DNA of 64,000 bases from Prosthecobacter sp. (lineage in GTDB: Bacteria; Verrucomicrobiota; Verrucomicrobiia; Verrucomicrobiales; Verrucomicrobiaceae). The position numbers were made by a program, and so were the translations under genes. Positions 1-64,000 of the stretch are shown piece after piece. How positions within the stretch are numbered: the stretch's first letter is position 1; each line of letters begins with the position of its first letter. Below the pieces are notes generated by a model. The model ran no database searches. It was not told the origin of the DNA and saw only the letters and a program-made list of their open reading frames with translations. The stretch lies in NCBI RefSeq assembly GCF_034366625.1, contig NZ_JAXMIH010000016.1, forward strand, positions 1 through 64,000. The letters are read 5' to 3'.

Positions 1-750
1 GGTGCCGGGGCCGCACATGATGATGGGCGTCTCCTCGTGAGGTTCGGGCAGGCGGAAGCCTTTGCCGTGGTTCACGAAGCACGGGATCAGCGTCTCGTTC
101 GGTGTCACACGTTCAGCGAGGAACGACGAGCACACGCCACTGCGGGCACGGCCGTGGCTGTTGTAGCGCACGGTGGCCACGGTGAGATGCACTTCATCGG
201 AGTGCGCTTTCTGGCTGCTGCTGATCGAGTAGAGGCGGATGTTCAGCTTCTTCTGCGTCAGCATAAATTCCTCGGGCGTGAACTTCGCGGCGGGGTTTTC
301 GAGCAGCAGGTCGATCACAAAGCGGCCCCAGAGATAGTTTTTGAGTTCCTCCTTCTTCTCCGGCTGCGAAAGCTCGGCGAGTGGCGTGTTGCCGCCGGTC
401 TTCTCGACGATGGCTTTGATCAATTTGTTATCGATCTCGGTGATGAGCGCGCCTTCGATCAACGCCTGCCGGATTGGCACGTCAGCGGCCGTTTTGGGAT
501 GCTTCACAATTTCAGAACCGGCGAAGCCGAGCGCCTTGAGCGTGTCATCGACGAGCGCGGGATCGTTCGTGGGTTGCACGGCCAGGGAATCGCCCGGCGT
601 GTATTCCAAACCGGAACCGGCGAGATCGATCTCATAGTGCGCCGTGTGCTTGGGCGCGTCCGGGCCGGAAAGGTTGAACATGCGCTTCACTTTCGCGATG
701 CAGGGGTTCTTGACGTTGTAAACGGGCTTTCCGGCTTCGGGTGTGCTCAT
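1..750 (-). CDS. sulfite reductase flavoprotein (CysJ-like, short form), 3' part outside window
   Basis: The first 250 codons of a minus-strand gene; the start is the ATG at 748-750 and the frame stays open to base 1. The protein begins directly with a ferredoxin-NADP reductase-type FAD-binding domain (NPCIAKV, then YTPGDSLAV near residue 51, RLYSISSS near residue 178) and reaches the NADP-binding motif IIMCGPGT at the window edge. Family knowledge: this is the module of CysJ that passes NADPH electrons through FAD. No flavodoxin (FMN) domain precedes it, so it is the short form seen in several PVC bacteria; an electron carrier must then come from elsewhere (inference). It lies 66 bp downstream of creC in the same direction. 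The partner hemoprotein is not in view. Confidence 0.85.
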   Translation of the reverse strand, partial: MSTPEAGKPVYNVKNPCIAKVKRMFNLSGPDAPKHTAHYEIDLAGSGLEYTPGDSLAVQPTNDPALVDDTLKALGFAGSEIVKHPKTAADVPIRQALIEGALITEIDNKLIKAIVEKTGGNTPLAELSQPEKKEELKNYLWGRFVIDLLLENPAAKFTPEEFMLTQKKLNIRLYSISSSQKAHSDEVHLTVATVRYNSHGRARSGVCSSFLAERVTPNETLIPCFVNHGKGFRLPEPHEETPIIMCGPGT

Positions 751-816
751 GATGATTGGTTGGCGAGATCGCGCGAGACTAGGGAAGCCGGTCTGAATTG
801 TCAAACCTGCCATCCA

Positions 817-2244
817 CTAGGCAGCAAGAATCAACATCGCCTTCGCACCCGGCCCGCTTTCAAGATTTGTCAGTTCCACGCTGCCACCATGTAGTTCCGC
901 GACTTCCTTGACGAAGCACAGGCCGAGGCCGGTGCTCTTTTTGCCGGTGTCGGGGCGCGGCAGCGAGTAGAAGCGCTCGAACACACGCTCACGCGCATAA
1001 TCGGGAATGCCGGGGCCGCGATCCTCGATCTCGATCACTACATTCGAGTCGAAGCGGTAGCTGCGGACGCTGATCGCGCTTCCTTTCGGCGCAAAGTCGA
1101 TGGCGTTTTGGATGAGATTGCTCACGGCCAGCTCGATGAGCCACGGATCGCCTTGAATGACGTGATCGCCGGTCATTTCACGTTGCAGGCTGACTTCACG
1201 GCCCGCAGCGATGAGCGCATGATGATCCCATGCGCGGTACAGCATCTCATGAAGGTTTACCGGCTCGCGATTTTCGAGCGTTTTCTGCTTCTCTATCGCG
1301 GCGAGGTGCAGCAGGCGTTCCAGCAGGTCACGCAGTCTCCCGGCTTCGGATCGGATGTTTTGCAGAAAGCGGGCGCGCTTCGGCTCGGGCACATCGCCTT
1401 GCAGAATCTCGCTGGCGCCAAGGATGGCGGCGACGGGGCTTTTCAGTTCGTGCGTGAGACTCTGGACGTAGTTCTCAACGTATTCGCGGCCTTCGAGCGC
1501 ATCGCGCATGTCTTCGAGCGCCGTTGCAAGCGTCTTCATTTGATGGCCCGGCATGTGCGGCGAAGTGGATCGCTCGCCACGGCTCACCGCGAGCGCATGG
1601 CGCGACAGATCATCCAGCGGCCGGGTGGCCCAGCGGGCAGCAAGGTAGATGCCCAGCAGCATGAGGACGACGGTGGTGACGATGGACCATTTCAGCCAGC
1701 GCTCCGTCTCCCACACAAAAGCGAGGACGCCGCGTTGCGGCTTGGCGACACTGAGCATGCCGAGGGTTCGGTCGTTTTGCCGGATCGGCGCGCCGACATA
1801 CATCACGACGGAAAGAGGGTCGTATTCACTGGTGCGAGAGGAGCGTGCGCCGTATTCGCCCATCAACGTGAGATTCACATCGCGATGATTGGAGATCGTT
1901 CCGGGCGTCTCGATGCCGGCGGAGTCGAACAGCACACGTCCTTGCGCATCAGTGACATAGACCTGCATGTCCACCTGCGTCTTGGTGCGATTGTAGATTT
2001 GCGCGTTGAGCTGGCGCTGTTGCGCGGCGCGGATGGCCTTTTCGACGGCCTGCGGTTCCAAAACGCCGTTCTTCGCATCGGCAGCGAAGATTTCGGCCAG
2101 GATGTTCGCCACATCGACCATCGGCTCCTCCACCGCCTCGAAATACTGCCGCTCGACTCGATGAATGAGCTGCGAGAACAGCACAAACAGCCCCACACTG
2201 GCCACGAGCGCGAAACCGAGAAGGAAACGTGCGGTCAGGCTCAT
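817..2244 (-). CDS. creC: two-component sensor histidine kinase CreC
   Basis: A 475-residue membrane histidine kinase. An N-terminal membrane segment (about residues 5-27) and a second one (about 185-205) flank a periplasmic sensor with the CreC-typical stretch VYVTDAQGRVLFDS, followed by HAMP, the phospho-acceptor motif SLTHELKSP (His265) and a HATPase domain with the N-box (NLIQNAIDF), DRGPGIPDYA and TGLGL. Similarity to E. coli CreC runs end to end as far as I can recall it. Its ATG overlaps the stop of creB by 4 bp, so the pair is translationally coupled. Expected role: sensing a carbon or envelope signal and phosphorylating CreB. The actual signal cannot be read from sequence. Confidence 0.93.
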   Translation of the reverse strand: MSLTARFLLGFALVASVGLFVLFSQLIHRVERQYFEAVEEPMVDVANILAEIFAADAKNGVLEPQAVEKAIRAAQQRQLNAQIYNRTKTQVDMQVYVTDAQGRVLFDSAGIETPGTISNHRDVNLTLMGEYGARSSRTSEYDPLSVVMYVGAPIRQNDRTLGMLSVAKPQRGVLAFVWETERWLKWSIVTTVVLMLLGIYLAARWATRPLDDLSRHALAVSRGERSTSPHMPGHQMKTLATALEDMRDALEGREYVENYVQSLTHELKSPVAAILGASEILQGDVPEPKRARFLQNIRSEAGRLRDLLERLLHLAAIEKQKTLENREPVNLHEMLYRAWDHHALIAAGREVSLQREMTGDHVIQGDPWLIELAVSNLIQNAIDFAPKGSAISVRSYRFDSNVVIEIEDRGPGIPDYARERVFERFYSLPRPDTGKKSTGLGLCFVKEVAELHGGSVELTNLESGPGAKAMLILAA

Positions 2245-2939
2245 GCGTCAGGCCAGGTTTCGAGCAACGAGTAGCCCATGCCGCGATGCGTGACGATGGG
2301 ATCAATGGCCGACCGCACCCCGCGCATGCGGGAGCGCAGGGTTTTGATGTGCGTGTCCACCGTGCGTTCCATGGAGGCGTCTGGTTCTTCGGACGCGTGA
2401 TCCATGAGCTGTTCGCGGCTGAACACGCGGCCCGGATGCGCGGCGAAGGCCTTCAGCATGCGGAACTCATAACGCGAGAGATTCAAGGCGGTGCCAAAGT
2501 AGATGGCCTGGCAGCGCACGTCGTCGATGACGAGCGGGATGGAGGCGTCGTGGCCGTTCGGCGGCAGCGGTGTGGCTGAAACACGCCGCAGGATCGCACG
2601 CACGCGGGCGACGAGTTCGCGCGGGCTGAAAGGTTTCACGACGTAGTCATCGCCCCCGATCTCCAAACCCACCACACGATCCACTTCGCTGGAGCGTGCG
2701 GTGAGAAAGAGAATCGGCAACGACTGTGTCTTGCGGATCGTTTGGCACACCTCGAAGCCCGTCATGTCCGGCAGACCGACATCGAGGATGATGAGATCGA
2801 AGGTCTGCGACTTCATCTGCTCCAACGCGTCGCGACCCGTGGTGGCGGTCGTAACCGCGAATCCATCGGCTTCGAGGGCATAGACGACGTTTTCGCAGAT
2901 GGAGGGTTCGTCTTCGACGACGAGGATGCGAGTGGGCAT
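2241..2939 (-). CDS. creB: two-component response regulator CreB
   Basis: A 232-residue OmpR-family regulator. The receiver domain (about residues 3-115) has the acidic pair ED near residue 10, the phospho-acceptor Asp53 in LIILDVGLPD, and KPFSPRELVARV. A winged-helix DNA-binding domain follows (about 135-228; LNLSRYEFRMLKAF, VDTHIKTLRSRMR, THRGMGYSL). It overlaps creC by 4 bp and starts 39 bp after creD. In Enterobacteria and Aeromonas, CreB activates creD and other genes through direct TTCAC repeats; similar repeats lie upstream of this operon at 5352-5401. Confidence 0.93.
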   Translation of the reverse strand: MPTRILVVEDEPSICENVVYALEADGFAVTTATTGRDALEQMKSQTFDLIILDVGLPDMTGFEVCQTIRKTQSLPILFLTARSSEVDRVVGLEIGGDDYVVKPFSPRELVARVRAILRRVSATPLPPNGHDASIPLVIDDVRCQAIYFGTALNLSRYEFRMLKAFAAHPGRVFSREQLMDHASEEPDASMERTVDTHIKTLRSRMRGVRSAIDPIVTHRGMGYSLLETWPDA

Positions 2940-2978
2940 GACGGGTGTGGGTGATTAAACGATCCGGGCATGCAGACA

Positions 2979-4163
2979 TCAAGCAAGTCTTGGCGAAACC
3001 GCGCCGAGTTTCTGACTCCAGTCCACTTTGGCGGTAAGGGCCATCAAAACGCCGAGCGTGACGATGCCGCCAACGGTGAGAGTGAGCCCGGTGAGGCCTT
3101 TGAAAAAGAAGCTGTAGCTGAACAGCACCATGTAGGCGGTTTGGGCGACAACGGCGACGCGGAAGATAAATTCTCCTGCGACAGCACGCAGGTAGCCGCA
3201 CACGAGCAGCAAGGAGGCGAGCGCGGCGATGACGAAGCTCAGATGCACCGGGACGACATCAAGCATGTAAGAGAACAGCAGCGGGAAGGCGAAGAATCCG
3301 GCGGCGAGGAAGAAGTAGTTCACCGGATGAAGTGACACGCCGCGTGAGATGACGGTGATGATGACGACCATGAAAAACAGCAGCAGCGAAAGCGGCGCAT
3401 AAAACGAGATCTGCGATGCCACGGGGCCGGCGTTCAGCTCGCGCGGCATTTCCATGCCGATGCCGGGGGCGGAGATGGCGTCTTCGTATTTCCAAACAAG
3501 CTGCATGCCCTCACCTGCCGGCTTGCGATCGGTGGGTGAGCTGATGGGGAAGTTCACGTCGCTGAAATCGGTGTTCATGGTCAGCGTGAAGTCGCGGATG
3601 CGGCTGGCATCGGCAAAAGCGTAGCGCCATTGATCCATGCCACGGCATTCGTAGCTCACAGTGACGGGAATGCTTTCGCCAGGGGCAAGCTGCACGCTGT
3701 CGGTGATGACGCCTTGCTCGGGAGCGGCGACTGAGCGGCGGGCTTTTTCGCCGGTGCCGAGGGTGAAGTTGATCTTGTCGAGCAGCGTGTTGCCGGAGGG
3801 CAGCTCAATGTCGATGTCCAAGGTCTGGGTGATGGCAGTGGTGTTGGTGAAGGTGTAAGCGCCTTCGAACTGCACGCCGTAGGTGCGGTGCCAGAGCAGA
3901 CCCATTTTGACCGGCTGGTAGGCAAGTTTGACCTGCACGTCGCTTTTCGCAGGCTGAAGCATGACTTTGGAGCCGTTGGACGAGGTGTAGCGCGCGGAGG
4001 GATGCTTTTGCAACAGTGGCGGCCCCCAGCGGCCGCTGACGCTGTCGCCCGTTTGATAGGAGACGTGGTTCGTGCGGTGCATGATGACGCCGCCGAGGAG
4101 CCACCAGGCGATGCTGGTGCAGATGAAAATGACGGCGATGGCGATGAGGTGGGTGAGTTTCAT
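2979..4163 (-). CDS. creD: CreD-family inner-membrane protein
   Basis: A 394-residue membrane protein. One N-terminal membrane helix (about residues 4-26) is followed by a large extracytoplasmic beta-rich domain and, from about residue 240, five or so hydrophobic helices containing the CreD hallmark RGVSLHPVNYFFLAAGFFAF and VDW near the end. The ATG at 4161-4163 is chosen because it starts a clean membrane anchor; an in-frame extension upstream is low-complexity and overlaps the previous gene. It is shorter than E. coli CreD (about 450 residues). CreD expression is the classic output of CreBC in stress and beta-lactam responses; its biochemical role is not established. It sits between the unknown secreted gene and creB. 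Confidence 0.88.
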   Translation of the reverse strand: MKLTHLIAIAVIFICTSIAWWLLGGVIMHRTNHVSYQTGDSVSGRWGPPLLQKHPSARYTSSNGSKVMLQPAKSDVQVKLAYQPVKMGLLWHRTYGVQFEGAYTFTNTTAITQTLDIDIELPSGNTLLDKINFTLGTGEKARRSVAAPEQGVITDSVQLAPGESIPVTVSYECRGMDQWRYAFADASRIRDFTLTMNTDFSDVNFPISSPTDRKPAGEGMQLVWKYEDAISAPGIGMEMPRELNAGPVASQISFYAPLSLLLFFMVVIITVISRGVSLHPVNYFFLAAGFFAFPLLFSYMLDVVPVHLSFVIAALASLLLVCGYLRAVAGEFIFRVAVVAQTAYMVLFSYSFFFKGLTGLTLTVGGIVTLGVLMALTAKVDWSQKLGAVSPRLA

Positions 4164-4175
4164 GTGTTTGTTATT

Positions 4176-4196
4176 TGTTCCTGGTTCGTGGTTCTT
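4176..4196. repeat. heptanucleotide tandem repeat, three units
   Basis: Three adjacent 7-bp units on the plus strand, TGTTCCT, GGTTCGT and GGTTCTT (minus strand AAGAACC-like). They lie in the 31-bp spacer between the unknown secreted gene and creD, and touch the stop codon of the former. The same AAGAACC heptamer occurs four times in uvrA at 34032-34059. Confidence 0.7.
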
Positions 4197-5340
4197 AGTT
4201 GCTGGTGCGTTTGCGATAGGTGATGCGGGCTTGGGGTTGTTGATCGCGGCAGAGGGATTTGCGGAGGTACAATCCGGGAGCGGTGGTTTTGTCGGTGATG
4301 GGATCGACGTTGCCGGTGAAGGTGAGGTCGTAGCCGGTGGGGAGTTGCACGTTCCAGTCGATCTGCTTCGCAAAGAGCGGTGTCTGCGGCAGGGCGAGAT
4401 CGAGTTCGCCTTCGGCGGCCTGCAAGGCGGTAAGGGTGGAGGTGAAGGAGAGCTTCACCTCGGACTCAGCTCCGTCGGTGGCGGGATCATCGAGTGGGAT
4501 CTCGATGCGATTCACTTCGCCGAGCGTGGGACGCACGGGATCGGCGTTGACGTGGCATTGGAGAAGTTTCGCGGCCTCGGGAAGCTGCAAAACGAGTTTC
4601 ACGGGTTGATCGTGACGCACGGTGATCGAGCCTTCGGTCAAAACCGAGCCGTCGCGGACGACTTGGGTCGTGTAACTGGCCGTGGAGACGATGGCGTCGT
4701 CAGTGGAGCCGGCAGGAGATGTTTGCGCGGCTGTGCGGGCGTCTTCGAGCGTGAGGGTGATTTCGCCGCCGCTGGCGGGCAGGGCGGTTGTTCCGGCTAG
4801 GACGATGTTTTTCGTCGTGGAGCCGTGTTGGAGGTGCAGAACTTTGTTTTCCGGCAGTTCTTTGACCTCCAGCGAAGCGATCGGAGACGCCGCGAGATGC
4901 AACGTGGTCCCCTGCCCTTCATGCGCGAGTGCGAAGGTGAGTTTCACGGTCTGTGCACCAGTCTTGTCGGTGATGAGGCAAAGATGATCCTCGGTGACGA
5001 CGATGCGTGAATCTTTGGGTTCGACCGAAACCGCACCCGAGACCGCGCCTGCGAGAGGGATGGCATGCCAGGCGGCGTCGAAGCTCTCCACCTGCATCTC
5101 GGCGATGATCGTGCCTGCCTTGGCATCGAGACGGTAGATCGTCGAAAGCAACGCGGCAGGCACGGGCGGCGGTTTCGGTTCCGGCGGTGTTTCCTTCGGT
5201 AAAGTGGCGGCAACGAGGCGTTTGAGCTCGCCATAGGTGATGCGCACCTCGCTCTCATCGAGCGTGGCGGCGGTGACGCGGTTTTCGGTTTGAGCCAGCA
5301 CTGAAGCGGCTCCGAGCAGGAGAATGAGCAGTGGTTTCAT
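4195..5340 (-). CDS. secreted protein of unknown function in the cre operon
   Basis: A 381-residue protein with a clear signal peptide (MKPLLILLLGAASVLAQ). I do not recognise a family. The mature part is rich in beta-strand-like alternation and polar residues with no cysteines apart from one or two near the end, suggesting repeated immunoglobulin-like or sandwich domains (inference). It is the first gene of the creDBC run, ending 31 bp before creD, and the TTCAT/TTCAC array lies only 11 bp before its ATG. The context makes it a probable CreB-controlled envelope protein that works with CreD. The creD large extracytoplasmic domain looks similar in style, so the two may interact. Confidence 0.8.
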   Translation of the reverse strand: MKPLLILLLGAASVLAQTENRVTAATLDESEVRITYGELKRLVAATLPKETPPEPKPPPVPAALLSTIYRLDAKAGTIIAEMQVESFDAAWHAIPLAGAVSGAVSVEPKDSRIVVTEDHLCLITDKTGAQTVKLTFALAHEGQGTTLHLAASPIASLEVKELPENKVLHLQHGSTTKNIVLAGTTALPASGGEITLTLEDARTAAQTSPAGSTDDAIVSTASYTTQVVRDGSVLTEGSITVRHDQPVKLVLQLPEAAKLLQCHVNADPVRPTLGEVNRIEIPLDDPATDGAESEVKLSFTSTLTALQAAEGELDLALPQTPLFAKQIDWNVQLPTGYDLTFTGNVDPITDKTTAPGLYLRKSLCRDQQPQARITYRKRTSN

Positions 5341-5351
5341 CGACGCTCATG

Positions 5352-5401
5352 GTGAAAAGCGGCGTGAAACCTTGATGAAGCGGGGATGAAATGGTGATGA
5401 A
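5352..5401 (-). promoter_or_regulatory. putative CreB-box array (five TTCAT/TTCAC repeats)
   Basis: Read on the minus strand, five pentamers TTCAT, TTCAT, TTCAT, TTCAC, TTCAC occur with start-to-start spacing of 11, 11, 11 and 12 bp. Plus-strand positions are 5397-5401, 5386-5390, 5375-5379, 5364-5368 and 5352-5356. The known CreB tag is TTCAC-N6-TTCAC, an 11-bp period. The last box ends 11 bp before the ATG of the first gene of the cre operon. Binding by the local CreB is inferred from motif and position. Confidence 0.6.
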
Positions 5402-5506
5402 AACGCGGTTCACATCAATGGCGTGGCGGAATGCGTTGCAGGCGCTGCTGTTAGGCGCGGCGTGTGGCGTAACACCGGGTTTGCTTCCCACTTTTGATGC
5501 GCTGGA

Positions 5507-5573
5507 CCTAGGGCGGCACTCGCTTAGGCTCGCTTGCCCTGGGCTGGCTTCCGTAGCCCCGTTGGAGCTGGGG
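5507..5573. repeat. REP-like double hairpin in the cre/cco intergenic region
   Basis: The 236 bp between the cre operon start and the TauE-like stop contain two imperfect palindromes: CCTAGGGC (5507-5514) pairs with GCCCTGGG (5536-5543), and a second stem follows (AGCCCC at about 5554 against GGAGCT). It sits just 3' of the cco operon and may act as its transcription end. From memory it resembles intergenic repeats common in planctomycete and verrucomicrobial genomes; that is not verified here. Confidence 0.45.
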
Positions 5574-5576
5574 ATC

Positions 5577-6275
5577 TCACATCACCGCGTGGCAGCAGCT
5601 TGGAATTGCGTCGCTGCCGAAATCGAGGGTGCCACGAAGACGCCAGGCCATGATGAGGGCGGCGGTGAAGGCGAGGGTGCGCTGGATTTTGCGCATGGTC
5701 TGAGGCTGCACTTTGCCACCGATGAGGTGGAGCTGGGTTTGAGCGATCCAGAGGAGTGGGAGCGTGCCGAGACCGAAGGCGAAGGCGAATTCGGCGCCTT
5801 TGATGGCGGAGCCGTTGGCCATGGCGAGGGCGAACATCAGATAAAGCGGGCCGCAGGGCAGCAGTGGTGTGGCGAAGCCGAGCAGGCCAGCCCGTGCGGC
5901 ACCTGGCATGCGGAAGGCGAAACTCTGAATGCGGCGGACTCCGGCGCGGAGGAATTGCGGCTTCGGCAGATAGGTCTCCAAACCCATGCCGACGATGGCG
6001 AAGGCGATGACGAGCAGCCAGGGCAAAACGATGCCTGCACCATGCTGGAAGAAGCTCAGGGGCATGATGCCTATCATACCGGCGATGGAACCGACGACGG
6101 CATACGAAACAAGCCTCCCGGCATGATACAGGCCGGTGTCGCGCATGAAATTGGACGCACCAGACTTGGCGGTGACCGCCCAGGAGCAGGACAACGGACC
6201 GCACATGGCCACGCAGTGGACGCTGGTGACGAGTCCGGCCAGAAAGGCGGCGGCGCTGGTATCAATGGACTGCAT
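5577..6275 (-). CDS. TauE/SafE-like (UreH/DsbD_2 type) membrane protein of the cco cluster
   Basis: A 232-residue protein with about six hydrophobic helices and the family signature HCVAMCGP (about residues 20-27) plus a second TPLLPCGPLY motif. Proteins of this type are annotated as sulfite exporter TauE/SafE family or urease accessory UreH-like and frequently close cbb3 oxidase gene clusters, where a part in metal (copper) supply or cytochrome maturation is suspected. The conserved Cys/Met/His motif fits metal handling (inference). It is the last gene of the run and overlaps the preceding short FixH-like gene by 14 bp. The C-terminus has a further CC pair. Confidence 0.8.
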   Translation of the reverse strand: MQSIDTSAAAFLAGLVTSVHCVAMCGPLSCSWAVTAKSGASNFMRDTGLYHAGRLVSYAVVGSIAGMIGIMPLSFFQHGAGIVLPWLLVIAFAIVGMGLETYLPKPQFLRAGVRRIQSFAFRMPGAARAGLLGFATPLLPCGPLYLMFALAMANGSAIKGAEFAFAFGLGTLPLLWIAQTQLHLIGGKVQPQTMRKIQRTLAFTAALIMAWRLRGTLDFGSDAIPSCCHAVM

Positions 6276-6417
6276 GGACGGTGCGAGTGGTGAGCGGAAT
6301 CTCAGGCGGCGCGTTTTTGATGGCGAGCGTGATGAAAAAGACCCACCAAGAGACGAAACCGATGAAGGCGACGGCCACGAAGAGCCAAGGGCGGCTGGAG
6401 ATGCATTTCGGAATCAT
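6262..6417 (-). CDS. short FixH-like single-helix membrane protein
   Basis: A 51-codon reading frame starting with MIPKCISSRPWLFVAV; one transmembrane helix (about residues 10-33) ends in an aliphatic-rich ITLAIKN. This pattern (PW, helix, then IKN or VRN) is the N-terminus of FixH/CcoH, but the periplasmic domain of a full FixH (about 150 residues) is missing. It lies between ccoG and the TauE-like gene, where fixH normally sits, and overlaps the next gene by 14 bp. It is either a minimal CcoH or a truncated remnant. CcoH normally stabilises CcoP assembly. Confidence 0.6.
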   Translation of the reverse strand: MIPKCISSRPWLFVAVAFIGFVSWWVFFITLAIKNAPPEIPLTTRTVHAVH

Positions 6418-6455
6418 GGCGGGAGAAGTAAAGGTGATGAGTTAGGAAGCCCTGT

Positions 6456-7889
6456 TTAGCGGATGAAGTCTTTGGCGTTGAGCGCAGCGGCAGGCGGGGC
6501 CTTCGGATCGGGGCCGAGGTATTCCATGACGCGGGTCTCGCTGCTGTCGCCACGAGCGGCATCTGTGACTTTGATGCGGAACTTGAAGTGCTCTTTGAAG
6601 TCGGCCTGCGGCAGGGTGAGCACGAGGGTCTTCAAATCCTCGCCCATGGGCGGGAGCGTGATGGTTTGATCGACACCGATGATCTTCAAGGAAGCCGGCA
6701 CAGCACCGACGAGTTCGATCTTGTAGGTGGACTCGGCATTGCGCTTGTTGATGATGCGGAGCTGGAACTGATTGCGGATGACTCCGGCATCGACGTAGAA
6801 CGAAGCCCCGCCCATGCGCACGACGCTGGCCCGCAGCGGCGAGATGCGCGTGATGGCGAAGCTGAAGGCGACTGCCCCGACGACCAGCATGAGGGTGTAG
6901 AAGATGGTGCGAGGACGAACGAGCCGTGTTTTTCCGCCCTGGAGGCCGATGAAGGAGTCGTAGCGCACGAGCCCTTTCGGACGCTTGAGCTTGGTCATGA
7001 TGTCGTCGCAGGCATCGACACAGGCGGCGCAACCGATGCACTCCAACTGGAGACCGTTGCGGATGTCGATGCCGGTGGGGCAGACCTGCACGCAGCGGCG
7101 GCAGTCGATGCAATCGCCGGCCGGTTTTTCGACGGTGGCTTTGCCACGCGGCTCACCGCGTTTTTTGTCGTAGCCGATGACTACGGAGTTGTCGTCCGTG
7201 AGCGCGGATTGAAGGCGGCCATAGGGGCAGAGAATGATGCAGAACTGCTCACGGAACCAACTGAATGAGAAATACAACGCGCCGGTGAGGAAGAGCACGA
7301 CGCCGAAGGCCTTGGCATGATGCGCGGGCGAGTGCTGCATCATCTCATAGAGCGACTTGATCGAAACAAAGTAGCTGAGGAAGATGTGGGCGATGACGGC
7401 GGAGATGAGGATGAAGATCCCGTGCTTGAACACACGGCGGGCGATCTTGGAGGCCGTCCAGGGCGCGTCTTCGAGCTGGCGGCGCGCAGGGCCGTCGCCG
7501 TCGATCCAGCGCTCCACGCGGCGATAGAGCTGCTCCATGAACACGGTGTAGGGGCAGGTCCAGCCGCACCAGACGCGACCGAAGAGCGAGGTGACGTAGA
7601 AGAGTGAAAAGGCGAGGCCGGTGACGAGGAAGAAGCCGATCCAGAGATCCTGGGTGGCGAGCGTGAGGCCAAAGAAATGGAAACGGCGCTCCTGCACATC
7701 GAGAAAGACGGCGGGAAAGCCGTTCACCGGAATCCACGGCAGCGCCACATAGATGACCAGCAGCACCAGCGCCGCGACTCGTCTCCAGAAAGTGAAGGGG
7801 CCATGAACATCCGACGGTTGAACGAATTTGCGCGAACCGTCGGCGTGGATGGTGGAGAGTGAGTCGAGTGTGGGGGTGCTGGGTTTCAT
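6456..7889 (-). CDS. ccoG: cbb3 oxidase accessory iron-sulfur protein CcoG (FixG/RdxA)
   Basis: A 477-residue membrane protein. After a short cytoplasmic lead come membrane helices (about residues 32-52, 79-103, 155-175, 190-212) with the motif GRVWCGWTCPYTVF. Two ferredoxin-type 4Fe-4S motifs follow at about 255-290 (CIDCRRCVQVCP and CIGCAACVDAC), then another helix and a C-terminal periplasmic immunoglobulin-like domain typical of FixG_C. CcoG is implicated in copper reduction for cbb3 assembly. It begins 37 bp after ccoP and is co-directional with the rest of the operon. Confidence 0.93.
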   Translation of the reverse strand: MKPSTPTLDSLSTIHADGSRKFVQPSDVHGPFTFWRRVAALVLLVIYVALPWIPVNGFPAVFLDVQERRFHFFGLTLATQDLWIGFFLVTGLAFSLFYVTSLFGRVWCGWTCPYTVFMEQLYRRVERWIDGDGPARRQLEDAPWTASKIARRVFKHGIFILISAVIAHIFLSYFVSIKSLYEMMQHSPAHHAKAFGVVLFLTGALYFSFSWFREQFCIILCPYGRLQSALTDDNSVVIGYDKKRGEPRGKATVEKPAGDCIDCRRCVQVCPTGIDIRNGLQLECIGCAACVDACDDIMTKLKRPKGLVRYDSFIGLQGGKTRLVRPRTIFYTLMLVVGAVAFSFAITRISPLRASVVRMGGASFYVDAGVIRNQFQLRIINKRNAESTYKIELVGAVPASLKIIGVDQTITLPPMGEDLKTLVLTLPQADFKEHFKFRIKVTDAARGDSSETRVMEYLGPDPKAPPAAALNAKDFIR

Positions 7890-7925
7890 TTCCGTGCCTG
7901 GCGCGTCAGGCGGATGCTGTCCGAA

Positions 7926-8516
7926 TTATTTCTTCAAAGGTGAATCTGCGGAGAGCGTGATGGGCTCGCCCTGCTTGTGCTTGCTGAGAATGAAAGCGAC
8001 GACTTCAACCACACGATTCAGGCCGAGCTGCGGCTCCCATGGCGGCATGCCCTTGGTGAGATCAGGCGCGCCTTTGCGGACAATGCTGAGAAGCTGCAAC
8101 GGATTGCCGCCGTGTTTCCATTCGGTGTCGTTGAGCGGCTGGCCAGGAAGCTTGACGCCGTTGATGTGTGCGGAGAGATCCGGCGCATGGCAAGCCACGC
8201 AGGTGGTGGCAAAGGTAGCGGCACCGGCCCCCACGATCTTGTCGTCCTGAGACATGGCCCAGAGCTTGTCGTCAGTGAGCTTTTCGAGCTCTTTGAGCTG
8301 GACGGCCTGGATGTTGGCGAGAGCCTTGTCCACCTGCTCCTCGCCGGATTCACCGAGGCTGAGCTGGTAGTAGGCCACCCAGGCGATCACAAACCACACC
8401 ATGGTGATGTACCAGGTGAAGAGCCACCAGTTCGGCAGTTTCTGATCGTACTCCTGAATGCCGTCATAGGTGTGGTCACGGAGAACGGGGCCGTTGTTGG
8501 GAGATTGGGGTGTCAT
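7926..8516 (-). CDS. ccoP: cbb3 oxidase subunit III, mono-heme CcoP
   Basis: A 196-residue subunit. The N-terminus has the CcoP signature (HTYDGIQEYD, LPNWW) followed by one membrane helix (about residues 31-50) and a single cytochrome c domain with CVACH at 106-110 and the axial-Met region GMPPWE near 166. Typical CcoP proteins have about 300 residues and two CxxCH hemes, so this one carries half the usual c-type domain content. The usual N-terminal DUF4405-like helix pair is also absent. Electrons would pass through this heme and that of CcoO to the CcoN active site. Gene order ccoNO-ccoQ-ccoP supports the call. Confidence 0.9.
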   Translation of the reverse strand: MTPQSPNNGPVLRDHTYDGIQEYDQKLPNWWLFTWYITMVWFVIAWVAYYQLSLGESGEEQVDKALANIQAVQLKELEKLTDDKLWAMSQDDKIVGAGAATFATTCVACHAPDLSAHINGVKLPGQPLNDTEWKHGGNPLQLLSIVRKGAPDLTKGMPPWEPQLGLNRVVEVVAFILSKHKQGEPITLSADSPLKK

Positions 8517-8546
8517 GTCGAAGGGCGGGGTTGAAAGTCGCGAAGA

Positions 8547-8702
8547 TCAGTCGTCCAAGGGAAGGCGGGACATTTTGGCGGCGCTGTCTTTGCGCAGACC
8601 GATGGCGCGCACGATGAAGATTAGGAACACTGCCGCCGTGACGCCAAAGGCGAGGTAGGGCACCCAATCGAGCGCGGAGTCGTAGATGATGCGTTTGTAC
8701 AT
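8547..8702 (-). CDS. ccoQ: cbb3 oxidase small subunit CcoQ (FixQ)
   Basis: A 51-codon frame beginning MYKRIIYDSALDWV, with one membrane helix (about residues 14-33) followed by a charged C-terminus (LRKDSAAKMS). Size, topology and position between ccoNO (18 bp upstream) and ccoP (30 bp downstream) match CcoQ, which stabilises the core complex. Sequence similarity in such short subunits is weak, so the call rests mainly on context. Confidence 0.75.
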   Translation of the reverse strand: MYKRIIYDSALDWVPYLAFGVTAAVFLIFIVRAIGLRKDSAAKMSRLPLDD

Positions 8703-8720
8703 GGTTTGCGGGGTGTTTGA

Positions 8721-11108
8721 TTATTTCGTGACGGAGGAGCTGCGGTAACCGTCAGGGATGCCGGGTTTCAGCGGGAACGGTATGCCTGCTGGTGTGCCTC
8801 TGAGTTTCCCCTCAAGATCTGGCACGTCGAATTTCCCGAGTTTCTGCAGGTAGGCGATGATGGCGACGATCTTCGTGTCCGGCAGGGCACCGCTGCGGCC
8901 CTGGGTCTCGAGATCCTTGACGATCTGGATGCCCTGCTCGACCGCCTTGGTCTTCACCTCGGTGTCGGTCATCGCTGGATAAGGAACGCCAAGCTGCGTC
9001 ATGACGGCGATCTTCTTCCACAGCGTCTTCTGGTCGAACTTCTCGGTGAAGAGATGCGTGTAGGGCGGCATGTTGGAGCCGACCGAGATCGAGCGCGGAT
9101 CCTTCATGTGGTCGTAATGCCAGCTATGTGGGTATTTGCCGCCTTCGCGGGCGAGATCGGGACCGGTGCGCTTCGATCCCCATTGGAAGGGATGATCGTA
9201 GATGCTCTCACCGAGGCGGCTGTAGTCACCGTAGCGCAGCACGTCCGGCAGCATGGTGCGGATCATTTGCGAGTGGCAGTTGTAACAACCTTCGCTGACG
9301 TAGATGTCACGTCCGGCGAGTTCGAGCGGCGTGTAGGGCTGCTGGATGCGGTCTTCGACGTTGGTGGCACGATTGACCATGACCGTGGGGATGATCTGGA
9401 TGAGACCGCCGAGAGCCACTGCCACAAAGGTGAGCACCGTGAAGGGCAGCCAGTTGTGCAGCAGGCTTTCATACCACTGCGACCAGCGGTTGTGACCCGT
9501 TTGAAACCGCTTCACCGCCAGCACAGCAAACACACCCGCGCAAACCAGCGCGGCGATGTCGGCACCGGGCGGCAGGAAGAGCCAGGCAAGCACCAGAAGG
9601 AGCCCGGCGAACATGCAGGCGATCGGATCATTGAGGAAGGTCTCCTTCAGGCTCATCGTGTCGCGCTGCGTGCGTTCGATGACGGCCACTTCGCGGGTCT
9701 CGTTCACCGGGCTGCCCTTGCGGATGGTCAGCCAGATGTTGACGCCCATGAGGATCATGCCCGCCAGGTAGAGGGAACCGCCGATGATGCGGAAGCCCAT
9801 CAAGAAGCGGATGGAGGTCAGCGTGTCGATGAAGTTCGGATAGACCAGCGCCAGACCGTCAGGCGTGGTGGCATTCAGCATGAGGCCCTGCATGATTCCT
9901 GACCACCACATCGCAGCGACATAAATCAGGATGCCGATGGTGCCGATCCAGAAGTGGAAGTTCGCCCAGCTCGTCGAGTACAGCTTCGCGCCGTAGAGCC
10001 TAGGCGTGAGCCAGTAGAACATGCCCGCGGCCATGAAGCCGTTCCAGCCCATCGCACCGGCATGCACATGGCCGATGGTCCAGTCCGAGTAATGCGAGAG
10101 CGCATTGACCGCACGGATGGAGAGCAGCGGCCCTTCAAAGGTGGACATGCCGTAAAACGTAACGGCGGCGACGAAGAACTTGATCACGGGATCGGTGCGC
10201 AGCTTGTCCCACGCGCCACGCAGCGTGAGAAGGCCGTTGAGCATGCCGCCCCAGCTCGGCGCCCACAGCATGAGGCTGAAAAACGTGCCCAGCATCTGCA
10301 GCCATTTCGGCAGCGCGGTATTCAGCAGGTGGTGCGGGCCGGCCCAGATGTAGATGAACACCAGCGACCAGAAGTGAACGATGGACAGACGGTAGGAATA
10401 CACCGGACGCTCCGCCGCCTTCGGCAGGAAGTAGTACATGATGCCCAGAATCGGCGTCGTGAGGAAGAAGGCCACGGCGTTGTGCCCGTACCACCACTGC
10501 ACCAGCCCGTTCTGCACCCCGGCAAAGATCGTGTAGCTGTGCGTCCAGCTCGTCGGGATCGACAGATGGTTCACGATGTAAAGCATCGCGATGGTGATGA
10601 TGGTGGCGATGTAGAACCACAGCGCCACGTAGAGGGAGGGCTCGTTGCGTTTCGCCAGCGTCCAGAAGAAGTTCACAGAAAAGACGACCCAGATCAGCGC
10701 CACGGCGATGTTGATCGGCCAGATCAGTTCGGCGTATTCCTGACCACGCGTGAGCCCCAGCGGCAGCGTGATCGCCGCCGCCACAATGATGAGCTGCCAG
10801 CCCCAGAAGTGGATGTTGGAGAGCATATCCGACGCCGTACGCGCCTTGCACAGACGCTGCGTCGAGTAGTAGATGCCAGCGAACATCATGTTCCCCACGA
10901 AGGCGAAGATCACCGCGTTCGTGTGCAGCGGACGCAGACGGCCAAAACTGAGCCAGGAGGCCAGATTGAGCTGATGGAAGTTCAACTGCGAGGCGATGAA
11001 GACGCCCGCCAGCATGCCCACGATGCCCCAGATGATGGAGGCAATCATGAAGCGCCGGACGGTGCGGTCATCGAACTCGATGGTGATCTTGGAGGCGTTG
11101 GTGGTCAT
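8721..11108 (-). CDS. ccoNO: fused cbb3 oxidase subunits I and II (CcoN-CcoO)
   Basis: A 795-residue fusion. Residues from about 20 to 480 are the twelve-helix heme-copper core CcoN (LRPLHTNAVIFAF, WYGHNAVAFFLT for the CuB/active-site region, GHVHAGAMGWNGF for the low- and high-spin heme histidines). A hydrophobic linker leads to CcoO, with a membrane anchor and the heme c motif EGCYNCHSQMIRTM near residue 607. The ATG at 11106-11108 (MTTNASKITIEF) is preferred over an upstream in-frame extension of low-complexity sequence that overlaps ccoS. NO fusions are known in several phyla. It reduces oxygen to water at low oxygen and pumps protons. Confidence 0.95.
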   Translation of the reverse strand: MTTNASKITIEFDDRTVRRFMIASIIWGIVGMLAGVFIASQLNFHQLNLASWLSFGRLRPLHTNAVIFAFVGNMMFAGIYYSTQRLCKARTASDMLSNIHFWGWQLIIVAAAITLPLGLTRGQEYAELIWPINIAVALIWVVFSVNFFWTLAKRNEPSLYVALWFYIATIITIAMLYIVNHLSIPTSWTHSYTIFAGVQNGLVQWWYGHNAVAFFLTTPILGIMYYFLPKAAERPVYSYRLSIVHFWSLVFIYIWAGPHHLLNTALPKWLQMLGTFFSLMLWAPSWGGMLNGLLTLRGAWDKLRTDPVIKFFVAAVTFYGMSTFEGPLLSIRAVNALSHYSDWTIGHVHAGAMGWNGFMAAGMFYWLTPRLYGAKLYSTSWANFHFWIGTIGILIYVAAMWWSGIMQGLMLNATTPDGLALVYPNFIDTLTSIRFLMGFRIIGGSLYLAGMILMGVNIWLTIRKGSPVNETREVAVIERTQRDTMSLKETFLNDPIACMFAGLLLVLAWLFLPPGADIAALVCAGVFAVLAVKRFQTGHNRWSQWYESLLHNWLPFTVLTFVAVALGGLIQIIPTVMVNRATNVEDRIQQPYTPLELAGRDIYVSEGCYNCHSQMIRTMLPDVLRYGDYSRLGESIYDHPFQWGSKRTGPDLAREGGKYPHSWHYDHMKDPRSISVGSNMPPYTHLFTEKFDQKTLWKKIAVMTQLGVPYPAMTDTEVKTKAVEQGIQIVKDLETQGRSGALPDTKIVAIIAYLQKLGKFDVPDLEGKLRGTPAGIPFPLKPGIPDGYRSSSVTK

Positions 11109-11127
11109 AGAGGGGGGCGAAGGGAAA

Positions 11128-11301
11128 TTAGGAAAGCGGAGTTTGGCGGCGGGAGGGAGCTGGAGCGCCGTCATCGAGCGGCAGCAGGGCGTCCTGCTCG
11201 ATGCTGCGGTCCCGCCTCTGCGAGCGCTCGGCAAAAAACAGCACCGCAAACAGCACGGCGAACGCGAGGCTCATGAAGATGGTGACAGCGAAGACTTCCA
11301 T
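11128..11301 (-). CDS. ccoS: cbb3 oxidase maturation protein CcoS (FixS)
   Basis: A 57-residue protein, MEVFAVTIFMSLAFAV at the start, one membrane helix (about residues 2-24), then a charged segment ending in DALLPLDD, which matches the CcoS ending PLDD or similar. CcoS is needed for cofactor insertion into CcoN. It is the first gene of the cco operon, 19 bp before ccoNO. The in-frame upstream extension is rejected because it removes the membrane helix from the N-terminus. The copper ATPase CcoI that usually precedes ccoS is not here. Confidence 0.75.
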   Translation of the reverse strand: MEVFAVTIFMSLAFAVLFAVLFFAERSQRRDRSIEQDALLPLDDGAPAPSRRQTPLS

Positions 11302-11365
11302 TGTTGGCGCAATAGAGCGCACCCCCGTTTTCCGTGCTCGGCATGCCTTGCTTGAAGCTGCCCGG

Positions 11366-11381
11366 ATTTTGCGGACAAAAT
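11366..11381. promoter_or_regulatory. perfect inverted repeat in the divergent cco promoter region
   Basis: ATTTTG-CGGA-CAAAAT, a 16-bp palindrome with a 4-bp spacer, lies in the 140 bp between ccoS (minus) and the PVC heme protein (plus), about 65 bp from one start and 60 bp from the other. The spacing resembles CRP/FNR-family operators but the half-site is not the FNR TTGAT. Confidence 0.4.
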
Positions 11382-11441
11382 TCGCATTCAACGCAAAGGA
11401 AGAGGAGTGCGCCGGACGTTGGTTTGCCTCTCTCCTGCGCC

Positions 11442-13898
11442 ATGCTCCGTCTCATCCGCACTTTTTTGCTTCTTACCTCCTCTTTGGGCCGCCTAGCAGC
11501 CGTCGAGATTCCTGAAAAACTACGGTACCAGCCCCTTCCTGAGACAGCCCGGCTTCAGGACGCTGAAGGCCACGACAATGGCGTGCGTTTTGTCGATCTG
11601 AATGGCGACGGCCACGAGGACATCGTGGTCTCCAATCCACACGAATACGGCGTCTTTCTCTTTGTGCCAAAAGAGCGGGCCAAGGCGAACCTGCAATGGG
11701 ACGAAGGCTGGTCGCAAGTGATGCGGGAGGGCAAGGCGGTCGACGCGAACAGCTTACCGCTGATCGTTGACGCGAATGGCCGCGATCTGGGCGTCACGTT
11801 TCGCGATGGCGCGATGTGGATCGAGGCAACGAAGCAGCGCATCCCCTTCTCTGAACTGCTCAAAGTGCCCGGACCCGCGCCAAGATCTCCGCAGGATTCA
11901 CTGAAGGCGATGAAGCTGAAGCCTGGCTTTGAAGCGATGCTGGTGGCGCACGAACCGCTCGTGCAAGACCCCGTGTTCATCAATTGGGATGCCAAAGGCC
12001 GCATGTGGGTCGTGGAAATGGGTGATTACCCCTTCGCGCCCGGTGAGAAAACCAAGGATGGCAGCATGGGGCAGGACAAAGTCTCTGACTTGCAGGCGGG
12101 CCGCGTCAAAATCCTCACGGACACGGATGGCGACGGTGTTTATGACAAGGCATCGCTGTTTCTCGACGGCCTGAAGCATCCCACCGGACTCGCGCCGTGG
12201 AAAAACGGGGTCATCATCGCCAACATCCCGGACATCTTCTTCGCCGAAGACACGGATGGCGATGGCAAGTGCGACAAACGTGAAACGTGGTTCTCCGGTT
12301 TCACCGCCGGCAATCCTCAGCACCTCGTGAACGGCTTCTGCTGGGGACTCGACGGCTGGTTCTATGGCGCAAATGGCGACAGCGGCGGCGACATCACTTG
12401 CGTGAAGACGGGCAAAATAAATGCGCTCGGCACGAATGACTTCCGCTTCGACCCGCGCACGGGCGAGTTCGCACTCGAAGGCGGTCGCAGCCAGTATGGC
12501 AAGTGGCGCGATGATTTCGGCAACTGGTTCGGCAACAACAACGCCACGATCGGCTGGCACTACTGGCTGCCGTTTCGTCATCTGGAACGCCATCCCGAAA
12601 TCGTGGCGAAGTCAGTGCGAGGCGATTTGAATGGCGAGAAGCGTGTTTTTCCGGCCAGTCCGCCGGTGCGGCGGTTCAATCAAGGCAGCGCGGTCAACAC
12701 GCTGACCTCCGGCTGCTCGCCCATGCCGTTTCGTGACACAACCTTCGGCGCTGATGGCGAAAACGTGATGTTCATCTGCGAACCGGCCAACAACCTCGTG
12801 CATCGCGAGGTTTTGAGCTACGATGGGGCTCACATTACCAGTAAACGTCATCCTGGCGACGCTGAGAGTGAGTTCATCGCCAGCGAGGACAATTGGTTCC
12901 GTCCCAGCATGGCCCGCACCGGCCCGGATGGCGCGCTTTACGTCGTGGACATGTACCGCCTCGTGCTGGAGCACCCGGAGTGGATTCCGGCGGAAATCGC
13001 GAAGGGATTGGATTTGCGAGGTGGTGAGGACAAAGGGCGGATTTATCGCATTGGGAGGACCGGGCCGCCTCAAGGCGGGACTACAGTGCCCGATCCGATC
13101 AAAGCGATGGCTTCAGCGAATGGCTGGATGCGTGACACAGCGCAGCGGTTGTTGATTGAGCGTGGTGATGCGGCTGCCGTCACTGAATTGAAGAATCTGC
13201 TCACCGCCGCGCCTGCGGTGAAAATCCAGGCGGCGTTCACGATTATGCAGCTCGGCGGCATGACATCGGATGAATTGCATGCGGCGATCCAACCTCTGGC
13301 CCCGCAGGTTCGTGCAGCGGCGCTCACAGCGACGGGGACTTCGTCCGACGATGTGTTTATCGAGGTGGAAAAGCCGTTGCTGAAGCAATCGCCGCAGAAA
13401 GCGCCCGCCGTGGCCGTGCTGCCCGTGATCACAAACAACAACCCGAACCGCCAGAAAGTCGTCGCCAAATACATCACTGAAGTCGTTAAACTTGGCGGCG
13501 ATGCGAAGCGCGGAGCCGCAGTCTTCCAGAAACTGTGCATGGTGTGCCACAAGGTGCGTGATCTGGGCATCGAAGTCGGCCCTGATCTGCTGACGGTGGT
13601 CACCAAGCCGCGTGAACAGCTGATCGAGGCCATTTTTGATCCGAACCGTGCCGTGGAGCAGCGCAACGCGGCCACGCAGGTGACCAAGAAGGACAAGACC
13701 ATGATCGTCGGCCAGCTTGCGTCCGAAACACCAGGAAACATCACGATCCGCATGCCCGGTGGTGCTGAAATGGTCGTGCTGCGCTCGGATATTCAGGATA
13801 TGAAGACGCTGACGACCTCAATCATGCCCGAGGGTCTCGAAAGCGTGCTCACCATGCAAGATGTGGCCGATGTGCTGACCTTCATCGGCAGCAAATAG
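11442..13898 (+). CDS. PVC-type secreted dehydrogenase with C-terminal heme c domain
   Basis: An 818-residue secreted protein; the ATG at 11442 gives a signal peptide (MLRLIRTFLLLTSSLG). An FG-GAP/VCBS-like segment (DLNGDGHEDIVVSN) leads into a glucose/sorbosone-dehydrogenase-like propeller (about residues 130-540; FINWDAKGRMWVVEMGDYP, DTDGDGVYDKA), helical HEAT-like repeats (about 560-680) and a cytochrome c domain with CMVCHKVRD near residue 698. This is the Planctomycetes/Verrucomicrobia family described as PVC-type heme-binding CxxCH protein. The likely role is periplasmic oxidation of a sugar or alcohol with electron transfer through the heme; the substrate is unknown. It is divergent from the cco operon. 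Confidence 0.88.
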   Translation: MLRLIRTFLLLTSSLGRLAAVEIPEKLRYQPLPETARLQDAEGHDNGVRFVDLNGDGHEDIVVSNPHEYGVFLFVPKERAKANLQWDEGWSQVMREGKAVDANSLPLIVDANGRDLGVTFRDGAMWIEATKQRIPFSELLKVPGPAPRSPQDSLKAMKLKPGFEAMLVAHEPLVQDPVFINWDAKGRMWVVEMGDYPFAPGEKTKDGSMGQDKVSDLQAGRVKILTDTDGDGVYDKASLFLDGLKHPTGLAPWKNGVIIANIPDIFFAEDTDGDGKCDKRETWFSGFTAGNPQHLVNGFCWGLDGWFYGANGDSGGDITCVKTGKINALGTNDFRFDPRTGEFALEGGRSQYGKWRDDFGNWFGNNNATIGWHYWLPFRHLERHPEIVAKSVRGDLNGEKRVFPASPPVRRFNQGSAVNTLTSGCSPMPFRDTTFGADGENVMFICEPANNLVHREVLSYDGAHITSKRHPGDAESEFIASEDNWFRPSMARTGPDGALYVVDMYRLVLEHPEWIPAEIAKGLDLRGGEDKGRIYRIGRTGPPQGGTTVPDPIKAMASANGWMRDTAQRLLIERGDAAAVTELKNLLTAAPAVKIQAAFTIMQLGGMTSDELHAAIQPLAPQVRAAALTATGTSSDDVFIEVEKPLLKQSPQKAPAVAVLPVITNNNPNRQKVVAKYITEVVKLGGDAKRGAAVFQKLCMVCHKVRDLGIEVGPDLLTVVTKPREQLIEAIFDPNRAVEQRNAATQVTKKDKTMIVGQLASETPGNITIRMPGGAEMVVLRSDIQDMKTLTTSIMPEGLESVLTMQDVADVLTFIGSK

Positions 13899-13936
13899 GC
13901 GTGACAGGCATGGCTATGGTTGGGTAAGCTTCCGTC

Positions 13937-14563
13937 ATGAAGCATTCCCTGCTGCTGTCGATTTACATTCTCCTCACCGGCTGTGCCTCCTCCGGCCCCA
14001 TCACCAGTTACACGCCCAAACAAGGTGACATCGTGTTTCAATCACTGCCGCACATTCCGGTCATCGATGCCATCGAAGGCTGCACGCACTCACCTTACTC
14101 GCATTGCGGCATCGTGGTGAAGCAAGACGGTGTCTGGCATGTGCTGGAGGCAATCGGACCGGTGAGGGTGACACGACTGGACCGCTGGATCGGCCAAGGA
14201 CGCGAAGAGGCGTTCGCAGTCTGCCGTTTGAAGGCCGACTTTCAGCCGAAGGTGGCGGCAATGATCACCGCGGCGGAAAAATTCATCGGGTTGCCGTATG
14301 ACATCCAGTATGAGCTGGATGATGAGAAGATTTACTGCTCCGAGCTGATCTACAAAGGCTTCAAAGAAGCCAGCGGGAAGAGCTTGGGCAAGACGGTCAA
14401 ACTCGGCGACTTGGACTGGCGTCCGCATGAGCAGGTCATCCGCGCCATCGCGGGAGATCCGATTCCGCTGGAGCGTGAAATGATCACGCCCCGTGATCTG
14501 GCAAAGGCGGAGCAATTGGAGGATGTGCTGCCATTGGAGAAGCACATCGTCTCATCAAGGTGA
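13937..14563 (+). CDS. YiiX-like papain-fold (permuted NlpC/P60) lipoprotein
   Basis: A 208-residue lipoprotein: the signal peptide ends in the lipobox LTGC. The body matches the YiiX/YebB group of permuted NlpC/P60 hydrolases, with GDIVFQSL at the domain start, the histidine motif SPYSHCGIVV (about residue 56) and the cysteine motif YCSELIYKGF (about residue 135). Such enzymes cleave amide or ester bonds in peptidoglycan or lipid-linked substrates; the substrate here is unknown. It follows the heme dehydrogenase by 38 bp on the same strand and converges on the esterase with a 6-bp gap. Confidence 0.82.
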   Translation: MKHSLLLSIYILLTGCASSGPITSYTPKQGDIVFQSLPHIPVIDAIEGCTHSPYSHCGIVVKQDGVWHVLEAIGPVRVTRLDRWIGQGREEAFAVCRLKADFQPKVAAMITAAEKFIGLPYDIQYELDDEKIYCSELIYKGFKEASGKSLGKTVKLGDLDWRPHEQVIRAIAGDPIPLEREMITPRDLAKAEQLEDVLPLEKHIVSSR

Positions 14564-14569
14564 TGCGGA

Positions 14570-15790
14570 TCACTTCACATCGCGCCACAGCCAACGCAGT
14601 GCCTCAGGCAGGTTCGGGGCCATGCCTTTGCTGCCGTGGAAGCACTGGGTCCAGTCGATGCAGAAGTCGTAGTTCATGTATTTGAGCGACGCGGCCATCA
14701 TCTTGTTGGCGAGAGGCCAGTTGCCGAATTTGTTGTCGAGATCGTTTTCGCCATCGAGCAGATAAACGCGGACGGGTTTGCGCTCGGTGATGCGCACCAG
14801 ATACGGGTAGTGATTTCCGCCGCGAATATCGACGAAAGTGCCGACCCAGCAGAGCACCTTGCGGAACTTGTCCGGCCTCTCCCACGCGACGGTGAAGGAG
14901 CAGATGCCGCCGGAAGATCCGCCGGCGATGGCCCAGGCCTCGGGCTGAGATCGGAACTTGGTCTGATAACGCTTTTCGACCTCAGGCAGGATTTCATCAA
15001 TGAGGAAGCGGGCGTAGGCATCACCCAGGGAGTCGTACTCGAAACTGCGGTTCCCGGCTTTTTCACCCCGCTTCTGCTTGGGCTTGCGACCTGGGTCGAT
15101 GAAGACGCCGACGGTGCGTGGCATCTCCTTTTTGTGGATGAGATTGTCGAAGACGACGGAAGCGCGCATGGGACCATTGGGATCAACATGGCGGGAGCCG
15201 TCCTGCCAGACCATGAGGCAGGTTTCCTCGCCGGGTTTGAAGTCTGCGGGCAAATACACCGTGACATCGCGCACGGTTTCGAGAAAGACCTTGCTCGTTG
15301 TCCATTCAAACTTCTCCAGCCTGCCCTGCGGCACGTTTTTCTGTGGCTGGCTGTCGGCGGTGTAATCGAAATGCTCCACATGCACGGTGCCTGCGAGGCG
15401 CGGCATGCCTTCGGATTCGACGCGGTAGCCGAACTCGGTGAAGTTCGGCATGTCTGCCACGAGCACTTGGAGGCCATCCCCACCAAGCGCGATCATTTCG
15501 CCAATCAGAGCGCCATCCTGCTGCACGACACGGGCAGGCTTGGGGTCGATGACGGCCCAGGCGACAGTGGTGGCCTCGATCTTCGCTCCGGCCCTGCCCT
15601 GCGTGAGATTGTTGATGCCAAAGAGGCGCACGACTTTGTCATGCAGCGCTTTTTCCTCCGCAGGCTGGGTTGCTGTCATCAAGGCCGCCGCAATTTGGCG
15701 CGGCGTGACGGTCGGTTGCGCTCCTGGTTTGTTCTGGGCCTGGCTGAAACTGGCAGTGAGCAGGAGGCTCAGAAAGAGGACGGCACGCAT
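14570..15790 (-). CDS. secreted enterochelin-esterase-like hydrolase
   Basis: A 406-residue protein starting at the ATG at 15788-15790, with signal peptide MRAVLFLSLLLTASFSQA. From about residue 170 it has the alpha/beta-hydrolase fold of the esterase D/IroE group: DVTVYLPADFKPG, the nucleophile elbow GGSSGG (about residue 302), the acid region LLDGENDLDN and a late His (QCFHGSKG). Residues 30-165 form an N-terminal domain of unknown role. The likely reaction is hydrolysis of carboxyl esters, for example from sugars or siderophores (inference). Upstream in-frame codons are low-complexity and excluded. Confidence 0.8.
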   Translation of the reverse strand: MRAVLFLSLLLTASFSQAQNKPGAQPTVTPRQIAAALMTATQPAEEKALHDKVVRLFGINNLTQGRAGAKIEATTVAWAVIDPKPARVVQQDGALIGEMIALGGDGLQVLVADMPNFTEFGYRVESEGMPRLAGTVHVEHFDYTADSQPQKNVPQGRLEKFEWTTSKVFLETVRDVTVYLPADFKPGEETCLMVWQDGSRHVDPNGPMRASVVFDNLIHKKEMPRTVGVFIDPGRKPKQKRGEKAGNRSFEYDSLGDAYARFLIDEILPEVEKRYQTKFRSQPEAWAIAGGSSGGICSFTVAWERPDKFRKVLCWVGTFVDIRGGNHYPYLVRITERKPVRVYLLDGENDLDNKFGNWPLANKMMAASLKYMNYDFCIDWTQCFHGSKGMAPNLPEALRWLWRDVK

Positions 15791-15852
15791 GTGTGCGTTT
15801 TCTAACGACGCACATACTGCGGAATATCGCCCTATTTCCCTATCGCGCCGAT

Positions 15853-16566
15853 TTACAGTGACGCGGTGACGGGATGTTTGCCCTCTGGCAGTCCCGCGGT
15901 GCGCAGACGAGCCTCTATGCCCTCCATCATGGAGCGGACGTGCTTCCACTTCGTGCGGTCGCGCATGAGCTGCATGCTGCGCTCGTAGGATCCCCATTGA
16001 ATGACCTCGATATCCACATGGCGCACGCCCCAGTCATTCATCATGGACTGGCTGGGTTTGTAGAGATCGATGGTACCGGTGCCAACGAGTGCGCTACCGT
16101 AATCATCGACTTCGTAAACCACATTGGGCTGACCGGCGATGCGGAACTTCGTGCCCACAGGGAAACGCGACCAATCGGCGGCTGCGCTGCGCACGCTGCC
16201 GAACTTCAAATTCGTGCCGATGGCATTCTTCACGCCGTAGATGATGTGATCGCTTTCATCATGCGTGTAGGCCGTGGTACGCACGCGCATCTGAGAATTG
16301 CGATGCAAATTCGAGGCGATCATCAGCGGCGGCTTGGGGGCTTCGAACACAAAGGTGTAGCTTTTGATCTCGCTCGGGCGGAACGGGATGTTCGTCGCGA
16401 GTGCTTTACGCACCTCGTATTGCTTCCCTGTTTCGAGGGGAGCGGCATTTTTCTGTCGCATTTCCTTCCAGTAGGTGAGCAGCGGTTGCTTGGGCAGAGC
16501 GCAGGAAGAAAGAGTGGTCGCAAGGGCGACACACAGGCCAGATGTGATCAAACGTGAGTTGTACAT
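15853..16566 (-). CDS. 3D-domain (RlpA/MltA-like barrel) lipoprotein
   Basis: A 237-residue protein with signal peptide and lipobox-like LSSC. The central part (about residues 90-185) has the 3D-domain pattern: RVRTTAYTHDES, GTNLKFGSVRSAAADW, FPVGTKFRIAG, VDDYGSALVGTGTIDLY. This double-psi barrel occurs in MltA-type lytic transglycosylases and Rpf-like cell-wall proteins and carries conserved Asp residues (two in the VDDYG and DLY segments). A murein-remodelling role is likely but no separate catalytic or binding domain is visible. It is preceded by a strongly AT-rich 100 bp. Confidence 0.78.
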   Translation of the reverse strand: MYNSRLITSGLCVALATTLSSCALPKQPLLTYWKEMRQKNAAPLETGKQYEVRKALATNIPFRPSEIKSYTFVFEAPKPPLMIASNLHRNSQMRVRTTAYTHDESDHIIYGVKNAIGTNLKFGSVRSAAADWSRFPVGTKFRIAGQPNVVYEVDDYGSALVGTGTIDLYKPSQSMMNDWGVRHVDIEVIQWGSYERSMQLMRDRTKWKHVRSMMEGIEARLRTAGLPEGKHPVTASL

Positions 16567-16740
16567 GGCTGGATTTTTTTGGATTTACGAAAACATTACC
16601 GTAATTTTCATACATCCTCAATATAAAAAACATAATTTATAGACTTTTAAAGATTAATAAATTTAAATAATCATAGCCACTGCAGCAAGATTGGCTGATA
16701 AGGTTTGAGCTTCCAGCCTCCAAGCTTGCCCATCCGGCGA
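16567..16740. promoter_or_regulatory. AT-rich intergenic region, probable promoter of the 3D lipoprotein
   Basis: 174 bp between the 3D lipoprotein start and the rarA stop. Bases from about 16570 to 16675 are mostly A and T, unlike the GC-rich surroundings, with candidate minus-strand boxes such as TATAAA and TATATT. No reading frame or hairpin stands out. Exact promoter elements cannot be fixed by eye. Confidence 0.4.
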
Positions 16741-18105
16741 TTATTCGACGCTCCCTTGGTCTTCCCAGAGCTTCCGCCAGTGATCCAAGCGCTCTTTGAT
16801 CCGGGCTTCCAACCCGTTCGCGGTGGGGTCGTAATACTGCTTGCCGCCTTCCAGGCAGCGCTGGGGAACGAAACCGCCCTCGTAGTTGTGCGGGTAGAGG
16901 TAGCCTTCCCCGTGGCCGAATTCCTTCGCGGCTTTCTTGTGATGCGCGTCCCGCAGGTGTTTCGGCACCGGCAGCGTGCGGCCGTTTTTCACGTCCTCCA
17001 GGGCGGCGTCGATGGCGGTGTAGGCCCGGTTGCTCTTGGGCGCTGTGGCATTGTAAATCGTCGCGTGGGCCAGGATGATGCGTGCCTCGGGCATGCCGAT
17101 GAATTCAACGGCCTGCTGAGCGGCCACGGCCACACGCAGCGCATTGCTGTCGGCCATGCCGATGTCCTCGCTAGCGGCGATGACGATGCGCCGGGCAATA
17201 AAGCGGATGTCCTCCCCGGCGTAGAGCATTTTCGCCAGCCAGTAGAGAGCCGCGTCGGGATCGGAGGCGCGCATGCTTTTGATGAAGGCGCTGATCGTGT
17301 CGTAGTGCGCGTCGCCATCGCCATCGTAAACGACGGTCTTTTGCTGCACAGACTCCTCGGCGGCGGCCAGAGTGATGACGATTTCGCCCGCCGCGTCCGG
17401 TTGCGTTGAGAGCACGGCCAATTCGAGGGCATTCAGGCAGCGCCGCGCATCGCCATCGGCCACGGTGGCGAGGTGATGACGCGCAGCCGGCTCAATCCTT
17501 GCCTTCATGTTGCCCAAACCGCGCTCCACATCGCTCAAAGCGCGATCCATGAGCGATTCGAGGTCGGCGATTCCCAGCGGCTCCAGCGTGAAGACTTGCG
17601 AGCGACTCACAAGCGGGCTGTTCACATAAAAGAACGGGTTGTGCGTCGTCGCCCCGATGAAACGCAGCGTTCCACGCTCCACATGTGGCAACAGCACATC
17701 CTGCTGCGCCTTGTTGAAGCGATGGATCTCATCCACAAAGAGGATCGTCGTCTTGTTGTAGAGCCGCTGGTGCTGCGAAGCATGCTCCGCCTCCTTGCGA
17801 ATGTCCGCCACGCTGCTTTCCACACCGCTGAGCGTGACGAAACGCGATTTCGTCTCCTGCGAGATGATGTGGGCCAGCGTCGTCTTACCGACACCCGGCG
17901 GGCCGTAGAGGATGAGCGAGGAGAAACGATCCGCCTGCACCGCACGACGCAGCAGTTTGCCTTCCGCCAGGATATGCTGCTGGCCGACATACTCATCCAG
18001 CGTGCGAGGCCGCATGCGCGCGGCCAGCGGCGCGCCCGCATGATGCACCGCCACAGCGGCACGAGGCTGCTCCGGGGGTGTGGGGGCAAAAAAATCGTCG
18101 CTCAT
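16741..18105 (-). CDS. rarA: replication-associated recombination ATPase RarA (MgsA)
   Basis: A 454-residue AAA+ ATPase with the RarA signature: [15 protein letters not shown], Walker [10 protein letters not shown] (about residue 67), Walker [16 protein letters not shown], sensor 1 GATTHNPFF, then the tetramerisation region ([17 protein letters not shown] near the C-terminus). The ATG at 18103-18105 ([12 protein letters not shown]) keeps the common PLAARMRP spacing. RarA acts at stalled forks and gaps, interacting with SSB. It is divergent from the Rrf2 gene, with 99 bp between the starts. Confidence 0.95.
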
Positions 18106-18204
18106 GCGGATAGGGCACGATGAATGACGCGGAATCACCCCGGCGGCAAATCGCAGTTTGCGCCGACGATGGTTTGATGTTCCGATAGCGCTCCTGTCCC
18201 GCCC

Positions 18205-18612
18205 ATGAAACTCTCGAAAAAAGCCGAATACGCCCTCCGCGCCCTCGTGGCGATGGGACGTGAGCGCGAGGGGACGAATTTCTCCATCCAGGATCTGGCC
18301 AGCAATGAGCGCATCCCGTTAAAGTTTCTCGAACAAATCCTGCTTGCCCTCAAAAACGGCGGCCTGCTGCGCAGCAAGCGCGGCGTGGGCGGCGGCTACC
18401 AGCTCGTCACCCATCCGACCCGCATCACGCTGGGCGAGGTCATCACGCTGTTCGACGGCCCCTTCGATCCGCTGCCTGGTGCCGATCATGACGCTCTCGG
18501 GCAAGTTTTCAGCGGTTTGCGTGATCAGGTGGTTCAGTGGTTCGCTGAACACACTGTGGCGCAGATCATCGAGAAGGAACGCTCCCGCGAAACGGTCTCG
18601 TTTGAAATCTGA
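18205..18612 (+). CDS. Rrf2-family transcriptional regulator without cluster cysteines
   Basis: A 135-residue winged-helix regulator of the Rrf2 family: MKLSKKAEYALRAL at the N-terminus, IPLKFLEQILLALKNGGLL in the recognition-helix region, and SKRGVGGGYQL in the wing. The region where IscR and NsrR have three cysteines (about residues 90-105) has none, so the protein probably does not bind an Fe-S cluster and resembles CymR-type members. Its stop codon directly abuts the stop of the convergent YeiH-type gene (18612/18613), which suggests a functional link to sulfur metabolism (inference). Confidence 0.85.
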   Translation: MKLSKKAEYALRALVAMGREREGTNFSIQDLASNERIPLKFLEQILLALKNGGLLRSKRGVGGGYQLVTHPTRITLGEVITLFDGPFDPLPGADHDALGQVFSGLRDQVVQWFAEHTVAQIIEKERSRETVSFEI

Positions 18613-19917
18613 TCACTTGCCGAAAAGCCACAGAGCCAGCAACAGCGTCCAGGCAATATTGAAGACCTGACCGCCGAGGAAAGCGATGGCAGGACGGCCT
18701 CCACCGAGCTTGAACAGCTCCCCAAGCCTCGTCTCCAGTCCGATGCAGACGAATGCGGCGGCAAACCACACTTCACGCAGGCCTTTGAGCGGCTTGCTGG
18801 CCGCTTCGGCTACAGATGTCGGAACGAAATACGAGAACACGATGGAGGCGATCACGAAGCCGATCACAAATTTCGGAAAACGCTCCCAAATCACACCGAT
18901 GGACGGCTTCTGGCCCTTGGTCGCACCATCCTTGCCACCGCGCATCGTCCACCACACGGACAAGACGAAGGCCGCCACGCCGATCAGCACGTTTTGCGAG
19001 AGTTTGACGATCACGCCGACTTTCGTGGCGTCTTTGCCCACCTGCTCGGTCGCCGCAGCCACGGAGCCGCTGGTGTCGAGCGTGCCGCCGATCCACGCGC
19101 CGCCCACGGCTTCGGACAAACCGAGTTTCTGCACCGCCATGGGCATCAGGATCATCATGGGCACCGCGCACAGCAGCACAATGGAGGTCACATAAGAGAG
19201 CTTCTTGCGGTCGCCCTGGATCGCGCCGCAGGCCGCGATGGCCGCTGACACGCCGCAGATCGACACAGCCGTCGAAAGCATCACACCGAACTCGTCATCC
19301 ACCTTTAACTTCCGGCCGATGAAGAAACACGCATACCACACCACCGGAATGACGAGCGCTCCCTGAATCAGGCCGGGCAATCCCGCCTTCATCATCTCTT
19401 GCAGCAGGATCGAGGCCCCGAGCAGCACAATGCCAACCTTGATGAAAAACTCCGTGCGCACCGCCTCGCGCAGCCATTCCGGCACCGGCAGCGTGTGACT
19501 CCACAGCATGCCCAAACCGAGCGCAAACACGACGTATTCGAGGCCCCAGGCCTTAATCCCGGCATGATTGGCGATCCATTGTGAGAACCAAGCCAGCACA
19601 AACACCACCACCGCGCCGCCGAGGAATGAAAGGGCTCGTTTACCAAGCGAGGCACTCAGCGCGAGCACCGAGATGCTGAGAAACACCGCCAGCAACACCC
19701 CGCTCAACGCGAGATTGTCCGCTGAAAATGCCTTCGCGGCATCCGCTGCGCCAGTCCAGCCCAGCGATGGCATCTTCGGGCTCCAGCCATTCGCCACCGC
19801 GATCAAGATCGGCAGCGCGGCCAAGACCGCGAGCCAGTCTTCGTTTTGCCACCAGCGAGCGGTGGAGGGGCCGGGGGAGGGATAAGCGGAATCGGAAGCG
19901 GCGGCGTTGGCAGACAT
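18613..19917 (-). CDS. YeiH/UPF0324-family membrane protein (putative sulfate exporter)
   Basis: A 434-residue protein with about ten or more membrane helices. Family motifs include EYVVFALGLGMLWSHT, FFIKVGIVLLGASIL, VSICGVSAAIAACGAI and GAWIGGTLDTSGSVAAA. The group is annotated as putative sulfate exporter family; in several bacteria its genes associate with CysB/CymR-type sulfur regulators, but transport activity is not well proven. The ATG at 19915-19917 (MSANAAASD) is used; the in-frame upstream codons read through the terminator at 19925-19959. A decayed partial copy lies at about 20424-20676. Confidence 0.88.
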   Translation of the reverse strand: MSANAAASDSAYPSPGPSTARWWQNEDWLAVLAALPILIAVANGWSPKMPSLGWTGAADAAKAFSADNLALSGVLLAVFLSISVLALSASLGKRALSFLGGAVVVFVLAWFSQWIANHAGIKAWGLEYVVFALGLGMLWSHTLPVPEWLREAVRTEFFIKVGIVLLGASILLQEMMKAGLPGLIQGALVIPVVWYACFFIGRKLKVDDEFGVMLSTAVSICGVSAAIAACGAIQGDRKKLSYVTSIVLLCAVPMMILMPMAVQKLGLSEAVGGAWIGGTLDTSGSVAAATEQVGKDATKVGVIVKLSQNVLIGVAAFVLSVWWTMRGGKDGATKGQKPSIGVIWERFPKFVIGFVIASIVFSYFVPTSVAEAASKPLKGLREVWFAAAFVCIGLETRLGELFKLGGGRPAIAFLGGQVFNIAWTLLLALWLFGK

Positions 19918-19924
19918 GTTGGGT

Positions 19925-19959
19925 ATAAAAAAAATCGCGGCGGGAAAACCGCCGCGATT
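19925..19959 (-). terminator. Rho-independent terminator of the first repeat lipoprotein
   Basis: Perfect 11-bp stem AATCGCGGCGG (19933-19943) with CCGCCGCGATT (19949-19959), 5-nt loop, followed on the minus strand by a run of eight T. It ends the transcript of the lipoprotein at 20014-20337 just before the yeiH-type start. Confidence 0.85.
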
Positions 19960-20013
19960 CAAACGCCTGCTGTGACTGTTATTTTACTGCCAGTTGCCGA
20001 GCGATCACGTTTT

Positions 20014-20337
20014 CTATCTGGAGGGTCTCCAGATCCGACGAGAATCGGAATTGTAGTTTGGGGGATCGGAATTGTAATTCGGAGGATCCGAGTTGTAGTT
20101 CGGGGGGTCGGAATTGTAATTCGGGCGATCCGAGTTGTAATTTGGAGGGTCGGAATTGTAGTTCGGAGGATCCGAGTTGTAATTCCGGGGATCGGAATTG
20201 TAGTTCCGCCCGTGGCGAACCCCATGACCGCCGTAACCGGGACCAGGACCGTAGCCATACGGATCAACGCAGGATGCCAGAGTGAAAGTCAGCATCAAAG
20301 ATCCAAAGGTGAGCGTGCGAATGAGAGATGTCTTCAT
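20014..20337 (-). CDS. small lipoprotein with eight NYNSDPP repeats
   Basis: A 107-residue protein. The signal peptide (MKTSLIRTLTFGSLMLTF) ends in the lipobox LASC with Cys23. After a Gly/Tyr-rich segment come eight near-identical heptapeptides NYNSDPP (residues about 45-99; variants end PR, RP, or S), then RRIWRPSR. I know of no family for this repeat. It is a paralog of the lipoprotein at 20743-21192: the signal peptides and the 37 bp upstream block are alike, but the glycine-zipper domain of the paralog is missing. Asn/Tyr/Asp/Pro-rich tandem repeats suggest an extended, surface-exposed segment (inference). Confidence 0.75.
   Translation of the reverse strand: MKTSLIRTLTFGSLMLTFTLASCVDPYGYGPGPGYGGHGVRHGRNYNSDPRNYNSDPPNYNSDPPNYNSDRPNYNSDPPNYNSDPPNYNSDPPNYNSDSRRIWRPSR
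20038..20205 (-). repeat. 21-bp coding minisatellite (NYNSDPP repeat)
   Basis: Eight tandem units of 21 bp, each encoding N-Y-N-S-D-P-P; third positions vary between units (for example TAC/TAT-type swaps), so the protein repeat is more conserved than the DNA. There are no spacers, which excludes a CRISPR array. Confidence 0.85.
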
Positions 20338-20383
20338 GAGCGGTGTGATTCTTGTCCTAGATACGGACGACGATGCCTATCGG

Positions 20384-20420
20384 CTATTCAATTCTTTTTC
20401 ACACTGCTGCTCAAATCATC
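20384..20420 (-). promoter_or_regulatory. conserved upstream block of the first repeat lipoprotein
   Basis: 37 bp that match 21244-21280, upstream of the paralog, with three mismatches. On the minus strand it contains TTGAGC and a run of A (GTGAAAAAGAAT). It is either a shared promoter or simply a trace of the duplication; the high identity compared with the decayed yeiH copy favours function. Confidence 0.45.
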
Positions 20421-20423
20421 CAG

Positions 20424-20676
20424 GCAGCAGAATCACCGCCCAGAGCAGGACAATGCCCACCTTGATAAAAACTCCGTGCGAAGCGCCTCGCGCGGCCATT
20501 CCGGTAGAGAAACGTGCGGCTCCAGAACATGCCCAAACCGAGCGCAAAGACGACATATTCGCAGCCCCAGTCTTTATCGCATGGCTGGTGATCTATTGCG
20601 AGAGCCAGGACCAGCGTGCGGTGGAAAGGGCCAGGAGCGCGATAGGCGGAGTCAGAAGCAGCAGCGTGGGGGACAT
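20424..20676 (-). pseudogene. decayed partial duplicate of the yeiH-type gene 5' part
   Basis: A stretch on the minus strand that still reads AAASDSAYRAPGP and YVVFALGLGMFWSR, clearly matching the intact gene at 18613-19917 (AAASDSAYPSPGP, YVVFALGLGMLWSH). An internal deletion of about 255 bp has joined the region around 19850 to that around 19594 (shared CCAG at the joint), and frameshifts change the frame between the two matches. The left end of homology joins the upstream block of the first lipoprotein near an ATCATC present at both parent sites. This is the only non-coding stretch longer than 300 bp in the window (20338-20742). Confidence 0.8.
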
Positions 20677-20684
20677 GATGCGTA

Positions 20685-20719
20685 TAAAAAAGAATCGCGA
20701 CGGGAAAACCGCCGCGACT
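20685..20719 (-). terminator. Rho-independent terminator of the second repeat lipoprotein
   Basis: Counterpart of the terminator at 19925-19959: arms AATCGCGACGG (20693-20703) and CCGCCGCGACT (20709-20719). The two differences from a perfect stem are G-U pairs in the minus-strand RNA. A run of T follows. Confidence 0.75.
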
Positions 20720-20742
20720 CAAACACCCGTCATAACTGACTT

Positions 20743-21192
20743 TTACTGCCAGTTGCCAAACGCGTAGGGATTGTAGCTGGAAGGTCTCCAACCGCGGTTG
20801 TAGTCGGAATTGTAATTCGGGGGGTCAGAATTGTAATTTGGGGGATCGGAGTTGTAGTTTCGACTGTAGCCACGGCTGTAGCCGGGATTGCAGTTCGGCT
20901 GGCTGTAGCGCTGCTGGCGGCTGTTTTGGAGCGCCCCGCCGGCCAACGCTCCGAGCAGACCACCGATGGCCGCACCTTCGAGACCACGACGGCTCTGATT
21001 GCCGATGATGCCACCTGCGGCAGCACCGAGCAGAGCGCCCGTCACCGCACCTTGGGCCGGAGGACGACCGTAACCACCACCGCCATAGCCACCGGGGCCG
21101 TATCCGTAGCCATAGGGGTCAACACAAGAAGTCAGGGTAAAGCTCAGCAGCAAAGTTCCAAAGGGCAGCGCACGAACGAGAGATGTCTTCAT
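20743..21192 (-). CDS. glycine-zipper lipoprotein with NYNSDPP repeats
   Basis: A 149-residue protein: signal peptide and lipobox LTSC (Cys23), a Gly/Tyr/Pro-rich stretch, a glycine-zipper segment (residues about 48-87; GALLGAAAGGIIG, then GAAIGGLLGALAGG), a Gln/Arg/Tyr-rich linker, three NYNSD-type units (about 112-131) and the ending FGNWQ. Glycine-zipper lipoproteins (SlyB/OmpA-like 17-kDa type) insert in or bind the outer membrane; here the zipper may anchor the repeats (inference). It appears to be the fuller copy of the duplicated pair. Confidence 0.75.
   Translation of the reverse strand: MKTSLVRALPFGTLLLSFTLTSCVDPYGYGYGPGGYGGGGYGRPPAQGAVTGALLGAAAGGIIGNQSRRGLEGAAIGGLLGALAGGALQNSRQQRYSQPNCNPGYSRGYSRNYNSDPPNYNSDPPNYNSDYNRGWRPSSYNPYAFGNWQ
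20800..20859 (-). repeat. short NYNSDPP minisatellite in the paralogous lipoprotein
   Basis: Three 21-bp units, the last one incomplete, encoding NYNSDPP, NYNSDPP, NYNSDY. Same unit as at 20038-20205, so copy number differs between the paralogs (8 against 3). Confidence 0.8.
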
Positions 21193-21324
21193 GGGGTGGG
21201 GGGGGTGAATCTTGTCCTGCAGTCAGACGAGGCCATTGGAAGACTATTCGATTCTTTTTCACAATGCCGCTCAAATCATCGCCGCAGTTGCAAAACCTCC
21301 CCGTCTGCGCTGGGATGCACTACC

Positions 21325-23406
21325 ATGAAGCTTCTCCCTGCCCTCCTGCTTTCCACGCTCGCAGCCGTCAGCCCGCTCGCTGCGGCCGATTCGTATGACA
21401 TTGTCGTCTATGGAGGCAGTTCCGGTGGCATCACCGCCGCCATCCAAGCCGCGCGCATGGGCAAAACGGCCGTGCTCATCGAACCGACAAAATTCCTCGG
21501 CGGCCTGACCACCGGCGGTCTCGGCGCGACGGACATCGGCAACAAGAAGGCCATCGGCGGCATGTCGCGTGAGTTTTACGCCAACGTCTTCAAGTACTAC
21601 AGCGATGCCGCGAAGTGGAAGCAGCAGACGCGCGAGGAATACTACGCCAAGAAGCCCCACGGCAACACTGGCAGCGAGGACACCATGTGGACCTTCGAAC
21701 CACACGCCGCGACCGAGATCTACGACGCCATGCTCGCCACCGTGAAGGACAAGGTCACCGTCGTCTTCAGCGAGCGACTTGATTTGAAGAAGGGCGTTGT
21801 CAAGAAAGGGTCAAGAATTGTCAAGATTGTGATGGAGAGTGGACGTGAGTTTGAAGGCCCTATGTTCATCGACGCCACTTACGAGGGCGATTTGATGGCG
21901 AAGGCAGGTGTGAGCTACGCCGTTGGCCGTGAGGCGAACGCGATGTATGGCGAAACCATCAACGGCGTGCAGAAGGTGAAGACGGTGCATCACCAGTTCA
22001 TCAAAAACGTCGATCCGTATGTGAAACCGGGCGATCCGAGCAGCGGCGTGCTTCCTGGCATTGATCCAGGCGACATTGGCGAGGACGAAACCGGCGACCG
22101 CAAGCTCCAAGCCTACAACTTTCGCATGTGTACCACGGATGTGCCGGAAAATCGCCGTGACTGGGAAAAGCCTGCCAACTACGACGAGAAGTGGTTTGAA
22201 CTGGCCCTGCGCAATGTCGAGGCCGGTGACGCGCGCATCTCCTGGGCTCCAAGCTGGATGCCGAATCGCAAAACCGACACCAACAACAACTTCGCCGTCA
22301 GCACCGACTTCATCGGGCAGAATTTCGACTATCCCGACGCCGATTACGCCACACGCGCGAAGATTTGGCAGGCGCACGAAGACTGGCAGAAAGGCCTCAT
22401 GTGGACCTACGCGTACCATCCGCGTGTGCCTGAGCAAATCCGCGCCGCCTTCCAGAAACTCGGCCTCGCCAAGGATGAGTTCGCCGACAACGGCCATTGG
22501 CCGCGCCAGATGTATGTGCGCGAGGCACGCCGCATGATCGGCGGTTACGTCATGAGCGAGAAGAACTGTAAACGCCGCGAGATCGTCGAGGACAGCGTCG
22601 GCATGGGCGCGTACAACATGGACAGCCACAACGTGCAGCGCTACATCACCAAGGAAGGCTTTGTGCGCAACGAGGGCGACATCCAGATCGGCACCCGCCC
22701 CTACCCCATCAGCTACCGCAGCATCACGCCGAAGGCTGGGGAATGCACCAACCTCCTCGTGCCCGTCTGCCTCAGCGCCAGCCACATCGCCTACGGCAGC
22801 ATCCGCATGGAGCCCGTCTTCATGGTCATGGGCCAAAGCGCCGCCACCGCCGCCGTCATCGCCATTGATTCGGGCAAAGACCTCCAGCAGATCGACCTCG
22901 CCAAGCTCAAAGAAAAGCTCCTCGCCGACGGCCAGATGCTCGATTTCGAGTCCCCGCCCATGCCCGAGCATGTTTCCATCACCAAGGAAAAACTCGGCGG
23001 CATCGTCGTCGATGACATGGAAGCGGAACTCACCGGCTTCAGCTCCATCGGCCACACCACGCCCGGCTTCGTCGGCGAAGGTTACCGCCACGACAGCGAC
23101 AGCCTCAAAGGCGAGCAAAAAGCCCGCTTCACACCCAATCTCCCTGCCGCAGGTCAATACCGCGTCGCCATCACCTACACCGCCCTCGCGAACCGCGCCG
23201 AATCCGTCCCTGTCATCATCCACCACGCCGATGGTGAGGAGAAGGTCATCGTGAACCAGAAGAAGAAAGCCCCCGAGAAGGATGTGCTCATTCCCCTCGG
23301 CACCTTCCGTTTCGAAAAAGGCAAAACCGGCTGGCTCGAAATCCGCAACGAAGCCACCACCGGCCACGTCATCATCGACGCCGCCCAGTGGCTCCCGGCG
23401 AAGTGA
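21325..23406 (+). CDS. secreted FAD-dependent oxidoreductase with golvesin-like C-terminal domain
   Basis: A 693-residue protein; the ATG at 21325 gives signal peptide MKLLPALLLSTLAAVSPLAA. The dinucleotide-binding motif VVYGGSSGGITAAIQAA (about residues 25-43) and LIEPTKFLGGLTTGGLG mark the FAD_oxidored family (PF12831 type), common in PVC bacteria. GQSAATAAVIAID near residue 505 closes the FAD domain. From about residue 555 a beta-sandwich like the golvesin/xanthan-lyase carbohydrate-binding domain follows (VDDMEAELTGFSSIG, then VIIDAAQWLP). A role in oxidising a polysaccharide-derived substrate outside the cytoplasm is inferred. The 118 bp downstream hold a small GAACGC/GCGTTC hairpin at 23423-23438. 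Confidence 0.85.
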   Translation: MKLLPALLLSTLAAVSPLAAADSYDIVVYGGSSGGITAAIQAARMGKTAVLIEPTKFLGGLTTGGLGATDIGNKKAIGGMSREFYANVFKYYSDAAKWKQQTREEYYAKKPHGNTGSEDTMWTFEPHAATEIYDAMLATVKDKVTVVFSERLDLKKGVVKKGSRIVKIVMESGREFEGPMFIDATYEGDLMAKAGVSYAVGREANAMYGETINGVQKVKTVHHQFIKNVDPYVKPGDPSSGVLPGIDPGDIGEDETGDRKLQAYNFRMCTTDVPENRRDWEKPANYDEKWFELALRNVEAGDARISWAPSWMPNRKTDTNNNFAVSTDFIGQNFDYPDADYATRAKIWQAHEDWQKGLMWTYAYHPRVPEQIRAAFQKLGLAKDEFADNGHWPRQMYVREARRMIGGYVMSEKNCKRREIVEDSVGMGAYNMDSHNVQRYITKEGFVRNEGDIQIGTRPYPISYRSITPKAGECTNLLVPVCLSASHIAYGSIRMEPVFMVMGQSAATAAVIAIDSGKDLQQIDLAKLKEKLLADGQMLDFESPPMPEHVSITKEKLGGIVVDDMEAELTGFSSIGHTTPGFVGEGYRHDSDSLKGEQKARFTPNLPAAGQYRVAITYTALANRAESVPVIIHHADGEEKVIVNQKKKAPEKDVLIPLGTFRFEKGKTGWLEIRNEATTGHVIIDAAQWLPAK

Positions 23407-23524
23407 GTTCAAGGTTGTAGCAGAACGCGTGTGCGTTCCTCCGAATCCCGGAAGGGTTGGTGGGCACACCGTGTAAGATGCTTGAGCACATCCAGTCGGA
23501 CTGCTAAGTATGGGAACCTGAATC

Positions 23525-24922
23525 ATGGATAATCTCACGCCGGAACAATTGGAATGGCTTTATCGTGCGCTCGCACTCCTGCTAGGGTTCGCTCTCGCCG
23601 CACTGTATTTTCACCAAAGACAGCAAATCTCCACAGCCGTCTTTCAGGAGAAACTAACGAGTGCAAAACAAACTTTCGACGCCTTGCAGGTAACGATCAC
23701 GAATCTTGAACTGAGCATCACTACCAGGGAAGCGCATGAGCGCGAACTGCTTGTAACGAATGCCTCGCTTGAGACGGCACTTGCAGATGAGCAGCGCACT
23801 GCTCAGGAAAAGCAAGAGCTGCTACAACAGGCGGAGGCGCGCCTTACCGATACCTTCAAAGCACTTTCTGCCGATACGCTGCGTCATAGCCAGCAATCTT
23901 TTCTCGAACTCGCGAAGGCCAATTTTGAAAAACATCAAGAGACGGCGAAGGGCGATCTCGAACTACGCCAACAGGCGATCAACCAGCTCGTGAAGCCGGT
24001 AGCAGAGTCATTGAAGAACGTGGACGAAAAAATCCATCAGCTCGAAAAAGCAAGAATGGTCGCCTACAGTGAACTTCTCGGCCAGGTCGCAAATCTCAAG
24101 GACACCCACATCGCGCTTAAAACAGAGACCGCCCACCTTGTCTCCGCACTGCGTCAGCCCAAGGCACGCGGGCAATGGGGAGAAATGCAGCTTCGCCGCG
24201 TAGCAGAGATCAGTGGCATGATAGAGCATTGCGATTTTAATCTCGAAGTCAGCACGACCACCGACGAAGGCCGTTTGCGTCCAGACATGGTCGTGCGACT
24301 TCCTGGTGGGAAAAATCTCGTCGTCGATGCGAAGACACCACTCCTGCACTATCTCGCCGCCGCAGAGGCACAAGACGATGGCGCACGCGAGGCTGCGCTG
24401 GCGGGGCATGCACGCGCTGTCCGTGAGCATATGAAGTTGCTCGGCCAGAAGTCTTACTGGGAACAGTTCGAACCCAGCCCGGAGTTTGTCGTGCTTTTTC
24501 TGCCCGGAGAAATGTTCTTTAGCGCCGCTCTGGAGAAGGATCCCTCACTCATTGAGGCGGGAGTTGAGAACAAAGTCATCCTCGCCACGCCGACAACGCT
24601 CATCGCTCTGCTTCGTGCTGTGGCCTACGGTTGGCGGACAGAGGCGTTGGCGAAGAATGCAAAAGAGATCAGCGCTCTAGGCCGTGAGCTTTACGAGCGC
24701 CTCTGCACCATGGGAGACCACTTCCAGCGCCTCGGCAAAGGCCTCGGTTCTGCGGTGGATTGCTACAACAAAGCACTCAACAGCCTCGAAACCCGCGTGT
24801 TGGTCACTGCGCGGAAATTCCGTGACCTTGAGGCAGCTCCAAGCGATCAGCAATTGGAGGAACCGACCCTCCTGGAAAACACGCCTCGTCAACCGCAGGC
24901 GCAGGAGCTTGCTTCACAGTAA
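23525..24922 (+). CDS. rmuC: DNA recombination protein RmuC
   Basis: A 465-residue protein: N-terminal membrane helix (about residues 12-28), long coiled coil (about 35-190), then the RmuC nuclease-like domain (PF02646) with [36 protein letters not shown] and [20 protein letters not shown]. RmuC limits inversions at short inverted repeats and is related to PD-(D/E)XK nucleases; the acidic residues in GEMQ, PDMVV and VDAK fit. Standing alone between unrelated neighbours; converges on the flavin reductase gene with about 100 bp between. Confidence 0.93.
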
Positions 24923-25024
24923 TCATCAATTGCTGATACAGACGCGAATTGTCGAAGTGTTGATTGAGTCCAGCCTCAATCATAGGCACTTTCTCTTTGC
25001 AGGTGTTTCAAGATAATGCCCGAT

Positions 25025-25627
25025 TCACCTCGGCCTTCTCAGCTCAAACATGTCTCGCGTGTGGCAATACCAGTGTGGGCTCTGCATGCGGCCGATGGGA
25101 TGGTAGTTCTCCGGCTTCACCAGCCAAGTTTCGGGATCGAAGATGTCGTCGCGCACATGGACGCGGAGGACTTCGCCGATGATGAGGCGGTTGTCGCCGA
25201 TCTCGATGATGCTGTGGCTACGGCATTCGAGGCTGGCGGGGGATTCGGCGATGCGCGGCGGTTTGACCACGCTGCTGGCCACGGCGGTGAGTCCGGCGTG
25301 AAGCAGTTCGTCTTCACCGGGCGGCAACGAGGTGGCGCAGAGATTCATCTTCTCCGCAATCGCCTCATCGACGAGATTCACGACGAACTCATGCGTCAGG
25401 CGGATGTTTCGCGCCGTGTCCTTCGGCACGCCGGGCGAACGATCACCCGGACACAGGCCGACGATGGGCGGGGAATCTCCCAGCACATTGAAGAAGCTGA
25501 ATGGTGCCGCATTCACGCGCCCTTCAAGATCGACGGTGGTCGTCAGCGCGATGGGACGCGGCGTGACGAGTCCGGCGAGGATCATGTAGGCGTCATCGCG
25601 AAGTGGGCCGGTGAGATCGAGTTCCAT
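25025..25627 (-). CDS. flavin reductase-like FMN-binding protein
   Basis: A 200-residue protein starting MELDLTGPLRDDAY (ATG 25625-25627). The flavin-reductase-like split barrel (DIM6/NTAB type) is recognised by PRPIALTTTVDLEGRVNAAPFSFFN (the SerGlyxxNxAPFSF-type flavin motif) and GEVLRVHVRD. Members either reduce flavin with NAD(P)H or just bind FMN. It is downstream of and co-directional with glcDF, 16 bp from the glcF stop, so it may be the third gene of that unit. A start further upstream would run through the hairpins in the glcF 3' end. Confidence 0.82.
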   Translation of the reverse strand: MELDLTGPLRDDAYMILAGLVTPRPIALTTTVDLEGRVNAAPFSFFNVLGDSPPIVGLCPGDRSPGVPKDTARNIRLTHEFVVNLVDEAIAEKMNLCATSLPPGEDELLHAGLTAVASSVVKPPRIAESPASLECRSHSIIEIGDNRLIIGEVLRVHVRDDIFDPETWLVKPENYHPIGRMQSPHWYCHTRDMFELRRPR

Positions 25628-25643
25628 GAGAGGCGAGTGAGTT

Positions 25644-26999
25644 TCAAGGTGCCGGGGTCTCTGACCCCGGTTTATGGGGGCCAGAGGCCCCCACTCCTTG
25701 TTCAGCGCGATACGCACGCGCCAGCAGCGTGACCGGCTGCGTGACCTCCTGGCAGGGATGATCACCGCAGGAACGCAGGCCGTTGGCGAGCTGCAAATGG
25801 CAGCCGGGATTGCTGGTGGCGACGACGGGGGCTTTCGTGAGCTTCAAGTTGGCGACTTTGCGGTCCAGCAGCTTCTGACTCTGCTCGGGCTGGGTGATGT
25901 TGTAGATGCCCGCGCTGCCACAGCACCAGTTCGACTCCGGCAGTTCCTTGAACACGAGTCCGGGGATGCTGGCGAGCACCTGACGTGGCTGTGAGACGAC
26001 TTTTTGACCGTGGCAGAGATGGCAGCTCTCGTGATAGGTGACCTCGCTCACACCTGCACCGGCAGTCGGCTTGCGGAAGCCAATCTGCACGAGCCATTCG
26101 TGAATGTCCTTCACCGTCGCGTCCCAAACTTTCGCCTTGGCGGCGTAGAACGGGTCATCGTGCAGCAGATGGCCGTAAGTCTTCAAATGCGAACCGCAAC
26201 CACCGGCGTTGGTGATGATGGCATCGAGCGAGTCGAGATCGAAGCTGTCGATCTGCCTCCGCGCCAGTTCACGCGCCAGTTCGAGTTCGCCATTGTGCGC
26301 GTGCAAAGAACCGCAACAGCTCTGCGAACGCGGTGTGATCACCTCACATCCGTTCGCGAGCAGCACATCGGCTGTGTCGCGATTGATGTTCGAGAACGCA
26401 AGATCCTGAATGCAGCCGGTGAGCAGGCCCACACGGTATTCCTGCCGTCCTTTTGGTGATTCTTCCGGCCAGATCAGATCATCCGAGAAATGCTCCGAGA
26501 TTTGCGGAGTCTGCGGCTCCAGCTTCGCCAACGAACGCGGCATGAGGCCGAAGAAGCGCAGCTTGCGCATCAGATTGTCGAGTCCGGCGCTTTGATACAC
26601 GCGCAGCACACGACCGATCAACCGCAGCAGCCATGGGCGCATGAAGATGACATTCAGCGTGAGCCAGCGCCAGAAGCCGCGCTGCATGCCGTCGTTCACC
26701 TCCGCCTGCTCCACCTCGGCGCGTGCGGTTTCAAACAGCTCCGCGTAGTTCACACCGGCCGGGCAGGCCGTCTGGCACGCGAGACAGCCGAGGCAATAAT
26801 ACATTTCATCCGAGAGCGCCCGTGAGACTTCGAGATCGCCATCCGCCACCGCCCGCAGGAGCGCGATGCGCCCGCGCGGGCTGTTCTTCTCCATTTTTGT
26901 CTCCACGTACGTCGGACACGTCGGCAGGCACATGCCGCAGTGCATGCACTGCTGGAGCACGGAGTAATCGAGAGATTTGAGGAGATTTGCTTGTGGCAT
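25644..26999 (-). CDS. glcF: glycolate oxidase iron-sulfur subunit GlcF
   Basis: A 451-residue protein with two 4Fe-4S ferredoxin motifs (CMHCGMCLPTCPTY near residue 18, CLGCLACQTACPAG near 69) and two CCG domains (SCCGSLHAHNGE near 230; WCCGSAGIYNITQPEQS near 360). The ATG at 26997-26999 is preferred over a TTG two codons upstream because GAGGA stands about 7 nt before it. glcD ends 2 bp before, so the subunits are coupled. It passes electrons from GlcD to the respiratory chain. The last 14 or so residues are encoded by two perfect hairpins (25652-25693) and look like an acquired tail. Confidence 0.92.
   Translation of the reverse strand: MPQANLLKSLDYSVLQQCMHCGMCLPTCPTYVETKMEKNSPRGRIALLRAVADGDLEVSRALSDEMYYCLGCLACQTACPAGVNYAELFETARAEVEQAEVNDGMQRGFWRWLTLNVIFMRPWLLRLIGRVLRVYQSAGLDNLMRKLRFFGLMPRSLAKLEPQTPQISEHFSDDLIWPEESPKGRQEYRVGLLTGCIQDLAFSNINRDTADVLLANGCEVITPRSQSCCGSLHAHNGELELARELARRQIDSFDLDSLDAIITNAGGCGSHLKTYGHLLHDDPFYAAKAKVWDATVKDIHEWLVQIGFRKPTAGAGVSEVTYHESCHLCHGQKVVSQPRQVLASIPGLVFKELPESNWCCGSAGIYNITQPEQSQKLLDRKVANLKLTKAPVVATSNPGCHLQLANGLRSCGDHPCQEVTQPVTLLARAYRAEQGVGASGPHKPGSETPAP
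25652..25693. repeat. two adjacent perfect hairpins inside the glcF 3' end
   Basis: CCGGGGTC (25652-25659) pairs with GACCCCGG (25663-25670) and TGGGGGCC (25675-25682) with GGCCCCCA (25686-25693), each with a 3-nt loop (TCT and AGA). They lie within the glcF coding frame and just upstream of the flavin reductase start, so they may also act as an attenuator or transcript-stability element. Confidence 0.8.
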
Positions 27000-27001
27000 G
27001 A

Positions 27002-28390
27002 TCAATTCCTCAAATCAAAAATCTTCCCTGGATTCAGCAATCCCTGCGGATCGAGGGCTTGTTTGATGCTGCGCATGAGCTCGTAGCTGCCTTCGCCAAG
27101 CTGGCGTTTGAGGAAGGCTTTTTTGGCAAGACCAACGCCGTGCTCGCCAGTGACAGTGCCGCCGAGGCGGATGGTTTCTTCGACGATCTCCGCCAGCGCG
27201 ACTTCAACGCGGTGCATCTCCTCGTGATCGCGTTCGTTGGTGAGGAAGGTAGGGTGCAGGTTGCCATCGCCCAGATGCCCGAAGGTGCCGATTTGGAGAC
27301 TATGCTTCTTCGCGACGCTGTCGATGAAAGCAACCATTGTGGCGAGTTCGCTGCGCGGCACGGTCACGTCTTCGAGGATCGTCGTGGGTCGCACTCGCGC
27401 GAGAGCGGAGAAGGCGTTGCGACGAGCGGCGGCGAGTTTCGCGCCTTCGGCTTCATCGGCGGCGGCACGGACATCGCGGGCACCATTTGCCCTGGCGAGC
27501 GCCATCATCTGCGCGGCTTCTTCTTCGACGACAACGGGATGGCCGTCGGTCTCCATGAGCACGAGGGCTTCAACATCAGTCGGCAAACCGATCTTGGCGT
27601 AATCTTCGACGCATTGCACCGTCACGCGGTCGAGAAACTCCAGCGTACAGGGAATGATCTTGGCGGCGATGATGGCGGAGATGGTCTTCGCGGCGGCATC
27701 CATCGAATCGTAGAGCGCCAGCATCGTTTTGCGTGCCTTCGGACGCGGCAGCACTTTCAAGATGACCTCGGTGATGATGCCGAGCGTGCCTTCGCTGCCG
27801 ATGAACAGATCCTTCATCGAGTAACCGGCCACGTCTTTGACGCATTTGTTTCCAAGGAAGGTCAGCGTGCCGTCCGGCAGCACGACTTCGATGCCCATGA
27901 CGTAATCCCGCGTCACGCCATACTTCAGGCCGCGCAAGCCGCCGGAGTTTTCGGCCACGTTGCCGCCGATGGTGGAGATTTTCATCGAACCTGGATCGGG
28001 CGGATAAAACAGGCCGACCTTGGCAGCCGCGTCATCGATCTCCTTGGTGATCACGCCGCTTTGCGCCCGCAGCGTGAGGTTTTTTTCATCGACCTCGATG
28101 AGCTTGTCCATCTTCACGAGACAGATCACGAGACAACCGTCCAGAGGCACACTGCCGCCGCTCAAGCCGGTGCCGGAACCGCGGGTGACGACTGGGATGC
28201 TGCACCTTCGTGCGAGTTTGACACAATCGGCAACTTCTTCAGCCGTGAGCGGAAACACGACAGCTCCAGGACGTTGTTTCAAGGCGGCGGTACCATCGAA
28301 GCTGTATGGAACGATGTCCTCCGCAGAGGTGAGCACGCGTTCAGGATCTAAGATTTCCTTCAGAGACTGGATAAAGCTGGCTTCAATCAT
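27002..28390 (-). CDS. glcD: glycolate oxidase FAD subunit GlcD
   Basis: A 462-residue FAD-linked oxidase of the GlcD/D-lactate dehydrogenase type: PCMH FAD-binding domain with PVVTRGSGTGLSGGSVPLDG (about residue 60), DPGSMKISTIGGNVAENSGG (about residue 130), and the C-terminal cap with FGHLGDGNLHPTF and GTVTGEHGVGLAKK. It oxidises glycolate to glyoxylate with GlcF as electron outlet; the usual GlcE is not present. Starts at 28390 and 28405 are both possible (no clear ribosome binding site); the shorter is given. Divergent from manA. Confidence 0.92.
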   Translation of the reverse strand: MIEASFIQSLKEILDPERVLTSAEDIVPYSFDGTAALKQRPGAVVFPLTAEEVADCVKLARRCSIPVVTRGSGTGLSGGSVPLDGCLVICLVKMDKLIEVDEKNLTLRAQSGVITKEIDDAAAKVGLFYPPDPGSMKISTIGGNVAENSGGLRGLKYGVTRDYVMGIEVVLPDGTLTFLGNKCVKDVAGYSMKDLFIGSEGTLGIITEVILKVLPRPKARKTMLALYDSMDAAAKTISAIIAAKIIPCTLEFLDRVTVQCVEDYAKIGLPTDVEALVLMETDGHPVVVEEEAAQMMALARANGARDVRAAADEAEGAKLAAARRNAFSALARVRPTTILEDVTVPRSELATMVAFIDSVAKKHSLQIGTFGHLGDGNLHPTFLTNERDHEEMHRVEVALAEIVEETIRLGGTVTGEHGVGLAKKAFLKRQLGEGSYELMRSIKQALDPQGLLNPGKIFDLRN

Positions 28391-28458
28391 GTTCACGCGG
28401 CGCATTCTGGCGAGATCGTGGTGGAGCGTCAACGAAGGCTGTGGTTCATTGTCAGGTT

Positions 28459-29403
28459 ATGTTGCGAGACCAGCCGATCCTCTTCACACCCATCTATCAA
28501 AGCCGCGTGTGGGGTGGCCGTCGCATGGAAACGCTGCTGGGAGCCACCCTGCCGGATGAGACGACACCCTATGGCGAAGCCTGGACTGTTGCAGACCGCC
28601 CCGAGGCGCAAAGTGTGACGGCAGATGGCGTGTCGCTTCATGAACTGTGGACGAACCATCGCGAGGAGGTGTTTGGCAAGGCGTTGCTGGCTTCCACAAG
28701 CCCCACGTTTCCGCTGCTGATGAAAATTCTCGACGCGTGCGATGACCTGTCGATCCAAGTGCATCCACCGGCAAGCATGGCGGCGGCCTTGAAGGGGGAA
28801 CCGAAGACGGAGATGTGGTTCATCGCGCATGCCGATCCAGGGGCGAAGATTTATGCGGGATTGAAGCCCGGCGTGACGCGGACGGCTTTCGAGAAGGCAT
28901 TGCAAAACGGCACGGTGACCGAGGTGGTGCATGTGATCGAGGCACGCACGGGCGACTGTCTGTTCATTCCGAGCGGACGCGTGCATGCCATCGGCGCTGG
29001 ATTGCTGATCTACGAGATCCAACAAAACAGCGATACCACCTACCGCGTCTTCGATTGGAACCGCGTCGGCCTGGATGGCAAACCCCGAGCGCTGCATGTG
29101 CAGGAGTCGCTGCAAAGCATCGACTTCGCGGACTTTGAGCCGCAGGTGCAGCAGATCGAGGCGGATGGCACGCTGGTGAAGTGTGATTACTTCGATGTGC
29201 GACTGCGTGACACAGCCGGAGCCGTGGGCGAGGCCGGTGAATGCGTGACGCTGGCCGTGGTGAGCGGCGAGATCAGCGTGGGCCGCGTGATTTTGAAAGC
29301 GGGCGACTTTGCGCTGTTGCCTGCGGGCATGACGTTACAATCACGCGAGGTGAAACCAGCGAATGCCACAAGTCAGTGGCTGGAAATTCGTGTGCCAGCG
29401 TGA
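28459..29403 (+). CDS. manA: mannose-6-phosphate isomerase, class I (ManA)
   Basis: A 314-residue cupin enzyme of the short bacterial type I PMI form. N-terminal PIYQSRVWGGRRM, zinc ligands in LSIQVHPP (Gln100, His102), Glu in KTEMWF (about 118) and His in GRVHAIGAG (about 175), and a C-terminal jelly-roll. It interconverts mannose-6-P and fructose-6-P. The ATG at 28459 (MLRDQPILF) is chosen over a GTG at 28441; AGG stands just upstream. Convergent with the small lipoprotein-hisD unit; a 9-bp perfect hairpin separates them. Confidence 0.92.
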   Translation: MLRDQPILFTPIYQSRVWGGRRMETLLGATLPDETTPYGEAWTVADRPEAQSVTADGVSLHELWTNHREEVFGKALLASTSPTFPLLMKILDACDDLSIQVHPPASMAAALKGEPKTEMWFIAHADPGAKIYAGLKPGVTRTAFEKALQNGTVTEVVHVIEARTGDCLFIPSGRVHAIGAGLLIYEIQQNSDTTYRVFDWNRVGLDGKPRALHVQESLQSIDFADFEPQVQQIEADGTLVKCDYFDVRLRDTAGAVGEAGECVTLAVVSGEISVGRVILKAGDFALLPAGMTLQSREVKPANATSQWLEIRVPA

Positions 29404-29409
29404 GCAGCG

Positions 29410-29431
29410 AGACGGGCAAGAGTGCCCGTCT
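29410..29431. terminator. hairpin between manA and the convergent lipoprotein
   Basis: AGACGGGCA (29410-29418) pairs perfectly with TGCCCGTCT (29423-29431), loop AGAG. It lies in the 27-bp gap of two convergent genes and probably ends both transcripts; there is only a weak T-tract on the plus strand. Confidence 0.6.
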
Positions 29432-29673
29432 TACTTCTTGGCTTCTGGCGCAGGCTGCTCGTCTTTTTTTGGCTCGATATCCTTGGGCGTATTCGGCACG
29501 GCGATGAACTTGGCTTTCTCCGGGTCCATCACGGGCAATTTGCCTTGAGGGACCGGCGGCATTTTCTTTTCGGGTGCCGGTTTGGGTGCTACAGCGGCCT
29601 TTGGTTGCGGTTTTGTCTCCTCTTTGCCACAAGAGACGAGAAGCAGTCCGACGATAATGACGATGGATTTCAT
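29431..29673 (-). CDS. small Pro/Lys-rich lipoprotein coupled to hisD
   Basis: An 80-residue protein: signal peptide MKSIVIIVGLLLVSC with lipobox ending at Cys15, followed by a low-complexity Lys/Pro/Glu-rich tail (KPQPKAAVAPKPAPEKK, PKKDEQPAPEAKK). No domain is recognisable. Its ATG overlaps the hisD stop by 4 bp (ATGA), so it is translated after hisD. Why a lipoprotein is coupled to histidine biosynthesis is not evident; it may simply be a conserved gene order. Confidence 0.7.
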   Translation of the reverse strand: MKSIVIIVGLLLVSCGKEETKPQPKAAVAPKPAPEKKMPPVPQGKLPVMDPEKAKFIAVPNTPKDIEPKKDEQPAPEAKK

Positions 29674-30956
29674 GAGCAGCGGATGGAAACGGAACGCCCA
29701 TGCGCGTCGAGTCCTTCGACCTGACTGAAGGCGCGGACAATAGACTCGGATTTGACGCAGCTTTCACGATCCAGACGGATGATACTGGTGCGACGCTGGA
29801 ACATGTCGGCAGTGATACCGGGGAAGGATTTGCCGGAACCGCCAGTGGGCAGCGTGTGACTGGGGCCAGCGAGGAAATCGCCGACAGCGACGGGTGAGTG
29901 ATTGCCGAGGAAGATCGCTCCAGCGGTGCGGATGAGCGGCAGGATGGCATCTTCTCGCGTGGTGATGAGCGTGAGATGCTCCGGCGCAAAATCATTCACA
30001 AGACGTGCGCCTTCTTCCAAACTCGGCACGAGCATGCAAAACGCGCCTTTTTCGAGCACAGGGGCAAGCTGGACCTGCCGGCTGAGAGTTTTCGACTGCG
30101 AATCGACTTCAGCGACGACGGCATCGAGTAAGGTTGCGTCATCGGTGATGAATCCGGCCATGCTGTCCTTGCCGTGCTCGGCCTGGGCGAGGATGTCTGC
30201 GGCGATGAAGGCCGGATTGCCGGATTTATCGGCGAGAATGAGCACTTCGCTGGGTCCGGGGAGTAGGTCTATGGAAACGACGCCAAAGGCTTGGCGCTTG
30301 GCCTCGACGACATAGCTGTTGCCTGGGCCGAAGATTTTGGTGACAGGGCGAATCGTCTCCGTGCCGAAAGCCAGCGCAGCGATGGCCTGCGAACCGCCAA
30401 CTTTATAGACCTCGGTGGCTCCAGCGAGTTTGAGCGCCGCGAGCAAACCGGGATTGACTGTGCCATCGCGACCGCAAGGCGTGCAGACGACGATCTCAGG
30501 CACACCGGCTGCTGCGGCGAAGGTGACCGTCATGATGGAGGTCGAAACCAGCGGTGCGGTGCCACCGGGCACATAGCAACCGACACGCTCGAAGGGATGG
30601 AAGACTTCGCCGACATCGGCTCCCTGCTCGTTCTTGTAGCTCCAGGCCTGGCGCATGCTGCGTTTGGCGAAGGCCATGACATTGCGATGCGAGGCTTCGA
30701 GCGCGGAGCGCAGCGTGGCATCGGCGGCGTTCCAGGCGGCATCGAGTTCGGACTGTGGGACACGCATCTGCGCGGCTGTGAGTTTGGCACCGTCGAATTT
30801 TTCGGTGAGTTCGAGCACGGCGGCATCGCCACGCTCACGCACGGCCTTGATGACGCCTGACACGACTTCACGCACGGCATCGCTGGCCTCGGCACGACGG
30901 TTGAGCGCGGCGGCGGCGCTGGCGTAGTCTGGATCTGTGGGGCGGATGACTTTCAT
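29670..30956 (-). CDS. hisD: histidinol dehydrogenase (HisD)
   Basis: A 428-residue enzyme catalysing the last two steps of histidine synthesis (L-histidinol to histidine with two NAD). Motifs: GCYVPGGTAPLVSTSIMTV (about residue 130), KIFGPGNSYV, DLLPGPSEVLILAD, DILAQAEHGKDS with the zinc-site Gln/His, NDFAPEHL with the catalytic Glu-His, and GPSHTLPTGGSGKSFPGI. Length is normal. No other his genes are in the window, so it is a stand-alone locus; the downstream lipoprotein overlaps it. Confidence 0.95.
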   Translation of the reverse strand: MKVIRPTDPDYASAAAALNRRAEASDAVREVVSGVIKAVRERGDAAVLELTEKFDGAKLTAAQMRVPQSELDAAWNAADATLRSALEASHRNVMAFAKRSMRQAWSYKNEQGADVGEVFHPFERVGCYVPGGTAPLVSTSIMTVTFAAAAGVPEIVVCTPCGRDGTVNPGLLAALKLAGATEVYKVGGSQAIAALAFGTETIRPVTKIFGPGNSYVVEAKRQAFGVVSIDLLPGPSEVLILADKSGNPAFIAADILAQAEHGKDSMAGFITDDATLLDAVVAEVDSQSKTLSRQVQLAPVLEKGAFCMLVPSLEEGARLVNDFAPEHLTLITTREDAILPLIRTAGAIFLGNHSPVAVGDFLAGPSHTLPTGGSGKSFPGITADMFQRRTSIIRLDRESCVKSESIVRAFSQVEGLDAHGRSVSIRCS

Positions 30957-31019
30957 TCGGAGGTTTTACGTGCCAAGCGCTGCAATGACGTCAAGGAAGG
31001 AAGATGCGTGCTGCTTCGA

Positions 31020-31047
31020 CAAAAAATGCGGGCATCGCTGCCCGCAT
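31020..31047 (-). terminator. Rho-independent terminator of the Pro-rich envelope gene
   Basis: ATGCGGGCA (31026-31034) and TGCCCGCAT (31039-31047) form a perfect 9-bp stem with loop TCGC; on the minus strand it is followed by a run of T. It ends the gene at 31090-32052. A second palindrome, GGGATCA/TGATCCC, lies between (31058-31074). Confidence 0.85.
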
Positions 31048-31089
31048 GGTTCTGAAGGGATCAGGATGATCCCTCTCCTGACACTGTGT

Positions 31090-32052
31090 TTACGGCACCA
31101 CTTCACCAGAACCGGTGTACACCCACTTCTCGACCTTGCCGTTCTTGATGCGGGCCTGGGCCTCGGTCTCGAACTTGCCGAACATGGTCTGGGTCTCGTA
31201 TTTGACGTTCACGGTCCAGTAGTCGTTGCCGTCGATTTTTTCCTGCGCTGGATCGCCCCAGGACTTGACGTTGTCAGGCTTCACCTCGGTGACTTCGCCG
31301 GCTTTCATGCTGGCGACGAGCAGCGGGTAGGTGCCGTCGGCGTCCTTGACTGGCTTGTCGTTGCTGCTGCCACCGCCACCGCCTTTGGTGGCGGCAACAG
31401 GCGCGTTCTTGGCACGTTCCGCTGCGGCGAGCTTGTACTCATGCGCCTTGCGGGCATTTTCGGTGCTGGTTATTTTCACCTGCTCATAGGCGGCGATGAA
31501 GACGTCTTTGAAATCGGTGTCTTCCATGGGCACCTGACCGCGCATGGGTGAGTTTTCGGAAGCGCCGACGATGAGATTCGGTCCTTCCTGGCCCATGACG
31601 AAGATTTTGGCCCCGGCCTTGAAGGTAGTTGCGGCGGTGGCCTTACCCATCTGCATCTTGAGCTCGAGGTCTTTCTTCATCGTGACCTGCTTGGGCTTGG
31701 CAAAGAAGCCTTTCGGCACGGCGGCCCAGTTCTGCGTGAGCTCATCCACTGGCGGGAAGACGGGGGCCACGAAGGCATTCGGGTCCACCGGCGGTGGCTC
31801 GGGGATCTTGGGCATTTCGGGCTTCGGCTCGGGTTTCATCTCCGGCTTCGGCTCGGGCTTGGGCGCTATCACGACCACTGGCTCTGGTTTGACGACCGGC
31901 TTCGGTGCCGGAACGACAGCGATTTCCTTCTTCGGCTCCACCTTGGGCACATGCTTCGTGAACTTCATGGCCTCGGAGAAGGGCGGATACACGTACTCGT
32001 AGGAGACGTAGCCGACGGCGATGGCGAGAATGATGACAATGAGAGGTTTCAT
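31090..32052 (-). CDS. membrane-anchored Pro-rich protein of unknown function
   Basis: A 320-residue protein. The ATG at 32050-32052 gives an N-terminal membrane anchor (MKPLIVIILAIAVGYVSYEY). Residues about 30-85 are a Pro/Lys/Glu-rich stalk, about 105-150 an SH3-like strand-rich segment (KKDLELKMQMGKATAATTF, AGAKIFVMGQEG), about 165-215 a charged helix, then a Gly-rich linker and a C-terminal domain (about 225-315; YWTVNVKYETQTMFGKFETEA). I recognise no named family. A periplasmic location is likely. It is divergent from uvrA with 125 bp between starts. Confidence 0.7.
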   Translation of the reverse strand: MKPLIVIILAIAVGYVSYEYVYPPFSEAMKFTKHVPKVEPKKEIAVVPAPKPVVKPEPVVVIAPKPEPKPEMKPEPKPEMPKIPEPPPVDPNAFVAPVFPPVDELTQNWAAVPKGFFAKPKQVTMKKDLELKMQMGKATAATTFKAGAKIFVMGQEGPNLIVGASENSPMRGQVPMEDTDFKDVFIAAYEQVKITSTENARKAHEYKLAAAERAKNAPVAATKGGGGGSSNDKPVKDADGTYPLLVASMKAGEVTEVKPDNVKSWGDPAQEKIDGNDYWTVNVKYETQTMFGKFETEAQARIKNGKVEKWVYTGSGEVVP

Positions 32053-32177
32053 GACGGTGGGGAGTCTAGGGGAGAGGCCGGGGATAATCAACCGCCCTCA
32101 TGCACCATTCTGGAAACGGACGTGCCGGGGGATTTCTTGGGCTTGATCTCCCCTGCCCCACGCGGCTTGTGTGGCGC

Positions 32178-35081
32178 ATGCCAGAAGACGTGATCCGCGT
32201 GCGTGGCGCACGGCAGCACAATCTCCAGAATATCGACGTGGACATCCCACGGCATAAGCTCGTGGTGCTCACGGGCGTGAGCGGCAGCGGGAAGTCATCC
32301 CTGGCCTTCGACACCCTGTTTGCGGAAGGCCAGCGGCGCTATGTGCAGAGCCTTTCCGCCTACGCGCGGCAGTTTCTCGACCAAATGCAGAAGCCGGACG
32401 TGGATTTCATCGAGGGGCTGTCCCCGGCGGTCGCCATCGAGCAGGTTCACTCGAATCCGAACCCGCGCAGCACCATCGCCACGGTGACGGAAATCTACGA
32501 CTACCTCCGCGTGCTCTACGCCGTGGCCGGGCAGCCGCATGACCCGCAAACCGGCGAAAAACTCCTGCGCAGCACGCCGCCGGAGATCGCGGACAAGGTG
32601 TTAGCGCTTGGTGAAGGCACTCGCGTCATGGTACTCTCGCCGCAACCTCCGGCGAATGGCGAGGACACGCACACGCTGTTTGAAAAACTCAAACGCCAGG
32701 GCTTTGTACGCGTGCGCTTGAACGGCGAGATCGTGGAGCTGGAAGATTCGCTCAAACTGGCAGCCAACGAGCAACAACAGGTGCAGATCGTCATCGATCG
32801 CCTCGTCGTGCGTGCGGATTCACGCCAGCGGCTCATGGAGGCCATCGAAAGCTCGCTGCACTGGAACGAGCACGAGGTGCAGTTCCTCGTGAACCTCGAC
32901 GGCAGCGACGAAATTCTCAGCTACACCACTGAGTTCGCGAATCCACGCACCGGCTACGTCATCGAGCGCCTCACGCCGCAGCATTTCTCCTTCAACACGC
33001 ATCTCGGGGCCTGCCCCACCTGCGAAGGCACCGGCATGACGCCGACACCAGATGCGGCGCTGCTGGTGCCTGATGAATCCAAATCGCTCGCCGATGGCGC
33101 GATCAAGGCGTGGTGGGCACGGCATCCGAAAGTGCGCATCGTTTTCAATCAAAGCGTGGAAGCACTGGCGAAGCACTTCGGCGCTGCGATGGACGTTCCC
33201 TTCCAAACTCTGCCGCAGGCATTCAAAGATGCCCTGTTTCACGGCACCGGTGAAGTCGCCATCGCCACCGGTTGGAAGAAGTCTGACAACACCCGCAGTA
33301 TGGCGAAGCCGTTTGAAGGCCTGCTGCCCGAAATCGCCCGTCTCTATCAAAGCGCCGAAAGCGACGCCCTCCGAGCCGCCCTCACGCGGCTCATGAATCC
33401 ACATGCGTGTGCGACGTGCGAAGGCAAGCGGCTCAAACCGCAGTCGCTGGCGGTCAGATTGAGCTCCCAAACAAAGGAACTCAACATCCACGAGTTCACC
33501 TCGCTGCAAATCCGCGATGCACTCGGCTGGATGCGCGAATTAGAAGTCACCGAGCAGCAGAAAGCCTATGTGGGCGAGTTGCAGCGCGAAATCGTGAAGC
33601 GCATCGAGTTCCTGGAGCAGGTCGGATTGGGTTATCTCACGTTGAATCGCGAGAGCGGCACGCTTTCCGGCGGTGAAATGCAACGCATTCGGCTCGCATC
33701 ACAGATCGGGGCCGGACTCGCCGGTGTGCTGTATGTGCTGGATGAACCGAGCATCGGCCTGCATCCCAGCGACAATGAACGCCTGATCCAAACGCTTCTG
33801 CGCCTGCGCGACCTCGGCAACACCGTGCTCGTCGTCGAGCACGACGAGGCCACGATGCGTGCCGCCGATCACATCATCGAACTCGGCCCCGCCGCCGGCC
33901 CGCACGGCGGCAAACTCGTGGCCCAAGGCACACCCGCTGAGATCGCGGCAAATCAGAATTCGATCACCGGCGCTTACTTGAGCGGCAAAACGCGCATTCA
34001 AGCCACCGCACTGCCGCAAACCCTCTTAACCGAGAACCAAGGACCAAGAACCAAGAACTCATTAACGATTCACGGCGCCACCGAGCACAACCTCCTCAAC
34101 GTCACCGCCGCCTTCCCGCTCGGCAGCTTCACCTGCGTCACCGGGCCGTCCGGCAGCGGCAAATCGACCTTGGTGGACGACATCCTCATGCGGGCGCTGC
34201 GCCGCCATTTCTACGACGCCAAAGACATCCCCGGCAAACACGAGCGCATCACTGGCCTCGAATATCTCGACAAAGTCGTCGTCATCGACCAGTCGCCCAT
34301 CGGCCGCAGTCCGCGCTCGAATCCCGCCACTTACACCGGCGCGTTCGGCCCCATCCGTGAACTCTTCGCACAACTCCCGCTCGCCCGCGTGCGTGGTTAC
34401 GATGCCGGACGCTTCAGCTTCAACACACCTGGTGGCCGCTGTGAAAAATGTGAAGGCGACGGCGTCATCAAGATCGACATGCACTTCCTCGCCGACGTTT
34501 ACGTCACCTGCGAGTCCTGCAAAGGCCGCCGTTACGGCGCGGAAACGCTGGAGGTCACCTTCAAAGGCAAAAACATCGCCGATGTGCTCGAAATGACCGT
34601 CAGCGAAGCCGCACGCTTCTTTGAGCGCAACAACGCCATCGCCCCGAAACTACGCACGCTTGAGGACACCGGCCTCGGTTACATCAAACTCGGTCAAAGC
34701 GGTGCCTCTCTCTCTGGCGGCGAGGCCCAGCGCATCAAGCTCAGCGCCGAACTCGCCAAACGCAGCACCGGTCGCACACTCTACGTCCTCGACGAACCCA
34801 CCACCGGCCTGCACAGCGCCGACATCCAGACGCTGCTCGGCGTCCTGCTGCGCCTGCGCGATGCCGGCAACACCCTCATCGTTATCGAACACCACCTCGA
34901 CGTCATCCGCTGCGCCGACTGGATCATCGACCTCGGCCCCGGCGGCGGCACCGAAGGCGGCCACATCCTCGCCACGGGCACTCCGAAGGAGATTGCAGCG
35001 AACGAAAGCAGCGTGACTGGCAGGTTTCTCCAAACTCATGCAGAGACGTATGTCCCAACGCCTGGCGGCAACAATTCATGA
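32178..35081 (+). CDS. uvrA: excinuclease ABC subunit A (UvrA)
   Basis: A 967-residue UvrA. Two ABC ATPase halves: Walker [16 protein letters not shown] (about residue 34) and [13 protein letters not shown] (about residue 656); signatures [15 protein letters not shown] and [15 protein letters not shown]. Zinc modules: ACPTCEGTG with CATCEG in the first half, CEKCEGDG with CESCKG in the second. The start at 32178 ([16 protein letters not shown]) fits the family. It recognises DNA damage in nucleotide excision repair. Residues about 619-628 between the halves are encoded by an AAGAACC heptamer repeat. The stop overlaps the ABC ATPase start by 4 bp. Confidence 0.96.
34032..34059. repeat. AAGAACC heptamer repeat inside uvrA
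   Basis: Four tandem units, GAGAACC, AAGGACC, AAGAACC and AAGAACT, translated within the linker between the two UvrA halves ([10 protein letters not shown]). The same motif appears before creD at 4176-4196. Confidence 0.75.
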
Positions 35082-35830
35082 ACAACGGCGAAAATCACCA
35101 ACTCGCGGCCCATGTGAAGGGCATCTCCAAAAGCTTTGGGGACGGCGGTTCACGGTTGCAGGTCTTGAAGGAGATCGATCTGGAGGTGCGACGCGGCGAC
35201 ATCACCATGCTGGTGGGGCCGTCGGGATGTGGCAAGACGACGCTCATCAGCATCATCGCAGGCACCTTGGTGGCGGATGAAGGCGAATTGACGGTCTTTG
35301 GCCACGATTTGCGGCGCATGAGCACGGCGGCGATCACGCGCTTCCGGGCAAAGCACATCGGCTTCATCTTCCAGTCCTTCAATCTGATCCCGACGCTGAC
35401 CTGCGCGGAGAATGTGAGCGTGCCGCTGCTCATTCAGGGCATGGCGTCTGCGAAAGCGGAAAAACGGGCCAAGGAGGTGCTGGAGCAGGTTGGTTTGGCG
35501 GACCGCTTCAAGCACCGGCCCTCACAGCTCTCCGGCGGGCAGCAGCAGCGGGTGGCGATCGCACGCGCTCTGGTACATGAGCCGCAGCTCATCATCTGCG
35601 ATGAACCGACGGCGGCGCTGGATGCCAAGAACGGCCATGTGGTGATGGAGATCTTCGAGAACGTGGCGCGTGGCAAGGAGCGCGCTGTTTTGATCGTGAC
35701 GCATGACAACCGCATCTTCCATCACGCCAACCGCATCGCGAGCATGGATGACGGACGAATCGTGGAAGTCCACGATGTGGACGAGGCGCATCCGCCCCCG
35801 GAGCATTTGAAGCAAGTGGAACGGCTGTGA
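35078..35830 (+). CDS. ABC transporter ATP-binding protein (LolD/MacB/DevA type)
   Basis: A 250-residue ATPase: Walker A GPSGCGKTTL (about residue 47), Q-loop FIFQSFNLIPTLT, signature QLSGGQQQRVAIARAL, Walker B LIICDEPTAALDAKNG and switch His in VTHDNRI. The pattern FQSFNLIPTLTCAENV is typical of ATPases that serve FtsX-type permeases (LolD, MacB, DevA). No permease follows; the next gene is on the other strand. The ATG overlaps the uvrA stop by 4 bp, so the two are co-translated, a pairing without an obvious biochemical reason. Confidence 0.88.
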   Translation: MNNGENHQLAAHVKGISKSFGDGGSRLQVLKEIDLEVRRGDITMLVGPSGCGKTTLISIIAGTLVADEGELTVFGHDLRRMSTAAITRFRAKHIGFIFQSFNLIPTLTCAENVSVPLLIQGMASAKAEKRAKEVLEQVGLADRFKHRPSQLSGGQQQRVAIARALVHEPQLIICDEPTAALDAKNGHVVMEIFENVARGKERAVLIVTHDNRIFHHANRIASMDDGRIVEVHDVDEAHPPPEHLKQVERL

Positions 35831-35853
35831 AAAGCGGACGGTGCTCGCCCGGC

Positions 35854-36111
35854 TTACGCCGCCGGTGCCTCGCCTTCCGTATTCGGCTGCATGTCCGGCA
35901 ACGAATCGAGATACAGCGCCTCCACCTTCTCACGTGCCCAGGGCGTGCGGCGTAGAAAGATGAGGCTGGACTTGATGCTGGGGTTCCAGTTGAAGCAGTT
36001 GATCGGAATCATGCGCCCGAGCATCTCCCAGCCGTAGTGCTCAACGAGCTGCGTGACCATCGTCTGTAACGTGATGCCATGAAGGGGGTTTTTGGGGCCG
36101 GCGGCGTGCAT
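35854..36111 (-). CDS. VF530-type DNA-binding protein (DUF2132)
   Basis: An 85-residue protein starting [12 protein letters not shown] (ATG 36109-36111), matching the DUF2132/VF530 family almost along its length: [54 protein letters not shown]. The family has a small helical fold reported to bind DNA; its cellular role is unclear. The C-terminal 15 residues are an acidic extension. It lies 22 bp from the convergent ABC ATPase and 19 bp downstream of the LprI-like gene, likely in one transcript with the latter. Confidence 0.87.
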
Positions 36112-36130
36112 GATGAGTCGTGGGTTGGGA

Positions 36131-36877
36131 TCATTCTTCCGGCACTTCGCCCGCTTTCGCCGCTTTGACGACTTTCGCCTGCGCCTTGGCATTCAGCGGC
36201 TGCACGCGGACGTATTCACCGTCGAAATAAGCACGCGCACCGTGGTAGTAGCCAGTGTTGGCCCCGATAACCTCGAGTTTTCGATCTCGCAGGATGAAGC
36301 TGAGATTCGTTTCAGGCTCACCGCTTTTGTCCTCACGGCCTTTGTCGCTGAACCAGCCGATGCTGGTATTCCAAACCGCGATGCCGGCAAGACCACCGAC
36401 ATGCGAGGTAGGCCCACGCACGCACTCGATGACAAAATGCAGGTGTCCTTCACGCTCCACGATCTCAATGCGCCCACCATAACTGTCCGTCCACACACCG
36501 GTGAGCGTGTCATCATTCCATTCGCGCACGAGTCCCTTGAGCCATGTGGTCCGGTCCTCCGCCAGACCGGCGGCGGCTTCGAGATACTCGAGGGCATCGA
36601 GTGCCAGTTCGCCCTGCGCGTCCGCGCCGGTGTACATCGGTGATCGGGCCAGGTAATCGCGATGCTCCACCCAGGCGCGCTGCGATTCCTTGAGTGCATT
36701 GAACTCGGACTCCGGCAGCGCCTTCTTCGCAGCAGCCCATGCCTCGTTCAAAGCACGGTCCGCCTTGTCATAGAGCGCCTTCGCCTCCTTGGCACTCAGT
36801 GCTTTCTCCTGGGCCATAGCCGTGCCGGCAAACGGCATTGCCAGCACTAGCATCAAAAATAAAATCGTGTTTCGCAT
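36131..36877 (-). CDS. secreted protein with LprI-like (DUF1311) domain
   Basis: A 248-residue protein with signal peptide [22 protein letters not shown]. Residues about 28-105 match the lysozyme-inhibitor LprI/DUF1311 pattern ([29 protein letters not shown]). The C-terminal half (about 118-225) is a beta-rich domain with [18 protein letters not shown] and [16 protein letters not shown], as in other DUF1311 two-domain proteins. Related proteins inhibit host lysozyme in Mycobacterium, but that activity is not proven for this branch. An extracytoplasmic, possibly envelope-protective role is inferred. Confidence 0.75.
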
Positions 36878-37027
36878 GCGCTGGCAGGATAGCTGCGCCC
36901 GTCACCGCGTCCATGCTTTTGCCTGCGGTTGTTTCGATTTCCTGACCTTCAGCACGCGGCTGATTTTCGAGCACGACTCACGCCTTGCCATCCCAACTTT
37001 TGCCTCTAGCCTCGGTCCTTCCACGCC

Positions 37028-37912
37028 ATGAGTCTCTACGATCAATTCATTCAATGGGCAGGCAGTTTGAACGCGCAGCAGGTGGCGGACTGGCTCAAAA
37101 ATCTCGAATGGAATCGCGTGGTGCCGGAGATCACCGGCAAGTTCATCGGCTTTTTGCTCGGCTTCTTCGCGAGCTGGCTGCTGCTCTTTCGCAGGCAACT
37201 GAAGGCGCTGGACCGCCTGAAGCGCGGAGACTCGGACGACGTGCTCTTCCAGGCGCATTTCCTCGCCCCCGTGCCCGGCTCGGACAAATGCGCACTCATC
37301 TTCCGCAACCTGATGCCCAGCACGACAGTGAACGAACTCTACGACAACCCAGCCGCGCGCAAAATCGTGCGCGAGATGGCGGACTACACGAGCTTGAAAA
37401 GCCCGGTGTTACGCACCGAAGGGCTGCTTGGATTTGAAGTGCTCAACGACGCCTTCAACCACATCGCCGGTCATCTCGCCACCACGCCTTTCCCTCGCGA
37501 GACCTGGCTCTTCGCCATGACCTGCGAGGACCGCAAAGTCGTGCGCCGCAAGTGTGTGCGCTGCTTCCTCATCCGTCCCGCCGAACTGGAACGCTTCGCG
37601 AACTGGCGCTGGTGCCGTGAGAACGTCATGTGCGAGCAGCCCTGGCACTGGTATCGCATCGTAGCCCTGCATCAGTTCGCCACTCAGTGGAAGCAAGAGG
37701 AGGCTGAAGCCCAGAATCCTTCGCCCAAGGCTCAAGGCATGCCGCTTGTGGACAAACACGCCACTCACCGCCGCATCCGCCCGCTCTCAGCCGGCATCTT
37801 CGTCAACGAAAAGCCCGTCGGCGAACCGGTGTCAATTCAGTGGACCGCTCAAGAGTGGGAACTCAAAAAAATGGGGCTCGATCTCAGCGCTTCAGCTTCA
37901 TCAGCGTCCTGA
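37028..37912 (+). CDS. membrane-anchored protein of unknown function
   Basis: A 294-residue protein, MSLYDQFIQWAGSLNAQQ at the start, with one membrane helix (FIGFLLGFFASWLLLF, about residues 39-55) and a cytoplasmic or periplasmic domain rich in Trp, Arg and Cys (CEDRKVVRRKCVRCF, WRWCRENVMCEQPWHWYR at about 165-220). I recognise no family. The Cys pattern CxxC-like VRRKCVRCF could be structural. Its end overlaps the end of the convergent gene at 37884 by 29 bp. Confidence 0.65.
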   Translation: MSLYDQFIQWAGSLNAQQVADWLKNLEWNRVVPEITGKFIGFLLGFFASWLLLFRRQLKALDRLKRGDSDDVLFQAHFLAPVPGSDKCALIFRNLMPSTTVNELYDNPAARKIVREMADYTSLKSPVLRTEGLLGFEVLNDAFNHIAGHLATTPFPRETWLFAMTCEDRKVVRRKCVRCFLIRPAELERFANWRWCRENVMCEQPWHWYRIVALHQFATQWKQEEAEAQNPSPKAQGMPLVDKHATHRRIRPLSAGIFVNEKPVGEPVSIQWTAQEWELKKMGLDLSASASSAS

Positions 37913-38840
37913 TCACGACAAGCAGCAGGATCACCCCCAGACCGATGCGCCAGTCGAACTTCGTCGTTGTGTCAGCGGGTTTTGCCTCCACCTGACCATC
38001 AATTTTCACCGTCTGCGGCAGCAAATCCGCGATCTGGCTCAGTTCAGGCAATTGTTGGCCTGGCATCGCCTGATCCTTGACCATCTGTTTCCAATCCACC
38101 GCCATAACCAGATCCACGCCTGGATTCTGCTCCTTCACCTGGCATGAGCATGAGCCGATCAAGAACTGCGCGGCACGATCGATGGTCTCCACTTTGATGC
38201 CACGCCCCACCAGCGCATAAAGCACTCGCCCCTGGCCAAAAATCGGGAACGCGATGGGTTCTTCGATCTCCCGCAAATCCGGCTCGCTCGCCAACAGCAT
38301 CGCGATGAAGGCGCGCTCTGCTGCATCGTCCCGTTTCACCCTCAACGTCGAAAAAGCGAGCTGCAACCCATCGCCAGGCACCGAAACGAGGCCGTTCTTG
38401 ATGTCCTGTTGGTCGAGCTTTGGCAATTCCATGACGCCTGTGAGATATTCCAGCCGCTCATCAAGGAATTTGGCCGCTTCATCATCCTTCGCCTTGTCAC
38501 CGGATTCCAGCAGCACCCAGACCGCGCTTTCGCCCGCGCCGAGACGTTCGGCGATCTGCTGGCGCGCTGGTGAATCCACCAACGCCTTCACATTCGCCTC
38601 ATTGAACTCGGCAGACCAGATGACCTCCTCGTTCCGCATCGAAGCCGGCTGCCGCAACTCGATTTTCGGCGCGTCTGTCGTCGTTACTTTGAAGTTGCCG
38701 TCCAGCTTTGTGCCATGCGGCACGGTCACGCGATACGGATCGGCCGCCCAATGCTCCAAGGCATACCGAAACACCGGCACCGAGCACGCAAAGGCGGCCG
38801 TGGCGGCGAACAAGAATAGAATGGCGGAGCGCGGCAGCAT
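37884..38840 (-). CDS. conserved PVC envelope protein beginning CSVPVFRYALEHW
   Basis: A 318-residue protein. The ATG at 38838-38840 gives a signal sequence MLPRSAILFLFAATAAFAC, with a Cys that may be lipidated, followed by the block CSVPVFRYALEHWAADPYRV. I recall this opening from hypothetical proteins of planctomycetes and verrucomicrobia. The middle has no named domain; a CSCQVKEQNPG motif lies near residue 235, and a membrane helix ends the protein (about 293-312). Such genes often precede membrane transporters, but here the next plus-strand gene is the PQQ-propeller protein, 63 bp away and divergent. Confidence 0.7.
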   Translation of the reverse strand: MLPRSAILFLFAATAAFACSVPVFRYALEHWAADPYRVTVPHGTKLDGNFKVTTTDAPKIELRQPASMRNEEVIWSAEFNEANVKALVDSPARQQIAERLGAGESAVWVLLESGDKAKDDEAAKFLDERLEYLTGVMELPKLDQQDIKNGLVSVPGDGLQLAFSTLRVKRDDAAERAFIAMLLASEPDLREIEEPIAFPIFGQGRVLYALVGRGIKVETIDRAAQFLIGSCSCQVKEQNPGVDLVMAVDWKQMVKDQAMPGQQLPELSQIADLLPQTVKIDGQVEAKPADTTTKFDWRIGLGVILLLVVIRTLMKLKR

Positions 38841-38903
38841 GGGAGCAGACAATACGCGGCTCTTTCGATGAATTCACCGCCATGTGTGCGTTTTAGTTCG
38901 ACC

Positions 38904-41900
38904 ATGCGCCCGCTCCTGTTCCTTCTCGCCCTTTCCACCGCCAGTGCCGACTGGCCCACCTATCTGCACGATGCCTCACGCGTTGGTGCCACCAAGGAGG
39001 ACGTGAAACTGCCGCTGCAACCCGCGTGGACGTTTGAATCACCCACGGCTCCGAAGATGGCCTGGGCGGGCGAAGACGGACGCGTGATCGAGGGCCATGA
39101 GCTCTTCAATCGCATCCGCTTCGATGATGTGTTCCACGTCGCCATCAGCGGCGGGCGTGTCTTCTTCGGCTCGTCGGTCGATGGACGCGTGATCTGCCGT
39201 GATCTGGCCACGGGCGCGGATAAATGGTCGTTCTTCACCAATGCGCCGGTGCGTTTGGCACCAACGGTGGCGAATGGAAAGGTCTTCGTCGGTTCGGATG
39301 ACGGCTATGCTTACTGTCTCGACGCCAAGACAGGCAAACTCGTGTGGAAGCTGCGCGCCGGGCCACACGATGAGCGCATCCTCGCCCGCGGACGCATGAT
39401 CTCGCGCTGGCCGGTGCGCACGAGTTTGCTGGTCGACGGCGGCATCGCGTATTTCGGCGCGGGCGTGTTTCCGCATGAGAAGGTCTTTATCTACGCGGTC
39501 GAAGCGGCCACGGGGAAGATCATCTGGAAGAATGACGCCATCAGCGAGAAGGACGCAGGCCGCAACGACCTCTCGCCGCAAGGCTATCTGCTCGCGACGA
39601 AAGACATCTTGTTTGTGCCGTCAGGCCGTTCCCTCGCTGCATCGTTTGATCGCAAAACAGGCGAGTTCATCGCCAAACCCGAACCCGGCTGGCGTGGCGA
39701 TGCGGGCGGGCAGATCGGTGGCTCGCAGGCATTCCTCGCGGATGATCAGATCTACGCCGTGGGCGAGCATCACATCCTCGCGCTCGATCAGGAGAAGCAG
39801 AAATCCGGCTTCGGCTGGTTCGCAGGCACGCAGATGACCCTGGCAGGTGACATGGGCTACATGGCGAACGGCACGAAAATCATCGCCGTGGACCGCATCA
39901 AGCACGCGGAAGGCACGCGCATCCGACACGGACACGAAATGGCCATCGCGAAGATCACCGGAGAATTGAGGAAACATCCCGCCGTCGCCGAGGCGAAGAA
40001 GCTGCAGGCCGCCGAGTCCGCCGCACGCAAGGTGAAGGACGATCCGGCGGCGTTTGCGACGGCGCAGGCCGATCTGGCGACCATCGCGGCCAAATACGAG
40101 CCGCTGCGTGTCGCCTACAAGGCAAAGCAGGACGAGATCGCGAAGCACAAAGCCGATCTGGCCACCACCGCCGATGTCGGCGTGAAGTGGACGCTCGAAT
40201 CGCCGCATCAGTCGGCGCTGATCGTTGCGGGCAAGACTTTGATCGCGGGCGGCAAAGGCGAGGTCATCGCGATTGAGACTGAAACAGGCAAACTGGCCTG
40301 GAAAACGGCCGTGGATGGCGAGGCGCGTGGTCTGGCCGTCTCCGGCGGCCATCTCGTCGTCAGCACGACCACGGGACGTGTTTATGTCTTCGGTGAAAAG
40401 GCAGGAAGTCCGCTCGCAGCTAAACGCAGCACGTTTGAATCCGATGACGCCCACGCGAAGGCCGCGGAAGAAATCTTGAAGCAATCGGGTGTGAAAAAGG
40501 GCTTCTGCATCGTCCTCGGCAATGACAAAGGCCAACTCGCCTACGAACTCGCGAAGCGCAGCGACTTGATCATCTTCGGCGTCGATGCGGATGCGAAAAA
40601 GGTAGCTGCATCGCGTGCGGCCTTGCTCACGACCGGCCTCTACGGCCCACGCATCACGGTGGACCATCTCGATCTCGCGGTGATGCCGTATTCAAGTTAC
40701 TGCGCCAATTTGATCGTGAGCGACAGCCTGGAGCCTGTCGGCGTGCCAGCGGATGTGGCGCGGCATTTGAAGCCGATTGGCGGCAAGTTCTGCTTCAAAG
40801 CGACGCCGAAGACCGACGCATGGCTGGCAGAAACGAAGTTGAGCGAAGAGAAGGCGAAGATCGCGAGTGTGGATGGCTGGAGCGTGCTCACGCGTGCCAC
40901 ATTGCCCGGCGCGAGTTCGTGGTCGCATCAGTATGGCAACGCGGCGAACACCTCGAGCACCGACGACCGCCGCATCAAAGGCGGCCTCAGCGTGCTGTGG
41001 TATGGCGATCCCGGTCCGGGTCAAGGGGTGAATCGTCACGATGGTGCCGTGGGGCCGCTGTCAGTGAATGGCCGTCTCTTTGTGCAGGGAGAGGACAGCG
41101 TGCTGGCCTACGACGCCTACAACGGTCAGTTCCTGTGGGAGACGAAGAACCCCGGCGCGATGCGCACCGGCGTCTATAACGCCCGCGAGCCCGGCAACAT
41201 GGCCGCGAGCGATGACTTCCTGTTCATGCTCATGGAAGACGAGTGCATTCAATTCGACGCCGAGACGGGCAAGATCGTTCGCACCCTCAAAATCCCCGGC
41301 GCAGGCACGAAAAAGGATCTGCAATGGGGCTACATCGCCTATCACGACGGTTTGCTCTACGGCACCGAAACCGAGCGTGTCGAGAAGGCCGCCGAAGTCG
41401 CCCGCCGCGGCAAAAGCGGCTCGATCTCGACGGACAAGATCTTCGCCTTCGATGTGAAGACCGGTGCGTTGAAATGGACGCATCAGGGCAAGCACATCTC
41501 GCACGTCAGCATCGCCATCGGCGATGGTCGGCTGTTTTTCATCGACGCCTCGCTCACGCCAGAGCAACGCGCCCTCATGCTGGCGCAGGACAAGACGGAC
41601 CTCGCCAAACTCACCGGCAAAGAGCGCGAACTGGCCGAAGATCGCATCAAAAACAACGATTTGCGCATGGCCGTGGCACTGGATGCCGTCACCGGCCAGC
41701 AGCAGTGGGCGAAACCGGTCGATGTGACCGATTGCAGCGAGATCGGCATCGGCGGCGGCGCGTTGACGCTCATGTATCACAACGGCCACCTTGTTCTTGG
41801 CGGTGCAAACGCGAATGGACACTACTGGGAGCAGTTCTTGAGCGGTGAATTCAAACGCCGCCGCCTCGTCGTGCTCGACGCGAACAAAGGCGAGAAACTG

Positions 41901-42884
41901 TGGGCCAAGGACGCCAACTACCGCCACCGCCCCGTCGTCATCGATAACGAAATCATCGCCGAGCCGTGGAGCTACGACCTCTACACCGGTGCGCAGAAGA
42001 CCCGCAAGCATCCGATCACCGGGGAGGACACGGCATGGATGTTCGCACGCCCGGGCCACCACTGCGGCGCGATCTCCGCGACACCGAACATGATGTTCTT
42101 CCGCTCCAAATTCACCGCGTTCTATGATCGCGACAGCGACAGCGGCACCGAGCACTTCGCCGGGCATCGCCTCGGCTGCTGGATCAACACGATTCCCGCC
42201 AACGGCCTCGTCATGATTCCCGAAGCCAGCGCGGGCTGCGTCTGCCTGTTCTCCATCGCCAGCACCGTCGTCTTCGAGCCGCGTGAGGACCGCATGAACT
42301 GGGGCGTTTACAGCGCGGACGGCGCATCCTTGCCCGTGCAGCACATGGCGCTGAATCTCGGTGCTCCTGGCGACCGCCGCGATGCACACGGCAAGCTCTG
42401 GCTCGGCTATCCACGCCCCAGCAGCCGTGCGGGCATCGACCTGCCGCTGGATTTCAAACCGCAGTATGCCAAAGGCGGCGGCGCTTACAGTTTCAACGAA
42501 GACAGCCATGTCGTGAAAGGACACGACACGCCGTGGATCTTCACCAGCGGCCTCCGTGGCCTCACCAAGCTCGATATTCCCGTTCTGGCCAAAGGCCAGC
42601 CTCCCGCGACCTATACCGTGAAACTCATGTTCGCCGCTCTCGAAGGTGACAAACCCGGCCAGCGCGTCTTCGACGTGAAACTCGGCGACAAGGTCGTCTT
42701 GAAAGCCTTTGATCCCGCCACGCGCAAAGGAGCTGTCGTCGAAGAGTTCCCAAACATCCCCGCGACAGAGAATCTCGTCGTGGAGTTAATCCCCGCGAAA
42801 CCCGGCGTGGAACCGATCCTCAGCGGTATTGAAATCCTGCGCACGAACGCAAAGGAGATCACCGGTGGCATCGCAGAAAGATAA
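38904..42884 (+). CDS. giant secreted PQQ-propeller protein with embedded methyltransferase-like and malectin-like domains
   Basis: A 1326-residue secreted protein (ATG 38904; MRPLLFLLALSTASADWP). Residues about 18-345 are PQQ/BamB-like propeller blades (WKLRAGPHDER, KIIWKND, GKLVWK). About 348-425 is an Ala/Lys/Glu-rich helical insertion. Propeller blades resume (IETETGKLAWK), then residues about 525-650 look like a Rossmann methyltransferase (FCIVLGNDKGQLAYELA, DLIIFGVDADAKKV, VSDSLEPVG). A second propeller (about 670-1175) and a malectin-like end (AATYTVKLMFAALEG-type, DVKLGDKVVLKAFD) follow. The architecture occurs in planctomycetes as PQQ-binding-like repeat proteins. Function unknown. 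It heads a co-directional trio. Confidence 0.8.
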   Translation: MRPLLFLLALSTASADWPTYLHDASRVGATKEDVKLPLQPAWTFESPTAPKMAWAGEDGRVIEGHELFNRIRFDDVFHVAISGGRVFFGSSVDGRVICRDLATGADKWSFFTNAPVRLAPTVANGKVFVGSDDGYAYCLDAKTGKLVWKLRAGPHDERILARGRMISRWPVRTSLLVDGGIAYFGAGVFPHEKVFIYAVEAATGKIIWKNDAISEKDAGRNDLSPQGYLLATKDILFVPSGRSLAASFDRKTGEFIAKPEPGWRGDAGGQIGGSQAFLADDQIYAVGEHHILALDQEKQKSGFGWFAGTQMTLAGDMGYMANGTKIIAVDRIKHAEGTRIRHGHEMAIAKITGELRKHPAVAEAKKLQAAESAARKVKDDPAAFATAQADLATIAAKYEPLRVAYKAKQDEIAKHKADLATTADVGVKWTLESPHQSALIVAGKTLIAGGKGEVIAIETETGKLAWKTAVDGEARGLAVSGGHLVVSTTTGRVYVFGEKAGSPLAAKRSTFESDDAHAKAAEEILKQSGVKKGFCIVLGNDKGQLAYELAKRSDLIIFGVDADAKKVAASRAALLTTGLYGPRITVDHLDLAVMPYSSYCANLIVSDSLEPVGVPADVARHLKPIGGKFCFKATPKTDAWLAETKLSEEKAKIASVDGWSVLTRATLPGASSWSHQYGNAANTSSTDDRRIKGGLSVLWYGDPGPGQGVNRHDGAVGPLSVNGRLFVQGEDSVLAYDAYNGQFLWETKNPGAMRTGVYNAREPGNMAASDDFLFMLMEDECIQFDAETGKIVRTLKIPGAGTKKDLQWGYIAYHDGLLYGTETERVEKAAEVARRGKSGSISTDKIFAFDVKTGALKWTHQGKHISHVSIAIGDGRLFFIDASLTPEQRALMLAQDKTDLAKLTGKERELAEDRIKNNDLRMAVALDAVTGQQQWAKPVDVTDCSEIGIGGGALTLMYHNGHLVLGGANANGHYWEQFLSGEFKRRRLVVLDANKGEKLWAKDANYRHRPVVIDNEIIAEPWSYDLYTGAQKTRKHPITGEDTAWMFARPGHHCGAISATPNMMFFRSKFTAFYDRDSDSGTEHFAGHRLGCWINTIPANGLVMIPEASAGCVCLFSIASTVVFEPREDRMNWGVYSADGASLPVQHMALNLGAPGDRRDAHGKLWLGYPRPSSRAGIDLPLDFKPQYAKGGGAYSFNEDSHVVKGHDTPWIFTSGLRGLTKLDIPVLAKGQPPATYTVKLMFAALEGDKPGQRVFDVKLGDKVVLKAFDPATRKGAVVEEFPNIPATENLVVELIPAKPGVEPILSGIEILRTNAKEITGGIAER

Positions 42885-42903
42885 ATCACCCCATCACTGG
42901 TCC

Positions 42904-44208
42904 ATGAAGAAGCTGACGCTGTTATTCCTTTTCGCCTGGCCTGCTTTCGCCGCTGAAAACCGTGATACTGTTTTCCAAAAGAGCATCGAGGCAATGTTCC
43001 CGAAGCTGGTGGAGATCCGGCGGGACATTCACATGCACCCGGAATTGCCAAACGAGGAGGTGCGCACGGCGAAGCTGGTGGCGGATCGTTTGAAGGAACT
43101 CGGTTTCACCGACATCAAGACTGGCGTGGCGAAGCATGGCGTGGTGGCGCTGCTCAAAGGCGAGCAGGACGGGGCGTGCGTGGCGGTGCGAGCGGACATG
43201 GATGCGCTGCCGATCAAAGAATTGCGCAGTGTGCCGTATCGCTCAAAGAATCCGGGGGTGATGCATGCGTGTGGACATGATGTGCATGTGACGTGCGCGT
43301 TGGGCGTCGCAGAGTTGCTTTCGAAGCACAAGGATCAGGTGAAGGGCAGCGTGAAGTTTCTGTTTCAACCTGCCGAAGAGGCCATGCCAGCGACATTCAA
43401 GGGCGACTGGGGCGCCAAGCTCATGGTGGCGGAAGGTGTGATGGAAAAACCCAAGCCTGCGGCGGTTTTTGGCCTGCACACCACGGCGCAGGTGATGCCA
43501 GCGGGCACCACGGATGACGGCGTGCATTATTTGAAGGCCGGGCAGATCGGCTACACGCCGGGCATCGACAACGCGAACAGCGATCGCTTCCACATCGTGA
43601 TCAACGGCAAGATGGCGCACGGTTCCGCGCCGCACAAAGGCGTGGATGCCATCACCGTCGCCGCCGAGGCCATCATGGCGCTGCAAATGATCAAAAGCCG
43701 CCAGACGAACACACGGCAGCCCTTGGTGATCAGCATTGGTACGATCAAAGGCGGTGACCGCGAGAACATCATCGCTGAAAAGGTCGAGCTGGGCGGCACA
43801 GTGCGAACTTACGACGCGAAATTCCGCGATGGCATCATCGAGCAAATGCACCGCATCCTCAAAGGCATCACCGAGGCACACGGGGCCACTTACGAGATGG
43901 AGTATCGCAAAACGTATCCAAGCATTCAAAACGACCTGAAGCTCATCGCGGCCACACTGCCCGTCCTCAAACGCATCGTCGGCGAAAAGAACGTGGTCGA
44001 ACTGATTCCCGGCATGGGCGGCGAGGATTTCAGTTACTTCGCGCAGGTCGTCCCCGGCTTCTACTTCCGCCTCGGCGTCGCCAACGAAGCCAAAGGTTTC
44101 ACCTACGGCGGTCACACACCGATGTATGACTGCGACGAGGAGGCGATCAAAACTGGCGTGGCCGTGATGGCGGCGGCGGTGTGTGATTTCTTGGATGCAA
44201 AGAAGTGA
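42904..44208 (+). CDS. secreted M20-family amidohydrolase
   Basis: A 434-residue metallopeptidase of the M20D type (hippurate hydrolase/AbgB/IAA-amino acid hydrolase). The ATG at 42904 gives signal peptide MKKLTLLFLFAWPAFA. Motifs: EIRRDIHMHPELPNEE, VRADMDALPI, HACGHDVHVTCALGVA with metal His and Asp (about residue 122), FQPAEEAMP (general base Glu), the dimerisation domain (about 205-320), and GGEDFSYF with the late metal Glu. It probably releases amino acids from N-acyl or peptide substrates in the periplasm. It starts 19 bp after the propeller gene. Confidence 0.9.
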   Translation: MKKLTLLFLFAWPAFAAENRDTVFQKSIEAMFPKLVEIRRDIHMHPELPNEEVRTAKLVADRLKELGFTDIKTGVAKHGVVALLKGEQDGACVAVRADMDALPIKELRSVPYRSKNPGVMHACGHDVHVTCALGVAELLSKHKDQVKGSVKFLFQPAEEAMPATFKGDWGAKLMVAEGVMEKPKPAAVFGLHTTAQVMPAGTTDDGVHYLKAGQIGYTPGIDNANSDRFHIVINGKMAHGSAPHKGVDAITVAAEAIMALQMIKSRQTNTRQPLVISIGTIKGGDRENIIAEKVELGGTVRTYDAKFRDGIIEQMHRILKGITEAHGATYEMEYRKTYPSIQNDLKLIAATLPVLKRIVGEKNVVELIPGMGGEDFSYFAQVVPGFYFRLGVANEAKGFTYGGHTPMYDCDEEAIKTGVAVMAAAVCDFLDAKK

Positions 44209-44232
44209 GCAACACCGCATTCTCCAGCCACC

Positions 44233-45063
44233 ATGAAGCCACCTGTTTTCCTCGCGGCCCTCGTTCTGTGCAGCAGTTCGCTCCCTGCCGCCGATTACCA
44301 GTCGCCCTACAAGGTCGATTTCACCTTTAAGGAAGAGGAATTGATCAGTGATCTGCTCAAGGGGCCGCGTGCAGACTGGAAGGATCAGGCGAGCGTGCCG
44401 TTCCGTGACTGGTATGATCCTGGCAATCAGCGGCGCTGGACGCACTGGGGACCGGCGGCAAAGCATTTCAACCCGCCCGCCGGACTCGCGACGAAAAGCC
44501 CGGAGTGGTCGCGCCAGCGCGTGATCGCCACCGGGTTGCGCTTTGCGGGCTACAGCTACCAGCATCATCACATCCCGGACTGGGAGCCGCCTGCCGACTG
44601 GCCGAAGGATGAGAAGCAGACGACCCCGGTGAGCAAGGGACTCGATTGCAGCAATTTCACCGCGTTCGTTTACAACCTCGCGCTTGGCATCAAGCCGACC
44701 GGTGATGTGCAGGATCAAGCGATGATGACCGAAGCCGCCGGTCCGGGTGCAGGCCGCACGATTCCGGTGCAGCGCATCGAGGTGCCGGAAAATTACGAGG
44801 ACTTCGCGAAGACGCTGCTCACCGGCGATCTGCTGTTTGTGAAAAGCAACAAGGGCGAGGTTTCACATGTCGTGCTGTGGGTGGGCAAGATCGGCAAGAG
44901 CCCCGACGGCCTGCCGCTGATTCTCGACAGCACCGGCACCGGGGCAAAGGACAGCAACGGCAACGAGATCCCGAGCGGCGTGCAACTGCGCCCGTTCAAA
45001 CGCGGCTTCTGGTATGCCAGCAAGGCCAGCCATGCGCTTCGGATCATTCCTGAAGGGAAATAA
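44233..45063 (+). CDS. secreted NlpC/P60-like hydrolase
   Basis: A 276-residue protein with signal peptide MKPPVFLAALVLCSSSLPAA. The C-terminal half matches NlpC/P60 papain-like hydrolases: GLDCSNFTAFVYN (catalytic Cys, about residue 138), TGDLLFVKSNKGEVSHVVLWVG (catalytic His about 214) and a following polar residue region PLILDSTG. The N-terminal half (about 30-130) has no named domain and is Trp/His-rich (WGPAAKHF, HHHIPDWEPP). It probably cleaves peptidoglycan peptides. Third of a co-directional run with the M20 enzyme (25 bp gap). Confidence 0.8.
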   Translation: MKPPVFLAALVLCSSSLPAADYQSPYKVDFTFKEEELISDLLKGPRADWKDQASVPFRDWYDPGNQRRWTHWGPAAKHFNPPAGLATKSPEWSRQRVIATGLRFAGYSYQHHHIPDWEPPADWPKDEKQTTPVSKGLDCSNFTAFVYNLALGIKPTGDVQDQAMMTEAAGPGAGRTIPVQRIEVPENYEDFAKTLLTGDLLFVKSNKGEVSHVVLWVGKIGKSPDGLPLILDSTGTGAKDSNGNEIPSGVQLRPFKRGFWYASKASHALRIIPEGK

Positions 45064-45067
45064 GGCC

Positions 45068-45155
45068 GGAGCGCGAGTGCGTCGAAGACCACTCGCCACT
45101 TTTTGGCAAAGCGTTCGTAGCAGGAAAGACCGGCGAGTTACGAAACTCGCGCTCC
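45068..45155. repeat. 88-bp element with 11-bp perfect terminal inverted repeats
   Basis: GGAGCGCGAGT (45068-45078) and ACTCGCGCTCC (45145-45155) are perfect inverted repeats, with an inner pair ACTCGCC/GGCGAGT (about 45091 and 45132). The element fills the gap between the convergent NlpC-like and polX genes. It may be a miniature repeat element, a bidirectional terminator, or both. Confidence 0.65.
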
Positions 45156-45156
45156 A

Positions 45157-46896
45157 TCAGCGCGAGCGCTTCTCCTTCAAGACTTCTTCCACCTCCGCAA
45201 GAGGCAGGCAATTGATGACATCGTTGCGCGTGAGCCAGCCTTTGCGGGCGGCTTTGGTGCCAAAGATCACGTCCTGGAGGCCGCGGGTGCTGTGGGCGTC
45301 GGGATTGATGCTGCATTTGACGCCTTTCTCTTTCGCCAGCTTCCACCAGCGCCAGTCCATGTCGAGACGCCAGGCGCTGGCGTTGATTTCGATGATGGTA
45401 CCGGTTTCGGCGGCGGCATCGATCACGGCGGCGACGTTGACCTGATAAGCCGGGCGCTGCAGCAGCAGACGACCGGTGAGATGGCCGAGCATGGTGACGT
45501 GCGGGTTTTCGATGGCACGGATGATGCGTTTCGTCATCTCGGCCTCGGGCAGATTGAAGACGTTGTGAACCGATGCGACGACGTAATCGAGCTGGGCCAT
45601 GATTTCGTCGCTGAAGTCGAGACTGCCGTCCTTGAGGATGTCCACCTCGCTGCCGGTGAAGATGCGGAAGTCGTCGAACTCGGCGTTTAGCGCTTTGATT
45701 TCCTCGATCTGGGCCAGCAGTCGCTTCTCATCGAGACCGTTGGCTTGGAAGGACGATTTGCTGTGATCTGCGATGCCGAGGTATTGGAAGCCGAGATCAT
45801 GCGCGGCGTCGGCCATTTCGCGCAAGGTTGCGCCGCCATCGCTGGCAGTGGTGTGATTGTGGAAGACTCCACGCAGGTTTTCGAGCTGGATGAGCCGTGG
45901 CAGGCCGCCGTGCTCGGCCGCATCAATCTCGCCGGTGTTCTCACGCAGCTCGGGATCGATGAAATCGAGATCGAGAGCGCGGTAGAGGCCGGCTTCGTCA
46001 TGAACCGGCGGAATGACCGGAGCATCGGCATGATCGGCCACCGGAGTGAATGCATATTCGTTCAACGACCAGCCACGATTGAGCGCACGCTGACGAATGG
46101 CGACGTTGTGCTCCTTGCTGCCGGTGAAATAAGCGAGCGCGAAGGGAAATTCTTTGCTGGAAACGGCCCGCAGATCACACTGCAAGCCGTGAGTCACGTG
46201 AATACTGGCCTTGGTGGGACCTTTGGCGATCACATCGACGACCACAGGTAGTTGCACGAAGTAGTCGATGACTTTCTCCGGCTGCCGGGTGGAAACGAGG
46301 AAATCGAGGTCATGCACCGTTTCCTTGCCGCGCCGGAAACTGCCGCAGATTTCTGCGTGCGAGACGTTCGGGTGCTGACGCAGTGCCTCCAGAATCTGCT
46401 GCACCAGCGCATGCACCTGATCGAGGCGGAACTCGGACGCGTGCTGATCGCGAAAGGCAATGCTTTCGAGGATTTTCTCGACGGTTTTTGCCCCGAAGCC
46501 CGAGATTTTGGCCGCTTCGCCACTTTCGCAGGCGCGTTTGAGATCAGCAACGGAAGAGACACCGAGTTCGGCATGCAAGGCCGCCACTTTCTTCGGGCCA
46601 AGGCCTTGAACGTCGAATAACTCGAACAGTGTGTCGGGGAACTCGGATTTGAGCTTCTCGTAGAACTCCAGTTTCCCGGTCGTGGCCATCTCGTGAAGCT
46701 TGTCACGCAGCGCCTCGCCGAGGCCTTTGATTCCTTCGAGATGATTCTCGGCGGCGAGCTTCATGATGTCGCCGCTGAAACTCTCGACGATCTCGGCTCC
46801 GGTGCGATAAGCGCGCACTTTGAAGGTGTTTTCCCCCTTCAATTCAAGCAGCAGGGCAATACGTTCAAAAATGGTGGCGGCGTCTTCGCGGGTCAT
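45157..46896 (-). CDS. polX: family X DNA polymerase/3'-5' exonuclease (PolX)
   Basis: A 579-residue protein with the full PolX layout: helix-hairpin-helix region (about residues 1-140; IKGLGEALRDKL, VQGLGPKKVAAL, ISGFGAKTVEKI), polymerase X palm (about 155-315; EICGSFRRGKETVHDLDFLV with catalytic Asp residues) and a PHP phosphoesterase domain (about 335-575; FHNHTTASDGGATLREMA, IADHSKSS, EVDILKDG, NPDAHST). It fills short gaps in base-excision repair and proofreads with the PHP domain. Length is typical. Confidence 0.95.
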   Translation of the reverse strand: MTREDAATIFERIALLLELKGENTFKVRAYRTGAEIVESFSGDIMKLAAENHLEGIKGLGEALRDKLHEMATTGKLEFYEKLKSEFPDTLFELFDVQGLGPKKVAALHAELGVSSVADLKRACESGEAAKISGFGAKTVEKILESIAFRDQHASEFRLDQVHALVQQILEALRQHPNVSHAEICGSFRRGKETVHDLDFLVSTRQPEKVIDYFVQLPVVVDVIAKGPTKASIHVTHGLQCDLRAVSSKEFPFALAYFTGSKEHNVAIRQRALNRGWSLNEYAFTPVADHADAPVIPPVHDEAGLYRALDLDFIDPELRENTGEIDAAEHGGLPRLIQLENLRGVFHNHTTASDGGATLREMADAAHDLGFQYLGIADHSKSSFQANGLDEKRLLAQIEEIKALNAEFDDFRIFTGSEVDILKDGSLDFSDEIMAQLDYVVASVHNVFNLPEAEMTKRIIRAIENPHVTMLGHLTGRLLLQRPAYQVNVAAVIDAAAETGTIIEINASAWRLDMDWRWWKLAKEKGVKCSINPDAHSTRGLQDVIFGTKAARKGWLTRNDVINCLPLAEVEEVLKEKRSR

Positions 46897-46941
46897 GTGC
46901 TCATGATGGCGTGAGATCGCCGCAGGTGAAGCCGAAATTAC

Positions 46942-47961
46942 TCACACAGGCTTTGATACGCCGATCTGTTTCTCCAGCGCCTTCAAACGGCGCAATGCAT
47001 CCGGCAACTTCGACAAGGCGATCCACTGGCGCTTGGCCTGCTTGTCCGGAGCGGCAGGAATGCCAAGCACTGTTTCACCGGCAGGAATATCGCGCATGAC
47101 ACCGGATTTGGCACCGACGGTGGCCTGCGTGCCGAGTTTGAGATGGCCGGCGATGCCGGACTGCGAGGCGACAACGACGTAATCTGACAGCACGGTACTG
47201 CCAGCGAAACCGACCTGGCCCATAATGAGGCAATGGCGGCCCATGACGACGTTGTGGGCGACGTGGACGAGGTTGTCGATCTTGGTGCCCTGACCGATGA
47301 CGGTGGAGCCAAGCGCCCCGCGGTCAATGGACGCGTTGGAACCAATCTCGACATCGTCATGAATGACCACATTGCCGACCTGGAGCATTTTGCGGTGGCG
47401 GCCTTGATCAAAAACGTAGCCGTAGCCATCGGAGCCGATGGTCGTTCCCGCATGAATGATGACGCGGCTGCCGATCTGCGTTTTCGCATAGAGCACCACA
47501 TTCGGGTGCAGGCAGGTGTCATCGCCGATCTGACTGTCGCGGCCGATGTGATTGCCGCCCATCAATACGGAACGTTGCCCCAGCCGGACTCCGGCACCGA
47601 CGATGCAGTGAGGTCCGACGGTCGCGGTGGCGTCGATTTGTGCCGCGGGATCGACCACAGCGCTCGGATGAATGCCCGCAGTGTGAGTTTCAGGCGGAAA
47701 GAACAGCGGCAGCACCTTGGCGATGGCGATGCGCGGGTCTTTGACGCGAATGAGCGTTTTCGTCGTGGACTCGAAGCCTGCGGGGACAAGAATCGCACTG
47801 GCCTGGCTGGCTTCGGCGGCAGCCAGGTAGCTTGGCTTCTCCGCAAAGGTGAGATCGCCAGCACGTGCGCCATCGGCAGGCGCAATGCCTTGAATCATAA
47901 GGGTTCCATCACCGACGACTTCGCCACCGATCTGCCCTGCTAGATATGACACGGTGAACAT
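46942..47961 (-). CDS. lpxD: UDP-3-O-acylglucosamine N-acyltransferase (LpxD)
   Basis: A 339-residue hexapeptide-repeat acyltransferase for the third step of lipid A synthesis. N-terminal uridine-binding domain (MFTVSYLAGQIGGEVVGDG, about 1-100), left-handed beta-helix (about 105-300; IHPSAVVDPAAQID, GSDGYGYVFDQGRHRKMLQVG, ALGSTVIGQGTKIDNLVHVAHNV with the catalytic His) and a C-terminal helix. Start at ATG 47959-47961. It follows the desaturase by 25 bp on the same strand, so the two form a transcription unit. Its presence shows a lipid A-type outer membrane. Confidence 0.94.
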   Translation of the reverse strand: MFTVSYLAGQIGGEVVGDGTLMIQGIAPADGARAGDLTFAEKPSYLAAAEASQASAILVPAGFESTTKTLIRVKDPRIAIAKVLPLFFPPETHTAGIHPSAVVDPAAQIDATATVGPHCIVGAGVRLGQRSVLMGGNHIGRDSQIGDDTCLHPNVVLYAKTQIGSRVIIHAGTTIGSDGYGYVFDQGRHRKMLQVGNVVIHDDVEIGSNASIDRGALGSTVIGQGTKIDNLVHVAHNVVMGRHCLIMGQVGFAGSTVLSDYVVVASQSGIAGHLKLGTQATVGAKSGVMRDIPAGETVLGIPAAPDKQAKRQWIALSKLPDALRRLKALEKQIGVSKPV

Positions 47962-47986
47962 ACGAGAATCAGAGACGTGAGGGGTC

Positions 47987-49015
47987 TCAAGGCGCAGACT
48001 CAGGCAGCGGCACCATGCGCTGCAACTCCACATCCCAGACTTTCAGGCGCAGGCAACGCAGGATTTCGCGGGGATGCAGCGTGGTGATCTTGGGCTTTTG
48101 AAGCTCGGGCATCGCCTTGAGCACCTCCGGCAGGCGGTAGAACGGAATGCGCGCATTCAAGTGATGAATGTGGTGATAACCGATGTTGCCACTGAACCAG
48201 GCCATGATCCGGCTGGTTTTCATGTAGCTGGAGGATTGCAAGGCCGCGCGCTCGTAGGTCCAGCCCGCCTTGTCGTAAAAGGACACGCCCGGGAAATTGT
48301 GCTGCGCATAGAACAGATAGGAGCCGATCGCATACGTGATGAAGTTGGGAATGACCTGGGTCAGCAGCCATGCCTGCCAACCGAAAAAGCCAAGCAGCAG
48401 CACCGCGATTCCAGCGTGAACCAGCAGGGCGAGAAGACAGTCGAGGTGCTCACGCGGTTTCGTGACAAACGGCCGCAGGCACATGCCGTGCAAGAACACC
48501 GTCAGGTAGCCGAACAGGATGGTCAGCGGATGACGCATGAAGAGGTAAATCCAGCGCGCCGATTTGGACGCCTTCAGGTAATGATCCTTCGTCATGATCG
48601 GAAACGATCCGATGTGCGAACCTTTGATCTTCGAGTTATGATGGTGATGGTGATTGTGCGAGCTGCGCCAGATGCTGCTCGGACTCAGGGCGAGGATGCC
48701 AAACACGCGCATGTACCACTCGGCCAGCCTGGATGTGGGCAGGATGGCGTTGTGCTGCTGGTCATGGTAGATGACGAACAACCGGAGCAGGAACAGCCCT
48801 GCAAGCACACTGCAGCCAAGCTTCAACACGAGAGGTTGAAAGAGCAGCGTTCCCGCAAGAGCCGCCAGCACCAAGACCGACGTTGAGAGAATGCACCACC
48901 AGCTTTTCACGGTGTTATCCATGGCATAAAGCTTCGTCGCCAGGATAAGCTCCGAGCCTGTCCTGTCTTTATCGCCAAGAATGATGGAATCGGCAAAAGC
49001 CAGGCCACTAGTCAT
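47987..49015 (-). CDS. membrane fatty acid desaturase
   Basis: A 342-residue membrane desaturase of the FA_desaturase family with three histidine boxes: HDQQH (about residue 86), HNHHHHH (about 120) and HHIHH (about 285), and helices around residues 40-80 and 185-240. Substrate and regio-specificity cannot be read; acyl-lipid or carotenoid-type substrates are possible. Upstream of lpxD with a 25-bp gap, suggesting a link to outer-membrane lipid composition (inference). Start at ATG 49013-49015. Confidence 0.87.
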   Translation of the reverse strand: MTSGLAFADSIILGDKDRTGSELILATKLYAMDNTVKSWWCILSTSVLVLAALAGTLLFQPLVLKLGCSVLAGLFLLRLFVIYHDQQHNAILPTSRLAEWYMRVFGILALSPSSIWRSSHNHHHHHNSKIKGSHIGSFPIMTKDHYLKASKSARWIYLFMRHPLTILFGYLTVFLHGMCLRPFVTKPREHLDCLLALLVHAGIAVLLLGFFGWQAWLLTQVIPNFITYAIGSYLFYAQHNFPGVSFYDKAGWTYERAALQSSSYMKTSRIMAWFSGNIGYHHIHHLNARIPFYRLPEVLKAMPELQKPKITTLHPREILRCLRLKVWDVELQRMVPLPESAP

Positions 49016-49105
49016 GTGACGTCAGCCAATCCAGCATGAGGGCCAGCGCAAGCTGTGATTGCTCGAATGTTTTTTTATCATCGGGTGATATTGATGCATC
49101 CAGAA

Positions 49106-49882
49106 TCAAATCCAGCCACGCAGGCGATAGACCAACAGACCGATGACTTCGTGCATCCAGATTTCGAAGTTCATGAGATTGGTGGCGTTCGGAACATCGA
49201 ACCATTTGAGCTTTTGCCGACGAATGGAGGCGCTGAGGTAATTGCAAGGAACCGGCACAACAACCACTCCCGCTCTTTCAAACACGGCCTTCGTACGCGT
49301 CATGTGAAATGCGGAGGTGACCAGGGCCACTTTCTTCCAGTCGTTCTTCCGCACCAGCTCAGCCACCTTGACCGCCTCATCATGAGTGTCGGAACATTTG
49401 CCAAGACTTTGGACGGGGACGGCTGAAAGCTGCCATGCCTCCAGCCACGCCTTGGCTCCATCGGCCTCCGATTCATTCATGGTGTTATTTTCAAGCACCC
49501 CACCGCCAACGACAAGAAGCCTCCCCTTTCCGACTTGCGCGAGTTTGACCGCGGTAAAAAGCCGGTCAGAGCCGCCTTTGAGATGCAAACCCGCAGGTTC
49601 CAGACGTGATGGCTCGACACCACCACCGAGCACGACAATCGCATCACATTCCGGCAGGGAAGCGACATCAACAGGCGGCCAGTCGTCTTCCAGCGAAGCG
49701 AGCAGCAGATGCGGCACCGGCAGCGCGGCGGTAACGGTTAGAAGCAGCCAGGCCGATCCCGTGAACCAAAGCGCGCGCCACCGGCGGCGGCGGATGTGCA
49801 GCACCAATTTGATCGTCAGCGCCAGCCAGATCAGCCCCGGCGGCTCAAGAAAATCGACCAGTGATTTGAGGAAGGAGGTCAT
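49106..49882 (-). CDS. YdcF/ElyC-family (DUF218) membrane protein
   Basis: A 258-residue protein with two membrane helices in the first 60 residues and a DUF218 domain (about 78-235): AIVVLGGGVEPSRLE, GRLLVVGGGVLENN, ESEADGAKAWL, DTHDEAVKVAELV, VALVTSAFHMTRTKAVFERAG. ElyC affects undecaprenyl-phosphate lipid carrier use and cell-wall synthesis in E. coli; YdcF binds SAM. Its ATG overlaps the potC stop by 4 bp, so it is the last gene of the potABC unit, an odd combination. The 90 bp to the desaturase start show nothing definite. Confidence 0.85.
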   Translation of the reverse strand: MTSFLKSLVDFLEPPGLIWLALTIKLVLHIRRRRWRALWFTGSAWLLLTVTAALPVPHLLLASLEDDWPPVDVASLPECDAIVVLGGGVEPSRLEPAGLHLKGGSDRLFTAVKLAQVGKGRLLVVGGGVLENNTMNESEADGAKAWLEAWQLSAVPVQSLGKCSDTHDEAVKVAELVRKNDWKKVALVTSAFHMTRTKAVFERAGVVVVPVPCNYLSASIRRQKLKWFDVPNATNLMNFEIWMHEVIGLLVYRLRGWI

Positions 49883-50649
49883 GCGCGGCGTTGCAGGCGG
49901 AAGCTGAGGGCGGCCAAGATGAAAGTGCTGGCGATGAGAAGTGTGCTGAGCGCGTTGATCACAGGCAGGCTGCGGCTGGTTTTCATCATGCTGGCGACGC
50001 GCAGTGGCAGCGTGGTGGTGCCAGGGCCGGAAACGAAGAAGGTGATGACGTAGTCGTCAATGGAAAGCGTGAAGGCGAGCAGGCCGCCGGCAAGAACACC
50101 GGGCAGCAGGAGCGGCAGCAAGATTTTTTTGACCGCTTGCACCCGTGTGGCACCGAGATCACGGGCAGCGTCGATGAGGGTAAAATCGAAGTCCTGCAAG
50201 CGACCGAGCACCACCATGGTGACAAAACTTAAACAGAACGTGACATGGGCGATCCAAATGGTGAGCAGTCCGGTTTCGACACCGGTGAGGACGAACAAGG
50301 CCAGCAACGACATGCCCATGAGAATGTCCGGCATGACCAGCGGCAGGGTGATGAGCAAGGAATGCACATCCTGCAGCCAGGAACGGAAGCGATGCAGAGC
50401 GTAGGCGGCCAGCGTGCCAAGGATCATCGCGGCGAGCGAGGCGGAGACGGCGATCTTGAGCGTGATCCAGAGCGATTCCCACACCTCTTCCGCCTCCCAG
50501 AGCTTTTCATACCAGTTCCAGGTGAATCCCTCCCACTCACCGCCAAAACGCGATGCATTGAAGGAATTCGTGATGAGAACGACCAGCGGAGCGAACAAAA
50601 ACACGATCACCACCAGTGTGATGAGCGCTGGAAGCCGTGAGTGCCTCAT
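49879..50649 (-). CDS. potC: polyamine ABC transporter permease PotC
   Basis: A 256-residue permease with six membrane helices and the binding-protein-dependent EAA loop (LIDAARDLGATRVQAVKKILLPLLLPG). SFNASRF and NWYEKLWE near the N-terminus are PotC-like. It imports spermidine/putrescine with PotA and PotB. Overlaps potB (4 bp) and elyC-like (4 bp). FTLSIDDYVITFFVSGPGTTTLP is the typical PotC C-terminal segment. Confidence 0.92.
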   Translation of the reverse strand: MRHSRLPALITLVVIVFLFAPLVVLITNSFNASRFGGEWEGFTWNWYEKLWEAEEVWESLWITLKIAVSASLAAMILGTLAAYALHRFRSWLQDVHSLLITLPLVMPDILMGMSLLALFVLTGVETGLLTIWIAHVTFCLSFVTMVVLGRLQDFDFTLIDAARDLGATRVQAVKKILLPLLLPGVLAGGLLAFTLSIDDYVITFFVSGPGTTTLPLRVASMMKTSRSLPVINALSTLLIASTFILAALSFRLQRRA

Positions 50650-51506
50650 GACGCGGCCTCCTTTCTGCCAAACCGCTGCCAGACGGCGACAATGAGCATC
50701 GGCACAAGCACCGCGAGCATCAACCCGGCTGCAAGAGCGCTGGCGTGCGGGAGGTTGCGGTCTGAAAACACGCGCTGGGCGATTTTGCTGCCGAGCATCT
50801 CATCCGATGCACCGCCGACCATCTGCGGGATGACATACTGGCCGAGCGAGCAAACAAAGACCATCACCGCTGCTGACACAAGGCCGCGCCTCACGCCGGG
50901 AACGAACACCTTGGAGAATGAGCGCCACGGCCCGGCACCGAGATCACGCGCGGCATCGAGCAGGCTGAAATCAAACTTCTCAGCGGCGGCGTAGAGCGGC
51001 AGGATGGCGAACGGAAGCTGCGTGTAGATGAGCACGAGCAGCACGGTGCCGGCGTTGTTGAGCAGCATGGCATCCTCTGAAATGAAATGCAGCCAGACCA
51101 GCAGGCGTGTGAGCGGCCCCTCAGGATGCAGCAGGGACTTCCACGCGAAGATACGGATCAGGAAATTCGAGAGAAAAGGAATCACGACGAGGAGCAACAA
51201 CACCTGCCGCATGCGCGGGCCGACGCGCGCCATTTGAAACGCCATCGGCAAAGCCAGCGCCAGACAGACCAGTGTAGTCACGCCGCTGAACCACACGGTG
51301 CGCCAGAGGATGGGCACATAAGCCGGATCGCTCACCTCATGAACCGTCGCCATCGTCCAGCCTGCCCCGACGCCGCCATGCAGATCCGCCGGACGAAACG
51401 CGGTGACGATGACCAAGACGGCCGGAATCACAAAAAACACAGCCAGCCAGGCGAGGGATGGCAGCGTGAGCAACCACTGCTTGGAACGCTGGCGATCTGT
51501 GCTCAT
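50646..51506 (-). CDS. potB: polyamine ABC transporter permease PotB
   Basis: A 286-residue permease, six helices, EAA loop LLDAARDLGAGPWRSFSKVFVPG, and PotB-like RIFAWKSLLHPEGPL and GQYVIPQMVGGASDEMLGSKI. Overlaps potA and potC by 4 bp each, which indicates tight co-translation. No periplasmic binding protein gene (potD) is present in or near the operon in this window. Confidence 0.92.
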   Translation of the reverse strand: MSTDRQRSKQWLLTLPSLAWLAVFFVIPAVLVIVTAFRPADLHGGVGAGWTMATVHEVSDPAYVPILWRTVWFSGVTTLVCLALALPMAFQMARVGPRMRQVLLLLVVIPFLSNFLIRIFAWKSLLHPEGPLTRLLVWLHFISEDAMLLNNAGTVLLVLIYTQLPFAILPLYAAAEKFDFSLLDAARDLGAGPWRSFSKVFVPGVRRGLVSAAVMVFVCSLGQYVIPQMVGGASDEMLGSKIAQRVFSDRNLPHASALAAGLMLAVLVPMLIVAVWQRFGRKEAAS

Positions 51507-52609
51507 GCAGCGTCCTCCAGCAGCACGACACGGCCCTCATCGGGGTGAAAACTCATCCACACCTCGGCTCCACGCTCCGGGGCGATCTCACCGCCACTGA
51601 ACCGGCTGCGCTGAAGCTGGGCGATGATGTGATGCTCCCCGGCACGAATGCGGTAACGCGTGTGTGAACCGAAATAGGCGATGTCTTCGACCACACCAGC
51701 AAAAGCATTCACACGATCGCCGCTAAGCGGACGTTTGAGCGTGAGGCTGATTTTTTCCGGGCGCACCATCAGGCGCAGCGTTTGATTCGATGAGATCGTG
51801 CCATTGCTAAGCACGAGCGGACTGCCCAAGCCCTCAACCAGCACGCGCACATAGCCCTCGTGTTGGAGTTCGACGGCGGTGCCGGTGAAGAAATTGGCAT
51901 CCCCGATGAAGGTGGCAACGAAGCTGCTGCGCGGCGTTTCATACAGATGCTCAGGTGAATCGATCTGCTCGACCTTGCCGGCGTTCATCACGGCGATGCG
52001 GTCGCTCAGGCTCATGGCCTCACCCTGGTCATGCGTGACATAGATGAAGGTGGTGCCGACCTGCTCATGGATCGTGTTCAGCTCCATGAGCATGTGCTGT
52101 CGCAGCTTCAAATCGAGCGCGGCGAGAGGTTCATCGAGCAGCAGCACCTGCGGGCGGTTCACCAGTGCGCGGGCGACGGCGACACGCTGCCGCTGACCGC
52201 CGCTAAGCTGCGCGGGACGTTTGCGCGCCTGCTCGCTGAGGCGCACGAGTTCGAGCATGCGATCCACACCGCTGCGGATCTCCTCGCGCGGGCGGCGGCT
52301 CATGCGCAGGCCGAAGGCGACGTTTTCCCACACACTGAGATGCGGAAAGAGCGCGTAGTTTTGAAATACGGTGTTCACCGGGCGCTGCTCTGGCGGCAAA
52401 GCGGTGATATCCTGACCTCCAACCAGAATCCGCCCACTGTCAGGCCGCTCAAACCCGGCGATCATTCGCAGCAGGGTGGTTTTGCCGCAACCGCTCGGGC
52501 CGAGAAGCGAGAATGCCTCCCCTTGGGCAACAGCCAACGACACATCATCCACGGCACGCTGAGAGCCGAAGGATTTGGTGACGTGGTCGATGACGAGAAA
52601 ATCGTCCAT
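51503..52609 (-). CDS. potA: polyamine ABC transporter ATPase PotA
   Basis: A 368-residue ATPase: Walker A LLGPSGCGKTTLLRM (about residue 36), Q-loop VFQNYALFPHLSVWENV, signature QLSGGQRQRVAVARAL, Walker B VLLLDEPLAALD, switch VTHDQGEAM, then a TOBE domain (about 275-365; MVRPEKISL). Start ATG at 52607-52609. It energises polyamine uptake with PotBC. Its promoter should lie in the 86 bp shared with the divergent pseudokinase gene. Confidence 0.93.
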   Translation of the reverse strand: MDDFLVIDHVTKSFGSQRAVDDVSLAVAQGEAFSLLGPSGCGKTTLLRMIAGFERPDSGRILVGGQDITALPPEQRPVNTVFQNYALFPHLSVWENVAFGLRMSRRPREEIRSGVDRMLELVRLSEQARKRPAQLSGGQRQRVAVARALVNRPQVLLLDEPLAALDLKLRQHMLMELNTIHEQVGTTFIYVTHDQGEAMSLSDRIAVMNAGKVEQIDSPEHLYETPRSSFVATFIGDANFFTGTAVELQHEGYVRVLVEGLGSPLVLSNGTISSNQTLRLMVRPEKISLTLKRPLSGDRVNAFAGVVEDIAYFGSHTRYRIRAGEHHIIAQLQRSRFSGGEIAPERGAEVWMSFHPDEGRVVLLEDAA

Positions 52610-52695
52610 GCAGGCGGAAACAGGTACTGTAGCCCGCAAACAATGGATGTGGCAAGGAGCTTGCGGGATTCATCATCAGCGGCGAGCGTTTCTGA

Positions 52696-53883
52696 ATGGC
52701 ATCGAATTTTGAAATCCTGCGTCCCCTGGAAGAAGACACGTCCAGTACGCTCTATCTCGTCCGCGACAAAAAACGCGGCCGTGAATCCTGCCTACGACGG
52801 TTTAAAACGCAAAAACAGGAGGATATCGAGGGGCTGAAGGAGCTTTTCATGCAGGTCTCCCACATCGACAGCCCGCATCTGGAGCCGGTGGTCGAATTCG
52901 GCACCGACAGGGAGGGGTTCTTCGCGGTGACCGAAGGGCTGCCACCGGGCGAGACACTGAGCACCGTGCTGGAGCGAGGCCCGCTGACCATCGCGGAATT
53001 TGAAACCGTGGCGCTGCAACTGATGACCGTGCTGGACGAACTGCATGAGCAGGCGGTCGTGCACGGCAGCCTGCGCCCGGATTTTGTGCGCATCACCGGG
53101 GCTTCCGCCGCGAACTGGCGCGTCACGCTGCACGGTTTCGGCCAGGGCTTCGCCGGTCGTGACGATAGCAAGGAGGAGCAAATCCGCGCCTACCGCTGCA
53201 CTGCGCCGGAGCAGTGGCAGGACGGTACGACGCGACGCCGCACCGATGTCTATGCCCTGGGCTGCGTGCTATATGAGGCGTTGGCCGCAAGACCGCCCTT
53301 CGATGGCAAGGTATTGAAGGAACTCCGCCTCAAGCACATCAGCCATGATCTGCCGCCCTTGCAAAAGATCTCCTCGCATGTACCGGGCTGGATGTGCGCC
53401 TGGGTGATGCACCTGCTGGCCGTGGATCCCGAGCAGCGCCCACGTAAGGCGGCGGTGGCCCGTGAGCTTTTTGAGCGTCGAGAGGCACCAAACCTGCCGG
53501 AACTACCACCGCGCTCGGAAACACCGGCTGAGATCGCGCCCACCACACCACCGGTCAGCCTGAATCCGCAACCGCCCTCCTCACCCGTCGTTCTGCCCAC
53601 GGCTCATCACGGAGCACGCCATCATGCGACCTCGAGCACGATCCCCATCGCCGCCGGTCCCCATGTGGCCGCCGCCAGGGCGAAACGACCCACGACCATC
53701 GTGGCAGCACCACGCAAAACCTACGCGCCGCCACGCAAACCGCCGGCCCCGGCAGGGAACAACCTCAAGCCCAAGCTGATCGCCGCAGCCGCAGTCGTGC
53801 TGCTGCTGGTGATTTTCATGCTGTCTCGCTGTGGGAAGGCTCCTGCACCTGTGAAGGGAAAACCGGGGCAAAAACAGCGCTGA
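52696..53883 (+). CDS. Ser/Thr kinase-like pseudokinase with C-terminal membrane helix
   Basis: A 395-residue protein with a Hanks-type kinase fold (residues about 5-260) followed by a Pro-rich linker (about 265-355) and a membrane helix (LIAAAAVVLLLVIFML, about 361-377). Catalytic features are gone: the Gly-rich loop reads LEEDTSSTLYL, the HRD motif is VVHGSLRPD (Asp to Ser), the Asn of that loop is missing, and the DFG Asp is replaced (LHGFGQG). Structural motifs remain (TAPEQW for APE, DVYALGCVLYEAL). It is therefore a likely scaffold or sensor rather than an active kinase. Divergent from potABC. Confidence 0.82.
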   Translation: MASNFEILRPLEEDTSSTLYLVRDKKRGRESCLRRFKTQKQEDIEGLKELFMQVSHIDSPHLEPVVEFGTDREGFFAVTEGLPPGETLSTVLERGPLTIAEFETVALQLMTVLDELHEQAVVHGSLRPDFVRITGASAANWRVTLHGFGQGFAGRDDSKEEQIRAYRCTAPEQWQDGTTRRRTDVYALGCVLYEALAARPPFDGKVLKELRLKHISHDLPPLQKISSHVPGWMCAWVMHLLAVDPEQRPRKAAVARELFERREAPNLPELPPRSETPAEIAPTTPPVSLNPQPPSSPVVLPTAHHGARHHATSSTIPIAAGPHVAAARAKRPTTIVAAPRKTYAPPRKPPAPAGNNLKPKLIAAAAVVLLLVIFMLSRCGKAPAPVKGKPGQKQR

Positions 53884-53894
53884 GACACAACGAC

Positions 53895-53922
53895 GTGAAG
53901 CAGACATCGCTGCCTGCTTCAC
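53895..53922. terminator. hairpin between the convergent pseudokinase and DUF1111 genes
   Basis: GTGAAGCAG (53895-53903) pairs perfectly with CTGCTTCAC (53914-53922); the loop contains CATCGCTGC, as in the 31026-31047 hairpin. It fills most of the 63-bp gap between two gene ends. Confidence 0.6.
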
Positions 53923-53946
53923 GCACCCATTGCACTCCACTCACTC

Positions 53947-55275
53947 TCAGATCGACATCAGAAAGTCGAGCAACTGCTGCACCTGCTGGTTGGTGAGCCT
54001 CAGGTAGCGCTCTTTCGCCGCCTTAGCCTCGCCATCATGCGCCTTGATCGCATCATTGACCGTCGCGGCACGCCCGTCGTGCAGATACGGGGCGCTGGCG
54101 CGCAGGCCCCACAGCGGCGCGGTCTTCATGTCGCGCACATCGGCGGTGCCTTGAGCGATGCCGTCGCCCAGAGCGCCCATGTCATGCAGCAGCAGGTCGG
54201 AGAACAACCACACCTCCTGGTTGCGCAGAGAAGCGGAGCGATTGGGACCTGTGCGCATCACCGGCACATGACAGGTCGCGCAGCCGACAGTTTGAAACAC
54301 ATTTCTTCCAGCCACGGCGCTTGGCGTCAGTTGCAGGCGCGGCGGAGCGCCAAGCCATTGCATGAACTCGGCCAGCCGGTCGATGTCTCCCCTGCCCTGC
54401 GCATCCAGCGTGTCCTCAGGATCGGCGACCGTGTCGTACTGGCTGAGAAGCTGCGCATTGCCATTCGGCGCGTTTTCCACCGGGAACAGGCGGTTGGTGA
54501 TGCCCATCTCGTTCACATACGCCTCACCGGAAAATGTCAGCAGAGTGGCGACTTGTGCTTTCCAGCCAAAACGGCCAATCATGTTCCGCCCTGTCGCCGC
54601 ATCCTGCACACGGGACACCTTTCCCAGCACACCATCCACTGGCTGCCGCCTCACGTTGCGCAGAATCTCCGCGTCCGGGATCGCCTCGATCAGACCGAGG
54701 CCAAAGAGCGGCGTGGTATTGCGCTGTGCCACCACGTTCGCCTCCGGCGGCACGACCTCATGCACCGCCGAATTGATCTCGCGCTCCTGCAACAGTGAAC
54801 CACCCAACGTCGCCAGCGGATTGAACACGCCGTTCTCCGTGCGGCCGAAACGCGTCACATTGAACACACTCGCTCCGCCGACAGCAGGCGACGAATGGCA
54901 GATCACGCACGAGGAACCGTTGAAAATCGGCCCCAAGCCGCTGGTATCCGTCTCCACGGCTTCAAAGTCGGCCCTGCCATCGCGAAACTCCTGCAACTCG
55001 CGCCGCGTGAGTCCTGGCAGCGGATCACCGAACTGCGGTTGTCGCGGATTGGGCGGAGGCGTTTGCGGGATCTGCGCCGGTTGCGGACGTTGCGAAGGCT
55101 GCTTCAGCGGAGGCGGTGGCGGTGGCGTCCGAGGAGCCGGCTGCGTGGCCGGAGCCGCAGGCGCGTTGCGCGGGGGCGGTGGCGGCTGCTTTTTCGGTGC
55201 CTGGGCGCTGGCTGGCGTCACGATGGAGCACGCCAGCGCGAGCATGAGGATGGGGTGATTGCGGATCGCTTTCAT
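53947..55275 (-). CDS. di-heme oxidoreductase (DUF1111, putative thiol oxidoreductase)
   Basis: A 442-residue secreted protein with signal peptide (MKAIRNHPILMLALACSIVTPASA), a long Pro-rich linker (residues about 27-80), and two heme c motifs: SSCVICHSSPAVGG (about residue 120) and VGCATCHVPVMRTG (about 345). The order LPGLT, DFEAVE, GLGPIFNGSSC, PLFGLGLIEAIPD, GRFGWKAQ, and LHDMG is that of the DUF1111/DHOR family. It is thought to move electrons outside the cytoplasm; physiological partners are unknown. Divergent from the DUF3147 gene. Confidence 0.9.
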   Translation of the reverse strand: MKAIRNHPILMLALACSIVTPASAQAPKKQPPPPPRNAPAAPATQPAPRTPPPPPPLKQPSQRPQPAQIPQTPPPNPRQPQFGDPLPGLTRRELQEFRDGRADFEAVETDTSGLGPIFNGSSCVICHSSPAVGGASVFNVTRFGRTENGVFNPLATLGGSLLQEREINSAVHEVVPPEANVVAQRNTTPLFGLGLIEAIPDAEILRNVRRQPVDGVLGKVSRVQDAATGRNMIGRFGWKAQVATLLTFSGEAYVNEMGITNRLFPVENAPNGNAQLLSQYDTVADPEDTLDAQGRGDIDRLAEFMQWLGAPPRLQLTPSAVAGRNVFQTVGCATCHVPVMRTGPNRSASLRNQEVWLFSDLLLHDMGALGDGIAQGTADVRDMKTAPLWGLRASAPYLHDGRAATVNDAIKAHDGEAKAAKERYLRLTNQQVQQLLDFLMSI

Positions 55276-55378
55276 AGCATGTGGTGTGGGTTGCGATCAC
55301 GCCCGTGCGCATGATCTTGCTGCCCCGGAAAAGCCCGCACGCAGAAAATCGTTACTGTATTTTTCAAACTCACCCGTC

Positions 55379-55738
55379 ATGACTCTCAAACTCCTCCTCA
55401 AATACCTCCTCAGCGCAGGCATCATCACCCTGGTGAGCGAAATGGTGAAACGCAGTGACAAAGCCGGCGCCCTCCTCGCCGCGCTGCCGTTCGTGAGCAT
55501 CATCACTTTGTTCTGGGTGCATTTTGAGAGCGCTCCTGAACTGCGGGCACAGAAGACCGCCGACCACATGTATTACATCTTCTGGTACGTGCTGCCCACG
55601 CTGCCCATGTTCCTGCTCTTTCCTGCCTTTCAACGCTGGTGGGGCTTTTACGGCGCCCTCGGCGGCAGCGCCGTGCTCACCATCGCCCTCTTCGCGCTGC
55701 TGCGCGTCATCACCGCCCGCTTTGGGTTGATGCTGTGA
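55379..55738 (+). CDS. DUF3147-family small membrane protein
   Basis: A 119-residue protein, MTLKLLLKYLLSAGIITL, with four hydrophobic helices (about residues 5-22, 33-48, 63-86, 92-112) and the DUF3147 pattern LVSEMVKRSDKAGALLAALPFVSI. Function unknown; members are found in many Gram-negative bacteria. The ATG at 55379 is preferred since the upstream in-frame part is not membrane-like. Confidence 0.82.
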   Translation: MTLKLLLKYLLSAGIITLVSEMVKRSDKAGALLAALPFVSIITLFWVHFESAPELRAQKTADHMYYIFWYVLPTLPMFLLFPAFQRWWGFYGALGGSAVLTIALFALLRVITARFGLML

Positions 55739-55762
55739 TCGAACTCATCTAACCACTCCGAC

Positions 55763-56860
55763 ATGAACACACCACTTTGCCGCTGGGGCATTCTCGGCGC
55801 CGCCTTCATCGCACGCAAAAACTGGCAGGCCATCCGCGATGCCGGAAACGCCACGCTGGTTGCTGTGGCCAGCCGTGATCTGGCTCGTGCGCAAAGTTTC
55901 ATCAATGAATGCCAGGGCAGCGCGCCGCATCCCACCGCTCCTGAGGCGATGGACAGCTACGATGCACTGCTCACGCGAACCGACATCGATGCCGTTTACA
56001 TTCCGCTGCCCACCGGATTGCGGAAGGAGTGGGTGATTCGCGCCGCGCAGGCCGGAAAACACGTTCTCGTCGAAAAACCTGTCGGTTGCGGCGCCACCGA
56101 TGTCGCCGAGATCATCGCCGCGTGTGAAAAGCACCACGTGCAGTTCATGGACGGCGTCATGTTCATGCACGGGCGCCGATTGAATCATCTGCGTGGCGTG
56201 GTAGATCGCGATGTCGGCCAGATCCGCCACATCGCCTCGCAATTCAGCTTCATGAGCGACGCGGAATTCCAGCGCACCAACATCCGTGCGCACGGCACGC
56301 TCGAACCACTCGGCTGTCTGGGCGATCTCGGCTGGTACTGCCTGCGCTTCACGCTTTGGGCCATGAACTACGCAGTCCCCACTCACGTCACCGGCCGCAT
56401 CCATGCCGAAACACGGCAAACCGATGACGCGCCGCCCGTACCGCTCGAATTCTCCGGCACGCTCACCTTCGCGGGCGGCACCAGTGCCTCGTTCTACTGC
56501 TCCTTCACCGCCGCGAACGCCCAGTGGGCCATCGTCAGTGGCGACAATGGCCTGCTGCAAGTCTCCGACTTCGTCCTGCCCTTCTCCGGCCCGCAAACCC
56601 ATTTCAGCATCACCCGCTCTGATTTCGTCCTCGACCGCTGCCAGTTCGACATGCACGAAGGCCGCAGCATCGAAACAATCGACGAACCCAGCAGCAACGC
56701 GCCCGGCTCGCAGGAATGCGGCATGTTTCAAACCTTTTCCCAACTCGTGCTCTCAGGCAAAATCGACCCGCACTGGCCCAACATCAGCCTGCTCACGCAA
56801 CGTGTGCTCGACGCCTGTCTGCGTTCGGCAAGAGCGGGAGGCGTGACCGTTGATTGTTGA
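55763..56860 (+). CDS. Gfo/Idh/MocA-family NAD(P)-dependent oxidoreductase
   Basis: A 365-residue protein with an N-terminal Rossmann domain (WGILGAAFIARKNWQAI, ASRDLARAQSF, DAVYIPLPTGLRKEWVIRAAQAGKHVLVEKP with the Glu-Lys-Pro motif near residue 103) and a C-terminal substrate-binding sheet (GDLGWYCLRFTLWAM with the conserved Asp and Tyr). These enzymes oxidise or reduce sugars, inositols or related compounds; the substrate is not clear. 24 bp downstream of the DUF3147 gene, same strand. Confidence 0.88.
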   Translation: MNTPLCRWGILGAAFIARKNWQAIRDAGNATLVAVASRDLARAQSFINECQGSAPHPTAPEAMDSYDALLTRTDIDAVYIPLPTGLRKEWVIRAAQAGKHVLVEKPVGCGATDVAEIIAACEKHHVQFMDGVMFMHGRRLNHLRGVVDRDVGQIRHIASQFSFMSDAEFQRTNIRAHGTLEPLGCLGDLGWYCLRFTLWAMNYAVPTHVTGRIHAETRQTDDAPPVPLEFSGTLTFAGGTSASFYCSFTAANAQWAIVSGDNGLLQVSDFVLPFSGPQTHFSITRSDFVLDRCQFDMHEGRSIETIDEPSSNAPGSQECGMFQTFSQLVLSGKIDPHWPNISLLTQRVLDACLRSARAGGVTVDC

Positions 56861-56984
56861 CGACGATGTTCTGACAAGGCAGTCAGGGATCAAACTGATT
56901 GTTCAAATGCCCCAGTGTCGCGAAATGAACCCGGTTGTCCTGGGGAACACAGACGTACTCATTTGGGACAACCCATTGAACGCT

Positions 56985-57467
56985 ATGAAAACACTCACCA
57001 AGCTTACCGCTATCGCGCTGCTGCTCATGAGCAGCACCGCCCTCCGTGCCGACCTCGCCGACATGGTGGCCTTGGCTATCTACGCAGACCAGCTTCAAAA
57101 CCAAGGTGTGCGAGGCCCCCAATTCACCCAACTGGTGGATCAACGTTACGTGATGCTGTATCCAGACTACAGGTACCAAGGCAATGGCATGGGCGGCTTC
57201 GTGCAGCAAATGCATGCCCGAGGCCTTTATGGCAAAGCCTTGGCCAATGCCATTCATGCCGAACAACAACGCCGTGGCATCGGCATGGGTCGTGGCAATG
57301 CGGGCATCCCACCCGGACAGCTCAAAAAAACCGGCATCGGCCTTTTCGGTCCAGGCAAGGTCAAGCCCGGCAAACCCAACACGGGTCTGTTCAACTTCCT
57401 GGGCAAGAACAAACCCAAGGATAAGCCTGCGTCATTCAGCACGGGCAAAGGCAAACACAAGAAATGA
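56985..57467 (+). CDS. small secreted basic protein of unknown function
   Basis: A 160-residue protein with signal peptide MKTLTKLTAIALLLMSSTALRA. It has a helical region (LADMVALAIYADQLQNQ; FVQQMHARGLYGKALANAIHAEQQ) and a Gly/Lys/Pro-rich tail (GLFGPGKVKPGKP, NKPKDKPASF, GKGKHKK). I recognise no family. The basic tail could contact nucleic acid or the cell wall (inference). It ends just before a convergent hairpin. Confidence 0.65.
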   Translation: MKTLTKLTAIALLLMSSTALRADLADMVALAIYADQLQNQGVRGPQFTQLVDQRYVMLYPDYRYQGNGMGGFVQQMHARGLYGKALANAIHAEQQRRGIGMGRGNAGIPPGQLKKTGIGLFGPGKVKPGKPNTGLFNFLGKNKPKDKPASFSTGKGKHKK

Positions 57468-57489
57468 TGTTTGCGCGGATGGAACAAAT

Positions 57490-57519
57490 GTGAGGCGGAG
57501 CACAAGCTGCCCGCCTCAC
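57490..57519. terminator. hairpin between the convergent small secreted gene and the TIM-barrel gene
   Basis: GTGAGGCGG (57490-57498) and CCGCCTCAC (57511-57519) are perfectly complementary and lie in the 69-bp gap between two gene ends. A weak T-tract follows on the plus strand. Confidence 0.6.
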
Positions 57520-57536
57520 TGGGACGACAGGCTTTG

Positions 57537-58382
57537 CTACAAATCCAGCACCTTGTCCATGCGCTTCGCCACATCGGCTAGGTAATCCCAGTTCCCGGCC
57601 TTCACCTCAGCAGCAGCCCACCCCGTATAATTGATCTTGACCAGTTCAGCGCGCACCGCGGCCCAGTTGATGCTGCCTTCGCCGAGCGGCTTGTCGAAAC
57701 CTTTGCGCATGCCTTCGTTCATTGCTCTGTCGAGGTCGTATTCCTTCACATCGAGCTTCTGGCTCCGCTTCCCAAGCACCTGCGCCCAATGCTCCGGCAC
57801 GCCCCAGCGCACCATGTTGCCGATGTCGAAATGCACCTGCACCCACGGGCTGCCCACTTCATCAATGAACCGCGCCATGTCGTAGGCGCTGATGAGAAAC
57901 GTGTTCCAGACATTTTCGATCAGCACCTTGATTCCCTGTTTCTCCGCATGCAGAGCAGCAGCCTTCATGCGTACAACTGACTCGTCCCACGTCTGCTGAA
58001 GCGGCTTGTCCTGCGGATAAGCCAGCACGACTAGCATCGAGTCACCATCGAGTTTCTTCGTGAGATCAATGCCCGCCTCCAGCCCATCGCTGCGTCCACC
58101 GACCGTGCCGTCGATGACCAACCCGCTCTCCTTGCTCGCGGCGATCCATTCATCCGCGTTATCTGTGTTCACATGACCGAGCAGACTCGGTTCCACACCT
58201 TCATAGCCGCAAGCACGCAGCTTCTTGAAAGCCTCCGTCAACGTCATGCCCTGCGCCGCCTTCTGCGCCATGCCCCACTTGAGCGATTTGCGAATCTTAC
58301 CCGTGAATTGCCCGGCATGAACGCCGGAAACCGGGATCGCAGCGGCAGCGGCGGAGGAGAGAATGAATGAGCGGCGGTTCAT
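57537..58382 (-). CDS. sugar phosphate isomerase/epimerase family TIM-barrel protein
   Basis: A 281-residue AP-endonuclease-2-type TIM-barrel with a twin-arginine-like signal (MNRRSFILSSAAAAAIPVSG). Motifs GYEGVEPSLLGHVN, VLIENVWNTFL (Glu metal ligand), VHFDIGNMVRWG (His/Asp), and a late Glu-rich AAAEVKAGNWDYL. Exported members are frequent in PVC bacteria and in sugar metabolism; xylose-isomerase-like or epimerase activity is assumed. Start ATG 58380-58382, divergent from the serpin. Confidence 0.85.
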   Translation of the reverse strand: MNRRSFILSSAAAAAIPVSGVHAGQFTGKIRKSLKWGMAQKAAQGMTLTEAFKKLRACGYEGVEPSLLGHVNTDNADEWIAASKESGLVIDGTVGGRSDGLEAGIDLTKKLDGDSMLVVLAYPQDKPLQQTWDESVVRMKAAALHAEKQGIKVLIENVWNTFLISAYDMARFIDEVGSPWVQVHFDIGNMVRWGVPEHWAQVLGKRSQKLDVKEYDLDRAMNEGMRKGFDKPLGEGSINWAAVRAELVKINYTGWAAAEVKAGNWDYLADVAKRMDKVLDL

Positions 58383-58508
58383 GGGTGTGGAGCAGCATCT
58401 CAGAAAATCGGAGCGCCTGTCGAGCTTGAAACAGTGCCTCAGCCCGCTTCACCCAAATTGCAGAAGCGATCCTTGCCGTGGATCAATCTCCCGAATTATA
58501 CTCCGCAC

Positions 58509-59705
58509 ATGCGCGCCTTGCTGACTTTGCTGCTCCTTGCCTGGAGCCTCCCTGCCCAGGAACCGAAACAACAGGCGGCCGCAGCCTCGAATGCCCACGC
58601 CTGCGAGCTGTTCCAATTCTTCCGTCAGATGACCGAGGGCAATTTTTGCTTCTCCCCTTTCAGTTCGCATCAGATCGCCAGCCTTCTCACAGCAGCGGCG
58701 AACGGTGAAACACAAGCCGAACTCGCAGCAGTTGCTCACATGGCCGATGGCACGGCAAAAGGGGTCGAAAATACCGGTGCGTTGCGTGCCGAATTAGCTG
58801 CCACTGCAGGCAGGGGAGCGCTTGGGTTGGAAATCACTAATTCACTATGGGCTGCAGATGCCAGCGACTTTCAGCCGTCGTTCTTGGAGTCCGCTCGCTC
58901 ACAATTCGGCGCAACGCTGCAAAAACTGCCGAAAGGCGATGCCACCACCTGCGCGGCCGCCGTGAATCTCTGGGTGCGTGAGAAGACACGCGGACGTGTG
59001 CCGCAGATCGTCGGCCCTGCCTCATTTGCGTCACCGGAACGCGCCGTGGTGGCCGTAAACACGGTGTATCTCAAAGGCCGCTGGTCGAGTCCCTTCGACC
59101 CCAGGCTCACCAAACCACGCTCATTCCAAACACCAAGCCAGGCCGTCATGCTGCCCACGATGCTGATGCCGCTCGGTGCGTTTGATTATGCCGAGGCCGA
59201 ATCCTGGCAATGCCTCGAAATGCCCATGACTAGCGGTGAGGTGAGCGTGCTAATCCTGCTGCCACGCAATGATCCCGCACGGTTAAAAATCGAAGCCAGT
59301 CTCAGCCCAGAACACTGGAACGCCGTGCGCAGCGGCATCGCCAACTGTGACGTGAACGTGATGCTGCCACGCTTTGGCTACAGCACGCAACTCAGCCTCA
59401 AGGCACTCTGGCAGGCGCTGGGCGCGAAACGTTTGTTCCAGGCGGGTGCCGCTGATCTCTCCAACGGCCTGTCGGCGGGCAACTGGTTCATCAGCGACGT
59501 CTCGCACGAGGCAATGATCGAAGTGAACGAACTCGGTGCCGAAGCCGCTGCTGCAACCCTTGGTCCGAGAGACCCTTTCGGAGCCGCTCCTAATCCGCCC
59601 AAACGTCGTAATGTCAGCTTCATCGCCAACCGTCCCTTCATCTGGGTGCTGCGGCATCAAGCCACTGGATTGATTCTGTTCATGGGACGTTACGCAGGAG
59701 CTTGA
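58509..59705 (+). CDS. secreted serpin-family protease inhibitor
   Basis: A 398-residue serpin with signal peptide MRALLTLLLLAWSLPAQ (ATG 58509). The body has typical elements: NFCFSPFSSHQIASLL (residues about 45-60), LEITNSLWAAD, VNLWVREKTRGRVPQIV, AVNTVYLKGRWSSPFD, and the C-terminal NRPFIWVLRHQATGLILFMGRY. The hinge of the reactive-centre loop reads NELGAEAAAATL (about residue 347), i.e. small residues as needed for an inhibitory serpin. Counting from Gly15 to P1 gives Phe in GPRDPF-GAAPN, so a chymotrypsin-like target is predicted. Its stop overlaps or abuts the amidase start region. Confidence 0.88.
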   Translation: MRALLTLLLLAWSLPAQEPKQQAAAASNAHACELFQFFRQMTEGNFCFSPFSSHQIASLLTAAANGETQAELAAVAHMADGTAKGVENTGALRAELAATAGRGALGLEITNSLWAADASDFQPSFLESARSQFGATLQKLPKGDATTCAAAVNLWVREKTRGRVPQIVGPASFASPERAVVAVNTVYLKGRWSSPFDPRLTKPRSFQTPSQAVMLPTMLMPLGAFDYAEAESWQCLEMPMTSGEVSVLILLPRNDPARLKIEASLSPEHWNAVRSGIANCDVNVMLPRFGYSTQLSLKALWQALGAKRLFQAGAADLSNGLSAGNWFISDVSHEAMIEVNELGAEAAAATLGPRDPFGAAPNPPKRRNVSFIANRPFIWVLRHQATGLILFMGRYAGA

Positions 59706-59719
59706 GCATCACTCATGAC

Positions 59720-61204
59720 ATGAAACGCCGCCGCCTTCTTCAATCTGCCGCCTTGGCGCTCTGCCCGGCAGCCTGCGTGGAAAAACTACGCTCTCCGCTG
59801 CCATTCGCCACCCTTGCCGATCTCGCGGCCCTGCTTGAGGCGAAGAACACGACGCCGCTGCTGCTTGCCGAACATTTCCTGGAGCGCATCGCAAGGCTGG
59901 ACCGTTCCGGGCCGCGACTGAGTGCGATCATTGAACTCAACCCTGAGGTCAAAACGATCGCCGCCTCGTGCAAACCCGGCCTGCTGCATGGCCTGCCGGT
60001 CTTGATCAAGGACAACATCGAAACCGCCGATGCCATGCAAACCACGGCAGGTTCGCTGGCACTACGAAATCACAAACCAGCACGCGACGCAGCGCTCGTA
60101 TCTCGATTGCGCGAGGCTGGCGCCATCATTCTCGGCAAAACGAATCTCAGCGAGTGGGCGAACATCCGCTCGCCCGATTCCACCAGCGGTTGGAGCGCAC
60201 GCGGTGGTCTCACGCGCAATCCGCACAAGCTCACGCACAGCGCCAGCGGCTCCAGTTCCGGCTCCGCAGTCGCCGTGGCGGCAGGACTGGCTCCGGCGGC
60301 GATTGGCACGGAAACCAACGGCTCCATCATTAGTCCGGCCAGCGCCTGCGGCATTGTCGGCTTCAAACCAACGGTCGGACTCATCAGCGGGGCGGGTATC
60401 ATCCCGATCACCCATCATCAAGACACCGCAGGGCCAATGACGCTCACCGTTCGCGATGCTGCGATGCTCATGCAGGTGCTCAGCAAAGATTTCAGCGCAG
60501 AACTGCCGCACGACGCCCTGAAAGGCGCACGCCTCGGCGTGCTGCGGAAACAAAGTGGCAAGCACCCGCAGGTGCTCGCGCTGTTTGAAACTGCGCTGCA
60601 AAAACTGCGTGATGCCGGGGCCATCATTATCGATTCCGTTGAACTGCCGAACACTCGCGAAGCCGGCTCCCTGTCCTGGAAGGCCATGCTGATCGAACTG
60701 CGCACCGATTTGAACGCCTACCTCGAACAGCGTGGCGGTGACGTGCGCGCGCTGGCGGAATTGATCGCCTTCAATGAAAAACATCGCGACGCCGAAATGC
60801 CGCACTTCGGCCAGGAGTTCTTCGAGCAGGCGGAACAACTCGGCACACCGGAAATCATCGCCGCAGGCCAGAAAGCTCGACAGCTTGCCAAAAAACTCGC
60901 CGGGCCGGAAGGAATCGACGCTGCGCTCCAAGCTCACGGTCTCGACGCCCTGATCTGCCCCACCAACGATCCTGTCGGCGTGATCGACCTGGAAAAAGGC
61001 GACACCAATGAGCGCGTCGCCAGCACTCCTGCCGCCGTGGCCGGCTACCCACATCTCACCGTGCCCATGGGCTTCGTGAACAGCCTGCCGGTCGGTTTTT
61101 CTTTCATCGGCACTGCTGGAGCAGATGCGCGCATGCTTGCCCTCGGGCATGGCTTCGAGCAGATCACACTGGCACGTCGTCCGCCGACGTTCAGCGCAGG
61201 ATAA
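59720..61204 (+). CDS. amidase-signature enzyme with Tat-type leader
   Basis: A 494-residue amidase. Leader MKRRRLLQSAALALCPAAC suggests Tat export with a Cys that may be lipidated. The amidase core has the Lys of the triad in VLIKDNIETADAM (about residue 94), GKTNLSEWANIRS, SASGSSSGSAVAVAAG (cis-Ser, about 180) and GTETNGSIISPASACG with the nucleophilic Ser (about 204). It hydrolyses amide bonds; the substrate is unknown. The ATG at 59720 is 15 bp after the serpin stop; a TTG start would overlap it. Confidence 0.9.
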   Translation: MKRRRLLQSAALALCPAACVEKLRSPLPFATLADLAALLEAKNTTPLLLAEHFLERIARLDRSGPRLSAIIELNPEVKTIAASCKPGLLHGLPVLIKDNIETADAMQTTAGSLALRNHKPARDAALVSRLREAGAIILGKTNLSEWANIRSPDSTSGWSARGGLTRNPHKLTHSASGSSSGSAVAVAAGLAPAAIGTETNGSIISPASACGIVGFKPTVGLISGAGIIPITHHQDTAGPMTLTVRDAAMLMQVLSKDFSAELPHDALKGARLGVLRKQSGKHPQVLALFETALQKLRDAGAIIIDSVELPNTREAGSLSWKAMLIELRTDLNAYLEQRGGDVRALAELIAFNEKHRDAEMPHFGQEFFEQAEQLGTPEIIAAGQKARQLAKKLAGPEGIDAALQAHGLDALICPTNDPVGVIDLEKGDTNERVASTPAAVAGYPHLTVPMGFVNSLPVGFSFIGTAGADARMLALGHGFEQITLARRPPTFSAG

Positions 61205-61311
61205 GACACATCTTTGCCAGCATTGGAGGCGACTTGGCTGTAAAAACGCAGCCCTTGCCATCGTAGGCACAATCATACAGGTCAGCAGCACTTTCATACC
61301 ACCCAGAAACC

Positions 61312-64000
61312 ATGCAATCCCACCGCCTCAACCTCCTGGTGCTTCTTGCCCTCAGCACGACCGCCCAGGCGCAGCCCATCGGGTTCAACAAGGACATCCG
61401 CCCCATCCTTGCCGATGCGTGCTTCCATTGCCACGGACCCGACCCGGGAACCCGCAAGGCCGGACTGCGGCTCGACACCGAGGCGGGATTCTTCACCGCG
61501 AAGAAGGGCGAGGAGCCAACCGTCATCAAAGGTCAGCCGGACAAGAGCGCCCTTTTCCAACGCCTGCTCTCCACCGACGAGGATGAAGTGATGCCCCCAC
61601 CGGAGTCGCACAAAGAGATCAAACCGGCGCAGATCGTCCTCATCAAGGAATGGATCGCCCAAGGTGCCCCGTGGCAGCCGCATTGGTCGCTGATCCAGCC
61701 TCAGCGCGGTGCAGAACCTGCCGTCAAAGACAAAACCTGGGTGAAGACGCCCGTGGATCGCTTTGTGCTTTCCAAACTGGAAGCGACAGGCCTCAAGCCC
61801 GCACCGGAGGCTGATGCGCACGCGCTCATTCGTCGTGTGAGTCTCGACCTCACCGGTCTGCCGCCTTCGCCGGAGTTGGTGAAGCGTTATGCCACGGCGG
61901 AAAAGCTCACGGACGCTCAACTCAGCGCGCTCGCTGATGAACTCATGAAGTCGTCGGCCTACGGCGAACATCGCGCCCGCTACTGGCTGGATGCGGCGCG
62001 TTACGGTGACTCCCACGGGCTGCACTTTGACAAACCCCGCGAGATGTGGCCCTACCGCGACTGGGTGGTGAAGGCCTTCAATCGCAACCAGCCTTTCGAT
62101 CAGTTCACCATCGAGCAGATCGCAGGAGATTTGCTGCCTAAGCCAACCGAAGACCAACTCGTCGCCACTGGATTCCAGCGCTGCAACATCACCACGAATG
62201 AAGGCGGCACGATTGATGAAGAAAATGTCGCCAACTACGCAGCGGACCGCGTGCAGACGATGGGCTGGGTCTATTTCGGCCTCACCACGAACTGCTCGCA
62301 GTGCCACGATCATAAGTTCGACCCAATCACACAGCGCGACTACTACTCGATGGCCGCGTTCTTCCGCAACACAACGCAGAAAGCCAAGGACGGCAACGTG
62401 AAGGACGGCCTCGGCCCCATCCTCGTTCTGCCAACTGACAAAGATCGCCCACGTTGGACCGCCTTGCCCACCGAGATCGCCGCAGCGAAAACGAAGCAGA
62501 CGGAGTCTCGCAACGGAGCTAAACCGAAGTTTGATCAATGGCTCGCCAGCGCGAAGCCAGAGGATCTCGACAAAGATGTGCCAACCAAAGGCATCGTCGC
62601 TCATGTGCCGCTGAATGAAGGCGTTGGCAGTGAAGTCACCGGCAATTGCGGTGCCACAAAGAAATTCAAAGCCACTGGCGAAGTCTCCTGGAAGCCCGAT
62701 GGCAAACTCGGACCCGCACCCGTGATGAAATCCGGTGGCACCTTTGAGATCGGCGACGTGGCTGACTTTGAAAAGGATCACGCATTCAGCTACGGCGCAT
62801 GGGTTCGCGCAGGCCGCGCTGGGGTCTTCGGTGGCATCCTTGCCCGCATGGATGAGAAAGGTGATTACCGCGGATGGGATCTCTTTCAAAACGACACCAA
62901 GCTCAGCGTCCACATCGTCAGCAAATGGCCCGATGACGCGATCAAAGTCACCACCGCCAAGCCCGCGCTGAGGCCCAATGTGTGGCAGCACGTCTTCGTC
63001 ACCTATGACGGCAAAGGTAAAGCCGGCGGCGTGCGCATCTTCGTCAATGGCGAAGACACGCCTGTGAAAGCCGAAACCAACGCGCTCAAAGGCAGCATCA
63101 AGACCACGACGCCCACACGCATCGGCCAGCGCAGCCACACGCAGATCTTCACGGATGGCGGCGTGCAGGACGTGCGCATCTATGACCGCCAGCTCACCGT
63201 TGCTGAAGTGATGACCCTATCCAAAGTCGGCCCGCTGCGCGCCATGCTCACGGCCAAGAAACAGGGTCCGAAACAACAAGAGGCACTGTTTGAGCACTAC
63301 CTCGTCACACGCGATGCCGCGTATCAGACTGCTTTGTCGCAAACCAACAAGCTGACTGCCGAACAGGACGCCATCAAGGCCCGCAGCCCCATCACCCACA
63401 TCCAGGAGGAGAAGATGGACGCCAAACCCATGGCCAACATCCTCATGCGCGGTGCCTATGACAAAGTCGGCGAGCAGGTCGATGCCGCCGTGCCAGCTTC
63501 ACTCGGCAAACTGGCTCCGAATGCCCCGAAGAACCGTCTCGGCCTCGCGCAATGGCTTGTTGCTGCGGATAATCCGCTCACGGCACGCGTCACTGTAAAC
63601 CGCTTCTGGCAGGAACTCTTTGGCGCAGGCATCGTGAAGACCAGCGACGACTTCGGCATCATGGGCAGTGCTCCCACGCATCCCGAATTGCTCGACTGGC
63701 TCGCTGTCGAGTTCCGTGAGAGCGGCTGGGATGTGAAGCGCTTATTCAAGATGCTCATCACCTCCGCCGCCTATCGTCAGGCCACGCTCATCACACCCGA
63801 GAAGATCGAAAAAGATCGCGATAACATGCTGCTCTCACGCGGTCCGCGCTTCCGCATGGATGCCGAGATGATTCGCGACTATGCCCTCGCCGCCAGCGGC
63901 ACGCTCTCGCCCCGCATGGGCGGCCCCGGCACCATGCCGTATCAGCCGGAAAACATCTGGGAAGTCGTCGGCCTCGGCACAGAGAAATACACGCAGGACA
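61312..64000 (+). CDS. PSCyt1/DUF1549/LamG/DUF1553 secreted cytochrome c protein, 3' part outside window
   Basis: The first 896 codons of a large secreted protein (signal MQSHRLNLLVLLALSTTAQA). Order seen: PSCyt1 heme domain with ACFHCHGPDPGTRKAGLRLD (about residue 37), DUF1549 region (about 140-350; LIRRVSLDLTGLPPSPE, ARYWLDAARYGDSHG, NCSQCHDHKFDPI), a LamG-like beta-sandwich (about 425-640; FSYGAWVRAGRAG, WQHVFVTYDGKG), and the start of DUF1553 (about 740 on; LAQWLVAADNPLTARVTVNRFWQELFG). This is a hallmark family of Planctomycetes and Verrucomicrobia, thought to act on sulfated or complex polysaccharides. It usually pairs with a DUF1501 gene, which would lie beyond the window. Confidence 0.93.
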   Translation, partial: MQSHRLNLLVLLALSTTAQAQPIGFNKDIRPILADACFHCHGPDPGTRKAGLRLDTEAGFFTAKKGEEPTVIKGQPDKSALFQRLLSTDEDEVMPPPESHKEIKPAQIVLIKEWIAQGAPWQPHWSLIQPQRGAEPAVKDKTWVKTPVDRFVLSKLEATGLKPAPEADAHALIRRVSLDLTGLPPSPELVKRYATAEKLTDAQLSALADELMKSSAYGEHRARYWLDAARYGDSHGLHFDKPREMWPYRDWVVKAFNRNQPFDQFTIEQIAGDLLPKPTEDQLVATGFQRCNITTNEGGTIDEENVANYAADRVQTMGWVYFGLTTNCSQCHDHKFDPITQRDYYSMAAFFRNTTQKAKDGNVKDGLGPILVLPTDKDRPRWTALPTEIAAAKTKQTESRNGAKPKFDQWLASAKPEDLDKDVPTKGIVAHVPLNEGVGSEVTGNCGATKKFKATGEVSWKPDGKLGPAPVMKSGGTFEIGDVADFEKDHAFSYGAWVRAGRAGVFGGILARMDEKGDYRGWDLFQNDTKLSVHIVSKWPDDAIKVTTAKPALRPNVWQHVFVTYDGKGKAGGVRIFVNGEDTPVKAETNALKGSIKTTTPTRIGQRSHTQIFTDGGVQDVRIYDRQLTVAEVMTLSKVGPLRAMLTAKKQGPKQQEALFEHYLVTRDAAYQTALSQTNKLTAEQDAIKARSPITHIQEEKMDAKPMANILMRGAYDKVGEQVDAAVPASLGKLAPNAPKNRLGLAQWLVAADNPLTARVTVNRFWQELFGAGIVKTSDDFGIMGSAPTHPELLDWLAVEFRESGWDVKRLFKMLITSAAYRQATLITPEKIEKDRDNMLLSRGPRFRMDAEMIRDYALAASGTLSPRMGGPGTMPYQPENIWEVVGLGTEKYTQD

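Follow-up and report, generated by a model that had tools for sequence, protein, structure and literature searches.

A conserved array of TTCAY direct repeats as a probable CreB operator in front of the creD-like-creBC operon of Prosthecobacter and related Verrucomicrobia

Results

The window, the whole 64,000-nucleotide stretch of Prosthecobacter DNA analysed here (contig NZ_JAXMIH010000016.1, positions 1 to 64,000), carries on its minus strand an operon with the gene order X, creD-like, creB, creC (Table 1). The preliminary description of this DNA had placed the ATG of the first cre gene behind a set of repeats, an assignment that we had to correct, since the ATG at 5340 opens gene X. The second gene is called creD-like because its product covers only positions 297-428 of the PF06123 profile, that is, its last third, and fails the CreD equivalog NF008712 (32.7 bits against a cut-off of 275). 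The product of X, which matched no sequence in the PDB even at E = 1, is predicted to be nearly all beta behind a hydrophobic N-terminus. An AlphaFold model built from three sequences was of low confidence (mean pLDDT 69, pTM 0.44), and its best fold matches, an oligosaccharyltransferase subunit and M1 peptidases, carry little information at TM-scores of 0.38 or less. X shares 31% and 27% identity with two longer homologues, one in JALZUH010000135 of the Akkermansiaceae (L175:1223-2854, minus strand) and one in JAGXGH010000124 of the Verrucomicrobiales (L237:2035-3687, minus strand), and may be a partner of the creD-like protein in the periplasm. Upstream, positions 5577-11249 of the minus strand hold a gene with a DsbD_2 domain according to Pfam and, judged by eye, an apparent cbb3-type cytochrome oxidase cluster with a ccoG-like gene.

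Read on the minus strand from 5401 to 5352, the DNA within 62 bp of the ATG of X has the form TTCAT-6-TTCAT-6-TTCAT-6-TTCAC-7-TTCAC, with steps of 11, 11, 11, and 12 bp, so that the pentamer repeats of the preliminary description are confirmed in the letters; they also stand out against shuffled sequence. Four TTCAY pentamers at 11-bp steps occur once in the window with zero mismatches, and the 3 matches found when up to three mismatches were allowed are all registers of this one array, whereas 100 shuffles of the window gave a mean of 0.02 matches (largest, 1), and we rejected a chance origin partly on this ground. A longer pattern, comprising the array plus the A and T of the hexamer described below, had a single match at up to three mismatches across the 6.65-Mb genome, namely, the array of the operon, and its reversed control had none; this pattern at this threshold thus revealed no wider regulon in the window's own genome. 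One three-site match elsewhere in the same genome (C11:229603) was rejected, as NANNNT is absent from both the +10 and the +11 offset, and the first open frame starts 86 bp on, with TTG. The known cre/blr tag of Escherichia coli CreB and Aeromonas BlrA, TTCACNNNNNNTTCAC, is linked to CreB and creD according to PMC3660660 and PMC4689548. In the window we did not find the strict TTCAC-N6-TTCAC tag but did find its TTCAY form, with the 11-bp step of the tag and, like it, upstream of a creD operon.

Table 1. Features of the operon and of the DNA in front of it (window coordinates)
Feature	Position	Strand	Remarks
Gene X, first gene of the operon, 381 aa	4195..5340	-	No Pfam or NCBIfam match
ATG of X	5338..5340	-	23 bp behind half-site 4; probable leaderless start
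creD-like gene, 397 aa	2979..4172	-	PF06123, 37.4 bits (cut-off, 23)
creB, response regulator	2241..2939	-	NF008296, 313.1 bits (curated cut-off, 273)
creC, sensor histidine kinase	817..2244	-	NF008312, 530.3 bits (curated cut-off, 356)
Half-site 1 (outermost), TTCAT	5397..5401	-	T/T/C/A kept at 0.99/0.97/0.97/0.86 in 72 arrays outside the genus
Half-site 2, TTCAT	5386..5390	-	T/T/C/A kept at 0.99/1.00/1.00/1.00 in 72 arrays outside the genus
Half-site 3, TTCAT	5375..5379	-	T/T/C/A kept at 0.99/0.97/1.00/0.97 in 72 arrays outside the genus
Half-site 4 (innermost), TTCAC	5364..5368	-	T/T/C/A kept at 0.96/1.00/1.00/0.99 in 72 arrays outside the genus
-10-like hexamer, CACCAT	5349..5354	-	+10..+15 behind half-site 4
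Fifth pentamer of the preliminary description, TTCAC	5352..5356	-	Overlaps the hexamer; not conserved as a half-site

Of the 288 genomes of the order Verrucomicrobiales that we searched with the creD-like protein as a query, 81 gave a match; from these we took 75 loci, one per genome, leaving out those with weak or fragmentary matches (G181, G175, G144, G132, G027, and G147). Upstream sequence of 1.45 kb (in the window's genus) or 2 kb (elsewhere) was available for 59 of the 75, and 57 of these 59 eligible loci had an array matching at least 17 of the 20 half-site letters on the coding strand, while neither the reverse strand nor the reversed sequence gave a single one (0/59 each). At 16/20 or better the respective counts were 58, 1, and 4 of 59. 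One locus, L043, has the creD-like gene and no array; among the 16 loci excluded for short upstream sequence, the array was seen in 4 as well. The array lies 1.2-1.3 kb before creD in the window's genus and 0.9-1.95 kb before it at other loci that have X, where the length of X differs, and at three loci in which X was not detected (L070, L071, and L078) it stands directly before creD, at about 76-100 bp. Where creB lies apart from creD (L009, L015, and L019), a second array is found in front of creB, and in genome G199 (L120) the array precedes a response regulator gene adjoining creC.

We also compared the distribution of arrays (called at one mismatch or none) with that of CreC (called above its cut-off). 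Arrays were present in 121 of the 288 genomes of the order (against 8 for the reversed pattern, by hand count) and CreC in 143; 103 of the 143 CreC-positive genomes had arrays, compared with 18 of the 145 CreC-negative ones (Fisher p = 5e-26, ancestry being handled only by the split by genus), and within the window's genus the figures were 20/25 and 4/23 (p = 3e-5). The reversed pattern was distributed 1/143 to 7/145. No array at this threshold was found in 40 of the 143 CreC-positive genomes of the order. Five of these belong to the window's genus; four of the five have an array at 17-18/20 (L022, L024, L025, and L026), and the fifth, G148, gave no creD-like match. Seven of the 18 CreC-negative genomes with arrays were examined; there were creD-like matches in G059, G179, and G181, partial CreC matches in G014 and G101, and simple repeats in G060 and G071.

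The association extended to a draw of 288 genomes from the phylum, 250 of them outside the order, in which the reversed pattern was present in 4 of the 288: outside the order, 18 of 34 CreC-positive and 7 of 216 CreC-negative genomes had arrays (p = 5e-13, a statistic that ignores kinship), and 16 of the 34 had none at one mismatch or fewer. Of these 34 CreC loci we fetched 20, of which 9 had an array at 18/20 or better (L264, L266, L274, L276, L277, L278, L280, L281, and L283) and 11 had none at that threshold. In 8 of the 9 loci the creC match ends 27-380 bp before the array; at L278 the array is divergent from creB. The gene after the array is a canonical CreD in L264 and L281 (PF06123, 480.6 and 431.4 bits), a VIT/VWA protein in L266, and a gene without a Pfam family match in L276 and L280.

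Direct repeats are usual for the OmpR/PhoB family, as described for pho boxes (PMC10294691), and the PhoP protein of Mycobacterium tuberculosis reads 7-bp motifs with a 4-bp spacer (PMC4832192), so that another regulator of this family, such as PhoB, might read the array instead of CreB. The four-site pattern gave at least 119 stretches over genomes of all phyla, from many phyla and including AT-rich and repeat-rich ones. Among the matches listed, 124 TTCAY arrays had the hexamer NANNNT at +11 more often than at any other offset (34 of 124, against 21 at the runner-up), and this included arrays whose fetched surroundings yielded no cre gene. Also among the matches listed, TTCAY arrays of Firmicutes, spirochaetes, and others (e.g., L185, L188, L190, L193, L222, and L223) have TANNNT at +11, and such arrays may be Pho-type boxes. 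Against another regulator as the reader of the present arrays, they track CreC and stand at cre genes, and six CreC-negative, array-free genomes of the window's genus hold PhoB-like regulators (239-244 bits), although this is a weak control, as none of the 7 genomes searched, the window's included, had a PhoB above the TIGR02154 cut-off. We regard it as very unlikely that a regulator other than CreB is the one concerned.

To align what follows the array, we used 96 unique arrays (111 before removal of duplicates), dropping repeats with three identical spacers and keeping the most downstream register; 72 of them come from outside the window's genus (51 genomes, 22 genera) and 24 from within it. 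Behind the last half-site there is a conserved -10-like hexamer, [C/G]ANNNT. Counted from the end of that half-site, 79% of the 72 nongenus sites have A at +12 and 83% have T at +16; NANNNT starts at +11 in 53 of them and is missing there in 19, the next best of the first 50 offsets having 11/72 and the background being 4.5%. In 18 of the 22 genera, at least half of the sites have the hexamer. It starts at +10 in 20 of the 24 sites of the window's genus, and at the nine loci from outside the order it was found at +11 behind the best register in every case, being absent at weaker registers or sites of L276, L280, and L283.

The preliminary description had counted five half-sites, and one could suppose that all five pentamers are bound by CreB, the fifth covering the -10 element and the start, so that the array also represses at high CreB levels. 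The fifth pentamer is indeed present in the window and lies on the same DNA face, give or take one base; however, it occurs downstream in 1 of the 96 unique arrays, the window's alone, relatives within the genus mostly have TTTTGAG at this place, and an exact extra half-site is found upstream of the array instead, in 9 of 96. Since the fifth pentamer is the hexamer CACCAT with TT in front, in the window only, we rejected five half-sites as the conserved unit in favor of four, and we give very little credence to a fifth, repressing site.

The hexamer is usually followed closely by a start codon. The first ATG of an open frame of at least 60 codons lies within 28 bp behind the array in 49 of the 72 nongenus sites, 41 of which have the hexamer, with a gap of 4-10 nt from hexamer to ATG in 38 of the 41, and a Shine-Dalgarno-like word was found in 4 of the 49; in the window's genus, 18 of 24 sites have the ATG 23 bp behind the array. 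Of the 23 nongenus sites that lack a near ATG, 12 have the hexamer. At L276, L280, and L283, where the ATG lies 41-43 bp behind the array instead of the 23 of the window, and at the VIT-like genes of L122, L124, and L129, which belong to one genus and bring the range of distances to 41-49 bp, the position of the hexamer is unchanged. The hexamer is thus tied to the array rather than to the start codon, as would be the case for a -10 element. On the assumption of a transcription start 6-9 nt behind the hexamer, the mRNAs of near-ATG sites would be leaderless. By eye, inverted repeats that differ by lineage lie between the array and the ATG at L052, L054, L056, L059, and L078 (e.g., CTGCCAGCTTGGCAG in L056).

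With the array no more than 62 bp from the ATG, the promoter might also lie upstream, the array being a repressor or attenuation site in the leader; in Stenotrophomonas maltophilia, creD is upregulated when creBC is inactivated (PMC4689548), so the sign of regulation may differ. Yet the 40 bases upstream are unconserved within the genus (identity, 0.29-0.33, compared with 0.94 for the half-site columns), no sigma-70 hexamer pair was found in 5250-5700, and the distance from hexamer to array is kept, as an activator site would need, so that an upstream promoter seems to us very improbable. The three N6 spacers have identities of 0.64, 0.58, and 0.93 in the genus, and the start of X has 0.62. 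The third spacer, CAAGGT (window 5374-5369), is the near-fixed one, and CA is favored at the start of the spacer elsewhere. TTCAY tandem repeats with identical spacers do exist (G060, G071, and G019), but the probability that the array is a chance product or a functionless minisatellite is practically nil, since outside the genus the half-sites are kept and the spacers are not (0.87 versus 0.32-0.35) and the position is kept at the 57 creD-like loci noted above.

Inspection of the genes behind 60 loci of the order, with 20 chosen proteins scanned against Pfam, showed that other arrays of the order precede X-like genes and proteins without a family match. Arrays also stand before VIT/VWA proteins (L089 and L126, with TIGR03788 below its cut-off), a metallophosphoesterase (L085), a DUF817 protein (L166), and a DUF4153 protein (L114). 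Secreted VIT/VWA proteins recur behind the array, by Pfam in L089, L126, and L266 and by likeness only in L099, L115, L122, L124, and L129; they score below the cut-off of the "marine sortase target" family, which they resemble. In one genus, three genomes have a LytB/IspH-like gene behind the array, identified by Pfam (LYTB) in L102 and by likeness only in L103 and L104.

Discussion

We interpret the array as an operator through which CreB would activate the X-creD-creBC operon, a reading to which we assign a probability of about 85% on the strength of sequence comparisons. The arrangement, with direct repeats where a -35 element would stand, a constant distance to a poor -10 element, and no sigma-70 pair, argues for activation by CreB and for positive autoregulation, although the sign is less than certain in view of creD in S. 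maltophilia. In this model, two head-to-tail dimers of phosphorylated CreB would occupy the four TTCAY half-sites; the one on the inner pair (half-sites 3 and 4) would take the place of the -35 element and recruit domain 4 of sigma-70 in the manner of PhoB, and the outer one would strengthen CreB binding. RNA polymerase would use the weak -10 element [C/G]ANNNT, 9-10 bp downstream, and initiate on the ATG or a few bases away from it, yielding a leaderless mRNA, with positive autoregulation of creBC as a consequence. In this scheme we infer CreB binding, the number of dimers, cooperativity, activation, the sigma contact, and the start site; the 11-bp period is compatible with CreB binding and cooperativity.

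The wider proposal, that the order has a distinct kind of CreB promoter with two tandem dimers, no -35 element, a poor -10 element, and a start pinned to the ATG, through which CreB phosphorylation would turn on an envelope-related regulon transcribed as leaderless mRNAs (X, CreD, creBC, VIT/VWA, IspH-like, and small membrane proteins) and only partly shared with E. coli, has in our estimation even odds of being correct. CreBC occurs in several bacterial groups, its signal varies by species, and its regulon is described for a few Gammaproteobacteria, according to PMC4689548. Among the open-licence publications listed on CreB(C) in Verrucomicrobia and Planctomycetes and on leaderless promoters, judged by title and the start of the abstract, we found no description of the four-site form, its spread in the phylum, the hexamer gap shared with E. 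coli, or the probable leaderless transcripts. The array is probably a conserved switch whose targets may be readable from genome sequence; a code of this kind with an exact distance to the -10 element would allow regulons to be predicted in uncultured bacteria, and it makes a link of CreBC to the cell envelope testable.

The window array shares with the cre/blr tag of E. coli and Aeromonas the pentamer, the 11-bp step, and the location upstream of creD; it differs in having four half-sites instead of two, with T or C as the last base, and the start codon in this group usually stands right behind the hexamer, in contrast to the Shine-Dalgarno leader of the cre/blr tag genes. In E. coli K-12, a gap of exactly 10 bp separates the two half-sites of cbrA from TAGTCT and those of cbrB from TAAATT, both hexamers being of the form TANNNT. 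E. coli creD reads by eye TTCAC-6-TTCAC-5-TTCAA-10-CATAGT (L143:3802-3850); its TTCAA is an apparent degenerate third half-site, 10 bp before CATAGT, that is left out of the usual two-site tag. We read TAGTCT, TAAATT, and CATAGT as putative -10 elements. ynaI, which we take to be a further Cre-regulon gene of E. coli, has no tag in the preceding 130 bp. The creD promoter of E. coli shares its gap to the hexamer with the arrays described here, but instead of four sites at 11 bp it has only three, of which the last is degenerate and follows at a step of 10 bp, and unlike the window operon it lies behind creC and has a leader with an aaggag word. From the equal gap it follows that the innermost pair stands at the position of the E. 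coli tag and that two half-sites have been added outside. The nine arrays from outside the order all have NANNNT at +11, and 8 of the 9 lie behind creC, as in E. coli. The recognition helix, RTVDTHIKTLR, is identical in the CreB proteins of the window and of E. coli, whereas that of E. coli PhoB is RTVDVHIRRLR, and 53 further CreB sequences, among them the copy of the window itself (L004), conform to RT[VI]D[TAS]H[IV]K. The suggestion of the preliminary description that a CreB-type recognition code is conserved in a distant phylum, and thus common to Enterobacteria and Verrucomicrobiota, is well supported by the conservation of the array, its association with CreC, the recognition helix, and the E. 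coli gap.

PhoB promoters have no -35 element and recruit sigma domain 4 (PMC4496699). Like pho boxes at such promoters, the array consists of strictly spaced direct repeats near the -35 position and has no -35 element, and its sequence has the features of a PhoB-type promoter, namely, the lack of a -35 element and direct repeats at a fixed distance from -10. The CreB of the window is itself akin to PhoB, reaching 195.9 bits with the PhoB model, below its cut-off, but the two regulators differ in recognition word, recognition helix, and regulon. Between E. coli and the Verrucomicrobiota, it appears that the DNA code and the geometry of the promoter have been kept; what differs is how many half-sites there are and whether a leader is used.
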